NCBI RefSeq assembly: GCF_001426585.1 | Contig: NZ_LMEI01000006.1 | Location: 424,956 to 488,955, forward strand | From: Streptomyces sp. Root431 | GTDB taxonomy: Bacteria; Actinomycetota; Actinomycetes; Streptomycetales; Streptomycetaceae | Length of the DNA: 64,000 nucleotides | Direction: 5' to 3' | Shown: in pieces, positions 1 to 64,000 of the stretch | Numbering within the stretch: position 1 is the first letter of the stretch | Layout: each line of letters begins with the position of its first letter | Position numbers and translations under genes: made by a program | The notes under the pieces: model-generated | The model's input: only the letters and a program-made list of their open reading frames with translations | Told to the model about the DNA's origin: nothing | Databases searched by the model: none

Positions 1-103
1 GGATTCCTTGTTCGTGTATATCCACGGGAAGGGGGCGCGGCCCCTGTCGCACTGTGTAGTTCATGGAACATTCACGAATGTCCGCTCGCCCCGGACATGG
101 CTG

Positions 104-140
104 AAGCCCCGTCGGTGCGTGACCGAAGGGGCTCTTGCTT
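104..140 (+). terminator. Hairpin terminator in the gene-free left edge
   Basis: AGCCCC (105-110) pairs with GGGGCT (128-133), and TCGGT (112-116) pairs with ACCGA (122-126), followed by a short T/C-rich run. It probably ends a gene lying left of the window. The rest of 1-250 holds no convincing gene. A small palindrome with arms ACATTC and GAATGT lies at 68-81; its role is unknown. Confidence 0.55.
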
Positions 141-250
141 TCCTGTCCCGGTGCGCGCCCGGCGCGCTCAAGGCGTGATCCCGGGCGGTCCTTGGGCGCG
201 GAGTCCGGAAAGGCCGCCTTGACGGCGCCGCCCGGTGGCGCGTTCGGGCC

Positions 251-916
251 CTAGTGCGCCGCCGGTACGCCCCCGTGCACGACCTCGCGCTCCCAGCCGT
301 CGCGGGGCTGGTTGTGGAGGCGCCAGTAGTGCTCGGCGATGTCGTCCGGGTCGTACGCGGTCCCCGGCGCCACCGCCCCCGGGACGGTCACCGAGGCCAC
401 ATGCACCCCGGCCGGACCGTACTGCGCGTCGAGCAGGTCGACCAGGGTCCGGACACCGAATTTTCCGAGGCCCAGGCTGACGTACTCCGGCGTGATGCGC
501 GGCATTCCGCCCGTGACCAGGATCGTTCCGCGCCCCCGCTCGGCCATGCCCGGGGCCACGTGGCTCGCCGTGGTGAGCGCGCCCACCACGTTCACGGCCC
601 AGGCGTCCAACTGCCCCCGCGCGCCGAGCTCCCCGGGGGAGTCGCGGCGGATGAGCGCGGCGTTGTAGACGGCCGCCTCGACCGGTCCGAGCTCCTCGCC
701 GACCGTGTCGAGGGCGGCCCGCAGGCCCTCCTCGTCCGTGCTGTCGGCGGTCAGGGCCAGCACCCTGCCGCCGTCCCGCCCGATCTCCTCGGCGACCCGT
801 GCGACGGTCTCCTTCGTCCGCGCGATCACGGCGACGGAGTACCCCTCCCGGGCGAACCGCGCGGCCACGGCCTTCCCGATCCCCGGCCCGGCGCCGACCA
901 CCACTGCTGTGGACAC
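251..916 (-). CDS. Divergent SDR-family protein
   Basis: About 221 residues with a Rossmann fold. The N-terminal dinucleotide-binding loop reads GAGPGIGKAVA, followed by the usual alternating strands and helices and a YNAA motif at the place of NNAG. The catalytic centre is atypical: where classical SDRs have Ser and YxxxK, this has VTGG and SLGLGK, so Lys is kept but the Tyr four residues before it is Leu. Other SDR-like proteins with a TGG...LGK arrangement exist, so this is probably a divergent subfamily rather than decay. The GTG at 916 is chosen because AAGGGAG lies five bases upstream; the open frame continues further without a ribosome site. It is transcribed away from the region to its left, and its substrate cannot be inferred. 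Confidence 0.75.
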   Translation of the reverse strand: MSTAVVVGAGPGIGKAVAARFAREGYSVAVIARTKETVARVAEEIGRDGGRVLALTADSTDEEGLRAALDTVGEELGPVEAAVYNAALIRRDSPGELGARGQLDAWAVNVVGALTTASHVAPGMAERGRGTILVTGGMPRITPEYVSLGLGKFGVRTLVDLLDAQYGPAGVHVASVTVPGAVAPGTAYDPDDIAEHYWRLHNQPRDGWEREVVHGGVPAAH

Positions 917-1073
917 CACAACTCCCTTGTTCCTGCGAATGGTTACGGGGAGCGTACGACGATCTTCGACCCGGTCACCGCCACCGCCGGGGAGGAACCA
1001 CCCGTGCGAGCGAACGGCGGACACGGAGCGTGATGCCGAGGGAGTCGCGGGGGTCGGGCGCCGGGCCGCCGCG

Positions 1074-2408
1074 TCAGACGCGGTCCTGGAGAGCGGCCTG
1101 CCAGGCGGGTGCGGGGACGGTGGGCTCCGTCTCGGGACTGCGGCCGCCCCGGGCGAAGAAGTCGGCCAGGGGCAGGAGGGCCGCGCCGACGGTGACGGCC
1201 TGGGGGCCGAGGGTGCCCAGGCCGATGCTCGTCCGGCTCGCCGGGTAGCGGAGCGCGTACGCGCCGGCGTACCGGGTGACGGTGTCGAGGAAGCGGGTGC
1301 CGAGCTGGAGGCCGGCCCAGCCGCCCACGAGGATGCGCTCGGGCTGGAAGAGGTTGATGAGGTCGGCGAAGCCCGCGCCGAGGTACTCGGCGGTCTCGTC
1401 CAGGACGGCGAGCGCCGTGGCGTCGGGGGCCGTGTCCGGATCCTCGGGGTGGGCGGCGGCGAGCATCGCGGTGAGCGCGGTCTCCTCGTCCGCCCCGGCC
1501 GGGGGCCGCCCGCCGGCCTCGCGCCACCGTTCGAGCAGGGCCTCGGCGCCGGCGTACGCCTCCAGGCAGCCGTGGGAGCCGCAGCGGCAGCGCCGCCCTC
1601 GTACCCGTACCGTCAGATGTCCCCATTCGAGGGCGCGGCCCGGTTCCATGGGGTCGGCGACGGAGCAGGCGCCGACGCCGGAGCCGAAGAGGACGACGAC
1701 GGCGCTGCGGGCGCCGCGACCGGCGCCGAACCACATCTCGGCCTGGCCGAGGGTCTTGGCGCCGTTGTCGATCCAGTACGGCACGGTCTCGGGCAGGTCG
1801 ACGGCCCGGCGCAGGAGCCGTTCCAGGGGGACGGTGTCCCAGCCGATGGTCTGGCCGTGGACGACGGCGCCGTCCTCGCCGTGGTCCACGATCCCGGGGA
1901 CCCCGACGCCGATGCCCAGCAGGCGCTCGACGGGGACGTCCGCGGACCGCAGCACCTCGGCGATGCCCTCGCGCAGGTGGGCGACGACGAGGTCCACGTC
2001 GTAGCGCTCGGTGCGGGGCCCGGAGCTGGCCAGCGCCCGCTCCGCGCGGGCGAGTTCGGTGAGGGTGAGGTCGAACAGCTCGATCCTGATGCGGGTCTCG
2101 CCGATGTCGACGCCGATCATGAAGCCGCTGTCCGGCGTGACGCGCAGGAGCGTGCGGGGGCGTCCGCCGGCCGAGTCGACGCTGCCGGCCTCCTCGACCA
2201 GGCCCTCCGCGAGGAGCTCGGCGACGACGTTGCTGACCGAGCCTGAGCTGAGGCCGGTCGCGGGGCCCAGCGCGAGGCGGCTTTTCGGCCCGTCGAAGTA
2301 CAGCCTGCGCAGAACGGCGGTGCGGTTCTCACGCCGCAGGTCACGCACCGTGCGGCCACTTCTCGCGTGCACTTCGGTCCCCGTCTCTGAAGTCGTTCGT
2401 TGCAACAT
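1074..2408 (-). CDS. ROK-family transcriptional regulator
   Basis: 444 residues. An N-terminal winged-helix domain (about 25-85) precedes a ROK sugar-kinase-like domain. The ROK zinc motif is visible as CRCGSHGCLE near residue 270, and a nucleotide-binding-like GVDIGETRIRIEL segment near 110. Such proteins repress sugar operons and release DNA on binding a sugar or sugar phosphate. The gene is divergent from the sugar ABC importer at 2544 and shares its promoter region, which makes the importer the likely target. The start is uncertain: ATG at 2408 has a poor ribosome site, and a GTG about 13 codons inside is an alternative. Confidence 0.88.
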   Translation of the reverse strand: MLQRTTSETGTEVHARSGRTVRDLRRENRTAVLRRLYFDGPKSRLALGPATGLSSGSVSNVVAELLAEGLVEEAGSVDSAGGRPRTLLRVTPDSGFMIGVDIGETRIRIELFDLTLTELARAERALASSGPRTERYDVDLVVAHLREGIAEVLRSADVPVERLLGIGVGVPGIVDHGEDGAVVHGQTIGWDTVPLERLLRRAVDLPETVPYWIDNGAKTLGQAEMWFGAGRGARSAVVVLFGSGVGACSVADPMEPGRALEWGHLTVRVRGRRCRCGSHGCLEAYAGAEALLERWREAGGRPPAGADEETALTAMLAAAHPEDPDTAPDATALAVLDETAEYLGAGFADLINLFQPERILVGGWAGLQLGTRFLDTVTRYAGAYALRYPASRTSIGLGTLGPQAVTVGAALLPLADFFARGGRSPETEPTVPAPAWQAALQDRV

Positions 2409-2424
2409 ACCCGCAGTACAGGCC

Positions 2425-2468
2425 TTGACGCGACCTTCCCGCGAGGTTTAACTCACATCCTAAATTAA
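2425..2468 (+). promoter_or_regulatory. Promoter of the sugar importer operon, with possible ROK site
   Basis: TTGACG (2425-2430) and TTAACT (2448-2453) are 17 bases apart, a good housekeeping sigma-factor promoter for the importer. The sequence from 2447 to 2468 is unusually AT-rich for this genome, with TTTAA at one end and AAATTAA at the other. It overlaps the -10 box and the likely start of transcription, so it is a candidate ROK operator. The promoter is read from the sequence; the operator is inference. Confidence 0.55.
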
Positions 2469-2543
2469 GCCGATGTCACGGAGAGCGGTCAGGCGCTGTC
2501 CTCCGTCGGCATCCCCGCCATCCCCCGAAAGGGCCCAGGAGCC

Positions 2544-3848
2544 ATGCGCAGAATCAGAGCCGCAGTCACCGGTGCCGTCACCCTCTCCCTCGCCTTCACC
2601 GCCACCGCCTGCGGCGGCGGGGAGAGCGGCGAGGCGACGCCGAAGACCCTCACCTACTGGGCCTCCAACCAGGGCTCCAGCCTCGAGGTCGACAAGAAGG
2701 TCCTGCAGCCCGAACTCGACCGGTTCGAGCAGGAGACCGGGATCAAGGTCAAGCTGGAGGTGATCCCCTGGTCCGACCTCCTCAACCGGATCCTCACCGC
2801 GGCCACCTCCGGCCAGGGTCCCGACGTGCTCAACATCGGCAACACCTGGAGCGCCTCCCTCCAGTCCACCGGCGCGCTGCTCCCCTTCGACGCGAAGAAC
2901 TTCGACTCCATCGGCGGCAAGGACCGCTTCGTCGACTCCGCGCTCGGCTCCACCGGCACCCCCGGCAAGGACCCGGCCGCCGTCCCGCTCTACTCCATGG
3001 CCTACGCCCTCTACTACAACAAGCAGATGTTCAAGGACGCCGGCATCGCCAAGCCGCCGACCACCTGGGACGAGGTGATCGCCGCCGGCAAGAAGCTGAG
3101 CAAGGGCGGGAAGTGGGGCCTCGGCGTCGAGGGCTCCAACCTCTCCAACAACATCCACCAGGTCTTCGCCCTCGGCAAGCAGCACGGAGCCGACTTCTTC
3201 ACCGCCGACGGCAAGGCCGACTTCACCTCCGACGGTGCCGTCGCGGCGGTCAAGCAGTACGTCGACCTGATGGCCACGCAGAAGATCGTCGCCCCCGGCA
3301 ACGCCGAGTACGCGCAGAACCAGTCCCTGAGCGACTTCGCCAAGAACAAGACCGGCATGGTCCTCTGGCAGACCCCCTCGCAGACCTTCGCCTCCCAGGG
3401 CATGACCCCCGAGGAGTGGGGCGTCGTCCCGGCCCCGGTGCCCTCCGGCAAGCCCGGCGCGGGCCGGCAGACCAACTCGATGGTCGCCGGCATCAACATG
3501 GCCGTCTTCAAGAACACCAAGAACCTCGACGGCGCCCTGAAGTTCGTGAAGTTCATGACCAGCGACGAGGAGCAGGTCATCCTCAACAAGACCTACGGCT
3601 CCGTGCCGCCGGTCAAGGGCGCCCAGAAGGACCCCTCGTTCGCCGACCCGTCGCTCGACGTCATCCGCGAGACCCTCGCCTCCAGCGCCGCCGCGCTCCC
3701 GCAGGTCCCCGAGGAGTCCCAGTTCGAGACCGTGGTCGGCACGGCCGTCAAGGAGCTGTTCGCCGACGCCGCCGCCGGGCGGCCCGTCACCACCGAGTCC
3801 GTGCGGGCCAAGCTCGACAAGGCCCAGCAGCAGATGCCCAAGAAGTAG
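2544..3848 (+). CDS. Sugar ABC transporter substrate-binding lipoprotein
   Basis: 434 residues, family SBP_bac_1. The N-terminus has a positively charged stretch, a hydrophobic core and a lipobox ending ATAC followed by GGG, so the mature protein would be lipid-anchored outside the membrane. The body has typical extracellular sugar-binder features: a bilobed sequence of normal length and a GxGPDV(L/F)NI-like stretch near residue 95. It starts a four-gene run with two permeases and a GH1 beta-glucosidase. No ATPase is encoded here, so it probably uses a shared MsiK-type ATPase, as Streptomyces cellobiose and maltose importers do. The ligand is probably a beta-glucoside or oligosaccharide, inferred from the GH1 neighbour. 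Confidence 0.92.
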   Translation: MRRIRAAVTGAVTLSLAFTATACGGGESGEATPKTLTYWASNQGSSLEVDKKVLQPELDRFEQETGIKVKLEVIPWSDLLNRILTAATSGQGPDVLNIGNTWSASLQSTGALLPFDAKNFDSIGGKDRFVDSALGSTGTPGKDPAAVPLYSMAYALYYNKQMFKDAGIAKPPTTWDEVIAAGKKLSKGGKWGLGVEGSNLSNNIHQVFALGKQHGADFFTADGKADFTSDGAVAAVKQYVDLMATQKIVAPGNAEYAQNQSLSDFAKNKTGMVLWQTPSQTFASQGMTPEEWGVVPAPVPSGKPGAGRQTNSMVAGINMAVFKNTKNLDGALKFVKFMTSDEEQVILNKTYGSVPPVKGAQKDPSFADPSLDVIRETLASSAAALPQVPEESQFETVVGTAVKELFADAAAGRPVTTESVRAKLDKAQQQMPKK

Positions 3849-3859
3849 GCAGCCCCTCC

Positions 3860-4852
3860 ATGACCAGAACCGCCCTCGCTCGCCCGAGCGAGCCGGCGGT
3901 GCGCAAGGCCGCACCCGGAGAGGCACCCGCACCACGCCGCTCCGGGCGTCGCCGCATCGCACTGCCGTACCTGCTGCTCCTGCCCGCCCTGCTCCTCGAA
4001 CTCCTCGTCCACCTCGTCCCGATGCTCATGGGCATCGGCATGAGCTTCAAGGAGCTCACCCAGTTCTACATCCGCAACTGGTCCGAGGCGCCCTGGTCGG
4101 GGCTGGACAACTACACCGTCGCGATCGACTTCGACGCCCCCGTCGGCCAGGCTCTCCTGAAGTCCTTCCTGACGACCTGCCTGTTCACCGTCCTGTCCGT
4201 GGCGCTGTGCTGGTTCCTCGGGACGGCCGCCGCGATCTTCCTCCAGGAGAACTTCCGGGGCCGCGGCATCCTCCGGACCCTGTTCCTCGTCCCCTACGCC
4301 CTGCCCGTCTACGCCGCCGTCATCACCTGGGCGTTCATGTTCCAGCGGGACAACGGCCTGATCAACCACGTCCTCCACGACCAGCTCGGCATCGGCGACA
4401 GCCCCGCCTTCTGGCTCATCGGCGACAACAGCTTCTGGGCCCTGCTCGTCGTCTCCGTGTGGAAGGGCTGGCCGTTCGCCTTCCTCACCGTCATGGCGGG
4501 ACTGCAGAACATCCCGCGGGACATGTACGAGGCGGCCGCCCTCGACGGCGCCGGCGTCATCAAGCAGATCCGGCACATCACCCTGCCGTCACTGCGATCG
4601 GTCAACCAGGTCCTCGTTCTGGTGCTGTTCCTGTGGACGTTCAACGACTTCAACACGCCGTTCGTGCTCTTCGGCAAGGCGGCCCCCGAGGCGGCGGACC
4701 TCGTCTCGCTGCACATCTACCAGTCGTCCTTCCAGACCTGGAACTTCGGCACAGGCTCGGCCATGTCGGTGCTGCTGCTGCTCTTCCTCCTCGTCGTCAC
4801 GGGCGTCTACCTCCTGCTCACCACCCGCGGAAGGAAGACCTCCGATGTCTGA
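3860..4852 (+). CDS. Sugar ABC transporter permease, MalF type
   Basis: 330 residues with six predicted membrane segments beginning at IALPYLLLLPALLL near residue 35. The cytoplasmic EAA loop reads EAAALDGAGVIKQIRHITLP, the contact site for the ATPase. The reading frame stays open far upstream, but the ATG at 3860 is chosen because it follows the binding-protein stop by 11 bases and starts a plausible hydrophilic N-terminus. Its 3' end overlaps the next permease by eight bases, which indicates translational coupling. It forms the first half of the importer channel. Confidence 0.93.
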   Translation: MTRTALARPSEPAVRKAAPGEAPAPRRSGRRRIALPYLLLLPALLLELLVHLVPMLMGIGMSFKELTQFYIRNWSEAPWSGLDNYTVAIDFDAPVGQALLKSFLTTCLFTVLSVALCWFLGTAAAIFLQENFRGRGILRTLFLVPYALPVYAAVITWAFMFQRDNGLINHVLHDQLGIGDSPAFWLIGDNSFWALLVVSVWKGWPFAFLTVMAGLQNIPRDMYEAAALDGAGVIKQIRHITLPSLRSVNQVLVLVLFLWTFNDFNTPFVLFGKAAPEAADLVSLHIYQSSFQTWNFGTGSAMSVLLLLFLLVVTGVYLLLTTRGRKTSDV

Positions 4853-5726
4853 GCACGTACGCGGGCGCACCGTCCCGCGCTCCCCGATGGCGGCTCCCCG
4901 CTCGTTCCTGTGGACCCGGCGGATCTTCCTCACGCTCCTCACGACCTTCGTGCTGCTGCCGGTGTTCGTGATGGTCTCCAGCTCGCTGAAGCCGCTGGAG
5001 GACGTCTCGGGGAAGTTCCAGTGGATCCCCTCGGGGCTCACGATCCGCCCGTACTTCGACATCTGGGAGACCGTCCCCCTCGCCGACTACTTCGTGAACT
5101 CCCTCGTCGTCGCGGGCGCCGCCACGGTCTTCTCGGTGGTCGTCGCGATCTTCGCCGCCTACGGGGTGAGTCGCTACGAGTTCCGCGGCAAGCGGGTCTT
5201 CACCGTGACGGTGCTGTCGACGCAGATGTTCCCCGGCATCCTCTTCCTGCTGCCGCTCTTCCTCATCTACGTCAACATCGGCAACGCCACCGGCATCGCG
5301 CTCTTCGGCTCGCGCGAAGGGCTGATCCTCACCTACCTGACCTTCTCGCTGCCGTTCTCCATCTGGATGCTGACCGGCTACTTCGACTCGATCCCGCGCG
5401 AACTCGACGAGGCCGCCAAGGTCGACGGCTGCGGGCCGATCAGGGCCCTGTTCCGGGTGATCGTCCCGGCGGCGTCCCCCGGCATCATCGCCGTCGCCGT
5501 CTACGCCTTCATGACCGCCTGGGGCGAGGTCCTCTTCGCCTCCGTCATGACCAACGACACCACCCGCACCCTCGCCGTCGGCCTCCAGGGCTACGCGACC
5601 CAGAACGACGTGTACTGGAACCAGGTGATGGCCGCCTCCCTCGTGGTGAGCGTCCCCGTCGTCGTCGGCTTCCTCCTCCTCCAGCGCTACCTCGTCGCCG
5701 GCCTCACCGCGGGTGCGGTCAAGTGA
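4845..5726 (+). CDS. Sugar ABC transporter permease, MalG type
   Basis: 293 residues with six membrane segments. The EAA motif reads [23 protein letters not shown]. The start ATG at 4845 overlaps the preceding permease. The stop overlaps a possible GTG start (5723) of the downstream beta-glucosidase. Length and layout are those of CebG/MalG-like proteins. It pairs with the upstream permease to move the bound sugar into the cell. Confidence 0.93.
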
Positions 5727-5770
5727 CGTCCTTCTCCACCTTCTCCACGCCGATCACGAAGAGGTTCTCC

Positions 5771-7162
5771 GTGTCCGAATCCACCGACTCCCGCACCGCG
5801 CTCGACCTGGATGCCTTCCCCGCGTCCTTCGCCTGGGGCACGGCGACCTCCGCCTACCAGATCGAGGGCGCCGTCGCCGAGGGCGGCCGGGCCCCCTCCA
5901 TCTGGGACACCTTCTCCCGCACCCCCGGCGCGATCGACAACGGCGACCACGGCGACACCGCGTGCGACCACTACCACCGCTGGCCCGAGGACGTCGCCCT
6001 GATGAAGGGCCTGGGCACCGACGCCTACCGCCTCTCGATCGCCTGGCCCCGGGTCGTCCCCGGCGGCGACGGACCCGTCAACGCCGCCGGAATCGACTTC
6101 TACGACCGGCTCGTCGACGCCCTCCTCGACGCCGGCATCGCGCCCTCCGTCACCCTCTACCACTGGGACCTGCCCCAGGCCCTCCAGGACCGGGTGCAGG
6201 ACAGCCGAGGCGGCTGGACCGAGCGGGCCACCGCCGAACACCTCGCCGCGTACGCCTCCGTCGTCGCCGAGCGCCTGGGCGACCGCGTCACCCAGTGGAC
6301 CACCCTCAACGAACCCCTCTGCTCCGGCTGGATCGGCCACCTGGAGGGGCGCATGGCCCCCGGATACACCGACCTGACGGCCGCCGTGCGGGCCTCGTAC
6401 CACCTGCTCCTCGGCCACGGCCTCGTCACCCAGGCCATCCGCGCCGCCGCCCCCGGCGCCCAGGTCGGCCTCGTCACCAACCACTCCACCGTCGCCCCCG
6501 CCTCCACCCGGCCCGAGGACGTCGCCGCCGCCGCCCGCATGGACGGTCACACCAACCGCTGGTGGCTCGACCCGGTGTACGGCCGCGGCTTCCCCGCCGA
6601 CATGCGCGAGCTGTACGGCGTCGACCTCCCCGAGCGGGCCGGCGACCTGGAGACCATCGCCGCCCCGCTCGACTGGCACGGCCTCAACTACTACTTCCCG
6701 GTCACCGTCGCCGACGACCCGGCAGGACCCGTCCCGCACGCCCGCGAGGTGAGCCTCCCCGGCGTACCCCGCACCGGCATGGACTGGCAGATCGACGCCG
6801 GTGGCCTGGAGGCCCTCCTGCTGCGCCTCACCGAGGACTACGGGATACGCAAGCTGTACGTCACCGAGAACGGATCGGCCTTCCCCGACACCGTCGGCCC
6901 CGACGGCGAGGTCCACGACCCGGACCGCACCCGCTACCTGGAGCAGCACCTGGCCGCCTGCGCCCGCGCCCTGCGCAAGGGCGCCCCGCTCGCCGGGTAC
7001 TACGCCTGGTCCCTGCTCGACAACTTCGAGTGGGCCTACGGCTACGACAAGCGCTTCGGCCTCGTCCACGTCGACTACGCGACCCAGAAGCGGACCGTGA
7101 AGACCAGCGGGCGGCGGTACGCGGAGATCATCCGGGCGCACCGGGAGACGACCGCGGGCTGA
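5771..7162 (+). CDS. GH1 beta-glucosidase (first copy)
   Basis: 463 residues. The protein is cytoplasmic, with no signal peptide. The family-1 catalytic residues are clear: the acid/base Glu in TTLNEP near residue 178 and the nucleophile Glu in VTENGS near residue 363. The N-terminal signature [15 protein letters not shown] is also present. It would hydrolyse the beta-glucosides imported by the three genes before it. GTG at 5771 is preferred because AAGAGG lies about six bases upstream. GTG at 5723, overlapping the permease stop, would add 16 residues and is the alternative. A second GH1 lies at 15447 and is clearly homologous but not identical. Confidence 0.93.
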
Positions 7163-7188
7163 GCGGGCGGCCCGCGCGCCCTCGTAGA

Positions 7189-7246
7189 CTCCGGAGGGCC
7201 GCCCCGGCACCGCGGCTGCTCGCCCCGCCGTGGCGGCCTTCCGGAG
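7189..7246 (+). terminator. Long inverted repeat after the importer/GH1 operon
   Basis: CTCCGGAGGGCCGCC (7189-7203) matches the reverse complement of 7232-7246 at 14 of 15 positions, with a 28-base loop. There is no T-run. It lies between the GH1 stop and the next start, so it may terminate or attenuate transcription, or stabilise the 3' end of the operon mRNA. Confidence 0.5.
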
Positions 7247-7301
7247 AACACCGCCGTCGCCCCACCGTCCCCGCCCGAGGCTTCCCGTCCAGGAGCGTCC
7301 C

Positions 7302-8378
7302 ATGGCCGACACCGCCGTTCCGTCCCTTCCACCGGGGCCTGAAAACGACGCCGAAAGCGACGCCGAAAGCGTGGCCGAAAGCGCCGCCGACAGCGCCGAG
7401 TTCGCCGCCGAGCGGCTGCGCCGCGTGCTCGGCCCGGTGACGGTCGTCCGGGACACCGTCCTCAGCGGGGGCTTCTACAACTCCGCCCGTCTGCTCGAAC
7501 TCGCCGACGGGCGGCGGCTGGTGCTCAAGACGGCTCCCCGGGGGAGCGCCCTCGCCCTCACCCACGAGCAGGGCCTCCTCGACACCGAGGCACTCTTCCA
7601 CCGCCTCGCCGCCCGGGCGGGCGCCCACGTGCCCACCGTCCTCCACTACGAGCCCGCCGGCCCCGGGACCCCCGCCGAATGGCTGCTCCTCACCTACGTC
7701 GACGGCACCACCTGGGACGACGCCCGCGACCGGCTCACCCCGGCCGACCGCGCCGCGCTGCGCCACCGGTTGGGGGAGTCCGTGGCCCGGATCGCCACCG
7801 TCACCGGACCGGCCTACGGCTACCCGCGACCGGCCCTCGGCCTCTCCGGACCCGACTGGCCGTCCGCGTTCACCGCCATGCTGCACGCCGTCCTCGCCGA
7901 CGCGATCCGGTTCGAGGTCACCCTGCCCGTCCCGGCCGCGCTCTTCGCCGACCTGCCCGGACGCTTCGGCCACCGGCTCGCCGAGGTCCGTCGCCCCGCG
8001 CTCGTCCACTTCGACGCCTGGGAGGGCAACCTCGTCCTTGACCGGACCGGGCACGGCGAGTGGAGGCTGAGCGGCCTCATCGACGGCGAACGCGCCTTCT
8101 TCGGCGACCCCCTGGCCGAGCTCGTCGGACTCGACCCGCTCGGCTCGGCCGAGGACGACCCCGACCTCATGGCCGGCTACCGCTCCCTCGCTCCCGGCCT
8201 GACCATCGACACCGGCGCCCGTATACGGCTGGCCCTCTACCGGGTCTACCTCACCCTCATCATGCGCGTGGAGGTCGTACCCCGCGCCTACGAAGGGGAG
8301 CTTGCGTCCCAGCGCGACACCTGGTCCGCCGAGTACCTCACGCGACAGCTCGCCGCACTGGACGCCCTGGACACCTGA
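7302..8378 (+). CDS. Aminoglycoside-phosphotransferase-fold protein
   Basis: 358 residues with the APH/choline-kinase fold. The nucleotide-binding Lys lies in LVLKTAPRG, the catalytic-loop equivalent is HFDAWEGNLV (the usual HGDxxxxN has F in place of G), and the metal-binding DFG-like motif is LIDGERAFFGDP. Residues 10-40 contain short Ala/Glu/Asp/Ser repeats encoded by a repeated GCCGAAAGC unit, probably a disordered leader. ATG at 7302 is chosen because AGGAGC stands just upstream. Placed between a beta-glucosidase and a LacI regulator, it could phosphorylate a sugar or other small molecule; antibiotic resistance is possible but nothing local supports it. Confidence 0.75.
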   Translation: MADTAVPSLPPGPENDAESDAESVAESAADSAEFAAERLRRVLGPVTVVRDTVLSGGFYNSARLLELADGRRLVLKTAPRGSALALTHEQGLLDTEALFHRLAARAGAHVPTVLHYEPAGPGTPAEWLLLTYVDGTTWDDARDRLTPADRAALRHRLGESVARIATVTGPAYGYPRPALGLSGPDWPSAFTAMLHAVLADAIRFEVTLPVPAALFADLPGRFGHRLAEVRRPALVHFDAWEGNLVLDRTGHGEWRLSGLIDGERAFFGDPLAELVGLDPLGSAEDDPDLMAGYRSLAPGLTIDTGARIRLALYRVYLTLIMRVEVVPRAYEGELASQRDTWSAEYLTRQLAALDALDT

Positions 8379-8396
8379 CGTGCGGGTGCGGCGGGG

Positions 8397-9467
8397 TCAG
8401 GCGGACTCGCGGACGACGAGCACCGGCTCGAACACCTTCGAGGCGGGTTCGGCCGGATTCCGGGCCGCGGCCCGGTCGGCCCGGCCACCGTCGAGCTCCT
8501 CGATCAGGAGCCCGGCCATGGCCGCCGCCATGCGCTCCACCGGCTGCCGCACGGTGGTCAGCGGTGGCCGGGCCGTCCGCGCGGCCACCGAGTCGTCGAA
8601 GCCCACCACGGCCACGGAGCCGGGGACGGCCACGCCCTGCTCGCCCAGGTACCGGCAGGCGCCCTGAGCCATCAGGTCGTTCGCGGCGAACACCGCGTCG
8701 ATCTCCGGGTGGTCCTTCAGGAGCCGCGCCATGGCGAGGCTGCCGCTCTCCACCGTGAACCGTCCCCGTACCACCGGCACCGACGTCAGGCCGCGGGCCG
8801 CGAGCGCCTCCCGGAAGCCGTCGAGGCGTTCGCGCGCGGCGGGGGCGGTGACCGGTGCGGCGATGGTGGCGGGGCGCCGCCGGCCGGTGGCCCACAGGTG
8901 CTCGGCGGCCAGCCGGGCGCCCGCGGCGTTGTCGAGGTCGACGAAGCCGCACCGCAGGGAGTCGCGGGGGCGGCCGAAGAGCACCGTGGGGACGCCGGCC
9001 GCCACCAGCATCGCGGGAAGCGGGTCGTCCTCGTCGAGCGAGACCACCAGTGCGCCGTCGGCCCCGCCGCGCCGCAGGTACTCGACCAGTTGGGCTCTGG
9101 CCGGCTCCGACTCCGCGACCAGCATGACCGGTTGGATCGCGCGCTCGCGCAGTACGGGGAGGATGCCGTCCACCACCCGCCCGAAGAAGGGGTCGGAGAA
9201 CACCCGGGCGGCGAAGGCCTTCCCCGTCGCGGAGAGCACCAGGGCGACGGTCCCGGTGCGGCGCGTCACCAGGGAGCGGGCGGCCTGGTTGGGCGTGTAG
9301 CCGGTGCGGGCGATCACGTCGCGTACGGACCGCTGGATGTCGGGAGCGACGTTGCGCACGCCGTTGACGACCCGGGACACCGTCGCCCGCGACACCCCCG
9401 CCTCCCGTGCGACGTCCTCCAGAGTCGGTCCCCGGTTCCCCGCCTGCGCACCCCGTCGATTCCCCAC
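8397..9467 (-). CDS. LacI-family transcriptional regulator
   Basis: 356 residues, starting at GTG 9467. The N-terminal helix-turn-helix (about residues 14-40) includes TLEDVAREAGVSRATVSRVVNG, with the hinge helix at NQAARSLV. A periplasmic-binding-protein-like sugar-sensing domain follows. It converges with the phosphotransferase-fold gene and diverges from the secreted CBM32 genes. The perfect palindrome at 9611-9624 in the divergent region has the central CG dyad typical of LacI-family operators and resembles the CebR site of Streptomyces (TGGGAGCGCTCCCA), so this protein probably represses the secreted enzyme genes and perhaps itself. Confidence 0.92.
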   Translation of the reverse strand: MGNRRGAQAGNRGPTLEDVAREAGVSRATVSRVVNGVRNVAPDIQRSVRDVIARTGYTPNQAARSLVTRRTGTVALVLSATGKAFAARVFSDPFFGRVVDGILPVLRERAIQPVMLVAESEPARAQLVEYLRRGGADGALVVSLDEDDPLPAMLVAAGVPTVLFGRPRDSLRCGFVDLDNAAGARLAAEHLWATGRRRPATIAAPVTAPAARERLDGFREALAARGLTSVPVVRGRFTVESGSLAMARLLKDHPEIDAVFAANDLMAQGACRYLGEQGVAVPGSVAVVGFDDSVAARTARPPLTTVRQPVERMAAAMAGLLIEELDGGRADRAAARNPAEPASKVFEPVLVVRESA

Positions 9468-9610
9468 TTGTGCACCATATCGGGGCTCGGTGTCCGGTGG
9501 CGGGACGGCTTCGTCCGGACGGCGGCGAACCAGGTCGTCACTTAATGAAAGCCAAAAGAAAAGCCCTGTCGTACGCCTTGACCGTCAATGCGCGGGCCGG
9601 GCAAGGTTTC

Positions 9611-9624
9611 GGAGAGCGCTCTCC
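9611..9624. promoter_or_regulatory. LacI-type operator palindrome
   Basis: GGAGAGCGCTCTCC is a perfect 14-base palindrome, 32 bases before the start of the CBM32/beta-helix gene and 143 bases from the LacI start. A TTGACC at 9578-9583 could be the -35 box, which would put the palindrome at or just after the -10 region. I found no second copy by eye elsewhere in the window. Confidence 0.8.
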
Positions 9625-9656
9625 CATGTTTCCGCCATGTACACCGAGGAGCCCCC

Positions 9657-11846
9657 ATGTCTTCCGTCGGGTCCCCGCCGGCCTTCCGGCGCCCCGCTTC
9701 AGCCGTCCGACGGGCCACCGTCGGCGCACTCGTCGCCTCGCTCGCCGGCGGCCTGCTCGCCGTCCTGCCCGCCGCGACCGCGCACGCCGCCCCCACCCTG
9801 CTCTCGCAGGGCAAGACGGCCACCGCCTCGTCCACGGAAGGGGCCGCCTACGCCGCCTCGGCCGCCGTCGACGGCAACCTGACCGGAACCCGCTGGGCCA
9901 GCCAGTGGTCCGACGCCCAGTGGGTCCAGGTGGACCTCGGCCAGAGCGCAACCCTCAGCCGCGCCCTCCTGACCTGGGAGGGGGCCTACGGCAAGAGCTA
10001 CCAGATCCAGGCCTCCGAGAACGGCACGGACTGGCGGACCGTCACGACCGTCACGGGCGGCGACGGCGGCACCGACGACGTCACCCTCTCCGGCACCGGC
10101 CGCTACGTCCGCATGAACGGACTCACCCGCGGCACCGGATACGGCTACTCCCTCTGGGAGTTCCAGGTGTACGGCTCCACCGACGGCGGCGGCCCGACCC
10201 TCCCGGGCGGCGGCGACCTCGGTCCCAACGTGCACGTCCTCGACCCGTCCACCCCGAACATCCAGGCCAAGCTGGACCAGGTCTTCCAGGAGCAGGAGTC
10301 GGCCCAGTTCGGCGCCGGCCGCCACGCCTTCCTCCTCAAGCCCGGCACGTACAACGGCCTCAACGCGCAGCTGGGCTTCTACACCCAGATCGCCGGCCTC
10401 GGCCTGCGCCCCGGAGACACCACCATCAACGGCGACGTGACCGTCGACGCGGGCTGGTTCAACGGCAACGCCACCCAGAACTTCTGGCGCGGCGCCGAAG
10501 GCCTGACCCTCAACCCGGTCAACGGCACCAACCGCTGGGCCGTCTCCCAGGCCTCCTCCTTCCGCCGCATGCACGTCAAGGGCGGCCTCAACCTCGCCCC
10601 CACCGGCTACGGCTGGGCCAGCGGCGGCTACATCGCCGACTCCAAGGTCGACGGCCAGATCGGCAACTACTCGCAGCAGCAGTGGTACACCCGGGACAGC
10701 TCGATCGGCGGCTGGTCCAACAGCGTGTGGAACCAGGTCTTCTCCGGCGTCGAGGGCGCACCCGCCACCTCGTTCCCCGAGCCCCGCTACACCACGCTCG
10801 ACACCACGCCGATCTCCCGCGAGAAGCCCTACCTCTACCTCGACGGCAGCGAGTACAAGGTCTTCGCGCCCGCCAAGCGGACCAACGCGCGCGGCACCAG
10901 CTGGGCCGCCGGCACCCCGCAGGGCGAGTCCGTCCCGCTGAGCCAGTTCTACGTGGTGAAGCCCGGCGCCACCGCCGCCACCATCAACCAGGCGCTCGCG
11001 CAGGGGCTGCACCTGCTCTTCACCCCCGGCGTCTACCACGTCGACCAGACGATCAACGTGAACCGGGCGAACACCATCGTCCTCGGCCTGGGCCTCGCCA
11101 CGATCATCCCCGACAACGGCGTCACCGCGATGAAGGTCGCCGACGTCGACGGCGTCCGCCTCGCCGGCTTCCTCGTCGACGCCGGACCGGTCAACTCCCC
11201 GAGCCTGCTGGAGATCGGCCCGAACAACGCCTCCGCCGACCACGCCGGCAACCCCACCACCGTGCAGGACGTATACATCCGCGTCGGCGGAGCCGGCGCG
11301 GGCAAGGCGACCACCGGCATCATCGTCAACAACGACGACACGATCGTCGACCACACCTGGGTCTGGCGCGCCGACCACGGCGAGGGCGTCGGCTGGGAGA
11401 CCAACCGGTCCGACTACGGCGTCCGCGTCAACGGCGACGACGTCCTCGCCACCGGCCTCTTCGTCGAGCACTTCAACAAGTACGACGTCGAGTGGTACGG
11501 CGAGCGCGGCCGCACCATCTTCTTCCAGAACGAGAAGGCCTACGACGCCCCCAACCAGGCCGCCATCCAGAACGGCACGACCAAGGGGTACGCCGCCTAC
11601 CGCGTCGACGACTCCGTCAACACCCACGAGGGCTGGGGCCTGGGCAGCTACTGCTACTACAACGTGGACCCGACCATCCGCCAGGACCACGGCTTCAAGG
11701 CACCCGTCAAGCCCGGCGTGAAGTTCCACAGCCTCCTGACCGTCTCCCTCGGCGGCAACGGCCACTTCGACCACGTCATCAACGACATCGGCGCACCCAC
11801 CCAGGGCACCGAGACCGTCCCCTCCACCGTCGTCAACTTCCCCTGA
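9657..11846 (+). CDS. Secreted CBM32 (F5/8 type C) and beta-helix protein
   Basis: 729 residues. A long Ala-rich signal peptide ends near ATAHA, and a discoidin/CBM32 sugar-binding domain spans about residues 45-180, ending GYSLWEFQVYGS. A short Gly/Pro linker leads to a large domain with pectate-lyase-like beta-helix features: PNVHVLDPSTPNIQAKLDQVF at its start, and later PGVYHVDQTINVNRANTIVLGLG. Related Streptomyces proteins carry misleading automatic names; a polysaccharide-degrading role similar to GH55 or other beta-helix hydrolases is more plausible, but I cannot assign the family. ATG at 9657 follows GAGGAG. The gene is probably controlled by the LacI operator. Confidence 0.8.
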   Translation: MSSVGSPPAFRRPASAVRRATVGALVASLAGGLLAVLPAATAHAAPTLLSQGKTATASSTEGAAYAASAAVDGNLTGTRWASQWSDAQWVQVDLGQSATLSRALLTWEGAYGKSYQIQASENGTDWRTVTTVTGGDGGTDDVTLSGTGRYVRMNGLTRGTGYGYSLWEFQVYGSTDGGGPTLPGGGDLGPNVHVLDPSTPNIQAKLDQVFQEQESAQFGAGRHAFLLKPGTYNGLNAQLGFYTQIAGLGLRPGDTTINGDVTVDAGWFNGNATQNFWRGAEGLTLNPVNGTNRWAVSQASSFRRMHVKGGLNLAPTGYGWASGGYIADSKVDGQIGNYSQQQWYTRDSSIGGWSNSVWNQVFSGVEGAPATSFPEPRYTTLDTTPISREKPYLYLDGSEYKVFAPAKRTNARGTSWAAGTPQGESVPLSQFYVVKPGATAATINQALAQGLHLLFTPGVYHVDQTINVNRANTIVLGLGLATIIPDNGVTAMKVADVDGVRLAGFLVDAGPVNSPSLLEIGPNNASADHAGNPTTVQDVYIRVGGAGAGKATTGIIVNNDDTIVDHTWVWRADHGEGVGWETNRSDYGVRVNGDDVLATGLFVEHFNKYDVEWYGERGRTIFFQNEKAYDAPNQAAIQNGTTKGYAAYRVDDSVNTHEGWGLGSYCYYNVDPTIRQDHGFKAPVKPGVKFHSLLTVSLGGNGHFDHVINDIGAPTQGTETVPSTVVNFP

Positions 11847-11853
11847 CGGCCCC

Positions 11854-11883
11854 GTCGGGGCGCCCCGTACGGCGCGCCCCGAC
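11854..11883 (+). terminator. Intergenic hairpin
   Basis: GTCGGGGCGC (11854-11863) and GCGCCCCGAC (11874-11883) form a perfect 10-bp stem with a 10-base loop, right after the stop of the beta-helix gene. There is no T-run, as is common in Streptomyces. It would terminate or weaken read-through into the next CBM32 gene. Confidence 0.65.
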
Positions 11884-11989
11884 CCCCACACCCCTTCCGG
11901 GCGGCACCACCGTCCCCGCTGCGCCGCCCGGAAGGCGATCCCCTCACCGGGGGTGTCCCACCCCCACCGTTGTCCGTCCAGGAGCCTCC

Positions 11990-14167
11990 ATGACCAGGAT
12001 CACCGCCCCGACGCAACGACGGCGCGCCCGCGCCCGTACCACCGCATCCCTCGTCTCCCTCGGCGCGCTGCTCGCCACGTCCGCCACCGTGCTGACGGCC
12101 GCACCGGCCACCGCCGCGCCCACCCTGCTCTCCCAGGGGAAGACCGCCACCGCCTCCTCCAGCGAGGGCGCCGCCTACTCCGCGTCCGCCGCCGTCGACG
12201 GCGACCTGACCGGAACCCGCTGGGCCAGCCAGTGGACCGACGGCCAGTGGCTCCAGGTCGACCTGGGCGCCGTCGCCGACATCAGCCGTGTCGTACTGAA
12301 CTGGGAGGGCGCCTACGGCAAGGCGTACGACATCCAGCTCTCCGACAACGGCACGGACTGGCGCACCGTCTCGTCCGTGACCGCCGGCGACGGAGGCACC
12401 GACGACCTCACCGTCAGCGGCACCGGCCGCTACGTCCGCCTCCAGGGCGTGACCCGGGGCACCGGATACGGCTACTCCCTCTGGGAGTTCCAGGTCTACG
12501 GCTCCACCTCGGCGCCCCCCGGCCCCGGCGGGGCCGTCCGCGTCACCGGCACCCAGGGCAACTGGCAGCTGACCGTCGGCGGACAGCCCTACACCGTCAA
12601 GGGCGTCACCTGGGGCCCCGCCATCGCCGACGCCGGCCGGTACATGCCCGACGTCAAGTCCATGGGCGTGAACACCATCCGCACCTGGGGCACCGACGGC
12701 GGCACCAAGCCGCTGCTCGACACCGCGGCCGCCCAGGGCATCCGCGTGATCAACGGCTTCTGGCTCCAGCCCGGCGGCGGCCCCGGCTCCGGCGGCTGCG
12801 TCAACTACGTGACGGACACCGCCTACAAGAACACCATGCTCACCGAGTTCGCCAAGTGGGTCGACACCTACAAGTCCCACCCGGCCACGCTCATGTGGAA
12901 CGTCGGCAACGAGTCCGTCCTCGGCCTGCAGAACTGCTACAGCGGCACCGAACTCGAAGCCCAGCGCAACGCCTACACGACCTTCGTCAACGACGTCGCC
13001 AAGAAGATCCACACCATCGACCCCGACCACCCGGTGACCTCCACGGACGCCTGGACCGGAGCCTGGCCCTACTACAAGCGCAACGCACCCGACCTCGACC
13101 TCTACTCGATGAACTCCTACGGAGACATCTGCGGAGTGCGCGAGGACTGGCAGGAGGGCGGCTACACCAAGCCGTACATCATCACGGAGACCGGACCGGC
13201 CGGCGAATGGGAGATGCCCAAGGACGCCAACGGCGTGCCCGACGAGCCCACCGACGTCCAGAAGGCCGAGGGCTACACCAAGGCCTGGAACTGCGTCGTC
13301 GGACACCAGGGCGTCGGCCTCGGCGCGACCGTCTTCCACTACGGCACCGAGCACGACTTCGGCGGCGTCTGGTTCAACCTGCTCCCCGCCGGCCTCAAGC
13401 GCCTGTCCTACTACGCCGTCAAGAAGGCCTACGCGGGCAGCATCGCCGGCGACAACACCCCGCCCGTCATCAGCGGCATGACGGTCGACCAGGCCGGATC
13501 CGCCCCGGCCGGCGGCGAGTTCACCGTCCGCGCCGACGTCCGCGACCCCGACGGCGACCCCGTCACCACCAGGATCCTCCTGAGCGGAAACTACGCCAAC
13601 GGCGACAAGCGACTCGTCGAGGCGCGGTCCCGCTCCCTGGGCAACGGCTCCTACGCCGTGACCGCGCCGGAGAAGCTCGGCGTGTGGAAGGTGTACGTGC
13701 AGGCCGAGGACGGCCGCGGCAACGCCGGCATCGAGACCAGGTCCGTGAAGGTCGTCGCCCCGCCCGTCACCGGCACCAACATCGCCCTCGACAGGCCCAC
13801 CACCGCCTCCTCCTTCCAGGCCTCCTACGGCGACTGCCCCTGCCCGCCCGCCAACGCCACGGACGGCAAGCAGGGAACCCGCTGGGCCAGCGACTGGAGC
13901 GACCCGCAGTGGATCCAGGTCGACCTGGGCTCCGTCCGCGCCTTCCGCCGCCTCCAGCTCGTCTGGGACCCGGCCTACGCCCGCGCCTACGAGGTCCGCG
14001 TCTCCGACGACGGAACGTCCTGGAAGACCCTCCACACCACCACCGACGGCAACGGCGACGTCGACACCGTCGAGGCCGGCGCCACCGCCCGGTACGTCAG
14101 GCTCCAGCTCACCGCGCGCGGCACCGGCTGGGGCTACTCCCTCCACGAGTTCGGCGTCTACAGCTGA
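11990..14167 (+). CDS. Secreted CBM32-TIM-barrel-CBM32 glycoside hydrolase
   Basis: 725 residues. A signal peptide ends near PATAA. A first discoidin/CBM32 domain (about 45-175) is nearly identical to that of the preceding gene. A catalytic (beta/alpha)8-type domain (about 185-480) follows; its likely acid/base Glu lies in WNVGNES and its likely nucleophile in ITETGP, which places it in the GH-A clan. A beta-sandwich spacer of about 100 residues (PPVISGMTVDQ...) and a second, more diverged CBM32 (about 590-725, GTRWASDWSDPQWIQVDLG) complete it. It probably acts on an extracellular beta-glycan to release oligosaccharides for the importer and GH1 enzymes. ATG at 11990 follows AGGAG. The exact family is not resolved. 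Confidence 0.85.
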   Translation: MTRITAPTQRRRARARTTASLVSLGALLATSATVLTAAPATAAPTLLSQGKTATASSSEGAAYSASAAVDGDLTGTRWASQWTDGQWLQVDLGAVADISRVVLNWEGAYGKAYDIQLSDNGTDWRTVSSVTAGDGGTDDLTVSGTGRYVRLQGVTRGTGYGYSLWEFQVYGSTSAPPGPGGAVRVTGTQGNWQLTVGGQPYTVKGVTWGPAIADAGRYMPDVKSMGVNTIRTWGTDGGTKPLLDTAAAQGIRVINGFWLQPGGGPGSGGCVNYVTDTAYKNTMLTEFAKWVDTYKSHPATLMWNVGNESVLGLQNCYSGTELEAQRNAYTTFVNDVAKKIHTIDPDHPVTSTDAWTGAWPYYKRNAPDLDLYSMNSYGDICGVREDWQEGGYTKPYIITETGPAGEWEMPKDANGVPDEPTDVQKAEGYTKAWNCVVGHQGVGLGATVFHYGTEHDFGGVWFNLLPAGLKRLSYYAVKKAYAGSIAGDNTPPVISGMTVDQAGSAPAGGEFTVRADVRDPDGDPVTTRILLSGNYANGDKRLVEARSRSLGNGSYAVTAPEKLGVWKVYVQAEDGRGNAGIETRSVKVVAPPVTGTNIALDRPTTASSFQASYGDCPCPPANATDGKQGTRWASDWSDPQWIQVDLGSVRAFRRLQLVWDPAYARAYEVRVSDDGTSWKTLHTTTDGNGDVDTVEAGATARYVRLQLTARGTGWGYSLHEFGVYS

Positions 14168-14173
14168 CGCCCT

Positions 14174-14200
14174 GAGGAGAACGAGGAGAACGAGGAGAAG
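14174..14200 (+). repeat. Triple tandem Shine-Dalgarno repeat
   Basis: GAGGAGAAC (14174-14182), GAGGAGAAC (14183-14191) and GAGGAGAAG (14192-14200) are three consecutive copies of a ribosome-binding sequence, immediately before the ATGATG start of the DUF1996 gene. Each contains GGAG. The last copy is spaced about 6 bases from the second ATG. Confidence 0.8.
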
Positions 14201-15310
14201 ATGATGAGAATCCGCGGCCGGACCCTGTCCGCCTTACTGCTCGCCACCGCCCTGGGCGTCTCCGCCCTGGCCGTCGACACCTACAGCGCCGTCACCGCCC
14301 GCGGCGAGAGCGGGACGTCCGCCTCCGCCCACGGCGGACACGCGGTGGGCACCGCCCCCGTCGCGCACGTGATGGGCGCCTCCGCCCTCCCGTCGGCCGA
14401 CGACGCCGACGGAGACGGCTACATCCCCGCGAACCCGCAGGTCACGGGGGTCACCCCGTCCACCGCGACACCGCCGCCGGCCTACCACCGCGAGTTCCAG
14501 GCCAACTGCTACGTCACCCACACCGCACCGGACGACCCGATCGTCTATCCCGGCCAGCCGGGCGCGTCCCACGACCACACGTTCATGGGGAACACCTCGA
14601 CCGACGCCCGGTCCACCACCGCCTCCCTGACGGGCGGACCCACCACGTGCAACGCGCCGGCCGACTCCTCGGCGTACTGGATGCCCTCCCTGTTCAAGGG
14701 TGACCAGAAGATCCTGCCCGAGGGCCCCCAGGTCATCTACTACAAGTCGGGCGTCACCGACTACAGGAGCGTCCGTCCCTTCCCCAAGGGACTGCGGTAC
14801 GTCGTCGGCAGCCCGATGCAGAGCGCCGAGGAGTTCCGCGCCCACAAGGGCTTCGTCGAGGGCTGGGAATGCGGCGAGAGCTTCTTCAACGTCGACTTCC
14901 CGACGAGCTGTCCGAGCCGGCCCGACGTGAAGCTCAACATCCGCTTCCAGGCGCCCAGTTGCTGGAACGGTCTGTACCTCGACACCCCTGACCACAAGAG
15001 CCACATGGCCTACCCGGTGGTCAAGCCCGGCACCAACGACAACATGTGCCCGGCCTCCCACCCGGTCGCCCTGCCGATGATCGAGTTCAAGATGGCGTTC
15101 CCGGTCAACGGCGACATGAGCCAGGTCCGCCTGTCCAGTGGCCGCGGCTACTCCTTCCACTACGACTTCTTCAACGCGTGGGAGGAGCGCACCCTCAAGG
15201 CCCTGGTCGACCACTGCATCGTGGGCGGCCTCCAGTGCGACACGCGCGGCTACGACCAGAACCACCCCGAACGCGGCGCGGTCCTTAACGCCGACCACCG
15301 GCTGCCCTGA
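14201..15310 (+). CDS. Secreted DUF1996-domain protein
   Basis: 369 residues with an N-terminal signal segment (LSALLLATALGVSALAV). The DUF1996 core is recognisable from the PGQPGASHDHTFMGN stretch near residue 120 and the aromatic, Cys- and His-rich body that runs to the C-terminus. DUF1996 proteins occur in actinobacteria and fungi, often secreted, with no established reaction; some are found joined to carbohydrate-binding domains. It lies 33 bases after the CBM32 hydrolase and is probably co-transcribed, which suggests a role at the cell surface in glycan use. There are two adjacent ATGs; 14204 has better spacing to the nearest GGAG, 14201 is the longer choice. Confidence 0.82.
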   Translation: MMRIRGRTLSALLLATALGVSALAVDTYSAVTARGESGTSASAHGGHAVGTAPVAHVMGASALPSADDADGDGYIPANPQVTGVTPSTATPPPAYHREFQANCYVTHTAPDDPIVYPGQPGASHDHTFMGNTSTDARSTTASLTGGPTTCNAPADSSAYWMPSLFKGDQKILPEGPQVIYYKSGVTDYRSVRPFPKGLRYVVGSPMQSAEEFRAHKGFVEGWECGESFFNVDFPTSCPSRPDVKLNIRFQAPSCWNGLYLDTPDHKSHMAYPVVKPGTNDNMCPASHPVALPMIEFKMAFPVNGDMSQVRLSSGRGYSFHYDFFNAWEERTLKALVDHCIVGGLQCDTRGYDQNHPERGAVLNADHRLP

Positions 15311-15324
15311 CCCGTCACCCCCGC

Positions 15325-15358
15325 ACGGCCCGGACGCCCGCGACGGCGTCCGGGCCGT
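15325..15358 (+). terminator. Strong intrinsic hairpin after the DUF1996 gene
   Basis: ACGGCCCGGACGCC (15325-15338) and GGCGTCCGGGCCGT (15345-15358) form a perfect 14-bp stem with a 6-base loop, 14 bases after the stop. It separates the secreted-enzyme operon from the second GH1 gene. The remaining spacer to 15446 has partial repeats of CACGCCCGCG and no gene. Confidence 0.75.
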
Positions 15359-15446
15359 CCTCACGCCCGCGACGGCTTCGGAGCCGACCTCACGCCCGCG
15401 CCCCACCGTCCGCCGACCTCTCTCACCCCGGCCTCAGGAGCAGCCC

Positions 15447-16859
<1,413 letters not shown>

Positions 16860-16880
16860 CGGGCCTCCCGGCACACGCGC

Positions 16881-16919
16881 GACGGCCCCGGGCGAGGGAA
16901 TCTCGCCGGGGCCGCCGTC
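16881..16919. terminator. Bidirectional terminator between convergent genes
   Basis: GGCGAG (16891-16896) pairs with CTCGCC (16902-16907). After one bulged base, GGCCCC (16884-16889) pairs with GGGGCC (16908-16913). It lies between the stops of the convergent GH1 and MMPL genes and can serve both. Confidence 0.7.
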
Positions 16920-16931
16920 GGTCCTCGTCGG

Positions 16932-19172
16932 CTAGCCGACGAACTGGTTCTCGCGCATCGAAGGCTCCGAGGGGACCACGGGCTGCCGCGACAGCCTCTC
17001 GCCCTCGACGTCGATGTTCGGAAGGAGCCGGTCGAGCCACTTCGGGAGCCACCAGGCGGACTTGCCGAGCAGGGCGAAGAGCGCGGGCACGAGCGCCATC
17101 CGGACCACGAAGGCGTCGAAGAGGACGGCGGCCGCGAGACCGAAGCCGATCATCTTGACGAAGTCGTTGTCCTCCACGATGAAGCCGGAGAAGACGCTGG
17201 TCATGATGATCGCCGCCGCGCTGACGACCCGGCCGCCGTACCGGAACCCGGTCACGACCGCCTCGGCGGGACGGGCGCCGTGGACGTACGCCTCACGCAT
17301 CCGTGACACCAGGAAGACCTCGTAGTCCATCGCGAGACCGAAGACAACGCCGATCATGAAGATCGGCAGGGTGCTCATGACCGGACCCGGCTGGTCCACG
17401 CCGAAGAGGTCGGCGAGCCAGCCCCACTGGAAGACGGCCACGACTGCCCCGAGCGCCGCGGATACCGACAGGAGGAAGCCGAGCGCCGCCTTGAGGGGGA
17501 CGAGCACGGAGCGGAAGACCAGCATGAGCAGGAGGAAGGCGAGACCGACGACCAGCGCGAGATAGGGGAGCAGGGCGTCGTCCAGCGTCTGCGAGAAGTC
17601 GATGAACATCGCGGTCTGTCCGGCGACCAGGATCTCCGAGGCGCCCGACCGGGACTCCAGACCGTCCGTCATGCCGCGCAGCGAGCGCACCAGGTCCTCG
17701 GTCCGGCTGTCGGTGGGGCCGGTGGCGGGGACGACGGTGACGAGGGCGGTGTCGCCCGACGCGTTGACGGTGGCGGGGGACACGGCGTCGACACCGCGGA
17801 CCGTCTCCAGGGCCGTGCGGACCTGCTCCGCGGCCGTCTTCGCGTCCTTGGCCTCGACGGTGACCGTCAGCGGCCCGTTGAACCCGGGACCGAACGCGTC
17901 GGACAGCATGTCGTACGCCTTGCGCTGCGTGGTCTGCGGGGCCATCGAACCCTCGCCCGGCAGGCCCAGTTCGAGGCTCGCGGCGGGTACGGCGACGGCG
18001 CCCAGGCTCATGACGCCGAGGAGCAGTACGGCGACGGGGTGCCGCAGCACGAACGCGGCCCAGCGGGCACCGAGGTTGGGCTTGTCGCGGGCCGCGAGCC
18101 GGGCGGCCTTGCGCTGCTGACGCTTCGACAGCGGCTTGCCGGTGTGCTGCTTGCGGTCCCTGCGGGCCAGCACCCTGACGGGGGCGAAGCCGAGGAGGGC
18201 GGGCACGAGGGTGATCGCGACGAGTACGGCGATGGCGACTGTGCCGGCCGCGGTGAGGCCCATCTTGGTGAGCATCGGGACGTTCACTACGGCGAGCCCC
18301 GCGAGGGCGATGATCACGGTGAGTCCGGCGAAGACGACCGCCGAACCGGCGGTGCCCACGGCACGGGAGGCGGCCTCCGCGCGCTCACGCCCCTCGGTGA
18401 TCTCCGAGCGGTAGCGGGAGACGATGAACAGGGCGTAGTCGATCCCGACGGCGAGGCCGATCATCATCGCGAGCATCGAGGTCGTCGACGACAGGCCGAG
18501 GGTGCTGCCCAGTGCGGCGATGCCGCTGACGCCGATGCCGACGCCGATGACGGCCGTCAGCAGGGGCATTCCGGCGGCGACGAGGGAGCCGAAGGTGAGG
18601 AGCAGGACGACGGCGGAGACGAGGATGCCGATCTTCTCGCCCGTACCGCTCATGGCCTGCTCGATCTTGACGGCGTCGCCGCCCGCCTCGACGGCGAGGC
18701 CCGCGTCCCGGGCGTCCTCCAGGGCGTCGGCGAGACCGTCGTGCGCCGCGTCGGTGAGCTCGGTCGCCCGTGTCCTGTACGTGACGTAGGCGTACGCGGT
18801 CGTCGCGTCACCGCTGACCGCTTGCGCGGCGAACGGATCGGCCACACGCGCCACTTGGGGTGCGCGGGAGAGATCCTTCACGAGCTGCTCGACCTGCGCC
18901 TTGCGGGCGGGGGAGGTGATCTTCTCGGCGCCGGGGGCGCGGATGACGACACGGGCGGCGGCGCCGTCCGCGCGGGCGTCCGGGAACTTCTCCTGGAGGA
19001 GGTCGAACGCCTTCTGGGACTCCGTTCCGGGCATCGAGAAGGTGTCCGCGGGCGGGGCGGCGGCGGTGGAGGCCGCGACGCCCACGCCGACGAGGGCGAG
19101 GAGCCACAGGAGGACGACCAGGCCCCGCCGTCGGAAGGCGAAGCGGCCCAGCTTGGAGAGGAAGGTGGCCAC
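16932..19172 (-). CDS. MMPL-family (RND-type) exporter
   Basis: 746 residues from a GTG start. Two similar halves each have one membrane segment, a large external loop and five further membrane segments. The conserved fourth-helix motifs GIDYALFIVSRYRSE (first half) and AMDYEVFLVSRMREA (second half) carry the proton-relay Asp-Tyr pair. MMPL proteins export lipids, siderophores or hydrophobic compounds using the proton gradient. It is downstream of ferredoxin, P450 and an ABC exporter on the same strand, with a 109-base gap, so it may export a P450-modified metabolite or be independently expressed. Confidence 0.92.
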   Translation of the reverse strand: MATFLSKLGRFAFRRRGLVVLLWLLALVGVGVAASTAAAPPADTFSMPGTESQKAFDLLQEKFPDARADGAAARVVIRAPGAEKITSPARKAQVEQLVKDLSRAPQVARVADPFAAQAVSGDATTAYAYVTYRTRATELTDAAHDGLADALEDARDAGLAVEAGGDAVKIEQAMSGTGEKIGILVSAVVLLLTFGSLVAAGMPLLTAVIGVGIGVSGIAALGSTLGLSSTTSMLAMMIGLAVGIDYALFIVSRYRSEITEGRERAEAASRAVGTAGSAVVFAGLTVIIALAGLAVVNVPMLTKMGLTAAGTVAIAVLVAITLVPALLGFAPVRVLARRDRKQHTGKPLSKRQQRKAARLAARDKPNLGARWAAFVLRHPVAVLLLGVMSLGAVAVPAASLELGLPGEGSMAPQTTQRKAYDMLSDAFGPGFNGPLTVTVEAKDAKTAAEQVRTALETVRGVDAVSPATVNASGDTALVTVVPATGPTDSRTEDLVRSLRGMTDGLESRSGASEILVAGQTAMFIDFSQTLDDALLPYLALVVGLAFLLLMLVFRSVLVPLKAALGFLLSVSAALGAVVAVFQWGWLADLFGVDQPGPVMSTLPIFMIGVVFGLAMDYEVFLVSRMREAYVHGARPAEAVVTGFRYGGRVVSAAAIIMTSVFSGFIVEDNDFVKMIGFGLAAAVLFDAFVVRMALVPALFALLGKSAWWLPKWLDRLLPNIDVEGERLSRQPVVPSEPSMRENQFVG

Positions 19173-19281
19173 GGGAGGAATCCTGTCGGTGAGTCGAGCG
19201 GTCGATGGGGGCCCGGGCCGCCGGCGAGGGCATGTCGAAGGCGCCGAAGGCGGCGGACCGGGGCAGTGCGGTGGATGGGGG

Positions 19282-19563
19282 TTACGAGGCGGGGGAGGAG
19301 CCGCGCCGCGTGAGGGCGATGGCCGAGGCCGGGCAGACGCCGGCGGCGACGCGGACGGCGGCGAGCTGTTCCTGCGCCGGCCGGGCGTCCAGGAGGACTA
19401 CCAGGCCCTCGTCCTCGTCCTGGTCGAAGACCAGAGGGGCGGTCAGGGCGCACATTCCGGCGCCGAGGCAGCGGTCGCGATCGATGTGGACGTCGATGTC
19501 CCTGTCCCTGCCCATGTCCATGTCCCTGTCCGGGTCCATGTCCCCGTCCGGGTCCGTGTCCAC
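19282..19563 (-). CDS. 3Fe-4S-type ferredoxin with Asp-rich N-terminal repeat
   Basis: 93 residues. The C-terminal 60 have the small P450-redox ferredoxin pattern: CLGAGMC, then ...VCPASAIAL, i.e. three cluster Cys as expected for a 3Fe-4S cluster. The gene starts four bases after the P450 stop, so it is the natural electron donor. The first 30 residues are an unusual run of alternating Asp with Pro, Met, Arg and Gly, encoded by tandem GGxCC-rich repeats (about 19480-19563). The conserved domain begins at IDVHIDRDRCLG, so a shorter protein starting inside the repeat is possible. Confidence 0.85.
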   Translation of the reverse strand: MDTDPDGDMDPDRDMDMGRDRDIDVHIDRDRCLGAGMCALTAPLVFDQDEDEGLVVLLDARPAQEQLAAVRVAAGVCPASAIALTRRGSSPAS

Positions 19564-19567
19564 GGGA

Positions 19568-20803
19568 TCAGCTCTCGTCCCAGGTCACCGGCAGCCGGTG
19601 CACGCCGTACATGCTCATGTCCGTCCGCAGGGGCACCTCGTCGGCCGGCACGTCGAGCCGCAGCGTGGGGAACCGCCGCAGCAGCGCCGGCAGCGCCACC
19701 GTCAGCTCGACGCGGGCCAGTTGCTGCCCCAGGCACTGGTGGATGCCGTGCCCGAAGCCCAGATGGCCGGTGGCCTTGCGGTGGAGGTCGAGCACGTCCG
19801 GGTCGGGGAACCGCTCCGCGTCCCGGTTGGCGGCCTCGAACGACAGGGTGACGCTCTCGCCCGCCTTGATGAGCCTGCCCTCCAGCTCCACGTCCTCCAG
19901 CGCGGACTTCACGCTGGTGTGGGCGATGGTGAGGTAGCGCATGAGCTCTTCGACGGCCTGAGGGGCGAGGTCCGGGTCCGTCCGCAGGGCGTCGGCCTGG
20001 GCGGGATCGGTGAGGAGCGCGAACGTCCCGTGGGCGATCATGTTGGCGGTGGTGTCGAGCCCCGCGGCGAGCAGGAAGCCCCCGACGCCGACCAGTTCCT
20101 CGTCGGAGAGGTCCGAGTCCCGGGCCAGATCGCCGAGCAGGTCGTCGCCGGGTGCGGCGCGCTGGGCGGCGACCAGCTCGGCCATGTACTCCTGGAGTCC
20201 GACGTACGCGGCGTAACGGTCCTCGGGTGACACGTCCATGGACATGATCGTGTCGGCGTGGCCCTGGAAGCGGTCGCGGTCGGCGTAGGGAACGCCGAGC
20301 AGCTCGCAGATCATCAGCGCGGGCAGGGGGCGGGCGAACGCCTCGACCAGATCGGCGCCGGGACCGCCGCGCTCCATCGCGTCCAGGTGCTCGTCGGTGA
20401 TCTCCGCGACCCGGTCGGAGAGCAGTCGCATCCGGCGGACGGTGAACTTGCCCGTCAGGATGCGCCGTAAGCGGGTGTGCTCCGGGGCGTCCATCCCGGT
20501 CATGTCGCCGACCGGGGCGGGCGGCAGCGGGCCCTCGGGTCCCCCGGGGAAGGGGTAGTGCATCAGCTCGTACCGCGAGCTGAAACGGCTGTCCCCCATG
20601 ATCGCGCGGACCGTCGACCAGCCCGTGGCCAGCCAGCCGACGTGCCCGTCGGGGTACGCCATGCGGGCGAGCGGGCTCTCCTCGCGCAGCTCCGCGAGGC
20701 CGGCGGGCGGGTCGAAGGGACAACCGGCGGCGCGCTGCGTGGGGAGCGTGACGGGCTCGGAGATCCGGGCGGTTAAGGGGCGGTGCGACGGTTCGTTCTG
20801 CAT
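19568..20803 (-). CDS. Cytochrome P450, CYP105-like
   Basis: 411 residues. The haem-binding loop [15 protein letters not shown], the I-helix AAGLDTTAN and the K-helix EELMR are all intact. Size and motifs match soluble bacterial class I P450s of the CYP105 type, which oxidise secondary metabolites and foreign compounds. It is followed at once by its ferredoxin. The DrrAB-like exporter lies 64 bases upstream on the same strand. Confidence 0.92.
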
Positions 20804-20867
20804 CGTGTCCTCCGTGGTCCGTGGTCCGTGGGTGGGTGAGTGGCGTGCGGTGGCGGGGAGGCGGCCC

Positions 20868-21655
20868 TCAGAGCTTGGCCGTGCGGCCGAAGGCGGAGCG
20901 TGCCCAGAGGTAGCCGACGAGCGAGAGGCCGACGCACCAGGCGAGCGCGAGGTATCCGCTGTTGCCGATCTCGGTGCCCATGAGCAGGCCGCGCAGGGTC
21001 TCGATGACCGGGGTGAAGGGCTGGTACTCGGCGAACCAGCGCAGGCCGGTCGGCATCGAGTCGGTCGGCACGATGGCGCTGCCGAGGAAGGGCAGGAAGG
21101 TCAGCGGCAGGGGCGCGTTGCTCGCCGACTCGGGGGTCTTGGCGACCAGGCCCATACCGGCGGACAGCCAGGTCAGTGCCGTCGTGAGCAGGGTGAGGAG
21201 GCCGATCGCGGCGATCCACTCGACGGCCGAGGCGTTGGGGCGGAAGCCGATGGCGAGGGCGATGCCGATGACCAGGGCGATGGCGATCACGGTCTGGATG
21301 ACGCTGCCCACGACGTGCCCGGTGAGGAAAGCGGCGCGCGAGATCGACATCGTACGGAAGCGGTTGACGATGCCTTCGGTCATGTCGACGCAGACGCCGA
21401 CCGCCGTCGCCACCGCCCCGGCCGTCGCGGCCATCAGGATGATGCCGGGAGCGACGTAGTCGATGTAGGCCCCGCCGCCGGTGGGCGCGCCGGCGATGCC
21501 GCTGCCGAGGGCGCCGCCGAACGCGTAGTTGAACAGCAGCAGCATCATCACGGGCATGATGACGACGGACAGGGTCATCGAGGGGTAGCGCAGCGCGTGC
21601 TTGAGGTTGCGCCGCAGCATGGTCAGCGAGTCGCTGACGGCGTACGAGAGGGAGC

Positions 21656-21659
<4 letters not shown>
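20868..21659 (-). CDS. ABC-2 type exporter permease, DrrB-like
   Basis: 263 residues with six membrane segments and the ABC-2 signature region in the fifth. The start overlaps the upstream ATPase stop by four bases (ATGA), indicating an obligate pair. Such pairs confer resistance to or export amphiphilic drugs, as with daunorubicin DrrAB. Nothing here identifies a specific drug. Confidence 0.9.
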
Positions 21660-22636
<977 letters not shown>

Positions 22637-22660
22637 GGAGGCCCCTTGTGAGCAGTGAGG

Positions 22661-22682
22661 TGTGACATGTCACCTGTGACAT
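22661..22682. promoter_or_regulatory. Candidate operator upstream of the DrrAB-like pair
   Basis: GTGACATGTCAC (22662-22673) is a perfect 12-base palindrome, and TGTGACAT occurs twice, at 22661-22668 and 22675-22682, 14 bases apart. It lies 25 bases before the ATPase start, where a repressor would block transcription. The rest of 22637-22811 is G-rich and shows no gene. Confidence 0.55.
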
Positions 22683-22811
22683 TGCGTCTTGGGTTACGGA
22701 TCGCCGCCGCGAGGGTGGCGACGGCCGTCCGGGTCGTCCGGGGTGGGGGAGGGGGTGGGTCGTGGAGGCCCGGGGAGGCCTGGGAGACCGAGGAGGGGGG
22801 AGGAGGCGAGG

Positions 22812-23648
22812 TCAGGCGCGACGGATCACGATGTCGCCGACTCCGGTGCGCGCGTGGATCTCGACGGTCTCCTGGGCCGTGTCGGGACCCTCGGCGGCGC
22901 CGAGCGCGTTGCGTACGGTTCCGACCCGGGTGTTGACGTCCAGCCAGGCGGCGGTCGACTCCCGTACGCCGATCTCCACGTCGTGGGCGGCGGCCTGCAG
23001 CTGGATCACGCCGCGGACCACCTCGTCGATGCGGATGGCGCCGTTGGCGGACCGGGCGTCGACGGAGGCGTGGGCGAGGCCGACGGTGATGCGGCCGTTG
23101 GCGGAGTTGGCCTTGAGGTCGCCGGTGATCTCGCCGATCTCGATCTCGCCGTTGCCGTTCTTGACGACGGCCGTGCCGGTGATCTCGCCGACCTCGATCC
23201 GGCCCTGCCCGTGGATCTCGGCATGGCCGGTCGCGCGGTTGACGCGGATGTCGCCGTGGCCGGTCCGCAGGTGTGTGGCGCCGGCCTCGTCGAGCCGGAT
23301 GTCGCCGAGCGAGGCCTTGACCCGGCACTCTCCGAGCGGACCCTCGCTGCTGAAGTCCCCGATGGAGCCGGTGCCGGTGAGGCGCGAGCCCGCCGGGAGC
23401 TCGACGGTGATGTCGATCGATCCGTGCTTGCCGAACGGCGAGCGCTTCTTGGGCCCCTTCACGGTCAGGGTGCCGTTGGCGTACGTGACCTTGGTCTGCT
23501 GGGCGACGCGGACGTCGACGTCCTCGGCTTCGTTGCTCGGCAGCACCTCGACGACCGTGTCCTTGCGCTCGCTCGACACGAGCCGCACGTTGCCGACCTC
23601 GAAGTCCAGGATCGCGGTGATGGGCTGGGGCGTCTCGAAAGAAGGCAT
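22812..23648 (-). CDS. DUF4097 beta-strand repeat protein
   Basis: 278 residues without signal peptide or membrane segment. The body is made of repeated short strands with alternating motifs such as GDIRLDEAG, GDIRVNRATG, GEIEIGEITG and NGRITVGLA, the hallmark of the DUF4097 (adhesin-like beta-helix) family. Its function is unknown. In Streptomyces it often accompanies an ABC exporter and a small ribbon-helix-helix gene, exactly the arrangement here, so it likely belongs to that module as an adaptor or sensor. Confidence 0.85.
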   Translation of the reverse strand: MPSFETPQPITAILDFEVGNVRLVSSERKDTVVEVLPSNEAEDVDVRVAQQTKVTYANGTLTVKGPKKRSPFGKHGSIDITVELPAGSRLTGTGSIGDFSSEGPLGECRVKASLGDIRLDEAGATHLRTGHGDIRVNRATGHAEIHGQGRIEVGEITGTAVVKNGNGEIEIGEITGDLKANSANGRITVGLAHASVDARSANGAIRIDEVVRGVIQLQAAAHDVEIGVRESTAAWLDVNTRVGTVRNALGAAEGPDTAQETVEIHARTGVGDIVIRRA

Positions 23649-23727
23649 GGCTGTCCCGTCCTCTTGGCTCTGATGGGTGTTTGCGCAGGTGGTGCGGGTG
23701 GCGCGGGTGTCGGGGTGGGCGGTCCGG

Positions 23728-24264
23728 CTAGCGGACCCACCCCCGGTAGCTCTGTCCCCCTCGGGTGGCGCGCGGGGCGGGCGGTTCGGTTCCGGCCCCT
23801 TCCAGGGAGCCTGCCACCGCCCGTACGAGCCAGGCGTTGACGGACAGGCCCTCCTGGCCGGCGGCGTCCTCCACCCGGGCCTTGAGGTGGGCCGGGAGGC
23901 GGAAGTTGATGCGGGCGGTGCCGCCTTCGTCGCCGTCCCCGGCGAGTGGTGCCACCGGTGCCGTACGTGGCGCCATCGGCGCCGCCATGGGGGTGACGTC
24001 CTCGTTCGCCGTCCCGGAACCGAGCGGCGACGTCACCACGAACTCGGGGTCCGTCCCCCGCAGCCGTACGTCCACCGAGCCCGGCGCCAGCTCGCGGGTG
24101 ATCTCCTCCGAGGCGGCGGACAGGGCGTTGAGGAGCGTCAGGCGAGCGGCCGACTCCAGGGGGGCGGTCAGCCGCTCGGCCAGGGCACGTGCTTCGTCTC
24201 CGCCGGCGTTGGCGGCGACCGCGAGCTCGCTGCGGAGGTGGTCGACGTAGGGGGTCAGGTCCAT
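23728..24264 (-). CDS. Ribbon-helix-helix (HicB/Arc-like) DNA-binding protein
   Basis: 178 residues. The C-terminal 50 include TARINFRLPAHLKARVEDAAGQEGLSVNAWLVRAV in sequence, the ribbon-helix-helix fold in which the strand (INFRLP) reads DNA. The N-terminal 100 residues are helical and of unknown fold. A middle linker is rich in Met-Ala-Pro repeats. ATG at 24264 is chosen because it starts right at the edge of the operator array; upstream in-frame codons run through the array itself. Its operon neighbours are the DUF4097 gene and the ABC exporter. It probably binds the array at 24273-24387 and regulates its own operon. No partner toxin is visible. Confidence 0.8.
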   Translation of the reverse strand: MDLTPYVDHLRSELAVAANAGGDEARALAERLTAPLESAARLTLLNALSAASEEITRELAPGSVDVRLRGTDPEFVVTSPLGSGTANEDVTPMAAPMAPRTAPVAPLAGDGDEGGTARINFRLPAHLKARVEDAAGQEGLSVNAWLVRAVAGSLEGAGTEPPAPRATRGGQSYRGWVR

Positions 24265-24272
24265 GGGTAGAT

Positions 24273-24387
24273 AGTGGCACCACTGTGGCGCCATTGCAAG
24301 TCCCTGTGGCGCCATGTGGCACCGTCTGGCGTCTCGTAGCGCCATGCGGGCGCCACGTGGTGCCGCATGGCACCCGATGTGGCGCTA
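24273..24387. promoter_or_regulatory. Array of ten helically phased TGGCGCCA-like boxes
   Basis: Boxes matching the palindrome TGGCGCCA start at 24275, 24286, 24307, 24317, 24327, 24337, 24348, 24358, 24368 and 24380. Two are perfect (24286, 24307) and most others differ at one or two positions (the 24327 copy is the weakest). Start-to-start distances are 10 to 12 bases, with one double step of 21, so all face the same side of the DNA helix. The array fills the whole gap between the ribbon-helix-helix start and the stop of the next gene, which the last box overlaps. It is the likely binding site of the ribbon-helix-helix protein. Confidence 0.8.
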
Positions 24388-25104
24388 CTCGGCGTGCTGC
24401 CGGCGCACCATCTCGGTGATCCAGTCGGGTGCGTACGGCGACGTGCAGCCCGGGGATGTCGGGTAGTCCTTCAGTACCTGCAGGCGCTCGCCGATGTCGA
24501 GGGCGCGGGTGCGGTGCTCGGGGTGCTCGATCCCGATCTGGGCCAGGCAGTGGTTCATCGCCCACTGCAGCCGGTCCGGCGCGTCCTTCATCTCCGCCTC
24601 GACGACGTCGAGCAGGCCCGCGAGGTCGAGGCCCTCGGGCTTCTTCGCCACGCGTTCGGTCGTCAGCGCCCAGCCGGCGCTCGCGACCACGGGATCCGGG
24701 TCGGCGGACCAGGCCACGCGCAGCTCTTCGGCGTGCGGGTTCTTCTTCACCACGTAGTTCACGAGCCAGTCGTGCACCTTGGGCGTGCGCGCCTCGCGCA
24801 GCATGGCGTCCAGCTCGTCCCGCTCGAACGCCTTCGGGCGGCAGATCAGCAGCGCGAGCAGCCTCGCCGCCGTGTCGTCCGTCGCCCACAGCCGGCGCGC
24901 CAGGTCCTGCTGGGTCTTCAGCCGCTTCGCGAGCGCGCGCAGCTTGCCGAGGTTCACGCCGTGATCGTCGCCGTGCTTCTCGTTCACCGTGCGCGCCTTC
25001 GGGTCCTCGAGCGCGGCCAGCTCGGCCATCACCTCGGCCACCGTCGTCTCGCTCACCGTCGTCTCGCCCACCTCGGACCTCCCGTCCCGCTCGTGCGGAG
25101 TCAT
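24385..25104 (-). CDS. DNA alkylation repair (AlkD-like) HEAT-repeat protein
   Basis: 239 residues made almost entirely of paired helices with the DNA_alkylation_repair pattern: NLGKLRALAKRL near residue 50, the ATDDTAARLLALL repeat, and HDWLVNYVV. Members bind DNA and some are alkyl-purine glycosylases, although many have no shown activity. The N-terminus has a small duplication (GETTVSETTVAEV). It overlaps the upstream CGNR regulator by ATGA, so the two are co-translated. Confidence 0.8.
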   Translation of the reverse strand: MTPHERDGRSEVGETTVSETTVAEVMAELAALEDPKARTVNEKHGDDHGVNLGKLRALAKRLKTQQDLARRLWATDDTAARLLALLICRPKAFERDELDAMLREARTPKVHDWLVNYVVKKNPHAEELRVAWSADPDPVVASAGWALTTERVAKKPEGLDLAGLLDVVEAEMKDAPDRLQWAMNHCLAQIGIEHPEHRTRALDIGERLQVLKDYPTSPGCTSPYAPDWITEMVRRQHAE

Positions 25105-25772
25105 CGAGCCTGCTTGCTGCGAGCGTAATGGCGGCGGGCGCGATCACGGTTGCCGCAGTCGCCGGAGCTGCACCACCGCCGGGTGCCGCCGCGGCTGCGG
25201 TCGAGGAAGAACCAGCCGCAGCCGGGCCCTCCGCAGCGCCGGATCCGTTCGAGGCCCGGGCCGGCCAGCAGCGCTTCGGCTTGCAGGGCGAGGGTGTGGC
25301 CCAGGTCGACGAGGCGTTCCGTGCCGGGCTGCCAGCGCAGCGGGAACGCGGCCGGGAGCTCCGCGCTCTCGCGGGCCAGCAGGATCACCCGACGGAGTTC
25401 GTCCCACGGCGCGACCGGCGGGGGCTCGCCCTCGGTGAGCGCGTCCAGGACGGGCCAGAGCAGGCCGCGGAGGCGGAGCAGTGCGGCCAGTTGGCGCTCG
25501 GTCTCCTCGGCCCCCTCCTCCGTCGACGCCTTCTGGAGTTCGGCGGACTGCCGTGCCGTGAGCAGTCCGGCGGCGACAGCCCATCTCGCCCACGCCGTGG
25601 CGCCCTTCACCCGCTCGACCCGGCGGTCGGGGTCCGTCCGCCAGGCGACGGTGTTCGCGAAGTCGAGCACCGGGTGCCCGCCCATGAGCGTCACGCCCGC
25701 GCTCGTGTCGGGGGTGTGTGCCCGCTGCGCCGCCGCGGACGGGGCGTCGGATCCGTTCTTCTCCACTGCCAC
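25101..25772 (-). CDS. CGNR zinc-finger (ABATE domain) regulator
   Basis: 223 residues. The N-terminal ABATE domain has the family phrase GHPVLDFANTV near residue 32. The C-terminal CGNR zinc finger reads CGGPGCGWFFLDRS, then WCSSGDCGNRDRARRHYAR. Such proteins are regarded as stress-related transcription regulators. It is divergent from azlC/azlD across 50 bases holding an inverted repeat, and co-translated with the AlkD-like gene. Confidence 0.88.
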   Translation of the reverse strand: MAVEKNGSDAPSAAAQRAHTPDTSAGVTLMGGHPVLDFANTVAWRTDPDRRVERVKGATAWARWAVAAGLLTARQSAELQKASTEEGAEETERQLAALLRLRGLLWPVLDALTEGEPPPVAPWDELRRVILLARESAELPAAFPLRWQPGTERLVDLGHTLALQAEALLAGPGLERIRRCGGPGCGWFFLDRSRGGTRRWCSSGDCGNRDRARRHYARSKQAR

Positions 25773-25789
25773 CCCGCCATTCTAGCTAT

Positions 25790-25819
25790 CTAACGACCAT
25801 GACGGCTTATGGCTGTTAG
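25790..25819. promoter_or_regulatory. Inverted repeat between the CGNR regulator and azlC
   Basis: CTAACGACCAT (25790-25800) and ATGGCTGTTAG (25809-25819) are inverted repeats with 9 of 11 matches. The site lies 17 bases from the CGNR start and ends just before the azlC start, so one protein bound there could control both genes. The area is AT-rich for this genome, as expected of promoters. Confidence 0.6.
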
Positions 25820-25822
25820 TTT

Positions 25823-26596
25823 GTGCGCATGGAAAGCTCCCCGCCGGTGACGCCTGACGTCGCCACACCCCGTGAGCGCTTCCGCTCCGGGCTCCGGATC
25901 GGGTCAGGGCCGGCAGCCGCCTCGTTCCTGCTCGCCACCAGCTTCGGCGCCCTGACGCAGGCGCAAGGCTGGGGCACCCTCGCGCCCGTCCTGTGCTCCC
26001 TCGTCGTCTTCTCCGGCTCGGCGCAGTTCGCCCTCGTCGCGGCCTTGGGCACCGGCGGCGGCGTCGCCTCCGCCGTCACCGCCGCCGCCCTGATCAACAG
26101 CCGGTTCCTCCCCATGGGCATGGCCGTCGCGGCCGACCTCCGCGGCGGCCGGCTCCGCCGGGCCCTGGAGGGCCAGACGGTGGTCGACGGCTCGTGGGCC
26201 GCGGCGCACCTCGGCGGCGGGCGCTTCGACCGGTACGTCCTCTTCGGCGCGACCGCCGTCCAGTGGCCGGCGTGGGTCGCAGGGACCGCCCTGGGCGTCG
26301 TCGCCGCTCCCTCGCCGGATCTCCTCCACACGCTCGGACTTGACGTCCTCACCCCTGCCCTGTTCGTGATGCTCCTCATGGACGAGCTCCGCAAGGAGCG
26401 CGCCAACCGGCTCCCGGCTCTGCTCGGCGCGGCCGTCGCGGCAGTGCTGGTCCTCTTCCTCCCGACCGGCCCGGCCCTGATCGGTGCGGCCGCCGGCGCA
26501 CTCGTCGCCCTCGTCCGACCCGCGGCAGAGACCCCGCCCGCCCGGCCCGCCCCCGTCGGCGGATCCGCCCACCGCGCCGCCGAGGTGGAGGCATGA
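25823..26596 (+). CDS. azlC: AzlC-family branched-chain amino acid exporter subunit
   Basis: 257 residues from GTG at 25823 (ATG at 25829 is a possible start two codons later). Several membrane helices and the AzlC core FSGSAQFA and INSRFLPMGMAVA are present. With AzlD it exports branched-chain amino acids or analogues across the membrane. The ribosome site is weak and the start is very close to the inverted repeat, so the mRNA may be almost leaderless. It overlaps azlD by ATGA. Confidence 0.88.
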   Translation: MRMESSPPVTPDVATPRERFRSGLRIGSGPAAASFLLATSFGALTQAQGWGTLAPVLCSLVVFSGSAQFALVAALGTGGGVASAVTAAALINSRFLPMGMAVAADLRGGRLRRALEGQTVVDGSWAAAHLGGGRFDRYVLFGATAVQWPAWVAGTALGVVAAPSPDLLHTLGLDVLTPALFVMLLMDELRKERANRLPALLGAAVAAVLVLFLPTGPALIGAAAGALVALVRPAAETPPARPAPVGGSAHRAAEVEA

Positions 26597-26901
26597 CCCT
26601 CTGGATCGCCATCGGCGCCATCGCCCTGATCAGCTTCGCCTTCAAGGCCGCCGGACCCGCGGTCCTGGGCGGCCGCCAACTCCCCGCCCGTACCCGGTCC
26701 GTGCTCGCCCTCGTGGCACCGGCCCTGCTCGCCGGCTTCGTCGTGACGGCCCTCGCCGGGCCGGGCTGGAGCGCCCTCGACCTCACCCTGCTCGCCGGAC
26801 TCTCGACCGTGGTCGTCCTCCGGCTCTACCGCGCACCGATGCCGGTGACCCTCCTGGGCGCGGTGGCCGTCACCGCGCTCCTCCGGCTCTGGACCGGGTG
26901 A
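26593..26901 (+). CDS. azlD: AzlD-family transport subunit
   Basis: 102 residues with about four membrane helices and the AzlD features: FKAAGPAVLG near the N-terminus and PALLAGFVV in the middle. Length is normal for the family. It overlaps azlC by four bases and forms the small subunit of the exporter. Confidence 0.87.
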   Translation: MTLWIAIGAIALISFAFKAAGPAVLGGRQLPARTRSVLALVAPALLAGFVVTALAGPGWSALDLTLLAGLSTVVVLRLYRAPMPVTLLGAVAVTALLRLWTG

Positions 26902-26973
26902 CAGAAGCGAGGGGGCCGTGCGGCTGCCGTACGCATGGTGAAGTGGTCGCAACCGACCAGAGAAGGACGACTC

Positions 26974-27696
26974 ATGCAGCGCGCACCCGACTTCTCCCAC
27001 GGAACGGCCCCCGTCCGGGCCGTCGTGCTCGACATCGAGGGGACCACCGGGTCGCTCGACCACGTGCAGGACGTCCTGTTCCCCTACGCGCGGGCCCGGC
27101 TCGCCACCTGGCTCGCCGCGCACCGCGGCACCGCGCAGTGGCAGGGGATCCTCGACGAGGTCGCCGCTCAGGCGGGGGCGGCCCACGACGAGGCCGGTGC
27201 CCTCGCGCTCCTCGAACGGTGGTCCGACACCGACGGGAAGGTCGCCCCGCTCAAGACGTTGCAGGGGCTGATCTGGGCCGGTGGCTACGCGGCGGGCGAG
27301 CTGCACGGGCACGTGTACGAGGACGTGCCGCCCGCCCTCGAGCACTGGAAGGCGCGGGGCGTGGGCCGCTTCGTCTACTCGTCCGGCTCCGTCGCCGCCC
27401 AGCGCGACTGGTTCGGGCACACCGCGTACGGCGACCTGTGCCCGCTGCTCGACGGCTACTTCGACCTGACCACGGCCGGCCCGAAGACGTCCCCGGAGTC
27501 GTACGACACGATCGCGAGGGAGCTCGGGCACGCGCCGGAGGGTCTGCTGTTCGTCAGCGACCTCGCTCCCGAACTCGACGCCGCGGCCACGGCCGGCTGG
27601 CGGACCGCCGCCGTACGCCGGGCCGACGACGCACGCGCCGCCGTCCCCGGGCACCCGGCCGTCACCGACCTCACCGAGCTGCTCTCCGGAACGTAG
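26974..27696 (+). CDS. mtnC: Acireductone synthase (enolase-phosphatase E1)
   Basis: 240 residues of the HAD superfamily. The family-specific first motif is DIEGTTGSLDHVQDVLFPYA, where the leading Asp is the nucleophile. Motif II is VYSSGSVAAQRDWFGHT and motif III/IV SDLAPELDAA. It converts 2,3-diketo-5-methylthiopentyl-1-phosphate to acireductone in methionine salvage. ATG at 26974 follows AGAAGGA. No other salvage genes are in the window, so it stands alone here. Confidence 0.93.
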   Translation: MQRAPDFSHGTAPVRAVVLDIEGTTGSLDHVQDVLFPYARARLATWLAAHRGTAQWQGILDEVAAQAGAAHDEAGALALLERWSDTDGKVAPLKTLQGLIWAGGYAAGELHGHVYEDVPPALEHWKARGVGRFVYSSGSVAAQRDWFGHTAYGDLCPLLDGYFDLTTAGPKTSPESYDTIARELGHAPEGLLFVSDLAPELDAAATAGWRTAAVRRADDARAAVPGHPAVTDLTELLSGT

Positions 27697-27806
27697 CGGC
27701 GGTGAGGACGGACGTGTCCTCGGTCGCCGTGCGCCCCACGCTCGACATCTGGCGGTCGCGAGCGCGCCCGCGGCTGCGTCGCCGGGAGCGCAGCCTCCCG
27801 TAACCG

Positions 27807-28160
27807 TCAGCGGAACTCGTGGGTCACCTGGATCCCGCCGACGATGTGGGCGTTGAAGTCGTCCAGCTCCTCGGCCGGGACCCACAGCTCCAGGATCGTC
27901 CGCCCGCCGGCCTGCTGGACGGGATACCGGCGCAGGAACTCCGAGTCGACCTCGAACCGGGTGACGAAGCCCGCGCCGTCGTGCTTCACGTTCCAGTCCC
28001 GGGCGATCCTGATCGCGTAGTCCTCGTTGAGGACCGGATAGAAGATCGGCTGCTCGGGGAGACGAGGCGGCCACGCACGCCAGTTCAGCTCGCGGACGAG
28101 GTCCAGCTCCGTGGGTCCGGTGGGCCGCCACAGGGTCGTCGTCGGTCGACGGCTGGTCAT
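27807..28160 (-). CDS. Small conserved actinobacterial protein
   Basis: 117 residues, soluble. I recognise the sequence type (RAWPPRLPEQPIFYPVLNEDYAI and WVPAEELDDFNAHIVG in its body); relatives are labelled 'ADP-ribosylation/crystallin J1' in some Streptomyces genomes, but the length and the lack of that family's metal-binding residues make the label unhelpful. No function can be assigned. The spacer to the mtnC stop on the other side (27697-27806) shows nothing clear. Confidence 0.7.
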   Translation of the reverse strand: MTSRRPTTTLWRPTGPTELDLVRELNWRAWPPRLPEQPIFYPVLNEDYAIRIARDWNVKHDGAGFVTRFEVDSEFLRRYPVQQAGGRTILELWVPAEELDDFNAHIVGGIQVTHEFR

Positions 28161-28289
28161 GTGCGTCTTCGCTCTCTCGGCAGGGCGGCCGAGGGTACGG
28201 CCGGCGGGACTCCGGACGATAGCCGCGGCGCGAACCGGGAGGCCATCGAGTTTTCCGCCCCCCCGGGGTCGCCGCCGTGACCACGCACG

Positions 28290-28320
28290 CCGGCCCGGCG
28301 GGGTGTCCCGTCGGGCCGGC
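28290..28320 (-). terminator. Hairpin downstream of the I36-like gene
   Basis: GCCGGCCCG (28290-28298) and CGGGCCGGC (28312-28320) form a perfect 9-bp stem, with an inner CGGG/CCCG pairing. It lies 16 bases past the stop of the secreted I36-like gene. Confidence 0.7.
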
Positions 28321-28336
28321 TTCCGGGTGGGTGTCG

Positions 28337-28783
28337 TCAGCAGGCGTCGACCCAGAGGTGCGAGCCGACCTTGTCGTTGACGGGCTCGCCGTGGCCGATG
28401 CCCGGGCCGAAGAACGTCAGGCCGGAGGCGCCGAGGTCGGGAATCGAGTGGCCCTGGTGGAGGCAGACCCACGAGCCGTCCCAGGAGGTGAGACGGAAGA
28501 GCTTGACGTCCTCACCCTGCCCGGGGAAGCCGTTGTTCCAGATGTCCGAGATCTTGTCCCGGCAGCCGGCCCAGTTGCCGTTGGGCCCGTTCCACTTGCA
28601 GTGGGCTCCGCCCGCGTGGGGGTGCTCCCAGGCGTACAGGAAGCCGTCCGGGGCGGCGGCCGCCGCCGGGGAGACGGCCGCGGGGGCCTCGGGGGCGGCG
28701 ACGCGGGCGTCGGCCACCGGGGCCGTGAGGAGGGCGAGGGCCCCGACGGTGAGAGCGGTGGCGAGGGCACGCTTGACGCGCAT
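28337..28783 (-). CDS. Secreted peptidase-inhibitor I36-like protein
   Basis: 148 residues. The signal peptide (MRVKRALATALTVGALALL, cleaved near ADA) is followed by an Ala/Pro spacer and a compact domain of about 100 residues with four Cys (AHCKW, AGCRDK, VCLHQ, final DAC) and many aromatic and Gly residues. This resembles I36 / beta-gamma-crystallin-like inhibitors such as SMI from Streptomyces. Its target protease is unknown. The gene stands alone. Confidence 0.72.
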   Translation of the reverse strand: MRVKRALATALTVGALALLTAPVADARVAAPEAPAAVSPAAAAAPDGFLYAWEHPHAGGAHCKWNGPNGNWAGCRDKISDIWNNGFPGQGEDVKLFRLTSWDGSWVCLHQGHSIPDLGASGLTFFGPGIGHGEPVNDKVGSHLWVDAC

Positions 28784-28898
28784 GGTGTGTCTCCTTCTGG
28801 GGTGGGTGGCCGTACCGCCCTTCGCGGCACGGCCGTTGGGGCCGCCGTGTGCCCCTGTGGCACTCGGCGGAGTCTTGGGTGCGGATCGACCGCGCGGG

Positions 28899-29825
28899 TC
28901 AGGCCCGGGCGTCTTCGCCGAGGATCCGGCGGGCGCGGGGCAGCGCGGCCGACCTCAACCGCTCCCGCGCCTCGACGTCCGCGCGGTACTCCCGCGCCAG
29001 GAGCCCGCCATGGTGCGCGTCGAGGTCCCGGGCCGTGCGGGCGAGGCCCGATTCCCCGGCGCACCGCACCTCGGTCAGGGCCAGGGCCACTTCGCGGTCC
29101 GCGCTCAGGGGACGTACGGGGGAGAGGGCGGCGGCCCGGGCCTCGGCGGGCGTCGCGAACGCCTGTCCGGCGCGCCGCATGCAGTCCCGCCACGGAACGA
29201 GCCGTTGTACGTAGCGGGGGTCGGCCACGACGCGGCCCCGGCGGATCTGGGCCAACGCGCCGACGCGGGTCGAGGCGCGGAACCAGGCGGTGAGGTCTCC
29301 GTACAGCCCGCGCTGGGCCTCCGCGACGCAGCCCCGGTCGCTGCGCCGTACGGTCCCGCCGCCCGGGAGGGTGACGGTCGGTCCGTCGGGCGAGGCGCCG
29401 TTGGCGGCGGCGAGCGCCGCGGCCTTGCGGTCCGCCGGGAGCGCGGCGAAGTAGGCGCGGTTCGGATCGCTCGCGGCGCGGGCCTCCCGCTGCCTTCGCA
29501 GGTCGGAGCCGTAGCCGTGGCGGCGGGCCCGCTCCGCGTCGTCGAGGACGTACACGAAGGTCGTGGCCTCGGTGTCCTCGGGGAGCGGGAACACTTCGTA
29601 CGTGAATCCGTGCCGGCGCATGCAGTCGCGCAGCAGCCTCTGCTCGGCGTCGTGGAGGAGCCGGTCGTCCGCGCCCGTGGCGCCGGAGCGGACGGGAGGT
29701 GGCCGTTCGCCGCCGGCCGGTTCGCCGAGGCCGGCGAGCAGGGTCGCGGCGAGGGCGATGACGGCGCTGGAGACCGCTACGGCGGTGGTGACGGGGGAGC
29801 AGCGGGCAGGGCTGTGCCGGGGCAT
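28899..29825 (-). CDS. Secreted protein with two CMRR motifs
   Basis: 308 residues. It has a signal peptide or N-terminal anchor (VTTAVAVSSAVIALAATLLAGL). Two similar segments contain DCMRRHGFTYEV (about residue 67) and DCMRRAGQAFATP (about 235), each with a Cys that could pair with the nearby GCVAEA and VRCAGE Cys. I do not recognise a named family, but exported CMR-motif proteins of this size are common in Streptomyces. The ATG at 29825 is preceded by GGAGAT. The following 426 bases up to the GH43-like gene hold no gene but contain a strong palindrome (30120-30139). Confidence 0.65.
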   Translation of the reverse strand: MPRHSPARCSPVTTAVAVSSAVIALAATLLAGLGEPAGGERPPPVRSGATGADDRLLHDAEQRLLRDCMRRHGFTYEVFPLPEDTEATTFVYVLDDAERARRHGYGSDLRRQREARAASDPNRAYFAALPADRKAAALAAANGASPDGPTVTLPGGGTVRRSDRGCVAEAQRGLYGDLTAWFRASTRVGALAQIRRGRVVADPRYVQRLVPWRDCMRRAGQAFATPAEARAAALSPVRPLSADREVALALTEVRCAGESGLARTARDLDAHHGGLLAREYRADVEARERLRSAALPRARRILGEDARA

Positions 29826-30119
29826 GGGGGATCTCCTGCGGTGGGTGAGCGGTGGGTGAGGACGAGAACGACGGCGATTCCGGGGGCCCGAGGAAGTGGC
29901 GTCGGAACGTGTCGGCGTGGGTGCGCCGGAGCGCGGTTGCCACGTGGCTCCGCCGCACGGCGCGGGTTCGCACCGGGGCGGGACATCCGCTCGGGCCCCG
30001 CTGTGGAGCGGTGCCGCGGCCGGACAACCGAAGTCTGTGCCGGGCGGGAAGCGGCCCGCAACCGTGTCCCGCCCGCTTCGGCCAAGTCGGGATCCCGGCC
30101 CCGCTGACCTGCGGGGACC

Positions 30120-30154
30120 CTCCTGTCCCGGGACAGGAGAGTCCCCGGGACAGG
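30120..30154. promoter_or_regulatory. 20-base perfect palindrome with an additional half-site
   Basis: CTCCTGTCCCGGGACAGGAG (30120-30139) is a perfect 20-base palindrome. Its right half-site CCCGGGACAGG (30127-30137) recurs at 30144-30154, 17 bases further, facing the same way. It lies about 100 bases upstream of the GH43-like start and 295 bases from the divergent gene, where a dimeric regulator with a second half-site could act. The protein is unknown. Confidence 0.6.
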
Positions 30155-30251
30155 GTCGGGACCGGCGCGACGCGAGGGCGGCCGCGTCGTTCTCGTGGTG
30201 TACCCGCGCACCGAGGCGCGGGACGACCGGAACCGAAGGAGCGGATGATCC

Positions 30252-31745
30252 ATGGACCACCGGGACGAGCGAGGCGGCGGACTCCTCCGCCGCACGGACG
30301 CGAGACGGCGTCGCGCACGCGGGCCGATCGGCCGGGGACGGGCCGCGTCCCGGCGGGGGTTCCTCGCGGCCATGGCCCTGGGAGCGGCCGCCTGCCTCAC
30401 GGCCCTTCCCGGCGCCGGCGCCGCCCCGCCCCTGACCCCGGCCACCACCCACGCCGTCCACATCTCCGCGCCGACCTCGCCGACCACGCCCGTCCTCGAC
30501 CAGGACTTCGCCGACCCGGACGTCGTGCGCGTCGGCCGGGTCTTCCACGCCTACGCCACCAACGCCCACGGCAGGAACATCCAGCACGCCACCTCCACCG
30601 ACCTCGTCCACTGGACGGTCGACGCGACGGACGTGCTGCCCGAGGTCGGCGCATGGGTCACGCTCGATCCGCCGGGCCACGTCTGGGCGCCGGAGGTCTT
30701 CGACAACGGCGACGGGTTCACGCTCCACTACACGGCCCGCGACCGGGCCGGCGGGCGCCAGTGCATCGGCGTCGCGCTCGCGTCCTCGCCCGACGGCCCG
30801 TTCCGGCCGGTCGGCGACGGCCCCCTGGTCTGTCCGGCCGAGCAGGGCGGCGCGATCGACGCGTCGAGCTACACCGAGAACGGCACCCGCCACCTCCTCT
30901 GGAAGAGCGACGGCAACTGCTGCCGGCTGGACACCTGGCTCCACCTCCAGCCCGTCTCGTGGGACGGCACCCGTGTCACTGGCGAGCCGGTCCGGCTCAT
31001 CAAGCAGGACGACCCGCACAACTGGGAGCAGGGCCTCGTCGAGGCGCCCACCCTCGTCAAGCGGGACGGCCGTTACGTCCTCCTGTACTCGGCCGGCGAC
31101 TACCGCACCAACGCCTACACGGCGGGCTGGGCGACCGCCGACGCCCTCACGGGGCCGTACGTGAAGGGGGACGGGCCGTTCATGACGACGGCCTCCTTCG
31201 GGAGAGCGATCGGCGGACCCGGCGGCCAGGACGTGGTGACCGGCCCGGACGGCCGGGACCGGATCCTCTTCCACGGCCGGGGCGCCGACGCCTCACGACG
31301 GGTGCTGTACGCCGCCGACCTGGGGTTCGCCGACGGCGGCCGCCCGGTCGTGCGCGGCAGCAAGACCGTGTACGAGGCCGAGCTCGCTCGGGTGCACCGG
31401 GCGGCCGTCCGCGAGGCACGGAACGCCTGGGGAGGCCGCGCCGTCGGGCACATCGACGAACCCGACAGCTTCGTGGAGTTCCGGGTCTTCGCCGCCTCGC
31501 CGGGACGCCACACCCTGACCGTTCGCTACGGAAACGGCTCGCTCGACGCATCGGACGCGCCGGCCGCGGCATCGCACCTGCTGACGGTCAACGGCACGGG
31601 GGCGGGCACGGTCGACTACCCGTACACCGGGTGGGACGAGTGGAGCCCGCGCGAGGTGCCGGTGGACCTGCGCGAGGGGTGGAACACCCTCCGGCTGACG
31701 AAGAGGGAGCGCTACACCGAGCTGGACGCCGTGGAGGTGGCGTAG
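30252..31745 (+). CDS. Tat-secreted GH43-like hydrolase with C-terminal CBM
   Basis: 497 residues. A twin-arginine signal (SRRGFLAAMALG) directs export. The five-bladed propeller catalytic domain (about 75-370) shows the GH43 triad: base Asp in DFADPDVV, pKa-tuning Asp in GGAIDASSY and acid Glu in LVEAPTLV. The last 125 residues (VYEAELA to VEVA) look like a CBM35/CBM6 beta-sandwich. GH43 enzymes act on arabinans, xylans or galactans. It begins at 30252 after GAAGGAGCGG. It stands alone after a promoter region with a large palindrome. Confidence 0.85.
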   Translation: MDHRDERGGGLLRRTDARRRRARGPIGRGRAASRRGFLAAMALGAAACLTALPGAGAAPPLTPATTHAVHISAPTSPTTPVLDQDFADPDVVRVGRVFHAYATNAHGRNIQHATSTDLVHWTVDATDVLPEVGAWVTLDPPGHVWAPEVFDNGDGFTLHYTARDRAGGRQCIGVALASSPDGPFRPVGDGPLVCPAEQGGAIDASSYTENGTRHLLWKSDGNCCRLDTWLHLQPVSWDGTRVTGEPVRLIKQDDPHNWEQGLVEAPTLVKRDGRYVLLYSAGDYRTNAYTAGWATADALTGPYVKGDGPFMTTASFGRAIGGPGGQDVVTGPDGRDRILFHGRGADASRRVLYAADLGFADGGRPVVRGSKTVYEAELARVHRAAVREARNAWGGRAVGHIDEPDSFVEFRVFAASPGRHTLTVRYGNGSLDASDAPAAASHLLTVNGTGAGTVDYPYTGWDEWSPREVPVDLREGWNTLRLTKRERYTELDAVEVA

Positions 31746-31761
31746 CCTCCGACTCGCCGCG

Positions 31762-32640
31762 TCAGGCCCACTTCTGAGGCGTCGTCCCGTCGCACGGCAG
31801 CACCCGCAGACCGCCCGCGCTGTCGGCCAGGCAGCGCCGGGCCGTCGTGCTCCTGATCTCGACGGCCACGTCGTCCCGCGCGGTGACGGTCCACCGCTGC
31901 GACGCGGACGCGCCGCAGGCCGTCGTGGCCAGGCCGCCGGGCAGGTGGTCCAGACACTCTCCCGTCGCGTGGTTGCGGAGCTGGGTGCCGCCGTCCGCCG
32001 TCGTGCGCATGGTCCAGCGCTGGTACGACATGCCGTTGCACGCGAAGGACCTGGTGCCCTGGTCGAGACTGTCGTCGAGGCAGGCGCCCGTCGCCCGGCT
32101 CACGAAGATCCGGGGGACGTCCGACGCGGCGGACGCTCCCTGCGCGCCCACCGGGGCGGAGCCGCCGGGTGTCGGGGCCTGCGGCCGGAGGAGTACGGCG
32201 CTGACGGCTCCGAGTACCAGGCCGATCACGGCCCCGGCGACGGCCCACGCCACGTGCTTCCTCCGCGGGGAGAGACGGCGCCGAGCCGTCTCGGGCGGGG
32301 CGTCGTCCGACGGACCGTCACCGTCCTCCGCGCCGGAGGTCGCCTCCGTACCGGCGTCCCCGGCCGGCTGACGGCGGACCGGTTTGCGCTGGCTGTGGTC
32401 GGCGGCCTCCCACAGATGCCGGTACTCGGAGGGGTCACCGCCGAGGGCCTTGCACAGGTCGCGCACCGTCGACCACGGAGGGACGGTGCTGCCGAGGAAG
32501 TACCGGGACAGCGACGAGTCGCTGATGCGGACGGTCGTCTCCAGGTCCCGCAGCGTGCGCCCGGAGCGTCGCTGGAGGTCGCGCAGCGCCCTCCCCAGCG
32601 CACGGGCCGGTTCCTGGTCGTCCGGCCGTTCGGCAGCCAT
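31762..32640 (-). CDS. Membrane XRE-type HTH protein with extracellular ricin domain
   Basis: 292 residues in three parts. First, an N-terminal XRE helix-turn-helix (about 10-75: LGRALRDLQRRSGRTLRDLE, then SDSSLSRYFLGSTVP). Second, one membrane segment (about 130-155), preceded by RRRLSPRRKH, which puts the HTH inside the cell. Third, a C-terminal trefoil with three QxW repeats (QRW, QRW, QKW) and paired Cys, i.e. a ricin B-type lectin outside. This could couple sugar binding outside to DNA binding inside. Start ATG 32640 is chosen because the HTH domain begins right there; the longer frame upstream has no domain. Confidence 0.82.
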   Translation of the reverse strand: MAAERPDDQEPARALGRALRDLQRRSGRTLRDLETTVRISDSSLSRYFLGSTVPPWSTVRDLCKALGGDPSEYRHLWEAADHSQRKPVRRQPAGDAGTEATSGAEDGDGPSDDAPPETARRRLSPRRKHVAWAVAGAVIGLVLGAVSAVLLRPQAPTPGGSAPVGAQGASAASDVPRIFVSRATGACLDDSLDQGTRSFACNGMSYQRWTMRTTADGGTQLRNHATGECLDHLPGGLATTACGASASQRWTVTARDDVAVEIRSTTARRCLADSAGGLRVLPCDGTTPQKWA

Positions 32641-32760
32641 GGCGGCGCCCTTCGCAGGAGGGGCAAACGGTGTGTTCCAGCAGGTCAGAACCCTAGGGGG
32701 CGGCAGATCTCGGTGGCAAACAGGAACACTCTCCTGAAGGACACCCAGGCCGCAGGTTGA

Positions 32761-33011
32761 CGCGCCGCCGACACCCCGGACCGGGCGCGGGACACCACCC
32801 GCTGGGCCGACGACCACGGCATCCGCCATCTCGACGGTGCCGTCATGACGCCCACCCCGACCATCGGCACGCCGCATGCAGTGTTCCTGCACAGCGGCCC
32901 GGAGGAGCTCTACGCCGAACACCGGCCGAGGGGCTCACGCGCCGCACGATCGGCCTGGGGCACGGCGCCGAGGGGTTCACCCGGATCGCCGAAGTCCTCA
33001 CCCGCCGCTGA
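32761..33011 (+). pseudogene. Decayed imine-reductase/NAD(P)-dehydrogenase remnant
   Basis: In one frame, 32761 to about 32925 reads a segment with HGIRHLDGAV, TIGTPHAVFLHSGPEELYAEHR, the mid-region of NAD(P)-dependent imine-reductase-like proteins. In another frame, the sequence up to the stop at 33011 reads RRTIGLGHGAEGFTRIAEVLTRR, the family's usual C-terminus. The nucleotide-binding N-terminus and most of the catalytic helical domain are missing, and a stop precedes the first piece. This is a deleted, frameshifted remnant with no promoter of its own. Its end overlaps the stop region of the minus-strand MarR-fusion gene by 14 bases. Confidence 0.72.
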
Positions 33012-34107
33012 GAGTTCGGCGATCGGCGGTTGGGGCCGGGGCCGGGGTCGGGGCTGGGGCCGGGGTCGGGGTGGGGGTCGGGGCCGAAGCCTGGACCGCC
33101 GGGCCGAAGCATTCCTCCGGGGCGGTCTCCCGGCCTTCCTCCGTCCGGACGCGGAGCAGCGCGAGGGCGCGGTTGCGGCCCGTGTGGGCGGCGGGTCCCG
33201 TGACGATGACGACGCCTTCGTCCTCGGTGTGGAGGACCAGGCCGGGCGTCCCGGCGTAGGTACGGCGGGTGACCGTGGCCGCGAGGATCTCCAGGCGTCG
33301 GCCGTTGTGGTGGGTGTAGGCGGTCGGGTAGGCGTTCCGCCGGGCGTCGACGAACCGGACGAGGGACTCCGCGGGGAGGGACCAGTCGATCCGGCCGTTC
33401 TCGGCGGAGTGGCTCTGCACGGGGGCGTCGGCACCCGGCCCGCGGTGACGCGCGCTGCTCGGTGATTCGTGCACGACGGCGGCCGGTGCCGGTTCGAGGT
33501 GCCGGTGCACGCGGCGTAACAGGGAGCCCAGTTGGTCGCGTTCCGCCGGGCTGAGCGGGGCGAGGATGTCGTCGTCCGCCGACGCGATGTCCGTGTTGAG
33601 CTCGGCCAGTGCGGTCCTGCCCTCGTCGGTCAGCCGGACGACGACGCGGCGGCGGTCGGAGAGGTCGCGGACGCAGTCCACGTGCCCGGCCCTGTCCAGG
33701 TCGTTGACGATCTTCACGAGGTCGCTGGCGTTCATGTCGAGCCGCGCGGCCAGGGCCGTCTTCATCTGCGGTCCGAGGTCACCGAGCAGTGCCATGACGG
33801 TGAGGTGCCACAACCGGAGCCCCCGGGCGGCCAGTCGGTCGGTCAGCCGCCGCCGCGCGGACTTGCCGATGGCGGTGAGGAGGTAGGCGTGGAGGTCGAG
33901 GACGCTCGGTGGTGTCATGCGCGTCGCGGCGCCGGCGGTGGGCGGCGCGGCCGCGGTCTCGGCCGGCGGTGCGCCGAGTGTCAGGTCGGTGCCGGCGAGC
34001 GCGGTGAGGACCCGTGCCCAGTCGGTCGGCGCGTTCGAGAGGCCGACGAAGGCGAACCGCTCGCCTTCCGGGCCGTGTGCCGTCCCTGAGACCACCGGCT
34101 GTTCCAT
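32998..34107 (-). CDS. MarR-type regulator fused to formyltransferase C-terminal domain
   Basis: 369 residues. Residues 1-50 are a short unassigned region. Residues 70-210 form a MarR winged helix: LRLWHLTVMALLGDLGPQMKTALA, then DLVKIVNDLDRAG, and the wing DLSDRRRVVVRLTDEG. Residues 238-345 closely match the C-terminal domain of the formyltransferase encoded at 35016: GRIDWSLPAESL against IRIDWSWPAEVL, GRRLEILAATV against GRRLEILSAVV, and TGRNRALALLRVRTEEGRE against TGRNHGLAITRVRTDDGRE. A Pro/Thr/Ala tail ends it. The catalytic formyltransferase domain is absent. An iron box lies 10 bases upstream, so it is iron-repressed. A ligand-sensing regulator of the siderophore cluster is the best inference. 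Confidence 0.87.
   Translation of the reverse strand: MEQPVVSGTAHGPEGERFAFVGLSNAPTDWARVLTALAGTDLTLGAPPAETAAAPPTAGAATRMTPPSVLDLHAYLLTAIGKSARRRLTDRLAARGLRLWHLTVMALLGDLGPQMKTALAARLDMNASDLVKIVNDLDRAGHVDCVRDLSDRRRVVVRLTDEGRTALAELNTDIASADDDILAPLSPAERDQLGSLLRRVHRHLEPAPAAVVHESPSSARHRGPGADAPVQSHSAENGRIDWSLPAESLVRFVDARRNAYPTAYTHHNGRRLEILAATVTRRTYAGTPGLVLHTEDEGVVIVTGPAAHTGRNRALALLRVRTEEGRETAPEECFGPAVQASAPTPTPTPAPAPTPAPAPTADRRTLSGG
33032..33083 (+). repeat. Nine-run G-tract repeat (G-quadruplex capable)
   Basis: Nine runs of four or five G are separated by one or two bases (CC, TC, CT or T), mostly with a six-base period. It lies in the 3' end of the minus-strand MarR-fusion gene and encodes its Pro-Thr/Pro-Ala tail. 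Such a run can form stacked G-quadruplexes on the plus strand and is prone to length changes. Confidence 0.85.
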
Positions 34108-34116
34108 GACTCATCC

Positions 34117-34135
34117 TTAGGTGAGGCTAACCTAA
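34117..34135. promoter_or_regulatory. Iron box (DmdR1/IdeR) before the MarR-fusion gene
   Basis: TTAGGTGAGGCTAACCTAA matches the actinobacterial iron-box consensus TTAGGTTAGGCTAACCTAA at 18 of 19 positions. It lies 10 bases before the MarR-fusion start and just after the stop of the DDAH-like gene. Confidence 0.92.
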
Positions 34136-34181
34136 TATTCTTGCACTGACGTACCCCGGGACCGTCCGGGGCACGTCAGGC

Positions 34182-34997
34182 TTATGCGGTGGCCGTGCGC
34201 AGCTCCAGCGTGCAGCACTTGACGCTGCCGCCGGCCTTGAGGAGTTCCGAGAGGTCCACGCCGATGGGGTGGAAGCCCCGGGCGCGCAACTGCTCGGTCA
34301 GGCCTGTGGCGTTGTGCGGCAGGACCACGTTGTATCCGTCCGAGGTCGCGTTGAGTCCGAAGACCGCCGCGTCCTCGGCCGTGGCGATGACGGCGTCGGG
34401 GAACAGGCGCCGCAGCACCGCGAGGCTGCCCGGCGAGAAGGCCGCCGGGTAGTACGCGATCGTCCGCTCGTCGAGCACCGTGAGCGCGGTGTCGAGGTGG
34501 TAGTAGTCCGGGTCCACGAGCGTCAGTCCGATGACGGGGCGGCCGAAGAACTCCTGCGCCTCGTCGTGCGAGCGCGGATCGCTGCGGAAGCCCGTACCGG
34601 CGAGCAGCCAGTCGCCGGCCAACAGGTAGTCGCCCTCGCCCTCGTTGACGACGCCGGCGGTGCGGAGGTCGGGGAAGCCGTTGTCCCGCAGCCAGTCGTG
34701 GTAGGCGGGGCCCTCCGCGATGCGCTCGGCGTCGCGGAACCTCGCGACGAGCGCCCGGCCGTCGATCACCGTCGCGCCGTTGGCGGCGAAGACCATGTCG
34801 GGGAGGCCGGGGACGGGGTCGATCGTGTCGACGGTGTGCCCGAGGCTCAGGTAGACCTCGCGCAGCTTCTCCCACTGGGTGATGGCCAGTCGGGTGTCGA
34901 CGGGCTTCGCGGGGTCCATCCAGGGGTTGATGGAGTAGACCACGTCGAAGTGGGTGGGCCGGCACATGAGGTAGTGCCGAGGCCGTGCGGTACGCAT
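34182..34997 (-). CDS. Dimethylarginine dimethylaminohydrolase-like enzyme
   Basis: 271 residues of the pentein amidinotransferase/hydrolase fold. The catalytic His is in YHLDTALTVLDE, the acidic substrate residues in PDMVFAANGATVIDG, and the nucleophilic Cys near the C-terminus in KCCTLEL. Family members hydrolyse (methyl)arginine to citrulline. Inside a siderophore operon it could feed the ornithine/citrulline pool or modify an arginine-derived intermediate; this is inference. It starts 18 bases after the formyltransferase stop and is probably co-transcribed from the iron box at 36001. Confidence 0.85.
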   Translation of the reverse strand: MRTARPRHYLMCRPTHFDVVYSINPWMDPAKPVDTRLAITQWEKLREVYLSLGHTVDTIDPVPGLPDMVFAANGATVIDGRALVARFRDAERIAEGPAYHDWLRDNGFPDLRTAGVVNEGEGDYLLAGDWLLAGTGFRSDPRSHDEAQEFFGRPVIGLTLVDPDYYHLDTALTVLDERTIAYYPAAFSPGSLAVLRRLFPDAVIATAEDAAVFGLNATSDGYNVVLPHNATGLTEQLRARGFHPIGVDLSELLKAGGSVKCCTLELRTATA

Positions 34998-35015
34998 GGG
35001 TGGGGTTCCTCGCGG

Positions 35016-35963
35016 TCAGGGGCGGCTGGTGAGGTAGCCGCCCATGGAAGTGAAGTACTCGGCGGCGGCCAGTTCGCGGCCGTCGTCCGTCCGTACGCGG
35101 GTGATGGCGAGGCCGTGGTTGCGGCCGGTGCGCGCGTCGGCTCCGGCGACGATGACGACGCCGTCGCCCTCGCGGTAGAAGATCCGGCCGGGAGTGCCGC
35201 CGTAACGGCCCGTGGAGACCACGGCGGAGAGGATCTCCAGGCGCCTTCCGCGGTGGAAGGCGAAGGCGGCCGGATACGGGTCGGACTGGGCGCGGACCAG
35301 GCGCTCCAGGACCTCGGCGGGCCAGCTCCAGTCGATCCGGATGTCCTCCTCGGCCCGCTTGTGGAAGAAGCTGGCCTGCGACCTGTCCTGCTGGGTGAAC
35401 TCGGTCTCACCGGAGGCGATCAGGCCGAGCGCGCCGATCGTGACCGGGGCGATGAGGTCGACGGTCTTGTGGAACAGGTCCGTCGCCGTGTCGGTCGGCT
35501 CCACGGCGACCGACTCCTGCCGGACGATGTCGCCGGCGTCGAGCACCTCGTCCATCATGTGGGCCGTGACGCCCACTTCGGGCTCGCCGTTGATCAGCGC
35601 CCAGATCAGGGGCGAGAAGCCGGCGTACTTCGGCAGCAGCGAGTCGTGGACGTTCAGCGTGCCGTGGCGCGGCAGGTTGTAGATCCGCGGCGGGATCCAC
35701 GTACGCCAGTTGTTGGCCACGATGATGTCCGGATCGGCCTCCTTGAGCCGCTCGAACAACTCCTCGTCGTCCGGCCGGTTGCGGATGACGACGGGGACGC
35801 CGTGCTCCGCCGCCAGGTCCGCGACCGAGTCGCTCCAGATCTTCTCGTACGCGTGCTCGCTCTTGGGGTGCGTCACGACCAACACCACGTCGTGCTCGGA
35901 GTCCAGGAGCGCTTGGAGGGTGCGATGGCCCCAGGTCTGATAACCGAACATGACGACCCGCAT
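35016..35963 (-). CDS. N5-hydroxyornithine formyltransferase
   Basis: 315 residues. The N-terminal 200 form a formyltetrahydrofolate-dependent transferase domain with NVHDSLLPKYAGFSPL, where Asn and His are catalytic, and DEVLDAGDI. The C-terminal domain is shared with the MarR fusion. It is similar to the coelichelin-type hydroxyornithine formyltransferase, so the product is probably N5-formyl-N5-hydroxyornithine for the NRPS. ATG at 35963 follows GGAGGAAG. It is first in a two-gene iron-regulated operon, divergent from the N-monooxygenase gene. Confidence 0.9.
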   Translation of the reverse strand: MRVVMFGYQTWGHRTLQALLDSEHDVVLVVTHPKSEHAYEKIWSDSVADLAAEHGVPVVIRNRPDDEELFERLKEADPDIIVANNWRTWIPPRIYNLPRHGTLNVHDSLLPKYAGFSPLIWALINGEPEVGVTAHMMDEVLDAGDIVRQESVAVEPTDTATDLFHKTVDLIAPVTIGALGLIASGETEFTQQDRSQASFFHKRAEEDIRIDWSWPAEVLERLVRAQSDPYPAAFAFHRGRRLEILSAVVSTGRYGGTPGRIFYREGDGVVIVAGADARTGRNHGLAITRVRTDDGRELAAAEYFTSMGGYLTSRP

Positions 35964-36000
35964 GGGCTTCCTCCTCGGAAGAGCGATTGATCGACGCAAG

Positions 36001-36019
36001 TAAAGCAAGGCTTACCTAA
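36001..36019. promoter_or_regulatory. Iron box for the formyltransferase operon
   Basis: On the minus strand it reads TTAGGTAAGCCTTGCTTTA, a partly degenerate iron box 37 bases before the formyltransferase start. Confidence 0.75.
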
Positions 36020-36104
36020 CATCACAACTGGGCGGTGTTTCAAGGCCGTTCGAAGCCATACTTTCGCCGCTGTTCGCCTCGGACTGTCGACAGGCGCCGT
36101 CAGG

Positions 36105-36123
36105 TCAGGTTAGCTTTACCTAA
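36105..36123. promoter_or_regulatory. Iron box for the N-monooxygenase operon
   Basis: TCAGGTTAGCTTTACCTAA keeps both outer half-sites of the iron-box consensus. It lies 87 bases before the ornithine monooxygenase start. With the box at 36001 it makes the divergent region doubly iron-controlled. Confidence 0.8.
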
Positions 36124-36210
36124 GTTCCGCTCGGGTCGCCCTCTCCGGTGTGCCCCGATGCCCTGTTCCCTGCCACGCCCCCCACAGGCGGCACGCACGA
36201 TGGGAGTGAC

Positions 36211-37572
36211 ATGTCTCAGGTTCTTCCTGGTGACACACCTCTGGTCCACGACCTCATTGGAATCGGCTTCGGGCCGTCCAACGTGGCCATGGCGTTGGCG
36301 CTCAGCGAGCACAACGCACGCGTCGGCAGGGAGGAGGCGGTGACCGCGCACTTCTTCGAGCGGCAGCCGTGCTTCGGCTGGCACCGCGGCATGCTGATCG
36401 ACGACGCGACCATGCAGGTGTCCTTCCTCAAGGACCTGGTGACGCTGCGGAATCCGTCCAGCGAGTACAGCTTCCTCTGCTACCTGCAGAGCAAGGGACG
36501 GCTGATCGACTTCGTCAACCACAAGAACCTCTTCCCGCTGCGCGTGGAGTTCCACGACTACTTCGAGTGGGCGGCGGCGAAGGTCGACGACATGGTCTCG
36601 TACGGCCACGAGATCATCGCGGTCGAACCGGTCGTCCAGGACGGCGTGGTGGAGTACCTGGAGGTCACCGCCCGCGCCGGCACGGAGCTCGTCGTCCACC
36701 GCGCCCGCAACCTGGTCCTCGGCACCGGACTGCGCCCCCGCATGCCCGAGGGCATCGAGCGCAGCGACCGGGTCTGGCACAACTCCGACCTGCTGGCCAA
36801 GGTGGACGGCCTGGAGGGCACCGCCCCCGAACGGTTCGTCGTCGTCGGCGCCGGACAGAGCGCCGCGGAGAACGTGGCCTACCTGCACCGCCGCTTCCCG
36901 GACGCCGAGATCTGCGCCGTCTTCTCCCGCTACGGCTACAGCCCGGCCGACGACAGCGCCTTCGCCAACCGCATCTTCGACCCCGAAGCGGTCGACGAGT
37001 ACTTCACCGCTCCTGACGACATCAAGCGCAAGCTGATGGAGTACCACGGCAACACCAACTACTCCGTGGTGGACATCGACCTCATCGACGACCTGTACCG
37101 GCAGTCGTACCAGGAGAAGGTCCTCGGCACCGAGCGGCTGCGCTTCCTCAACATCTCGCGGCTCGTCGGCGTCGAGCACGGCCCCGACGGGGCCCGCGCC
37201 ACCGTCAGGTCCCTGGTCAGCGGCGAGGAGACCACTCTCGACGCCGACGTGGTCGTGCTCGCCACCGGCTACAGCCCCGCCGACCCGATCGGCCTCCTCG
37301 GCGACGTCGCCGAGCGCTGCCTCCGCGACGACCAGGGCCGCATCCGCGTCGAGCGCGACTACCGCGTCGCCACCGACCCCGAACTGCGCTGCGGCATCTA
37401 CCTCCAGGGCGGGACGGAGCACACCCACGGCATCACGTCGTCGCTGCTCTCCAACACCGCGATCAGGGTGGGGGAGATCCTCGACTCGGTCGTCGGCCGG
37501 CTCGCGGCCGCCGCCGTCCCGGCCGCCCGGCAGGACCGGCCGGTCGTCGACGGCGTCGGCACGGCCCGCTGA
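36211..37572 (+). CDS. L-ornithine N5-monooxygenase
   Basis: 453 residues of the FAD- and NADPH-dependent N-hydroxylating family. The FAD motif is GIGFGPSNVAMALAL near residue 17, the substrate/flavin region FLKDLVTLRNPSS, the NADPH motif GAGQSAAENVAYL, and the C-terminal ATGYSP motif is intact. It makes N5-hydroxyornithine, the precursor of the hydroxamates. ATG at 36211 follows GGGAGTG and is preferred over the longer upstream frame. It opens the operon that leads into the NRPS. Confidence 0.94.
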   Translation: MSQVLPGDTPLVHDLIGIGFGPSNVAMALALSEHNARVGREEAVTAHFFERQPCFGWHRGMLIDDATMQVSFLKDLVTLRNPSSEYSFLCYLQSKGRLIDFVNHKNLFPLRVEFHDYFEWAAAKVDDMVSYGHEIIAVEPVVQDGVVEYLEVTARAGTELVVHRARNLVLGTGLRPRMPEGIERSDRVWHNSDLLAKVDGLEGTAPERFVVVGAGQSAAENVAYLHRRFPDAEICAVFSRYGYSPADDSAFANRIFDPEAVDEYFTAPDDIKRKLMEYHGNTNYSVVDIDLIDDLYRQSYQEKVLGTERLRFLNISRLVGVEHGPDGARATVRSLVSGEETTLDADVVVLATGYSPADPIGLLGDVAERCLRDDQGRIRVERDYRVATDPELRCGIYLQGGTEHTHGITSSLLSNTAIRVGEILDSVVGRLAAAAVPAARQDRPVVDGVGTAR

Positions 37573-37637
37573 GGCCTGCCCGGACCTCCGTACGTCCCCG
37601 CACTTCTCCGCAACCCCCCACGCAACACCCGCCGTTC

Positions 37638-37667
37638 CCCGCCGGGCAGCGCTCGCGTCCCGGCGGG
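37638..37667 (+). terminator. Weak hairpin between monooxygenase and siderophore-binding gene
   Basis: CCCGCCGGG (37638-37646) and CCCGGCGGG (37659-37667) form a 9-bp stem with a 12-base loop. There is no T-run. It may attenuate the operon. The spacer 37573-37705 holds no gene. Confidence 0.4.
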
Positions 37668-37705
37668 CACGGCACGCACTGTGAATCCCCGTGAAAGGAA
37701 AGTCT

Positions 37706-38767
37706 GTGTCAACTGGTGCACGTCCCGCGCTCGCGCGGTTCGCCGGATCCGCTCCCCGCGTGGCCGTCGTCGCGGTGGCGGCGCTCGCCCTCGCCGCCTG
37801 CGGGGGCGGGACGGAGAAGTCCGGCTCGTCCTCCTCGCCCTCCGTGTCGGCGCCGGCCGACGGAGCGGGCAAGCCCGGTGCGTTCCCGGTCACGGTCGCG
37901 CACAAGTACGGCAGCACCACGATCGACAAGGAGCCGAAGACGATCGTCACGCTCGGTCTCTCCGACCAGGACGCGGTGCTCGCGCTCGGCGTCAAGCCGG
38001 CCGGCTCCGTCGACTGGTTCAAGGAGCAGCCGTACGGCAAGTGGCCGTGGACCAAGGACAAGTGGGGCTCCACGAAGCCGGTCATCGTCGGCGAGCGCGA
38101 CGAGTACAACATCGAGAAGATCGCGGAGCTCAAGCCGGACCTGGTCATCGCCCAGTACTCGGGGATGAAGAAGGAGCAGTACGACACGCTCTCCAAGTTC
38201 ACCAAGGTCGTCGCCCAGCCCAAGGAGCACCCCGACTACGGGGCGCCGTGGCAGGTCATGACCCGGCAGATCGGCAAGGCGCTCGGCAAGGACGCCGAGA
38301 CCGAGAAGCTGATCGCGGACATCGACACCCGCTTCAAGGCCGTCCGCGACAAGCACCCCGAGTTCGCGCAGAAGACGCTGGCCGTCGCCGACTCCTTCGA
38401 GGCCGGGAAGTACTCGGCGTTCACCAGGACCGACCCCAAGTCGATCTTCTTCTCCGGACTCGGCTTCAAGCTGAAGCCGGAGATCGACGGCCTGGCCAAG
38501 CCGGGCTGGAACGTCGCCGAACTCAGCGCCGAGAAGCTGAACGTCCTCGACGTCGACCGGCTGGTCTGGGTCACCTCCAGCACCGAGGCCAACGACCGGA
38601 TCAAGGCGGAGCCGCTCTACAAGAAGCTGAAGGTCAACCAGGGGAAGCGCGACCTGTTCGTGCCCTACCAGGACCCGGACATCGGCGCCGCGTTCTCCTT
38701 CAACACCGTCCTGTCGATCCCGTACGCCATCGACGAGATCGAGCCGCTCCTCGCGGCCGTCAAGTGA
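37706..38767 (+). CDS. Ferric-siderophore substrate-binding lipoprotein
   Basis: 353 residues from GTG 37706, with AAGGAA five bases upstream; an in-frame GTG at 37691 is the alternative. The lipobox LALAACGGG anchors it outside. The body matches FecB/FepB-like binding proteins (GLSDQDAVLALGVKPAG, LKPDLVIAQYSGM). It would capture the ferric siderophore and pass it to the FecCD permeases at 57452. Confidence 0.92.
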   Translation: MSTGARPALARFAGSAPRVAVVAVAALALAACGGGTEKSGSSSSPSVSAPADGAGKPGAFPVTVAHKYGSTTIDKEPKTIVTLGLSDQDAVLALGVKPAGSVDWFKEQPYGKWPWTKDKWGSTKPVIVGERDEYNIEKIAELKPDLVIAQYSGMKKEQYDTLSKFTKVVAQPKEHPDYGAPWQVMTRQIGKALGKDAETEKLIADIDTRFKAVRDKHPEFAQKTLAVADSFEAGKYSAFTRTDPKSIFFSGLGFKLKPEIDGLAKPGWNVAELSAEKLNVLDVDRLVWVTSSTEANDRIKAEPLYKKLKVNQGKRDLFVPYQDPDIGAAFSFNTVLSIPYAIDEIEPLLAAVK

Positions 38768-38807
38768 CGAAGCACCACTGACGCACCGTCGGGGAGCGTC
38801 GACCGAA

Positions 38808-38839
38808 TCGACGGCGTGGCGGTCCCGCCACGCCGTCGA
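38808..38839 (+). terminator. Perfect hairpin just before the NRPS gene
   Basis: TCGACGGCGTGGCGG (38808-38822) and CCGCCACGCCGTCGA (38825-38839) are perfect 15-base inverted repeats separated by two bases. It lies 41 bases after the binding-protein stop and 57 before the NRPS start. It could reduce read-through so that less NRPS than binding protein is made. Confidence 0.65.
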
Positions 38840-38895
38840 GCCGCACCCGGAACCCTCCACACCGACGCACCTCCAGGGAAAGGCCACTTCGTACG

Positions 38896-53366
<14,471 letters not shown>

Positions 53367-53370
<4 letters not shown>

Positions 53371-53576
53371 CGACCAACCCCTTCGAGGACCCGCAGGGCC
53401 GCTTTCTGGTGCTCGTGAACGAGGAGAACCAGCACTCGCTGTGGCCCTCCTTCGCCGCGGTGCCCGCCGGCTGGCGGACCGTCTTCGGCGAGGACACCCG
53501 CGAGGCCTGCCTGGCCCACGTCGAGTCCCACTGGACCGACCTGCGGCCGGCGAGCCTCGTCACCCGGCAGGGCTGA
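53367..53576 (+). CDS. MbtH-like NRPS partner protein
   Basis: 69 residues, normal length. The family signature [26 protein letters not shown] and the later VPAGW are intact. MbtH proteins bind and activate adenylation domains. The ATG overlaps the NRPS stop by four bases (ATGA), so it is translationally coupled to its partner. Confidence 0.96.
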
Positions 53577-53580
53577 GCCG

Positions 53581-53629
53581 AACGAAGGAGGGGCGTCACG
53601 ACGATCCGTCGTGACGCCCCTCCTTCGTT
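53581..53629. terminator. Very strong terminator after mbtH
   Basis: A perfect 23-bp stem (53581-53603 with 53607-53629) and a three-base loop follow the MbtH stop by four bases; the stem core is AGGGGCGTCACGACG/CGTCGTGACGCCCC. A T-rich TTCGTT follows. It separates the convergent NRPS and exporter transcripts and can work in both directions. Confidence 0.92.
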
Positions 53630-53645
53630 CGTTGCGCCCCTCATT

Positions 53646-53691
53646 GGGCCGGTGAGACCGGCCGCCTCTCAGTGGGCCGGTGAGACCGGCA
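53646..53691. repeat. Short direct duplication at the exporter 3' end
   Basis: GGGCCGGTGAGACCGGC occurs at about 53646-53662 and again from about 53674. The second copy encodes the last residues of the minus-strand exporter gene and the first lies just outside it. GCCGGT/ACCGGC also forms a small palindrome in each copy. This looks like a recent slip duplication at the gene end. Confidence 0.6.
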
Positions 53692-55591
53692 CGTCGGAGT
53701 CGGCGTCGGAGGTGGCGGCCGGCTTCGGCACGCTCCCGCTCCCCTTCTCCCCGGGCTGCCGCCGGCTGTCGGACCACGCCGCCCAGAGGTCGGCGTACCG
53801 GCCGCCCGCGGCGATCAGCTCCTCGTGGGTGCCGTTCTCCACGACCCGGCCCCCGTCCAGGACGACGACGCGGTCGGCGGTCGCGGCCTGCGGCAGACGG
53901 TGGGCCACCATCAGCCCCGTACGGCCCTCAAGGGCCCGCGCCGCCGCCTCCTCCAGGACGCGCGCGCCCGCGCTGCCCGCGTCGGCCGTCGCCTCGTCGA
54001 GGATGGCGACGGGCGGATCGGCGAGGACGAGCCGGGCCAGCGCGAGGTGCTGCGCCTGCGTCACCGTCAGCCGGTGGCCGCCCTCGCCGACGACCGTGGC
54101 GAGCCCCTCGGGAAGCGCCTCCGCCCACGCCAGGGCGCCCACCCGGTCCAGGGCCGCGCGCAGTTCCTCGTCACCGGCGTCGGGCCGGGCGAGACGCAGG
54201 TCCTCGGCGAGCGGACCGGCGAAGACGTGCACTTCCTGGCTGATGAGGGCCACCGCGCGCCGGACCCCGGCCGGGCCCAGCTTCGCGACCGGGACGCCGC
54301 CGAGGGTGATCGAGCCCGACGTCGGCTCGTGGACCCCGGCGATGACCTTGGCGAGGGTCGTCTTGCCCGCCCCGCTCGCGCCGACCAGGGCCACCCGCTC
54401 CCCGCTGCGTACGGTGAGGTCGACCTCGTGCAGCACGGGAGCCCCCGTGCCGTACGCGTGGCTGAGCCCCGACACCGTGACCGAGCCGTCCACGGGAGCG
54501 TCCGCGCCCTGCGGCGCGGGCTCGGCCGGGAGGGCCGAGACCCCCACCAGGCGGGCGAAGCTCGCGCCCGCGGACTGCGCGTCGTCCAGGAGGTACAGCG
54601 TCGCGTTGATCGGGTTGAAGAGGCTGTGGAAGTACAGCGCGGCGGCCGTGGCCGTACCGATGCTGACCGAACCGCCGTCGACCAGGACGAATCCGGTGGC
54701 GAGCATCGCGGCCAGGCCGATGAACTCGGCGAGGTTCAGCCGGGAGAAGAAGCCGCTGACGAGGTGGATGCCCCGCAGGCCGAGGTCGCGCGCCGCCGCC
54801 GACCGCTCCTCCAGGAGACCGGAGTGCGTCCCGCCGAGGCGGAAGGCGCGGACGGTCCGCGCGCCGCCGACGCTGTCGAGCAGCTGGTGCTGCAAGGCGC
54901 CGGTGGCGATGCGGTGCTCGCCGTACACGGGGGAGGAGCGGCGCATGTACCAGCGGACGGAGAAGACCTGGACCGGCGCGGCGAGGAGCGCGGCGAGCAG
55001 GAACCGCCAGTCGAGGACGGCGAGTCCGACGAAGGTGAGCACGATCGTGAGCGCGGAGCGGCTGAACTCGGGCAGCGCCTGCCGCACCGACTTCGCGATC
55101 ATGGACACGTCGCTCGTCACCCGGGAGACGAGGTCGCCGGAGCCGGCCGCCTCGACGCGCTCCAGCGGCAGCCGCAGCGCCCGCTCGATGAACTGCTCGC
55201 GCAGCGCGGCGAGCACGGTCTCGCCGAGCCGGGCGACGAGCGTGCTGCCGACGGCCGCCGCCGCGCCGCGGGCCACGGCGACGGCGATGAGCAGGACGAG
55301 CGGCAGCGTCAGGGCCTGGGGCCCGCGCTGCTCCACGACCAGGTCGACGATGTGCCCGAGGAGGGGCGCGGTGAGCAGGCCGATCGCGGTTCCGGCGACC
55401 AGGACGGTCATCGCGCCCACGGCCAGGAGCCGGTGGCCGTGGAGCATCGTGCGGAGCGCCGCCCTGCACGCGGCGCCCGAGGCGGTCGGCAGGAGCGCGC
55501 GGTCGGGGCTGCTTGCGGTCATGGTCTGTTCCGTCTCCTCGGGCGGTGTCGTACGCGGTGCCTCGTCGGTCGTCATGGCGGCGTCCGTCAT
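53669..55591 (-). CDS. ABC exporter half-transporter, second subunit
   Basis: 640 residues: six membrane segments (about 45-330) and a nucleotide-binding domain. Walker A (GASGAGKTT, near 402) and Walker B (VAILDEAT, near 528) are canonical, but the signature motif is degenerate: LTVTQAQ in place of LSGGQ. ATG at 55591 overlaps the stop of the upstream subunit. The reading frame runs on through that neighbour but encodes nothing there. With its partner it forms a heterodimer that probably exports the siderophore. Confidence 0.92.
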   Translation of the reverse strand: MTDAAMTTDEAPRTTPPEETEQTMTASSPDRALLPTASGAACRAALRTMLHGHRLLAVGAMTVLVAGTAIGLLTAPLLGHIVDLVVEQRGPQALTLPLVLLIAVAVARGAAAAVGSTLVARLGETVLAALREQFIERALRLPLERVEAAGSGDLVSRVTSDVSMIAKSVRQALPEFSRSALTIVLTFVGLAVLDWRFLLAALLAAPVQVFSVRWYMRRSSPVYGEHRIATGALQHQLLDSVGGARTVRAFRLGGTHSGLLEERSAAARDLGLRGIHLVSGFFSRLNLAEFIGLAAMLATGFVLVDGGSVSIGTATAAALYFHSLFNPINATLYLLDDAQSAGASFARLVGVSALPAEPAPQGADAPVDGSVTVSGLSHAYGTGAPVLHEVDLTVRSGERVALVGASGAGKTTLAKVIAGVHEPTSGSITLGGVPVAKLGPAGVRRAVALISQEVHVFAGPLAEDLRLARPDAGDEELRAALDRVGALAWAEALPEGLATVVGEGGHRLTVTQAQHLALARLVLADPPVAILDEATADAGSAGARVLEEAAARALEGRTGLMVAHRLPQAATADRVVVLDGGRVVENGTHEELIAAGGRYADLWAAWSDSRRQPGEKGSGSVPKPAATSDADSDVPVSPAH

Positions 55592-57285
55592 GCCAGCACC
55601 GTCGCGCGGTACGTCTCGTCGGCGGCGAGGAGGTCGTTGTGGTGGCCGGCGGCCCGTACCGCGCCGTCCTCCAGGACCACCACCCGGTCGGTCACCGCGA
55701 GGAGCGCGGGGCTGGTGGTGACGAGGACGGTCGTACGGCCCCGGCGGACCTCCCGCAGCCGGCTCGCGATCCGCGACTCGGTGACGGTGTCGACGGCGGT
55801 GGTCGGATCGTGCAGCACGAGCACGGGCCGGTCGGCGGCGAGCGCCCGGGCCAGCGCCACGCGCTGGCGCTGGCCGCCGGAGAGCGACCGGCCGCGCTCG
55901 GCGAGGAGGGTGTCCACGCCGTCCGGGAGGAGCTGGGCCACGTCGTCGGCGGCCGAGGCCCCTAGGGCGCGGTCGACCGCCGCCGTGTCGCCGTCGGCCG
56001 CGGCCCGTACGTTGTCGATGAGGGTGCTCTCGAACAGGTCCGCGTCGTGGTGGGCGACGAGGACGGCCCGGCGCAGCGCGTCGGGGTCGAGCCCGGTGAG
56101 GGGCACGCCGTCGAGCTCGATCGTGCCCTCGGCGGGGTCCTTCTCGCGGGCCAGGCAGAGCAGCAGGTCGGCGGCGGCCGCCGGGTCCCGGGCGACGATG
56201 CCGGTCAGGCCGCCGGCGGGCAGGTCGAGGTCCACGCCCCGGAGGGCGCCGAGCGACACCCCGCGCAGGGCGAGGTGACCGGCGGCCGGGTCGGCCGGGA
56301 CCGCCTGCCCGCCCTCGACGGCGGCGGGCTCGGCGAGCACCTCGGCGATCCGCCGTGCCGAGGCCCGGCCCTGGGCGAGTTCGGCGTTGACGTAGGTGAG
56401 CAGCTGGAACGGCCCGAGGAGGAACTGCGCCAGGCCCACGGCCGCCACCAGGTCGCCGACGCTGATGCTGCCGTCCATGGCGAGGTAGGCGCCCACCAGA
56501 CCGATCACGGCGATGAAGACGCCGGTCAGGGCGAGGACCGCGCCCTCGTGCCCGGCCCGGCTGCGGGCCGCGCGCAGGGCGGCGGCCAGCGAGTCCTGGC
56601 TCGTGGTGCGGTAGCGGGCGACGGCCGCCGACTCGGCGCCCATGCCCTTGAGGACGCGCAGACCGGAGACGAGGTCGGCGGCGACGCCCGAGGCGTGGGC
56701 GGCGCGCTCCTGCTCGGTCTCGCTGCGCCGTTCCAGGGGCCGGCTGATGCGGTGTCCGAGCCAGAGCAGCGGCGGGATGCCGAGCAGGACGAGGAGGCCC
56801 AGCGGGACGGAGATCCGCAGGAGCGCCACGGCGCTGATCGCGAGGGCCGCGACCGCCGACACCCCGTACGCGATGATGGTCGCCACCGAGCCCACCCGGC
56901 GGGCGTCGTTGGTGGCGATGCTCGTCAGGGCGCCGGGGAGCCGGTTCGTCTCGGCGCCGCCCCGGGGGTCGAGGACGCGCGCGGCCAGCTCCATGCGGAG
57001 CCGGTGCGCGGCGTGCTCGCCCGCGCCCTCGGTGATCCGTGCGCTCGTGCGGTAGCAGGTGGAGAGCACGAGGAAGAGGACGGCGAGGACGACCAGCCAG
57101 CGCAGCAGGGCGTCGGAGGAGCCGGTCGCCACCGCTGTGTCGATGATGACGCCGATGACCACCGGGATCAGGGCCTCGCACCCTTGGTGGGTCATGCCGA
57201 GCAGGGACGCCGCGATGATGCGGGGACGCTGCCCTCTGATCGCTCGACCGAGGACAAGTGCCCCTGTCGGTCCGCCCGTTGGCAT
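55588..57285 (-). CDS. ABC exporter half-transporter, first subunit
   Basis: 565 residues with six membrane segments and a nucleotide-binding domain. The signature LSGGQRQRVALARAL (near 468) is intact, but the Walker A equivalent reads VARDPAAAADLLL near 360, without the GKS/GKT core, and Walker B reads VLVLHDPTT without the catalytic Glu. It therefore cannot hydrolyse ATP alone; the partner's intact Walker motifs complete one site with this signature. ATG at 57285 follows GGAGGAG. Iron boxes lie 31 and 79 bases upstream. Confidence 0.92.
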   Translation of the reverse strand: MPTGGPTGALVLGRAIRGQRPRIIAASLLGMTHQGCEALIPVVIGVIIDTAVATGSSDALLRWLVVLAVLFLVLSTCYRTSARITEGAGEHAAHRLRMELAARVLDPRGGAETNRLPGALTSIATNDARRVGSVATIIAYGVSAVAALAISAVALLRISVPLGLLVLLGIPPLLWLGHRISRPLERRSETEQERAAHASGVAADLVSGLRVLKGMGAESAAVARYRTTSQDSLAAALRAARSRAGHEGAVLALTGVFIAVIGLVGAYLAMDGSISVGDLVAAVGLAQFLLGPFQLLTYVNAELAQGRASARRIAEVLAEPAAVEGGQAVPADPAAGHLALRGVSLGALRGVDLDLPAGGLTGIVARDPAAAADLLLCLAREKDPAEGTIELDGVPLTGLDPDALRRAVLVAHHDADLFESTLIDNVRAAADGDTAAVDRALGASAADDVAQLLPDGVDTLLAERGRSLSGGQRQRVALARALAADRPVLVLHDPTTAVDTVTESRIASRLREVRRGRTTVLVTTSPALLAVTDRVVVLEDGAVRAAGHHNDLLAADETYRATVLA

Positions 57286-57315
57286 GTGGCTCCTCCACGG
57301 AGAGCTTGATGATGG

Positions 57316-57334
57316 TTAGGTAAGCCTACTCTGA
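57316..57334. promoter_or_regulatory. Iron box for the exporter operon
   Basis: TTAGGTAAGCCTACTCTGA keeps a good left half-site and a weak right one. It lies 31 bases before the exporter start and faces the minus strand. Confidence 0.65.
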
Positions 57335-57363
57335 CCTTGCGGCGCGTTGACCGGTCGATTGCG

Positions 57364-57382
57364 TTCGGTTAGCCTCACCTAA
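57364..57382. promoter_or_regulatory. Iron box for the importer operon
   Basis: TTCGGTTAGCCTCACCTAA keeps most of the iron-box consensus. It lies 70 bases before the FecCD permease start. Together with 57316 it makes the divergent region iron-controlled in both directions. Confidence 0.82.
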
Positions 57383-57451
57383 GTACCGGCCTGTCAGTCT
57401 CGGTTCCGCGGGGTCCGCCCCGCGCGCCAACTGCCTTCAGGGGAGCTGTCG

Positions 57452-58513
57452 TTGTCCGTCCAGTCCCGCGAACAGGTCGGGAAGGCCGTCGACGCCGCAC
57501 CCCCCTCGGGCCGCACCGGGGCGACGCTCCGGAGCCTCGGCCTGCTGCTCGGCGTCGCGGCCCTCGTCCTCGTCTCCCTCCTCAGCGTCTGGGTCGGCAC
57601 CCGGGGCATCCCCTTCACCGCCACCTGGCACGTGCTGTGGAACCCCGACGGGTCGGAGACGTCGGTCATCATCCATGACTACCGCATCCCCAGGACCCTC
57701 CTCGGGATGCTGGTCGGCACGGCGCTCGGCCTCGCCGGCGCCCTGATGCAGGCACTGACCCGCAATCCGCTCGCCGACCCCGGCATGCTCGGCGTCAACC
57801 TCGGGGCCTCCGCGGGCGTCGTGGTGGCCATCGCCTTCTTCGGCGTCGCGGCGCCCCTCGGCTACGTGTGGTTCGCCCTCGCCGGCGCCGCCGCCGCGTC
57901 CGCCGGGGTCTACCTCCTCGGCTCCTCCGGCCGGAAGCTCGCCTCGCCCGAGCGGCTCGTCGTCGCCGGCGCCGCCGTCACCGCCGTGCTGTACGCCTTC
58001 AACTGGGCGATCCTCATCCTCGCCCCCAAGGCCTTCGACCAGTTCCGCTTCTGGACCGTCGGCTCCCTCGCCGGCCGCTACTACGACGTCGTCCTCATGG
58101 CGCTGCCCTTCATCGCGGTCGGCCTCGTCGTCGCCCTCTTCCTCGCGCCCTCGCTCAACGCCCTCGCCATGGGCGACCAGATGGGGCGGGCCCTCGGCGT
58201 GAACGTCGGCAGGACCCGCGCCCTCGGCGCCGTCGCCGTCATGCTCCTGTGCGGCGCCGCGACCGCAGCCGCCGGACCGATCGGCTTCGTGGGGCTCGCC
58301 GTCCCGCACGTCGCCCGGTTCGTCGTCGGCCCCGACCAGCGGTGGGTGTTCGCGTACTCGATGCTCATCGCCCCCGTCCTCCTCATCGGCTCGGACGTCA
58401 TCGGCCGGATCCTCGGCGCCCCCGGCGAGGTGCAGGTCGGCATCGTCACCGCCTTCATCGGAGCGCCCCTCTTCATCGCCCTCTGCCGCCGCCGAAAGCT
58501 GGTCATGCTGTGA
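57452..58513 (+). CDS. Ferric-siderophore ABC permease (FecCD), first
   Basis: 353 residues, about ten membrane helices. The FecCD motifs RIPRTLLGMLVGTALGLAGA and TRNPLADPGMLG are clear. A TTG start at 57452 is supported by GGGGAG six bases upstream. It overlaps the next permease by four bases. Confidence 0.93.
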   Translation: MSVQSREQVGKAVDAAPPSGRTGATLRSLGLLLGVAALVLVSLLSVWVGTRGIPFTATWHVLWNPDGSETSVIIHDYRIPRTLLGMLVGTALGLAGALMQALTRNPLADPGMLGVNLGASAGVVVAIAFFGVAAPLGYVWFALAGAAAASAGVYLLGSSGRKLASPERLVVAGAAVTAVLYAFNWAILILAPKAFDQFRFWTVGSLAGRYYDVVLMALPFIAVGLVVALFLAPSLNALAMGDQMGRALGVNVGRTRALGAVAVMLLCGAATAAAGPIGFVGLAVPHVARFVVGPDQRWVFAYSMLIAPVLLIGSDVIGRILGAPGEVQVGIVTAFIGAPLFIALCRRRKLVML

Positions 58514-59601
58514 CTGCCGTACGGGAGGCGAAGGCCTCCGGACCCCCGCCGCCGCCCCGCGTCGTCAGCGGCCGGGTCGTCCGTACGCCCTCGGGGACCG
58601 TCTCCCTGCTCGTCCGGGGCCGGACCGTCGCCGTCACCGCCGGCATCCTCGCCGCGCTCCTCGTCGTCGCGGGCGTCACCCTGACCACGGGCGACTTCGA
58701 CCTCTCCGTCGGGGAGGTCCTCCAGGCCCTCACCGGCAACGGCTCCGGCATCGCCGACTTCGTCGTCAACACCCTGCGCATGCCGCGGCTCGTGACCGCG
58801 CTCTGCGTCGGCGCGGCCCTCGCGGTCAGCGGGGCCATCCTGCAGAGCGTCACCGGCAACCCCCTCGGCAGCCCCGACATCATCGGCTTCACCAACGGCT
58901 CCGCCGTCGGCGCGCTCGTCGTCATCGTCGTGCTCCACGGCAGCATGACGCAGATCGCGCTCGGCGCCCTCGTCGGCGGACTCGCCACCGCCCTCGCCGT
59001 CCACCTCCTCATGCTCGGCCGGGGGATCCAGGGCTTCCGCCTGGTCGTCGTCGGCATCGGCGTCAGCGCCCTGCTCCTCGCCGTCAACTCGTACCTGATC
59101 ACCCGCGCGACCTTCCAGGAGGCCCTGGAGGCCCAGGCCTGGCTGATCGGCAGCCTGGGGAACCGGCTCTGGACCCACGCCACCGCCATCGGCATCGCCG
59201 TCGCCGTCCTGCTGCCGCTCGCCTTCTTCCTCTCCCGCCGCCTCTCCATGGTCGAGATGGGCGACACCACCGCCATGGCCCTCGGCGTCGACGTGGCCCG
59301 CACCCGCACCCTCCTCCTCGTCATCAGCGTCGCCCTCGCCGCGTTCGCCACCGCCGTCACCGGCCCCATCTGGTTCATCGCCCTGGCCGCGCCGCAAGTG
59401 GCCCGCAAGCTGACCCGCTCCGCCGGGCCCGCCCTGCTGCCGTCCGCCCTCATGGGCGCGGTCATGCTCGCGCTGAGCGACCTCGCCGTGCAGCGCCTCT
59501 TCGCCCCCGCCCTCCTCCCCGTGGGCACGGCGACCGGCTGCGTCGGCGGGCTCTACCTGATCTGGCTACTGGTCACCGAGTCGCGAAAGAGCCGCGCATG
59601 A
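58510..59601 (+). CDS. Ferric-siderophore ABC permease (FecCD), second
   Basis: 363 residues from GTG 58510, which overlaps the previous stop. It has the same fold with RMPRLVTALCVGAALAVSGA and TGNPLGSPDIIGF. A short cytoplasmic leader rich in Pro precedes the first helix. It forms the heterodimeric channel with the preceding gene. Confidence 0.93.
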   Translation: MTAVREAKASGPPPPPRVVSGRVVRTPSGTVSLLVRGRTVAVTAGILAALLVVAGVTLTTGDFDLSVGEVLQALTGNGSGIADFVVNTLRMPRLVTALCVGAALAVSGAILQSVTGNPLGSPDIIGFTNGSAVGALVVIVVLHGSMTQIALGALVGGLATALAVHLLMLGRGIQGFRLVVVGIGVSALLLAVNSYLITRATFQEALEAQAWLIGSLGNRLWTHATAIGIAVAVLLPLAFFLSRRLSMVEMGDTTAMALGVDVARTRTLLLVISVALAAFATAVTGPIWFIALAAPQVARKLTRSAGPALLPSALMGAVMLALSDLAVQRLFAPALLPVGTATGCVGGLYLIWLLVTESRKSRA

Positions 59602-60590
59602 CAGCAACAGCGAACCGCCCGAAGAACGGCCCGTCGGACCGCCCGGAGAACAGCCCGACCAACGGCCCGACCGACCTCCCGGCGTCCGACCCGACCGGCC
59701 TCCCGGCGTCCGGCCCGACCGACCGTCCGACGTCCGACCCGACCGGCCGCCGCCCGGCCTCCCGCCTGCGCGCCGAGAACCTGACGCTCTCCTACGACCA
59801 GCGGACCGTCGCGACCGGCCTCGGCGTCGACATCCCCGACCACTCGTTCACCGTCATCATCGGGCCCAACGCCTGCGGCAAGTCGACCCTGCTCACGGCC
59901 CTCGCCCGGATGCTCAAGCCCCGGACCGGGCAGGTCTACCTGGACGGAGCGGCCATCTCCTCGTACCGCTCCCGCGAGGTCGCGCGCCGCCTCGGACTGC
60001 TCCCGCAGTCCTCGACCGCCCCCGGCGGCATCACCGTCGGCGACCTCGTCGCCCGCGGCCGCTACCCGCACCAGGGCATGCTGAAGCAGTGGTCCGCCGA
60101 CGACGAGGCGGCCGTGGTCGAGGCGATGCGGCAGACCGGCGTCCTCGAACTCGCCGACCGGCCCGTCGACGACCTCTCCGGCGGCCAGCGCCAGCGCGTC
60201 TGGCTGTCCATGGTCCTGGCACAGCAGACCTCGATCCTGCTCCTCGACGAGCCGACGACCTTCCTGGACATCGCCCACCAGGTCGAGGTCCTCGACCTGT
60301 GCGCCGAACTCCACGCCCGCAAGGGCCACACGATCGTGGCCGTCCTCCACGACCTCAACCAGGCCTGCCGCTACGCCACGCACCTCATCGTGATGCGGCC
60401 CGGGGGCGTGATCGCCGCCGAGGGCGACCCGTCGACCGTCATGACCGCCGAGCTGGTCGAGGACGTGTTCGGCCTGCCCTGCCGGATCATCGACGACCCG
60501 GAGACGGGCACGCCGCTGATGGTGCCGGCGGCGCCCAAGCGGTACGCGCCCACGACGGAACCCGCGGAGCTCACCCCGACCTCTGTCTGA
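59598..60590 (+). CDS. Ferric-siderophore ABC ATPase (FepC/FecE type)
   Basis: 330 residues. Walker A is GPNACGKST, Q-loop LLPQSS, signature LSGGQRQRVWLSMVLAQ, Walker B ILLLDEPTTFLD, and the H-loop AVLHDLN. It energises the FecCD pair. Residues 1-50 are a Pro/Thr/Asp-rich leader with repeats such as LPASDPTGLPASGPTD, encoded by nine- to twelve-base repeats at about 59620-59750; this is not usual for the family. It overlaps the upstream permease by four bases. Confidence 0.94.
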   Translation: MTATANRPKNGPSDRPENSPTNGPTDLPASDPTGLPASGPTDRPTSDPTGRRPASRLRAENLTLSYDQRTVATGLGVDIPDHSFTVIIGPNACGKSTLLTALARMLKPRTGQVYLDGAAISSYRSREVARRLGLLPQSSTAPGGITVGDLVARGRYPHQGMLKQWSADDEAAVVEAMRQTGVLELADRPVDDLSGGQRQRVWLSMVLAQQTSILLLDEPTTFLDIAHQVEVLDLCAELHARKGHTIVAVLHDLNQACRYATHLIVMRPGGVIAAEGDPSTVMTAELVEDVFGLPCRIIDDPETGTPLMVPAAPKRYAPTTEPAELTPTSV

Positions 60591-60628
60591 CCCCTGACGA
60601 CTCCGACGACCAACCGGACGGACCGCCC

Positions 60629-62203
60629 ATGCTCTGTACGAGGCTGACGAACGCGCACATCCTCACGATGGACCCGGACCACCCCGTCGCCCACGACCTG
60701 GGGATCTGGCGCGGCCGGATCGTCGGCCTCGACGAGGCCGTGACCTCGCTGCCCGCCCGCGAGGTCGTCGACCTCCAGGGCGCCACCGTGCTGCCCGGCT
60801 TCATCGACAGCCACGTGCACCTCGCGTGGACCGGGCTGAAGGCGAACACCCCGAGCATCGCCCCGTGCGAGCGCGTCGAGGACGTGCTCGCCGTCATCGA
60901 GGAGGCCGCCGCCCGGAAGGCGCCCGGGGCCTGGGTGGACATCGCCGGATACGACCAGCGGGCCCTCGGCCGCCATCTCACCGCCGCCGAGCTCGACCGG
61001 GTCGCCCACGGGCGCAGGCTCTTCGTCATGCACGACTCCGGACACGCCTGCGTGGTCGACAGCGCCGTCCTGGAGCTCCTCCCGGCGGACGTCCCCCACC
61101 AGGACGGCTTCCTCGTCGAGAGCGCCATGGCCGCCGTGCGCCGTCTCCGGCTGCCGTACTCCCAGGAGGAACTCGCCGACGCCATCGAGCTCGCGGGCCG
61201 CGCCTGCCTCGCCGAGGGGATCACCGCCGTCGCCGAGGCGGGCATCGGCGGCGGACTCCTCGGCCACAGCCCGGTCGAGCTCGGCGCCTACCAACTCCTG
61301 CGCGACCAGGGACGACTGCCTCTGCGAGTCCAGGTCATGGCCGCCGGCGACACCCTGCGGCCGCGCGCCGCGCACCGCGACGACGGCATCCCCCGCGCCC
61401 TCGACCTGGGCCTGCGGACGGGCTTCGGCGACGACTGGCTGTCCCTCGGCGCGCTCAAGATCTACACGGACGGCGGGATGATGGCCCGTACGGCCGCCCT
61501 CACCGCCCCGTACGAGGGGATGTCCCACACCGGCCAGCTCCAGGACGACCCCGAACGGCTCACGCAGCTGATCGTGGACGGCCACCTCGCGGGCTGGCAG
61601 CTCGCCGTCCACGCCATCGGGGACCGGGCCGCCGACCTCGCCATCGAGGCCCTGGAGCGCGCCCAGGAGCTGCGGCCCCGCCCCGACGCCCGGCACCGCA
61701 TCGAGCACGCCGGGCTGATCCGCCCCGACCAGCTGCCGCGCCTCGGGCGCCTGGGCGCCAGTGCCGTGGTCCAGCCCAACTTCCTGCGCTCCTTCGGTGA
61801 CGACTACGCCGAGGTCATGGGGGAGACGCGGGCGCCGTGGATGTACCGGGGCCGGGGATTCCTCGACCACGGCGTCACGCTCGTCGGCAGCTCGGACCGC
61901 CCGGTCACGGACGGATCGCCGCTGCGGGCCGTCCAGTTCATGGTCGAGCGCGCCTCCCTCTCGGGTCGCCGGATCGGCCCCGACGAGGCCGTCACCGTGG
62001 ACGAGGCCCTGCACGCCTACACCACCGCCGGCGCGTACGCCTGCCGCTGGGACGACACGGCGGGCAGCCTGAGCCCCCGCAAGCGCGCCGACCTCGTGGT
62101 CCTCGGCGACGACCCGCACCGCGTCGACCCGGCCCGGATCGGGGACATCGAGATCGTGGCGACGTACGTGGACGGCCGGCGCGCGGGGGAGGGGAAGCCC
62201 TGA
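60629..62203 (+). CDS. YtcJ-type amidohydrolase (family 3)
   Basis: 524 residues. Metal ligands are visible in GFIDSHVHLAW (HxH) near residue 65, and later HAIGDRA and HRIEHAG. It starts at ATG 60629, 38 bases after the importer ATPase stop, so it may be read with that operon. YtcJ proteins hydrolyse amide or imine bonds of small molecules. It could degrade or release the siderophore after uptake, but this is only positional inference. Confidence 0.85.
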   Translation: MLCTRLTNAHILTMDPDHPVAHDLGIWRGRIVGLDEAVTSLPAREVVDLQGATVLPGFIDSHVHLAWTGLKANTPSIAPCERVEDVLAVIEEAAARKAPGAWVDIAGYDQRALGRHLTAAELDRVAHGRRLFVMHDSGHACVVDSAVLELLPADVPHQDGFLVESAMAAVRRLRLPYSQEELADAIELAGRACLAEGITAVAEAGIGGGLLGHSPVELGAYQLLRDQGRLPLRVQVMAAGDTLRPRAAHRDDGIPRALDLGLRTGFGDDWLSLGALKIYTDGGMMARTAALTAPYEGMSHTGQLQDDPERLTQLIVDGHLAGWQLAVHAIGDRAADLAIEALERAQELRPRPDARHRIEHAGLIRPDQLPRLGRLGASAVVQPNFLRSFGDDYAEVMGETRAPWMYRGRGFLDHGVTLVGSSDRPVTDGSPLRAVQFMVERASLSGRRIGPDEAVTVDEALHAYTTAGAYACRWDDTAGSLSPRKRADLVVLGDDPHRVDPARIGDIEIVATYVDGRRAGEGKP

Positions 62204-62210
62204 GCCCTGG

Positions 62211-63137
62211 TCAGCCGGACACCCCCTGGGGGGCCGTCAGTTCGGCGACCTCGCGGAGCAGTCCCGCGCGGTCGATGGCGTCGCTCCCGGTCGCCGGTAC
62301 GGTGCAGGCGTAGGCGCCGGCCACCGCGCCGTACAGCGCGCACCGGGCCGGGTCCTCGCCCGTCAGCCGGCCGAAGAGGAAGCCGGCGGCGAAGGCGTCG
62401 CCGGCGCCGTTGGAGTCGACCACCGGCGCGCGCGGCGTGACGGCCGGGACGTGGACGAGTCCGTCGGCGGTCAGCAGGTACGCGCCCTCGGCCCCGGCGG
62501 TGGCGACGACGGCCTCGGCCCTGCCCCGCTCCAGGATCCGGCGCATGGTCTTCTCCGGGTCCACCAGGGCCGTGGTGGACACGAAGACGACGTCGGAGCC
62601 GTAGGCGAACGGCTCGTGATACGGATTCTCGCCGTCCCAGTTGTGCAGGTCCGTGGAGACCGTGAGGCCCGCTTCGCGCAGCTGGGGCAGGGCGAAGGCA
62701 CACGGGTAGGTGATCGAGACGTGGGCGTGGCGGCTCGCGGCGGCCAGGGAGCGGACCAGCTGCTCGGGCAGCCGGTCCGACTCCCGGGAGCGGCTGTCGT
62801 CGTAGAGCGAGAGCCGTCGGCCGTCGGGGCCGACGAGGTTGACGGCCCGCTTCGTCCCGCCGGGCAGGGGGACTTCGGTGAAGCCGATGCCCCGGTCGCG
62901 GTGGAAGGCGCGGACGAGGTCCCCCTGGGCGTCGTCGCCGATCATGTCGAGGTGGTGCGTCCGCAGGCCCAGGGCGGTCAGGCCGAGCGCGACGAAGTCG
63001 CCGGTCTGCCCGGCGCGGGTCTCGATGCCCGGTCGGATCATGTAGCTGTCGGCGTACGGCAGGGGGAGCTCGGGGACGTACACGATCGTGTCGACGCCCG
63101 CCCCTCCCAGGACGAGGACGTCGTACTCGCCGGCCAT
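62211..63137 (-). CDS. PfkB-family carbohydrate kinase
   Basis: 308 residues with ribokinase fold. The C-terminal motif DSNGAGDAFAAGF carries the catalytic Asp and anion hole, and the N-terminal GGAGVDTIVYV strand is present. The sugar specificity is unclear. ATG 63137 follows GAGAGGAA. It converges with the amidohydrolase and is preceded by a large inverted repeat at 63154-63192. Confidence 0.9.
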   Translation of the reverse strand: MAGEYDVLVLGGAGVDTIVYVPELPLPYADSYMIRPGIETRAGQTGDFVALGLTALGLRTHHLDMIGDDAQGDLVRAFHRDRGIGFTEVPLPGGTKRAVNLVGPDGRRLSLYDDSRSRESDRLPEQLVRSLAAASRHAHVSITYPCAFALPQLREAGLTVSTDLHNWDGENPYHEPFAYGSDVVFVSTTALVDPEKTMRRILERGRAEAVVATAGAEGAYLLTADGLVHVPAVTPRAPVVDSNGAGDAFAAGFLFGRLTGEDPARCALYGAVAGAYACTVPATGSDAIDRAGLLREVAELTAPQGVSG

Positions 63138-63153
63138 CGCTGTTCCTCTCGTC

Positions 63154-63192
63154 GTGCAATACCTTGCTGGAGTTTTCAGCAAGATATTGCAC
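63154..63192. promoter_or_regulatory. 16-base inverted repeat before the PfkB kinase gene
   Basis: GTGCAATACCTTGCTG (63154-63169) and CAGCAAGATATTGCAC (63177-63192) are inverted repeats with 15 of 16 matches and a seven-base spacer. It sits 17 bases before the kinase start and five bases from the amidohydrolase stop. The low GC content argues for an operator rather than a terminator. Confidence 0.75.
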
Positions 63193-63196
63193 AGCG

Positions 63197-64000
63197 TCAG
63201 AGGTTGAGAAGACGCGCGGCGTTCTCCTTGAGGATCAGCGGCCGGACCTCGGGCTTGATGTCGAGGGCGTCGAAGTCGGCCAGCCAGCGGTCCGGGGTCA
63301 CGACCGGGAAGTCCGAGCCGAACAGCACCTTGTGCCGGAGGAAGGAGCCCGCGGCCCTGACCAGTTGCGGAGGGAAGTACTTCGGCGACCAGCCCGACAG
63401 ATCGATGTGGACGTTCGCCTTGTGGGTGGCGATGGAGATCGCCTCGTCCTGCCAGGGCACCGACGGGTGCGCCAGGATGATCGTCAGACCGGGGAAGTCG
63501 GCGGCGACGTCGTCCAGGAGCATCGGGTCCGAGTAGCGCAGCTTGATGCCGCGCCCGCCGGGCAGGCCCGCGCCGATCCCGGTCTGCCCCGTGTGGAACA
63601 GCGCGGGGACACCCAGCTCCTGGAGCGCCGCGTAGAGCGGGTAGTGCTCCCGCTCGTTCGGCGCGAAGGCCTGGAGGCTCGGGTGGAACTTGAAGCCGCG
63701 GACGCCGTGGTCGAGGACGAGCGCGCGGGCCCGCGCGACGGCGTCGGGCCGGTGCGGGTCGACCGAGCCGAACGGGACGAGTACGTCGGGGTGTTCGGCC
63801 GCGGCCGCGGCGATCTCCTCGCTGGACAGGGCCGGATGGCCGAGGCCCGTGGCGGCGTCCACGGTGAAGATCACGGCGGCCATCCGGCGCTCGCGGTAGT
63901 ACGCCGCGAGGCGCTCGACGGTCGGGGTGCGGTCCTGGCCGGATCTGAAGTAGGCGGCCGAGGCGTCCATCAGCTCGGCGTCGAGCGCGAGCCGGCCGTG
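63197..64000 (-). CDS. Amidohydrolase, ACMSD-like (truncated by the window edge)
   Basis: 268 residues are visible; the N-terminus lies beyond position 64000, where the frame stays open. The family is metal-dependent TIM-barrel amidohydrolase (amidohydro_2). GVRGFKFHPSLQAF, the conserved HTG, LAHPSVPW and the final LFGSDFPV match family motifs, with the Asp of GSDFP as catalytic base. It reads towards the kinase gene, so the two are probably one operon split by the inverted repeat. The substrate is unknown. Confidence 0.85.
   Translation of the reverse strand, partial: HGRLALDAELMDASAAYFRSGQDRTPTVERLAAYYRERRMAAVIFTVDAATGLGHPALSSEEIAAAAAEHPDVLVPFGSVDPHRPDAVARARALVLDHGVRGFKFHPSLQAFAPNEREHYPLYAALQELGVPALFHTGQTGIGAGLPGGRGIKLRYSDPMLLDDVAADFPGLTIILAHPSVPWQDEAISIATHKANVHIDLSGWSPKYFPPQLVRAAGSFLRHKVLFGSDFPVVTPDRWLADFDALDIKPEVRPLILKENAARLLNL

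What the first reader, a model, noticed from the sequence alone, without database searches (positions are those of the whole stretch)
32998..34107. MarR regulator fused to the C-terminal domain of a siderophore formyltransferase
The last 110 or so residues of this regulator (before its Pro/Thr tail) are a clear paralogue of the C-terminal domain of the formyltransferase encoded 0.9 kb away, without the catalytic domain. The fusion is iron-boxed and sits in the same cluster. This looks like an enzyme domain recruited as a sensor, so the regulator could respond to a pathway intermediate (hydroxyornithine, its formyl form, or the siderophore) as well as iron status. I know of no described regulator of this architecture.
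Basis: partly seen in the sequence, partly recalled or inferred. Interest (0 to 1): 0.85.

Follow-up and report, generated by a model that had tools for sequence, protein, structure and literature searches.

The report
Siderophore regulator patched from enzyme parts
In a Streptomyces genome, a DNA-binding-type regulator inside a predicted siderophore (iron-scavenging) gene cluster carries a copy of the tail domain of a nearby formyltransferase enzyme and, at its front, a short stretch related to aspartokinase; it is likely switched on by iron shortage, and because relatives differ in whether they carry the enzyme tail, that tail is probably an optional accessory and not the regulator's main sensor.

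Summary
Window 32998-34107 (-) encodes a 369-residue MarR-type regulator whose residues 235-331 are a Formyl_trans_C domain, 56% identical to that of the formyltransferase 0.9 kb away, behind a near-perfect iron box. It is no assembly chimera: 36 of 97 database relatives carry the fusion. But 59 of 97 lack it, in the same cluster position where checked. All fused domains lie on one side of one branch from the enzymes, so one old fusion followed by about 10-13 losses fits best; S. gardneri keeps a deletion scar. The fused domain is under purifying selection (codon-model omega 0.18, four sequences), yet 21 of 64 positions near-fixed in close enzymes have changed in most fusions. New here: the N-terminal 45 residues derive from an aspartokinase ACT domain, beginning at the enzyme's internal beta-subunit start. 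The cluster's NRPS reads like a foroxymithine synthetase. Best reading: an iron-gated local MarR-type regulator built by capture of two enzyme fragments, of which the formyltransferase domain is optional and fold-constrained. The open-licence papers searched listed no description of this architecture.

The parts
32998..34107 (-). Chimeric regulator gene, 369 aa: ACT fragment + MarR core + Formyl_trans_C + Pro/Thr/Ala tail
   Evidence: 36 of 97 relatives fused
33973..34107 (-). Residues 1-45: fragment of an aspartokinase ACT domain, starting at the position of the enzyme's internal beta-subunit start
   Evidence: profile hits only itself and aspartokinase in the own genome (79% complete), E 1.3e-7; PDB aspartokinases to E 2.4e-8; shuffle control; omega 0.33
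33484..33915 (-). Residues 65-208: MarR-type winged-helix core
33412..33483 (-). Residues 209-232: disordered linker
   Evidence: pLDDT under 50 for 207-223; pairwise dN/dS 1.09, 0.76 and 0.40 against L001, L002 and L003
33100..33411 (-). Residues 233-336: formyltransferase C-terminal domain without its catalytic domain
   Evidence: PF02911 E 1.1e-12; 56% id to the formyltransferase; pLDDT block means 89-97 over 241-330; omega 0.18
34117..34135 (.). Iron box (DmdR1/DtxR type) just upstream of the regulator's ribosome site
34182..34997 (-). Dimethylargininase-like gene between formyltransferase and regulator
   Evidence: NCBIfam DiMArgaseDdahMtb 453 bits, cut-off 300
35016..35963 (-). Formyltransferase (Formyl_trans_N + Formyl_trans_C), of the family from which the fused domain came
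36001..36019 (.). Iron-box-like element on the formyltransferase side of the divergent promoter, aligned in the window and 13 related loci
36105..36123 (.). Iron box on the monooxygenase side of the divergent promoter, aligned in the window and 13 related loci
36148..37572 (+). Ornithine/lysine N-monooxygenase gene (start uncertain)
   Evidence: PF13434 E 4e-106
37691..38767 (+). Iron-siderophore binding lipoprotein-like gene
   Evidence: PF01497 E 7.8e-25
38896..53370 (+). NRPS, 4824 aa, with four adenylation domains and a last condensation-type motif; foroxymithine-like order

Best explanation
Window 32998-34107 encodes one 369-residue protein in which a MarR-type winged-helix core is joined, at its C-terminus, to the C-terminal domain of a formyltransferase like the one encoded nearby and, at its N-terminus, to a stretch of 45 residues related to an aspartokinase ACT domain, and which likely works as an iron-gated local regulator of its predicted siderophore cluster. 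Shown: the architecture, its patchy presence in relatives, purifying selection on all three pieces, the iron-box sequence, the cluster's gene content. Inferred: one fusion and repeated loss; when iron is short, DmdR1 leaves the iron box and the regulator is made; a MarR-type dimer then binds a dyad in the cluster and tunes its expression. The formyltransferase domain would be an optional appendage on a flexible linker, held to its fold because an unfolded tail would harm the regulator, with at most a tuning role; the effector would act on the MarR core or on the ACT fragment that nearly all relatives share.
For: Domains and paralogy. Fused in 36 of 97 relatives, absent in 59, 2 set aside; in 13 of 14 loci the formyltransferase is the next gene or one gene away (L010 is cut by its contig end). 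All 37 fused domains lie on one side of a branch (98, quick tree, few columns) from 41 enzyme copies. The fused state changes 10 times on one MarR tree and 12 on another, 6 and 7 of them forced by starred branches; 13 losses if gained once. Deletion scar in S. gardneri (L004, P0022, P0027); P0045 seems to keep its sisters' last residues. Codon-model omega: FTC 0.18 (4 sequences), ACT fragment 0.33 and MarR 0.11 (13 each); omega 1 is worse by 34, 19 and 216 log units. Of 64 FTC positions at least 95% fixed in 121 close enzymes, 22 are kept in at least 85% of 37 fused copies, 21 in under half. Model: MarR and FTC confident, linker disordered. ACT fragment. Iron box.
Against: No DNA-binding, ligand or expression data. 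Purifying selection and four fusion-specific conserved residues (S234, R256, H266, R270) could mean a real, unknown function of the domain. FTC omega rests on 4 sequences, and simple pairwise counts are higher: 0.31, 0.58 and 0.62 against L001, L002 and L003, where the linker gives 1.09, 0.76 and 0.40, so the linker is not always freer. The 121 enzymes are all close (the listed ones 86-91% identical to the query), so 'fixed' is partly closeness; the bias of kept positions to nonpolar/Gly/Pro has only p 0.06. Pfam's own MarR models score below their cut-offs (17.2 and 19.4 bits against 24.6 and 27). No conserved dyad stood out upstream of the NRPS or binding-protein genes. The outgroup root falls beside a single fused row, probably by long branches, so gain and loss counts are unsure. 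Which protein binds the iron boxes was not tested.
Confidence: 0.5

Rival explanations
1. Recruited sensor: the fused formyltransferase domain binds hydroxyornithine, its formyl form or the finished siderophore and so reports pathway flux to the MarR core.
For: Domain comes from the pathway's own enzyme family, is kept folded under selection (omega 0.18) and has fusion-specific residues including H266 and R270 in a THH.GRR stretch; net charge differs, median -4 in 37 fused against +1 in 120 enzyme copies, medians taken by hand.
Against: 59 of 97 relatives lack it, 13 losses if gained once; in this enzyme family the folate and amine sites lie in the missing N-terminal domain (recalled); W214, F262, Y263, R264 and R278 of the enzyme are kept in at most 8% of fused copies, the 276-282 loop in 5-59%.
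Confidence: 0.22
2. Docking module: the domain (and perhaps the ACT fragment) lets the regulator stick to enzyme partners, the formyltransferase or aspartokinase, coupling enzyme abundance to transcription.
For: Both appendages come from enzymes; the ACT fragment has its own conserved motif, D29 and W30 in 15 of 15 aligned rows, though P0081 and P0087 have Arg for W30; both are tethered by disordered linkers.
Against: No interface evidence; the stretch SFFHKR that precedes the enzyme's domain is not kept; the formyltransferase domain is optional.
Confidence: 0.17
3. Extra nucleic-acid grip: the domain, an OB-like fold that in methionyl-tRNA formyltransferase touches tRNA (recalled), adds nonspecific DNA contacts.
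For: Foldseek match of the model to E. coli Fmt, prob 1.00, rmsd 2.8 over 111 columns.
Against: Fused domains are more acidic than the enzyme's.
Confidence: 0.06
4. Assembly or annotation artefact.
For: None found; G000 is a 13-contig draft, 79% complete.
Against: Independent genomes carry the same joint: L001-L003 and 36 of 97 proteins.
Confidence: 0.01

Closest known systems
MarR-family transcriptional regulators
   Different: Carries two enzyme-derived appendages; plain relatives P0218 and P0219 on Streptomycetaceae plasmids show neither
Fmt-like formyltransferases (Formyl_trans_N + Formyl_trans_C), here window 35016-35963, presumed hydroxyornithine formyltransferase
   Same: Shares the C-terminal domain, 56% identity
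   Different: No catalytic domain; many positions fixed in close enzymes changed
Aspartokinase regulatory (beta) subunit, first ACT domain
   Same: First 44-45 residues align without gaps and begin at the residue where the solved C. glutamicum beta-subunit chain begins
   Different: Only the first part of one ACT domain; PGEAA of the enzyme reads PTDWA here
Foroxymithine cluster of Streptomyces venezuelae (RS35125-35150, tentative match in PMC9769785, passages read)
   Same: Predicted same product order; S. venezuelae has an unfused relative P0091
   Different: I could not place P0091 in that cluster; the passages read do not mention this regulator

Membership tests
MarR family | Winged-helix domain of MarR type | tested here: met
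   HTH_27 above cut-off, MarR and MarR_2 below theirs; structure match; profile
MarR family | Dimer that binds a palindromic operator | not testable with these tools
   Candidate dyads only
MarR family | Effector-dependent release from DNA | not testable with these tools
   No ligand known
Formyl_trans_C (PF02911) | Profile match over curated cut-off, predicted folded domain | tested here: met
   48.5 bits vs 21.1; pLDDT block means 89-97 over 241-330
Hydroxyornithine formyltransferase | Catalytic Formyl_trans_N domain | tested here: not met
   No PF00551 listed for the protein
ACT domain of aspartokinase | Sequence relation to aspartokinase ACT1 | tested here: met
ACT domain of aspartokinase | Complete beta-alpha-beta-beta-alpha-beta domain | tested here: not met
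   Only about 45 residues; model shows two strands and one helix at pLDDT 65-75; no Pfam match of the piece
DmdR1/DtxR iron regulon | 19-base iron box in the promoter | tested here: met
   1 mismatch in the window, 0 in L012; binding not tested
Foroxymithine-type cluster | NRPS of order fhOrn-Ser-hOrn-fhOrn with formyltransferase and Orn monooxygenase | tested here: inconclusive
   Codes read by eye against recalled codes; modules 1 and 4 share a code that I could not assign

The most novel reading that the evidence does not exclude
A transcription factor that reads two metabolic states through captured enzyme fragments: an aspartokinase ACT piece for amino-acid supply (or for docking to aspartokinase) and a formyltransferase domain for siderophore assembly, bolted on either side of a MarR core; a tractable case of regulators evolving by swallowing parts of the enzymes around them.
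Probability: 0.2. Interest if true: 0.88.

Novelty: new variant of a known kind. Interest (0 to 1): 0.62.

Why it matters
It is a regulator assembled from pieces of two enzymes, with fused and secondarily reduced forms alive in present-day Streptomyces. That makes the question whether captured enzyme domains become sensors directly testable, by comparing fused and naturally unfused relatives from the same kind of cluster. If the sensor reading holds, it gives a pathway-specific control point for a siderophore class.

Tried and rejected
Assembly chimera: rejected, the joint recurs in independent genomes. N-terminal extension from the formyltransferase's own start: rejected, hhalign probability 0.7%. 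DNA-grip role by a basic surface: disfavoured by net charge. Metal site from the extra histidines: not pursued; H266 is replaced in 2 of 37 and H267 in 1. Pfam on two N-terminal pieces: no match at E 10; a single-sequence PDB search gave only E 0.07, so the aspartokinase link rests on family profiles. The last protein search, region 1-46 of P0011, scored 15 candidates and listed 12 family members, no aspartokinase; few candidates shared words. Viral contigs: none. Plasmids: 55 records, none covering 80% of the query; 2 of the 15 listed were read. Promoters of NRPS and binding-protein genes: no clear operator. Regulator promoters: 12 of 14 reach a dyad of 6 or 7 pairs against 406 of 1400 shuffles, so enriched together but not exceptional one by one, and the best dyad of L006 is not iron-box-like. 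Papers: one search listed 9 (listings only); searches listed none; some searches served foroxymithine, DmdR1 and aspartokinase background; passages of PMC10464499 were seen and not used. In the structure second look the list was filled by MarR chains, so the other parts were barely tested there.

Dropped rows: P0094 and P0097 from counts and trees; also P0030 and P0031 from the N-terminal profile; L014, whose regulator frame is broken, from codon tests; L010, cut by its contig end. One search scored only the 7997 candidates sharing most words; one search listed 120 of 2440; of these every third (40) plus the window went into, all 120 plus the window into.

Full report

Surroundings. The gene lies behind a dimethylargininase-like gene and the formyltransferase, divergent from an ornithine monooxygenase, a siderophore-binding-protein gene and an NRPS with four adenylation domains. 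Reading the adenylation pockets by eye gives DVWIVGAVN, DVWHFSLVD, DMENLGLIN and DVFIVGAVN; by codes recalled from memory, module 2 is serine and module 3 hydroxyornithine, and modules 1 and 4 resemble each other. With a condensation-type motif after the last carrier domain this fits foroxymithine, whose composition I recall. Foroxymithine is matched tentatively to a cluster in S. venezuelae (PMC9769785, passages) and matters for its exploratory growth (PMC11005364, passages). An iron box stands before the regulator (34117-34135) and two more such elements in the divergent promoter; the latter two align in the window and 13 loci. In S. coelicolor such boxes link DmdR1 to siderophore clusters (PMC12161575, passages).

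How widespread. Of 97 relatives (capped candidates), 36 are fused and 59 not; 2 were set aside. Every name given is Streptomyces. Of 14 loci from named genomes, 3 are fused (L001-L003), 9 are not, L014 has a broken frame, and L010, cut by its contig end, shows no fused domain either; the formyltransferase is the next gene or one gene away in 13. Of 41 genomes of the genus, 4 match the N-terminal piece plus MarR core, and only the window's own match runs into the fused domain.

Origin. All 37 fused domains (36 plus the window) lie on one side of a branch (98 by a quick tree with few columns) from 41 formyltransferase domains, and broadly the same subclades appear in the MarR tree. On that tree the fused state changes 10 times, at least 6 forced; with an outgroup 12 and 7. 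If gained once, it was lost 13 times. S. gardneri still carries the last residues of the domain after an internal deletion, and P0045 seems to carry its sisters' tail. The root is unsure, so gain and loss are an inference.

Selection. Pairwise dN/dS of window against L001, L002 and L003 is 0.31, 0.58 and 0.62 for the fused domain; 1.09, 0.76 and 0.40 for the short linker; 0.16, 0.22 and 0.23 for the MarR core; 0.06, 0.27 and 0.20 for the enzyme's own C-terminal domain. So the domain is freer than core and enzyme, and the linker is not a consistent neutral control. A codon model gives 0.18 (four sequences), 0.33 for the N-terminal piece and 0.11 for the core (13 sequences each); omega 1 fits far worse. 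Of 64 positions at least 95% fixed in 121 close enzymes, 22 are kept in at least 85% of fused copies and 21 in under half; lost ones include W214, F262, Y263, R264 and R278, and fused copies have their own R256, H266, R270 and S234. The nonpolar bias of kept positions is only suggestive (p 0.06). I read this as a fold kept and an enzyme surface let go, with a hint of new surface; no coordinates were at hand to place these residues.

The second captured piece. Searching the family profile against solved structures returned aspartokinase regulatory subunits for profile positions 1-54. The piece alone, as a 15-sequence profile, finds aspartokinases at E 2.4e-8 to 3.7e-4 (7 of 8 rows) and then one unrelated row at 0.32. 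In six frames of the window's own genome (79% complete) it finds only itself and aspartokinase, E 1.3e-7. Aspartokinase scores E 1.2e-8 against 0.06 for the best of 2000 shuffles. Identity to the own aspartokinase runs from 4 to 21 of 46 residues among relatives, lowest in the S. goshikiensis-like group; the window shares 12 of 45, read. At the DNA level 73 of 135 bases agree and the 30 bases upstream do not (3 of 30). The first codon aligns with an internal GTG of the own aspartokinase gene that has AAGGAG upstream, and with the first residue of the solved C. glutamicum beta-subunit chain. A single-sequence search alone would have missed it (E 0.07). Of 97 relatives 91 carry the piece whole, 3 start inside it and 3 after it. 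D29 and W30 hold in 15 of 15 aligned rows, but P0081 and P0087 have Arg for W30. Being shared so widely it is likelier than the formyltransferase domain to matter for every member. It is part of an ACT domain only, so amino-acid binding cannot be assumed.

How it probably works. Iron shortage would relieve DmdR1 and the regulator would be made. As a MarR-type dimer it would bind a dyad, perhaps the one in its own promoter that varies around the iron box in relatives. Dyads of 6 or 7 pairs occur in 12 of 14 such promoters against 406 of 1400 shuffles, enriched together but not decisive, and they may be iron boxes only. The formyltransferase domain is optional. I rank it as a fold-constrained accessory first, a sensor second, a docking module third.

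Novelty. MarR regulators are known, and database records already carry both Pfam labels, but four paper searches listed no description (open-licence papers, listings only). Whether the aspartokinase relation of the N-terminus has been reported was covered only, which found no paper.

Noticed in passing
34182-34997: A dimethylargininase-like gene sits between formyltransferase and regulator in the window, L001 and L004, and was not matched in the other loci; it might supply citrulline or ornithine for the siderophore.
   Followed up: partly
31762-32640: An Xre-type HTH protein fused to a ricin-B-like lectin domain lies beside the regulator, also in L001 and L004.
   Followed up: no
57316-57382: Two iron-box-like elements (5 and 3 mismatches) in the gap between the frames 55588-57285 (-) and 57452-58513 (+).
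   Followed up: no
L014 10508-11102: The regulator frame is broken and the NRPS matches in pieces in the Streptomyces sp. WAC08241 record; may be sequencing quality. Left as it is.
   Followed up: no
L023 4501-5411 and L024 4261-5330: Plain MarR relatives without either appendage stand divergent to VOC/glyoxalase-family genes on large Streptomycetaceae plasmids.
   Followed up: partly
33028-33084: The Pro/Thr/Ala tail of the regulator (residues 342-360) varies in length among close relatives (369 aa here, 353 in P0001).
   Followed up: partly
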